Origin: Byssothecium circinans
Taxonomy: Eukaryota > Ascomycota > Dothideomycetes > Pleosporales > Massarinaceae
Assembly: GCA_010015675.1 (NCBI GenBank)
Contig: ML976997.1
Span: forward strand, 628,475-640,245
Direction of reading: 5' to 3'
Length of the DNA: 11,771 nucleotides
Part shown: positions 1 to 11,771 of the stretch, in pieces
Position numbering within the stretch: position 1 is the first letter of the stretch
How the letters are laid out: each line of letters opens with the position of its first letter
Notes under the pieces: model-generated
Database searches by the model: none
What the model was told of the DNA's origin: nothing
Seen by the model: the letters and a program-made list of their open reading frames with translations, nothing else
Translations under genes and position numbers: made by a program

Positions 1-2
1 CA

Positions 3-269
3 AATACGCGAGCAGCAGAGGCTGAATCAAGGGCTCAGCAATTGCAGGCGCAACTTGAGGCCCTTAGGCCTCAACAGCCACGAAAGAGGGTTCGCATAGA
101 CCCAAATCAACGCTTTGCAGATATAGATACAATCATGATTGCAGTGCAGGCATCTGCGCTTCTACAGGAAGAAAACGATAACAATTCTAAAGAAAAGGAA
201 GCAGAAAAAGCTGCAGCTGAAATAGCAGCAAAAACTCTGCAATCTATGTGTACAGAGTGGCAATTGTAA
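3..269 (+). CDS. C-terminal end of a pogo/Fot1-type transposase (5' part outside window)
   Basis: The frame is open from the left edge of the window and ends at TAA 267-269, so only the last 88 residues are present. The segment begins with a Gln/Glu/Ala-rich helix, then a basic stretch (PRKRVRIDPNQRFADI, about residues 27-42) and a Lys/Glu/Ala-rich helical tail. A KRxRx-DPN-xRFA(D/T)I motif followed by a charged tail is, from my knowledge of fungal elements, typical of the region after the DDE catalytic domain in pogo/Fot1-like transposases. The catalytic core and any DNA-binding domain lie outside the window, so activity cannot be judged. No internal stop is seen in this piece. The TTG at 42 is not a real start. 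Alternative: the tail of an unrelated coiled-coil protein. Confidence 0.6.
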   Translation, partial: NTRAAEAESRAQQLQAQLEALRPQQPRKRVRIDPNQRFADIDTIMIAVQASALLQEENDNNSKEKEAEKAAAEIAAKTLQSMCTEWQL

Positions 270-304
270 CTAGGCTGGCGCAATTATTGCGTTGATTTCT
301 GAGG

Positions 305-347
305 GGTGGCCGATTTGGCGATGTGGCCGGAAACCCCTGGTGGCCGG
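305..347. repeat. Three GTGGCCG copies after the transposase stop; possible element subterminal repeats
   Basis: GTGGCCG occurs at about 306-312, 323-329 and 340-346, and AGGGGT (302-307) is inverted as ACCCCT (333-338). A short GC-rich repeat just 3' of a transposase stop codon fits the terminal or subterminal repeats of a Fot1/pogo element. The partner end lies outside the window, so this is inference. Confidence 0.4.
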
Positions 348-590
348 AATCTATATAGGCTAGCTTAGACTGCAAAAAGAAAGTGGGATGGAATTCGGAT
401 CATAACTACCCAACCTCAGTAAGACCTCGTCCTCCAAGCGAAGTATTAGACGCCGTATCCCCCTTGGATGGGTTTTACAGTACTCCATATTCCTTTCATC
501 CCAAGTTATCTACTATCTACATGGCTGCGCGAGAGAGGGGAAAAGGAGAAAGACTCCGCTCTTAATCATCACCTGTCGGTGCTGGCACGT

Positions 591-619
591 GGCTGGGTCT
601 GGGTGTTTCACCCTCAGCC
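591..619. repeat. Short GC-rich inverted repeat
   Basis: GGCTG-N5-GGGTG, a TTT loop, then CACCC-N1-CAGCC can fold as a two-part stem. It stands alone in intergenic DNA and no function can be assigned. Confidence 0.4.
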
Positions 620-1267
620 GCATCGCTAGTACGTACACGTGGTACAGTAGGTGCGGCGGAGGGCTTGATCAAAACTCGCCTCGAGAAGCTGAATAGGTGC
701 TCGGGAATTTTTTTGAAAAGAAATGGTGTGGGTAGCTGAACACAACCACAAGATTAGGGAGAGGAAGAAGCAGGGGAAGTCGGGTCGAACCGTTGGATTG
801 AGGATGAGCTTGGTGTACATGTACAGTAGTTTAACAAACGCCTTAAGAAAATTGAACTTAGTCGTGAAGCGCAAGGTGTAGATAGGCGAAGATGACAATA
901 AGATTGGGGAGATAAAACGCTAGAATAAGACGCACCATTAGATGGCGGACGAGCTTGATGCTTTAGCTAATGCGGTGCAAACGCTGCTGTGCGAAGTTAG
1001 GTGTTGTTAACAAGAAGCGCTAAACACGCAACCTTGAGAATGGGAGACCCTGAGAATGAGGGGGCTCCCGAAAGATGCGAGAGATCCTTCAAGATAGACA
1101 TCTTTATTAAATGTAGTCGCCGATGGCGCTCGCTTGAGTACGAGGAGCACTCCGATTTTGCAGCACTACGCTAACAACAGCAATACCTCATGCCTCCACC
1201 AGGCAACCTCACCATTCCAATCCAAGGCTAAGAGATACAAACAAAAACACCCCTTCTACCTTCTACT

Positions 1268-3298
1268 TTACTTCCGCATCTCAGCGGCTTCCTGGCCAAA
1301 CCTCGTCTTCGTCCGGAGAATATGGCCCCATTTATAGAAGCCAAAGAGGCAGGGCACGAAGACCAGCGCCAGGAAACCGGGGATGCTGGAGGCCCAGTGG
1401 ATGCCGAGTTTGGCGTACATGGAGCCTGTGAAGAGCCTGGGGGTGGGGTCAGTATGAGTCTCGATCTCGATGATAACTGGGAGGAATGATAAAGGGAGAA
1501 AGAAACTTACGGAAAAGCAGCGCCGGCCACCGACCTCAAAACCGTACTCGCCGCTAGCGCTGAAGCAGAGTACCCCATATACGCATCAACGATGTAATTC
1601 GTAAGCGACATATACAACAGCACCATGCCGAACCCAAACAGCGTCCCAGCAGACACACACACAAGCCAATGCACACTAGGATCATTCGTCCACGCGAACC
1701 AAAACAATCCGATCGGCAGCGCCGCCGCGCCCAGCATTGCCGGCGGGAGACGAGCCTCCGGCGGCGCGGCGCCGTGGTTTGCAGTGACGACGCGCGCGTA
1801 CCGCGCTTGGTCGACGAGCGCGACGTAGAAGAGCGAGATAATGATTCCGAGGACGAGGGCGAGGAAGGGCAGACTGGCGATTCCTTGGGGCCAGCCGCGG
1901 TGCTGTTGGAAGACGATTGGGTAGGCGGCGAAGAGGAGGAAGAGCGTTCCGTGGACGACGGAGAGGAAGAGCGAAAGGAGCGTTACTATGGGTTCGTAGA
2001 TGAGCATTATCCAGGGTCGGAGGGCGCCGATGCGGAGTTGTTGTGCTATGGGTTTTGGCGTTGCGCCCGCCACGACGTGTGGTTTCCCGGTCGTTTTTGT
2101 GAGGTGGGTGGCGCGGCGTTGGAGGAGTACGGGTGCGTAGGTCTCGGGGAATGTGAAGGTTAGAATCGTCCAGGTTGGGACCGACGCGGCGGTGATGAGC
2201 ACGGGGATGCTGCGCCAGCCGAAGCGCGCGTCGAGGAATCCGCAGATTATAGGGGCGATGTTTTGGCCCATTAGCCCGGCGAGGGTGAAGATGCTGAGCA
2301 CGAGGCCGCGTTCTTGCGCCGCGAAGATGTCGCCTATGACGGCTGGGGCGACGGCTTGGGTGAAGGAACCGGTGAGGCCGCCGAAGAAGCGGAGCGTTAT
2401 GATGGCGGTCATGGAGTTTGCGAAACCGGTGCTGCCGGAGAGGAGAACGAAGGCGCCGAAGGTGAAGATGTAGAGTTCGCGGCGGCCGTAGACTTCACTG
2501 AGGGGAGAGAGGAGGAGGGCGCCGACCGCGAAGCCGAGGACGAAGGTTGAGGTTGTCATTAGTGCGACTGTTTGGTTGACATTGAAGTCGAGTTTCATGG
2601 TGCGGGTTCCTTTTCACTCGTTAGCTCTCGTCTTCCTTCCCCGTCAAATATTCCTAGATGGTTTCTTCCGCTATAGGGTGAGTTGGGATGAGAGGGGATG
2701 CCGTACCTTGCGAGAACCCCGACGAAGCAATCGAAACCATAAACACAGCAAAAGCCAAAACCATAGCGTTCATCCACTTGGTCGTCTTCTTAAAATTCAG
2801 AGGATTCTCAGGATCGTCGTCTTCCCATTCCACGAGATAGGCCCCATCTTTCATCCCTTCCTTCTCTTCCACAAAATTCACATCCTCCTCAAAACCCCTG
2901 GAATTCCTGCTCACCCAACTAGGCCGTCTCTCGACATCGAACTCTCCACTCCACACTCTTTCCTTGCTGCTATCGGTGTAATCGTTCATGGTCATGGGGG
3001 CGAGCCATGTTTGCCGCCGGCCGGCCCAGTGCTGGTGCTCGTTTTGGGGCGGGGGCGGGGGCGGGAGAAGGGTATCAGAGACCATGACGGACATGCGTGA
3101 GGCGCGGGCTTCGGTGTCGAAGGCACCGGCCCATCGTTTGTTGACTTGCCGGAAGGACGCACCGCGCTGTGGCCATGGTGCTGAGAGGGCGACGTCGTTG
3201 CTTGTTGGGTCGGGGGAGGGCCAGATTGTTTGGCGGTTTAGACGGGGCTCGTGGCGGAGTGGGGGGCGGCCTGATTTTTGGAATTTTGCTGATGCCAT
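1268..3298 (-). CDS. MFS drug:H+ antiporter (DHA1-type), 619 aa, three exons
   Basis: Predicted 12-TM plasma-membrane proton antiporter of the DHA1 branch, the group exporting drugs, fungicides, polyamines or small metabolites; the substrate cannot be told from sequence. Exons on the minus strand are 3298-2707, 2609-1511 and 1436-1268. Intron 1 (97 nt) has a CTAAC branch and intron 2 (74 nt) has a GTAAGT donor, an ACTGAC branch and a CAG acceptor. Phases close to an exact 620-codon frame. Residues 1-174 are cytosolic and contain a proline run (79-84) and the family box DPENPLNF (162-169). TM1 follows at about 175-195. Motif A, SPLSEVYGRR, is at 232-241 and the FPETYAPVLL box after TM6 is at about 350-359. 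The C-terminus ends RFGQEAAEMRK, typical of the family. The start at 3298 has a strong context (AAAATGGC). The N-terminal tail is longer than usual, so a downstream Met (for example 69) is possible. No disabling change is seen. Confidence 0.93.
3046..3065 (+). repeat. G4-C-G5-C-G5-C-G3 tract, possible G-quadruplex, encoding a proline run
   Basis: Four G-runs (3046-3049, 3051-3055, 3057-3061, 3063-3065) separated by single C residues lie on the plus strand, which is the template strand of the MFS gene. They match the simple G-quadruplex pattern with one-base loops. On the coding strand they read as consecutive proline codons in the cytosolic N-terminal tail. Such a tract is prone to length change. 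Confidence 0.7.
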
Positions 3299-3700
3299 TT
3301 TGAGGGCTGATGTGGTGTGAAGCGGGGTTGAAAGGCGTGTTTAGAGATGAGTTGAAAGGATGAGTGGCTCGACGTCAGAGAAGGGTATGTAAGTGTTGAA
3401 AGGGGGAGTCAAAAGTGAATGTGACCCGACGAAATATACACAAAAAGAAGGTGTTGTATGTAAAGTGCGACCAGCACCAAAATGTATGGCGGCCAGCGAA
3501 AAAACGTACAAGAATGAATAGAAGAGAGTAAGACCGTCTAGTCTATAGAGAAAGAAAAGAAGATGAGATGAGACGAAGCACTCAAGCTCTTTCAGGTCGA
3601 AGAAACAAGGACACCGAAGAAACGAAACGGACAAAACGAAACGAGGGTATCGAAGGTGCCTATTGCTGGGCGGCGGCGGCCAAGACAGCCTTATACTCAA
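3299..3700 (-). promoter_or_regulatory. Probable promoter and 5' leader of the MFS gene
   Basis: Read on the minus strand, the region about 3480-3640 is strongly pyrimidine-rich (GAAA/GAGA-type purine runs on the plus strand), a common feature just upstream of transcription starts in filamentous fungi. A possible TATA element, TATAAGG, lies at 3695-3689. One GAGTCA hexamer is at 3406-3411. The open frame at 3341-3700 looks like a by-product of the pyrimidine tract. Confidence 0.5.
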
Positions 3701-5986
3701 CGGCGGACTGCATCATCGGGTCAGAGGGATAGTGACTGCAAAGTCGGTGCTGGTAGGTGGTCCAAGTAGGTCCACTTGAAGCTTGATGCCGCGTTGACGT
3801 GGAGGCGCAACGTCAGTAGCCCGCTTGTACCTTGCATATCTAGAAGGATAGATACCGGAATGGGTAATGGAGCCTTATAGGATGAAACGGAGGCGCCTTA
3901 TCCACTCATCTATTTTCTACCCTAGCCTCGTGTGATTGCATACCCAAGAGCACTTTAGACGAGCCGTCTGGGTCCGGACCTATATTAGATGGGGGATCGA
4001 TCTTCTTGGAGTGCGTCCGAAGGAATATAACGTGCGGCCTTGATACTTGATAGGTGTCGTTTATGCAAAGTCCAACTTCCTCTCTTCGCAATGCTTAGAA
4101 TCTTTTCTCACATTCCAACTACCAAGCTTCCCTCACCACGCTCCGTTTCCCGGGCCTTCCCATCCCCAGTCTCGTCCTCGGCGAAACTTGTCATTCACGC
4201 GCTTTCCATTTCCTCTCTTTTCATTCGTCACTCAGCCACTATACTGTATATCCTACAAGCCATCTTGCGCGGCCAGGAAAACAACTCTCGACTCCCACCC
4301 AATGGAAAAGTCGCTGCATGAGACACATTTCTGAGGCACAAAGGCGGCATTATAACACGTCCAAGCTGGGTACGTTCTATTGGAAGCACGGCCTTAACAT
4401 AAATGAAGCAGTCGTGCCGAGGGGTTCTGTTTTAGGCATGGAAGTGTCGTTGGCGGTGGGATCGGGGAACTTGGATAGAGAGGTTTCATGCAGGGCAAGC
4501 GCGGCGCGTGGTCCGTTTTTGTCGGCAGCGCCGCCGACGCGTGGGCGAGTGTGGGGGCGACTTGGCGGTCATGACATTAATCGGCGGAGGTTGTGACAGG
4601 CGTAGCGCGCGATTGATGAAGGGATGATGAGAGGAGGGGATGTTGGTGAGCGAGATTGGTTGAGGTTTGTGAGGTGAGATTTGGAGGGAAGACTTCAGCA
4701 CGGCGCGTGTAGATAGAGGCATGCTCATCATGGTAGCGACCTCACCTGGGCAGTCTCAGCCTGATTATGAGTTTGAAGGAACCTCCGATATATTGAATAT
4801 TAAGGCTAGGAACGCAATAGTACAGTTACTACACTATTATGGAAGGATTCCGATGAAATCGCTATCGCGCGATTCATGCCCTGCATATCCGCAGAGCCTC
4901 ATCGAGTTTCATCCTAAGTCCATGGAATGAGTCATTTTTTCCTCCAATCATCGGAAATGTTTCACCCCTAAATCTTGCGACGAAGGCTTCTGGCGATAAT
5001 CTCCGATAGATTGGGGCACAAAGAAGGCAGATTCTCAACCGTATTTGGCGGTTTGAGGAATTGGAGGATGAAGATGGCGTTTGAAGGTTTCATCAGTGCG
5101 ATCAGCGGCAGCGGCCCAGTGGAGCATTCCGCTTCGTTGGCCGTGCGCTGGATGCATGGATGGGTCTAGAACGACGTGGATGCATGCTACGACCTGTTGA
5201 GTATTGACATTTCGTAGTGAATACCAGTCACATGATGGGTACTCATCATTCAAGATTGAAAACCGCACCACTTCTCATCTCAGGGTCAGCTTAGAAGTAT
5301 CCCACCAGTACTCAAGTCAAACTCGGGCTCGATATTAGCAACCCGCTAGACCTACAGAATTCTAAGGCTACATCATCTTATGAATTACGAGTTCGCTTGC
5401 GCGGCACGACTTGGCTCTTGCGGCCTCGTTAAATTGATTAGTGTCCCTCGCACCAAACTAATCAATTCTCACTTGCGACAGCAAGCACTTATCACCGGTG
5501 TTTGAGAACGCCCGAAAGAAAGAATGGCGTTGCGATTGTGACAGGGGATGCTTACCATAACGAACGGATAGATTGGATTCAGAAACATGACGACTTGACA
5601 TACGACGCGCGCCATAAGCCAAATTATTGAAAACTAACTTAGCTCATTAGACGAGTAGACACTGCTCAGATTCCGTCAGTTTCATATAACATTTTCTGTA
5701 TAGTAATCCTCGAACGATTCTTATTAGTCGTAGAGTCGTTTACAGCTCTGTGACTTAAACGTTCCGCACGATCTTGAACCTCTTTCGTATTTTGCGGGCA
5801 TAATGGAAGTTCATTTTAAAGCCAGCACTACCGGGAAGAGGAAGCAATTGATGAAAAGATTGTATTGAGATATGTATGCAGCTATAATCGTCCAACTACC
5901 TAAGGAACAACCAAATACACCAAAACCCGTTCCTGACTTCGACAAAAGGAATTTATAAAGCTTGGCCTGATTCCCTGGACATTTTT
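3701..5986. other. Long stretch with no convincing gene
   Basis: Several short open frames occur (4091-4321, 4318-4596, 4486-4731, 4721-4930, 4975-5169), but none has recognisable domains, clear splice partners or a promoter arrangement like the neighbouring genes. A single TGAGTCAT site is at 4928-4935 with no TATA box beside it. The right part (about 5270-5986) should include the 3' untranslated region of the next gene, which reads leftwards. Confidence 0.55.
5432..5467. repeat. Perfect 11-bp inverted repeat with 14-nt spacer
   Basis: AATTGATTAGT at 5432-5442 is repeated in inverted orientation as ACTAATCAATT at 5457-5467. It could form a hairpin or be the remnant of a small inverted-repeat element. 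It lies about 520 bp beyond the stop codon of gene B, and I see no target-site duplication. Confidence 0.75.
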
Positions 5987-6900
5987 CTAAGAGGCATGCT
6001 TGTCTGGCCGCTCTGATGGCGCTGAGGCTTGATCTGGAATGGCTTCGCCGTCTTTTGAGAATACCGACTTTCGAGAAAGCTCGTCAATCTTGCACTTCCA
6101 CTTCAAAAGCGACTCCAAGTCCATGAACGCTTTTAAGGGTGTTTCAAACTGTTGAGTTCGGACTGTATACAGCGGCTTCGCTGTGGCTGCGCCGGCAATG
6201 TCACGGATCTCGAACCGAATGGAGATTTTCGTTCCGCCAAGGTGATGGAGTGGACGAAAAATGGCATCTTTTTTATATTGAGCCTCTGACGGGCCGTGGT
6301 TCTTCAACAGCTCATGCGTTAGGACTAGACTGTCAGCGTTGTCAGGATGCATACACAGCTTACTTACTCTTGACTTTCTGTAGTACATTGTGGAAAGAGC
6401 TTCCTAGCTCATCAAGCTGGTCTTCCTCCTCATCTGTTGTGTTAATTTCGACGGAACTATCTTCTCCGCAGATTTTTTTAATAGCTTCCGCTAAACATAA
6501 GTTTTCTGAGCGACGGTTATACTGTTTTTGCGACATGCCACCTGCGAGCCCTTGTAGTCCGCTCCTCACTGCCATTTCCTCGAGGCGCCTCTCCAGATCC
6601 CCGTATGCGTCGATTTCGGAGTCGCACCAGTTAGACTGCTGCAGTTCTCTGGTGGAACCGTCGGTGGTATTCATCGCCTTCAATACCGTCCTGTACATCT
6701 CCTCTGCTCCATCGCCGGGGTTGCTCTCCACGTCAACTTCGAATGAATGTTGACACGTAGGTACACACGTAGTGCAGAATAGATATGCGTACTTCTTCTC
6801 CGCATACTCTGCATTACATTAGCGCTCGCTGCCTAAGCCTGAATCTGTTCCTCTTCATATGTTACGTACTCAAAATCCTTTCTATGTTATATTCAGCCAT
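5987..6900 (-). CDS. Gene B: Cys/His-module protein of unknown function, 256 aa, three exons
   Basis: Family not recognised. Exons are 6900-6870, 6808-6368 and 6285-5987. Intron 1 (61 nt) has a GTACGT donor and a GCAG acceptor. Intron 2 (82 nt) has a GTAAGT donor, a CTAAC branch and a TCAG acceptor. Phases give an exact 257-codon frame. The start at 6900 has a strong context (ACAATGGCT) and lies 132 bp below a TATA box; an in-frame Met further up (7068) lies upstream of that TATA box and is excluded. Seen in the protein: a short N-terminal helix, EKKY at 14-17, then F21-C22-x2-C25-x3-C29-x-H31-S-F33, possibly a metal-binding knuckle. A DLERRLEE helix follows at 81-88, and an acidic stretch at about 126-145. 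A predicted strand/strand region spans about 176-204 and a helix about 208-228 (DLESLLKWKCKIDEL). The tail is polar. No signal peptide or membrane segment is seen. Shares two intron positions and several motifs with gene C. Confidence 0.72.
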
Positions 6901-7031
6901 TGTCAAGATCCGAAGTTGGTTACACCCGTGGTCCGTATCCAAGCGCTGTAGTGGTGCAGATATTGGAAGTCGTTCGGAGTAGTGGTTAAGGAAGAGTGCT
7001 GGAAGACAGAAGTGGAGACTGCGGGGGGTTT

Positions 7032-7118
7032 CTTTATATAGATGCGTAGAGTCATCGCGGAATGGCAAGATTTTGAGTGACTCTTTAATGGGAATGGTTC
7101 TTGGCGTACGTGTGACTC
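7032..7118 (-). promoter_or_regulatory. Promoter of gene B: TATA box plus three TGACTC-type sites
   Basis: On the minus strand a TATATAAAG box lies at 7040-7032, 132 bp upstream of the ATG. TGACTC/GAGTCA sites are at 7049-7054, 7078-7083 and 7113-7118. The first starts 8 bp upstream of the TATA box. TGACTC is the core of Gcn4/CpcA/AP-1-type bZIP sites (established knowledge); binding here is inference. Confidence 0.65.
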
Positions 7119-7711
7119 CTCATTTTGCACTCATCAGTTTGAATCTCGAAGGCGCTTTGATGAGCTCGCAGTATCTGTGTGCGTTCCATTTGGGCGTGCT
7201 GGAGTGTATGGAGCCAGCCTCACAGCTAGGCCACGGGTAATAGAGTTACTGAGAAAGTAGCGAAGCGGAGAGAGGTATGCTCACGCCGATTGAAAAATGT
7301 TGCAGAAGTGTACTGGCTCACACCTTTGTGCGTCATATTCCTCGGCATGGTTTGATCTTGATTCGCCGAGCTAGCTTACCAGGACTGTAATACTGTCACG
7401 GCTTGCATCACGACCTAGAAAACGCATGCAATCGTTCGCAAGATAAAGATTTTAATTCTATATACAAAAGACAGCAAGAATTAAAGCTTAAAAGAAACCC
7501 CTCTGCCCCGCCCCCACTCCATATACAATTTAAAAAAGGAAAATAACACCACCAAGTCCATTCCACCACATCCCGTTCCTGAAGATTGGTCTTTGACGAC
7601 AAGGTGCTGAGTTCTGCCGGTCCGCTGGTATCAGCGCCGTCAGCGAGTTTATGGCGTTCCAACTAATGAATTGATTTGTGCAGTTGGAAGGCCTTTCCAC
7701 GTATCGAAGAC
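7119..7711. other. Intergenic region between genes B and C
   Basis: No gene recognised. It should hold the 3' untranslated region of gene C (right side, AT-rich around 7430-7560) and distal upstream sequence of gene B. The open frame 7408-7662 on the minus strand lacks an ATG-linked promoter and splice partner, and lies in the expected 3' region of gene C. Confidence 0.5.
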
Positions 7712-8853
7712 CTAGCCTCGGTCCTGCTGATTTTCAGTATCTGATACGTCCGCCTCTGTGTCGGTCTTTTGCTGAGGGCTTCCAGGAGGCTCCATTTCAT
7801 AGCTCTCGGAGACTTCCGAGTCAGCCTCCTCAGATGAAGACAAGTCATCATTTGCCTCTGAGGAATCGCTTCGTTTGACGATAGAGTGCCATTCCCTTTC
7901 CAAATCTTGTAAATCTTGTAAATCTTGCCGCAACTCTTGCAGTGACTTCCGCAAAGTCCTACAGATCCTGCTTTGCTTTATAAACGAAGGGTTTTTCGTC
8001 GATATAGGTATGGCTTCGATCCGTGTTGAAAATCCAGTGTTTTTATATTCCTTCTTTCCAAGATACTCGAAGAACGTGAATTGAAGCCTCCAGGAGCCAG
8101 CATATCTTAACCGAAGTAGCTTCCACGCTGCTTCTGTTCAAGTTAGCAGATGTACCCTCTTGGTGACGCAAAATCTTACCCTTTACAGATTTATACTCCT
8201 CCGAAGTTGAAATGCGTCTGTTGATGCGAATATACCTGTTATGCTTTTCTTCCCAATCTGACAACGGAACCAGCCACTCCAGCAGACCCCCTGGCGAGCA
8301 CAGAAGCTTTCTTTCGACATCGCCTTCTGGAAAGCCTCTCCCAGTGCAGATCTTTTGGTTGATTTCAAGCCTATATTTAAGGTCTTCAATGAGAAGCGCC
8401 CTGGCTTTTAGGTCGTCGTCGGCGCTGCGCGAGTAATCTAGAGGGATCTGCGGATCCTTGCCAAAGCCTGGTTTCTTACATGGTTTTATCTCGGGCTGAA
8501 ATTTTTTCTGGTTGTCTTGACCCTGCGTAACTATAATGTGAGTGAAGCTATGGCAGCCCTCGCAATTCACTGAGAACGGGCAGCCATAAGTCTTTTCCAG
8601 AAGGTCTATTGCATAATGTTAGCACCAAAACCGACTGCTGACTCGCTCGTTTTTCTCTATAACGCACCCATAAGTTCATATATCTGCCCACGAATCTTCC
8701 CGTAGTCATTCGAATCGTGTCCATAGGCTAAATCATCTTCTAGGATAAAGAAGCTCGTCAGGTTCAGCCACGCCAATATTATTGAAGTACATTACCATTT
8801 GTGGGTTCCCTAACCACCCGTGCTATGTTTCCTATTGATTTTAAAGCGTCCAT
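7712..8853 (-). CDS. Gene C: Cys/His-module coiled-coil protein of unknown function, 325 aa, four exons
   Basis: Family not recognised. Exons are 8853-8796, 8739-8668, 8605-8180 and 8133-7712. Introns of 56, 62 and 46 nt have donors GTAATG, GTGCGT and GTAAGA, branches CTGAC, CTAAC and CTAAC, and acceptors TAG, TAG and CAG. All three are phase 1 and close to an exact 326-codon frame. The start at 8853 is 103 bp below a TATA box. Seen in the protein: EKTY (47-50), then C52-x4-C57-x2-C60-H61-S-F63, possibly a metal-binding knuckle. Next come DLKYRLE (118-124), LLCSPGGLLEWL (144-155), predicted strands at about 198-230, and a helix/coiled coil at about 236-268 containing QDL repeats. The tail from about 273 is Ser/Asp/Glu-rich and probably disordered. 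No signal peptide or membrane segment. Cytosolic or nuclear location is likely but not shown. Apparent paralogue of gene B, about 0.8 kb away. Confidence 0.82.
7902..7928 (-). repeat. Three tandem 9-bp units coding for Asp-Leu-Gln in gene C
   Basis: AAATCTTGT occurs at 7902-7910 and 7911-7919, with a third copy (AAATCTTGC) at 7920-7928. On the coding strand it reads as repeated QDL tripeptides in the predicted coiled coil (residues about 255-263). The unit is a whole number of codons, so copy-number change keeps the frame. Confidence 0.85.
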
Positions 8854-8956
8854 GACGGGTAACCTTGAAGTAGGGTGTGGTACAGGTGGTGTGTATGCTT
8901 TAAGAAAGAATGGTAGAGGTATGGTAAGGTGTGTGGAGGACGTGAGATACGCCGCG

Positions 8957-9104
8957 CTTTTATATATGTAGTGATGACTCTTAATTGTGTGATTCACTCG
9001 ACCTTGGCATGCTTGGGGGGCTATGGATACGGGCGAACATGACTGGAATCCACATTATATATTTTGACTCATGCCCATGAATGGGTCATCCTATTCAAGA
9101 GTCA
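8957..9104 (-). promoter_or_regulatory. Promoter of gene C: TATA box plus three TGACTC-type sites
   Basis: On the minus strand TATATAAAAG lies at 8966-8957, 103 bp upstream of the ATG. TGACTC/GAGTCA sites are at 8975-8980, 9065-9071 (the full TGACTCA palindrome-like form) and 9099-9104. The first starts 8 bp upstream of the TATA box, as in gene B. Confidence 0.65.
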
Positions 9105-10015
9105 GATCTGTGAGCACCATCTTTGAACTCACCTTCACCGTCCCTATGACTGCTTCCAAAGATTTTTGGGTGAGTATCCTTTACAGTTTTCGTTGTAGGT
9201 TTTCCAGGGAAGAGCATAAAACAGAGATGATTATAATAGTAAAAAGGCGCAGAATGGCCCAGGGCCGAGGAAGGAGGTTTGGATTGATGGGCGTCTAAAC
9301 GTCTTCTAAAGCGCAATGTGAGCTTTTTACGCCCACCTCTCACACTGACGTGATCTCAGGTAGAGGGCCTAACTGGAATATCCAACAACCTTTCGAAAGG
9401 TACGCTTAACGCGTAGTACTCTTTCTAAGTAGTTAAACTTAAATCCCTTCCTACAACCGTGACTACCATACACTTTCTATTTCAAAACATACTTTTGCGT
9501 GAATTAGCTTGTTAACCTTTTCTGTCTCTTCTCCGTACGCATCTGCCTAAGCAAAGAAATTTGTGGCAAGAGCCTTCCTGTATTTCTTATAAAAGGCTGC
9601 ACGGAGGGTGCCTCAACTCCTGGGTTTAAAGTGCGCTAAACATTTCACCGTGCTCTAAGAATTAGGAATTTCTGGTCTCGGAGTTAAAATAAAGCACACT
9701 GACACCTTTTGGATGAGCTTTGTTGACTTTGTATCTCTTATTTAGGTGCACGATGGAACCCCTACAGATTGGTGTTACAAGCCATACTATTTTAAAATCC
9801 GCCGTTGAAGTGGTATGATCTGTTAGAACTGCAACTTACTATAGTATACTAGATAAAACAAATATATCTCTACATTGTCTATCTCTACATACTATTCACG
9901 CAATGGACGTGAGAAGAGTCAAGGCATGCATAGAAAATCCCTACTCCGACAACACTGGAAATACAAATTCAAGGAGTAATTGCAAACCAACCAAACCCGC
10001 TCTAATGCCCCAGCC
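9105..10015. other. Intergenic region between genes C and D
   Basis: No supportable gene. Short open frames at about 9071-9298 (+) and 9095-9343 (-) lack domains; both reach into the promoter of gene C, the plus-strand frame beginning inside one of its bZIP-like sites. A TATAAAAGG on the plus strand at 9588-9596 is followed by no sizeable open frame. Position 9840-9900 is AT-rich. The right side should include the 3' untranslated region of gene D. Confidence 0.5.
9865..9890. repeat. 11-bp direct repeat TATCTCTACAT, 4-bp spacing
   Basis: Two perfect copies at 9865-9875 and 9880-9890 lie in AT-rich sequence downstream of gene D. Probably slippage-type repetition; no function seen. Confidence 0.7.
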
Positions 10016-11252
10016 CTATCTGCTTGTCTTCTTCACTTCTCTCCGTCTAATTTTGACACGTGTTCCTTTATTATCTGTTCCTATGTATTCTTGTTTCCCT
10101 GCGTATGAATCAGTCTTGAGTCTTCTAAAACACTACAACACCATTCTAACACTCACCGTTGTTGTAGTTCTGTTCGAGTTTCTCCAATGTGTGAACAAGA
10201 CTTTCAAGAGCAGACCTTCGCATGTACCTTGGACCGCTTTGATTGAGTACTTTATAACTGCCATTGTCCAATTCTGCCCGGTTGTATAGGTAGGCTCTGT
10301 ACTCATACGGATTACACTTCGACGGTTCCACCTCGATAAAAGGCTTGTGCGGAGGTTTGTATAGATCCTGGCAAAGTCCTGTATATTCACATGCTAAGTG
10401 ACACTCCATGTCCGAGGAATCTTGAAACTTACGGTTTAGGGCTTCTACTTCTGACGGGTAATTGTTCTCGTTTATGCTTTTTCCATACTTCGTATGCTTG
10501 CGGGCTGGGGGCTGTGGAGCTGGCTCTGCAGCTTGCTCGAGCTTATGGTTATCATTTTTCGGATCTCTTGTTGGATTCTCTACACCGTGTCGACGAGCCT
10601 GTGTAGAGCCATGCTCAGCCAGGAAAAGGTCCCGTTCGGCCCGCAACTGCTTGTGTTCATCATCCATTTGCTTGAGTCGTTGTTTCTCAGTGTTGATGAT
10701 CTGTTCATGTGCTCGATTTTCCTCTTTTAAAAGATTATTTCGTAGGCGTTCACGGCCACCTTCCTCTTCGGCAGCTTTGATCCCTTCTTCGCCATCGAAT
10801 GGATCATCTAACTTGAGGTAAGTTTCTAAGTGTTCCAGCGGCGGATGAATGACAGGTAGTTTGCTCGCACCTTCTTCCTCCACGTGTTGTACCCACGCCT
10901 GTGTCTGACTTGGCGCGAAGCTTTCTATCGTGTCGAATGTAGTTGGCTCAAACCTTCCGCATCCCTCCGCTAACCTTACGTTGGGATTCTCAGGCCTTTC
11001 CACATGGTAATCATCGCTTGTACGATTGAAAGCGTGCCGGGGAAGAATGCTGTCTGTTCGAGATGAAGCGTCGGTCAGTGGTTGCTCTTCTGCGAATGGA
11101 ACACTCTCGGGGTCTGATCTTTTCTCTTCGCTTTTTATATCTTGTATCAAAGGCTCGTCTTCAACGTAATCGCTTTGGTGGCTCGTATCCCCGACTTCGT
11201 TTTCTTGGTCTCTTGCCGATGGCGAGTGTGCGTCTGATCCCCCTCCGGACAT
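10016..11252 (-). CDS. Gene D: acidic coiled-coil protein of unknown function, 374 aa (392 if intron 1 kept)
   Basis: Family not recognised. Exons are 11252-10433, 10378-10157 and 10098-10016. Intron 1 (54 nt) has a perfect GTAAGT donor and an ACAG acceptor but no clear CTRAY branch. It is a multiple of three without a stop, so retention adds 18 residues. Intron 2 (58 nt) has a GTGAGT donor, a CTGAT branch and a GCAG acceptor; without splicing the frame stops at 10146. Start context ACAATGTCC is 142 bp below a TATA box. Seen in the protein: a Ser/Glu/Asp-rich, probably disordered N-terminus (1-115), a charged coiled coil at about 155-213, and a Pro/Lys linker (about 244-262). A Tyr-rich predicted strand region and a helix with LESLVHTLEKLEQ follow in exon 2, then a basic tail (KIRRREVKK) that could be a nuclear signal. 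Possibly a distant relative of genes B and C, which is tentative. Confidence 0.75.
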
Positions 11253-11394
11253 TGTCGTAAGATACTATTAGAGACTGATGCGTGTATGATGCTTCTGCTC
11301 AACAGGAGGTTGAATATAGTGCCGAAAGATCTCGCTTTCCGAGATAAAGGGCGAAAAGTTGAGGAGAGGAGGAGAGGAAGAGGGTATGGATCGG

Positions 11395-11511
11395 GTTTTA
11401 TACTGCGTCTGACTCCAACGCATGAGCAATTGTTGGCTGCGAGTCATCCTTGTACGACGTAGATGACACAAAAGCGAGTAGTCATATGTTCAACTTCGCA
11501 TCGTGACTCAT
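11395..11511 (-). promoter_or_regulatory. Promoter of gene D: TATA box plus three TGACTC-type sites
   Basis: On the minus strand TATAAAAC lies at 11402-11395, 142 bp upstream of the ATG. TGACTC/GAGTCA sites are at 11410-11415, 11441-11446 and 11504-11510 (TGACTCA). The first starts 7 bp upstream of the TATA box, the same arrangement as genes B and C. Confidence 0.65.
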
Positions 11512-11589
11512 TTTATGATACCCCAATTATGCTGAAGATGTCGTTTCAGTCATGCCGAGTTGCGGTAATCAAACAGCCAGACTTGTCAA

Positions 11590-11730
11590 CAATCAAGCGG
11601 CTTGCAAGCGCTTGATTGATAGCTTGATAACTATCAATCCCATCAAGTCAAGCTCGCCTATACTAATTTTTTAGCAATCCAAGCTGAGGAGGGTCAGCTT
11701 GATTGTTTAGCTTGATGGGCTTGATTGAGG
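11590..11730. repeat. Cluster of inverted AATCAAGC/GCTTGATT repeats, probable transposon or MITE edge
   Basis: The octamer AATCAAGC or its complement occurs at 11591-11598, 11610-11617, 11697-11704 and 11719-11726. The core CTTGAT/ATCAAG occurs seven times in about 140 bp. Three nested inverted repeats can fold: CAATCAAGCG (11590-11599) with CGCTTGATTG (11609-11618), ATTGATAG (11615-11622) with CTATCAAT (11631-11638), and CAAGCTGA (11680-11687) with TCAGCTTG (11694-11701). Dense short subterminal repeats in both orientations are typical of DNA-transposon ends. The rest of the element would lie beyond the right edge. Confidence 0.6.
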
Positions 11731-11771
11731 TAGCGCGTGAGGCTGCTCATTTTGCAGCAGGAGCGATCTTA

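Follow-up and report, generated by a model that had tools for sequence, protein, structure and literature searches.

Genes B, C, and D of Byssothecium circinans probably belong to a dispersed regulon whose members carry TATA-anchored TGACTC promoters and would be switched on together, as a whole set, by a dimeric activator of the bZIP type. The three genes lie in a stretch of 11,771 nucleotides (contig ML976997.1, positions 628,475 to 640,245), here called the window. Its relevant features, with the TATA boxes assigned from the sequence, are as follows.

5987..6900, minus strand: coding sequence of gene B, three exons, 272 aa, NCBI model CC80DRAFT_506114; protein without known relatives
7033..7040, minus strand: TATA box of B (TATATAAA)
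7049..7054, minus strand: first TGACTC of B, next to the TATA box at a gap of 8 bp
7078..7083, plus strand: second TGACTC of B
7113..7118, plus strand: third TGACTC of B
7712..8853, minus strand: coding sequence of gene C, four exons, 324 aa, hand model
8958..8966, minus strand: TATA box of C (TATATAAAA)
8975..8980, plus strand: first hexamer of C, next to the TATA box at a gap of 8 bp and reading GAGTCA in the direction of the gene
9065..9070, plus strand: second hexamer of C, part of a TGACTCA heptamer
9099..9104, minus strand: third hexamer of C
10146..11252, minus strand: coding sequence of gene D, two exons, 350 aa; intron 10379-10432 set by comparison with the NCBI model; protein without known relatives
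11396..11402, minus strand: TATA box of D (TATAAAA)
11410..11415, plus strand: first hexamer of D, next to the TATA box at a gap of 7 bp and reading GAGTCA in the direction of the gene
11441..11446, minus strand: second hexamer of D
11504..11509, plus strand: third hexamer of D, part of a TGACTCA heptamer

As an earlier note on this DNA had claimed, the TATA box of each gene is accompanied 7 to 8 bp further upstream by a TGACTC hexamer (gaps of 8, 8, and 7 bp for B, C, and D, respectively). The nine TGACTC/GAGTCA sites that it counted, three per gene with the upstream copies within approximately 130 bp, were likewise confirmed, as were the occurrence of GATGACTC once in each of the three promoters and that of TGACTCAT in both C (9065) and D (11504). 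Downstream of the TATA box, the first ATG follows after 140 nt for B, where it is the start of the gene, after 113 nt for C, and after 150 nt for D. The nine hexamers fall into three 160-bp stretches, picked post hoc from the sites, for which 0.21 hexamers are expected (Poisson P of about 2e-12); the rest of the window contains five others (3406, 4929, 7818, 8639, and 9916) instead of the four counted earlier, with 4.9 predicted from background. Altogether, the window holds 14 hexamers, a number not reached in any of 200 dinucleotide shuffles (mean, 6.1; maximum, 13), and in a 200-kb section of the contig that includes 41 kb of N, the only clusters of three hexamers in 150 bp are those of B, C, and D.

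The three genes are adjacent and arranged head to tail, and they are apparently lineage-restricted. The NCBI model CC80DRAFT_550053 joins the last two exons of our hand model of C to D; we doubt this fusion because the TATA box, the hexamers, and the first ATG of C are located within the putative intron. Protein-database searches with B and D returned only the annotation of B. circinans itself; the query for C was a 229-aa hand model with a wrong stretch of 45 residues at its end, and the 629-aa D-C fusion was outside the searchable lengths. The early hand models of B and C used in the first domain and database searches contained small junction errors. A PDB sequence search with B gave no match, and in Pfam, B, the D-C fusion, and one ORF at a further promoter (contig C37) gave matches below the cut-off only. 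Single-sequence AlphaFold models were poor, with mean pLDDT values of 36 for B and 44 for the D-C fusion; the latter model (P0001) features a helix at residues 166-214, and protein D possesses a long central helix, a candidate coiled coil. By eye, B and C have the elements EKxY, HSF, and DLxxRLE in common.

The promoter plan recurs throughout the genome. Hexamers located 6 to 9 bp upstream of an exact TATAWAA numbered 35, compared to 13 in controls with the reversed pattern. Sequence was taken for 34 of these matches (C29:1809 was left out), and 24 of the 34 possess a second hexamer within approximately 200 bp, where about 3 are expected by chance and 5 from the contig's own clustering; without B, C, and D, the count is 21 of 31. 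Among background hexamers, 19 of 123 (15%) have another one within this distance. Two matches, L061 and L062, are identical across 455 bases and are probably repeats, and the stricter multi-hexamer count is therefore 22 of 32; the 10 matches with a single hexamer are probably due to chance. The more specific pattern TGACTC-N8-TATATAAA was found four times genome-wide, B included (control, 1), in all cases with three hexamers, counting the proximal one, in about 165 bp. Moreover, seven pairs of matches lie within 4 kb of one another, each pair on one strand (0.1 expected); leaving out contig C21, five such pairs remain (0.08 expected). The excess of matches, the frequency of multiple hexamers, and the same-strand pairs make this a dispersed, partly arrayed promoter class. 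The earlier proposal that B, C, and D form one regulon is thus well supported by the sequence and extends genome-wide to about 22 to 24 candidate promoters, a partial list because an exact TATAWAA and a distance of 6 to 9 bp were demanded.

When all spacings from 0 to 30 bp are considered, 149 patterns face 151 in the control, i.e., there is no excess and the reversed pattern is an imperfect null; the case therefore stands on the peak at 6 to 13 bp, a range picked after the counts were seen, and on multiplicity. The genome-wide histogram peaks at 8 bp (15 of 149 matches, a few of which are one site counted twice), with counts raised over 7 to 13 bp, so that the spacing, previously described as fixed, is a preferred one. 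The lack of an ATG in the 100 nt past the TATA box separates members weakly (16 of 24 members versus 2 of 10 single-hexamer matches, and 32 of 68 background TATA boxes).

The recurring element is the hexamer rather than the AP-1/Gcn4 heptamer, since A occupies the seventh position in 19 of 54 sites and the mirror hexamer near the TATA box is not clearly enriched. Specifically, flanks were counted for 54 sites in 22 promoters, L061 and L062 being left out: the seventh base is most often A, G takes this position in 6 sites, and the base preceding the hexamer is A in 18. The full TGACTCA heptamer accounts for two of the nine window sites and 11 of 34 proximal sites. Near the TATA box, the mirror hexamer was found 11 times as GACTCA (control, 9) and nine times as TGAGTC (control, 5); seven of these nine TGAGTC are full heptamers, and once full heptamers are removed, 8 mirror sites remain versus 14 in unfiltered controls. 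With the seventh base nearly free, the heptamer was rejected as a required element. Further upstream, the proximal site excluded, GAGTCA ranks first among 6-mers (33 versus 2.9 expected); among 7-mers, AGTCATA (13 versus 0.65) is followed by TGACTCA (11 versus 0.74), which shows the strongest enrichment among the listed TGACTCN heptamers, and TGACTCC (9 versus 0.69) and TGACTCT (7 versus 0.78) are enriched as well. ATGAC occurs 42 times (13 expected). The upstream counts also yield about 10 GACTCA lacking the leading T, with about 2 expected, and the upstream regions may have a palindromic component; in the array on contig C4, two promoters carry GACTCAT 8 bp from the TATA box. The proximal site reads GAGTCA in 13 and TGACTC in 11 of the 24 promoters, and at a distance of 8 bp the two orientations occur six and five times, respectively.

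These features bear on the identity of the regulator. Classical cross-pathway control of B, C, and D by CpcA/Gcn4 in amino-acid starvation could account for the common TGACTC core, for A as the commonest seventh base, and for the top rank of TGACTCA among the listed TGACTCN heptamers; Gcn4 prefers an ATGAC flank, and ATGAC is enriched in the B. circinans set. It is nevertheless quite improbable, as TGACTCC and TGACTCT are likewise enriched, heptamers are a minority of the window sites, and no amino-acid biosynthesis domain was detected by Pfam in B, C, D, and eight ORFs at seven other promoters. The latter result speaks against the starvation response proposed in the earlier note; from its suggestion of Gcn4/CpcA/AP-1-type bZIP control, the bZIP is retained as the leading guess, whereas the Gcn4/CpcA/AP-1 specificity is unsupported, the heptamer not being required and the mirror hexamer near the TATA box not being clearly enriched. 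A factor of another family, a Myb of the Bas1/BasR type, might govern the same regulon, the AP-1 likeness then being incidental. The core site of such Mybs is TGACTC, and, as with Bas1/Bas2 and BasR, the hexamer is specified without a palindromic seventh base and its mirror image is not in excess near the TATA box. In passages of one study, Gcn4 and Bas1 are said to have a similar motif, and Aspergillus nidulans to possess two Bas1-like Myb genes (PMC6234034). We regard a Myb as unlikely, however, because the sites lack an orientation preference at a set distance from the TATA box, which is less expected of a Myb monomer, because GACTCAT occurs at 8 bp in the two C4 promoters, and because B, C, D, and the eight scanned ORFs include no purine or histidine biosynthesis gene.

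Alternatively, the likeness of the promoters might stem only from an old tandem duplication that produced B, C, and D, with the promoter retained in each copy. The head-to-tail arrangement, the 26% identity of B and C in a gapped alignment, their borderline global alignment score (reached by 27 of 500 shuffles), and the similarity by eye, over about 150 bp, of two of the three promoters in the C4 array would fit this explanation. When B, C, and D are aligned locally as proteins, or their promoters as DNA, however, the scores do not exceed those of shuffled sequences, so a common origin by sequence was rejected, and the plan is found at many loci, with eight compared proteins mutually unrelated (local alignment versus shuffles); we consider duplication hardly probable. 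None of these eight proteins, one of which (C1, L033) follows a promoter with a single hexamer within 213 bp of the TATA box, has a signal-peptide-like start in a crude hydropathy test. The only Pfam domain over the cut-off in the scan, SRR1, was rejected as the regulon's gene family: of nine genome matches (eight over the cut-off, some being fragments of one gene), one lies downstream of a promoter of the regulon, with another beside it.

A bZIP is the leading guess for the regulator because the proximal site occurs in either orientation, as expected of a dimer when both are found at the same spacings, and because the bZIP BIP1 binds TGACTC. Each of the three promoters combines a TATA box, a TGACTC 7 to 8 bp upstream, and further copies within about 130 bp. 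In the proposed mechanism, an activator working as a dimer, with a bZIP of the Gcn4/Yap/BIP1 kind as the likeliest candidate, would occupy the site beside the TATA box and depend strongly on the half-site with TGAC but weakly on the other one; by cooperating with copies at the upstream sites it would recruit TBP/TFIID, and this recruitment would turn on the set of genes together. The factor, activation as the direction of control, and co-expression are what we infer here from the motif, its spacing preference, multiplicity, recurrence, and clustering.

BIP1 of the rice blast fungus Magnaporthe oryzae is the closest precedent among those found. It binds TGACTC, one target gene lost its expression when the motif in its promoter was altered, and orthologues are reported across Pezizomycotina, including Parastagonospora nodorum; one of five tested promoters, carrying four TGACTC motifs, was unbound (PMC10833574). 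Both sets have one to several TGACTC copies in their promoters, and a bZIP activator controlling a small condition-specific gene set, both putative in B. circinans (PMC10833574). The B. circinans plan differs in being TATA-anchored, the terms TATA and spacing not occurring in the main text on BIP1, and the extended BIP1 site CATGACTCG is not seen, given the frequencies of a seventh G and a preceding A noted above (PMC10833574). The targets of BIP1 relate to infection and are often secreted; secreted effectors and GPCRs are among them, as is a secondary metabolite cluster (PMC10833574), whereas the B. circinans proteins checked have no signal-peptide-like N terminus and mostly lack known domains.

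Fungal orphan genes seldom offer a clue to their function. The promoter signature groups about two dozen loci, many preceding unknown genes, into a list for co-expression tests, and it offers both a route to the regulator and a case for asking how new genes enter an existing regulon; this layout suggests a hidden set of co-activated genes. More tentatively, the promoters might represent an undescribed TATA-anchored class. A single factor, bound in one orientation or the other 6 to 9 bp upstream of the TATA box and accompanied by copies further upstream, would then define a regulon spanning the genome; most of its genes would be unrelated to one another, intracellular, and restricted to the species or lineage, and part of them would stand in head-to-tail arrays. 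If this is true, new genes enter by acquiring the promoter, and it is the promoter that would be conserved as a unit, with the proteins being replaced over time.

B, C, and D lie head to tail on the minus strand of the window, and each has one TATA box with a TGACTC or GAGTCA hexamer 7 to 8 bp upstream of it and two further hexamers higher up. The first ATG past the TATA box, at 140 nt (B), 113 nt (C), and 150 nt (D), coincides with the predicted start in all three. Contig C21, which carries the window, contains 64 hexamers in 147 kb outside it, i.e., 0.435 per kb. At this rate, 0.21 hexamers are expected in the three 160-bp stretches upstream of the TATA boxes, where nine were found (the chance expectation of 0.16 in the earlier note was about right), and the remainder of the window holds five against 4.9 expected. 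No further cluster of three hexamers in 150 bp was found in 200 kb of C21, 41 kb of which is N. The NCBI model CC80DRAFT_550053 (629 aa; window positions 7712 to 11252) runs from D into the final two exons of C; because the connecting intron, about 1.5 kb long, would take in the promoter and first exons of C itself, the model is probably a mis-fused annotation of the two genes. The window also contains the following features.

1 to 270: apparently coding for the C-terminal end of a transposase of the Fot1/pogo type, by likeness
1507 to 3298, minus strand: MFS transporter (Pfam MFS_1, 6.9e-35); a second ORF at 2654 to 3298 is probably its N-terminal part
11560 to 11771: many CTTGAT/ATCAAG repeats, resembling a transposon end

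The assembly (48.4 Mb, 109 contigs; window at G000:C21:628475-640245) was searched for the same arrangement, with reversed patterns as the control. The strict pattern TGACTC-N8-TATATAAA gave four matches (control, one), namely B and three other loci, and all four have three hexamers, the proximal one included. TGACTC-N6-9-TATAWAA gave 17 matches (control, 9) and GAGTCA-N6-9-TATAWAA gave 18 (control, 4). Across all spacings from 0 to 30 bp there is no overall excess, with totals of 72 and 77 for the two orientations against 52 and 99 in the controls, so that the signal is local to certain spacings; 69 matches fall at 6 to 13 bp, a range picked post hoc, and 80 are spread over the remaining 23 spacings, the peak being at 8 bp with 15 matches. 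A second hexamer lies within about 200 bp in 24 of the 34 sequenced matches, and two or more in 10 (21 and 7 of 31, respectively, if B, C, and D are excluded), compared with a neighbor within 200 bp for 19 of 123 background hexamers. Of 67 background TATAWAA sites, 6 had one or more hexamers at a distance of up to 213 bp, 3 had two, and none had three. The remaining 10 of the 34 matches, in which the proximal hexamer stands alone, are probably mostly due to chance. Two loci on the small contigs C77 and C81 (L061 and L062), identical over 455 bases and containing GAGTCA-N6-TATAAAA, probably represent a repeat rather than regulon members.

Among the 35 matches, seven pairs are separated by less than 4 kb, each on the same strand, where 0.1 is expected; with C21 left out, five same-strand pairs remain against 0.08 expected. 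Three pairs are located on C13 (among three matches), two in the window, and one each on C3 and C37. Two arrays outside the window are as follows.

G000:C13:984870-990732, same strand: three of the 35 promoters in series, with a fourth candidate of wider spacing in the same row at 984870
G000:C4:1522350-1525540: three promoters (L063 to L065), 1.35 and 1.55 kb apart, counted outside the 35 matches

In the C13 array, the ORFs of two neighboring genes encode mutually unrelated unknown proteins. In the C4 array, the TATA box of every promoter has three TGACTC hexamers no more than 120 bp away and is adjoined by (A/C)GACTCATCA; this proximal element, (A/C)GACTCAT, lies 8 bp from the TATA box in two promoters and 11 bp in the third. 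Since L064 resembles L065 over about 150 bp, as judged by eye, the C4 array may stem from a tandem duplication of recent date.

A search of 5.8 billion proteins (E up to 1) matched the B and D proteins only to hypothetical proteins of the pleosporalean fungus Byssothecium circinans, at 99% (B) and 95% (D) identity, and on this ground the genome is assigned to that species; the C protein, queried with a partly wrong gene model, had no match in this database. No second copies of B, C, D, or the C3 gene were found in the genome. Eight proteins were compared (B, C, D, and five others, the one from C1 having a single hexamer close by). No kinship was detected in the 28 pairs, the lowest count of 5 in 200 shuffles being expected by chance, and a signal-peptide-like start, judged by hydropathy only, is absent from all eight. 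In the material read, the feature common to the set is thus the promoters and not the proteins. A Pfam scan of eight ORFs at seven other promoters returned a domain over the cut-off (SRR1) in the C6 ORF only; at this locus (L037, G000:C6:138527-141889), the promoter precedes the SRR1-domain gene, and a second SRR1 gene lies just downstream.

Over 54 hexamer sites in 22 promoters, the seventh base is A in 19, C in 15, T in 14, and G in 6, a spread which rules out the AP-1 heptamer TGACTCA as a requirement. Adjoining the TATA box, GACTCA gave 11 matches (control, 9), five of them TGACTCA, and TGAGTC gave 9 (control, 5), seven of them TGAGTCA; once full heptamers are removed, eight mirror hexamers are left, with no excess over chance. 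Upstream counts point to ATGAC/AGTCAT flanks and additional TGACT half-sites (AGTCA, 64 versus 11.5), and the proximal hexamer is found at the same spacings both as GAGTCA (13 of 24 promoters) and as TGACTC (11 of 24). We read these counts, orientations, and spacings as pointing to a factor that would be dimeric, with a strong dependence on the TGAC half and a weak one on the other. bZIP proteins are able to bind a single consensus half-site.

In the open-access titles and abstract openings surveyed, no TGACTC site beside a TATA box was described for fungal orphan genes, an absence that is weak evidence. The shared promoter plan proposed in the earlier note is borne out and extends further than had been seen there, and its suggestion of amino acid starvation control by CpcA finds no support in anything found here. 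The main rival for the factor is a Bas1-like Myb (PMC6234034). The rice blast bZIP protein BIP1 binds TGACTC, the site found in the promoters here, and did so in four of the five promoters assayed; expression of 40 genes is lowered in its mutant, and Pezizomycotina are reported to have orthologues (PMC10833574). The TGACTC and TATA promoters thus described are a dispersed, partly arrayed promoter class, likely controlled by one factor, our best guess for which is a bZIP of the BIP1 kind.
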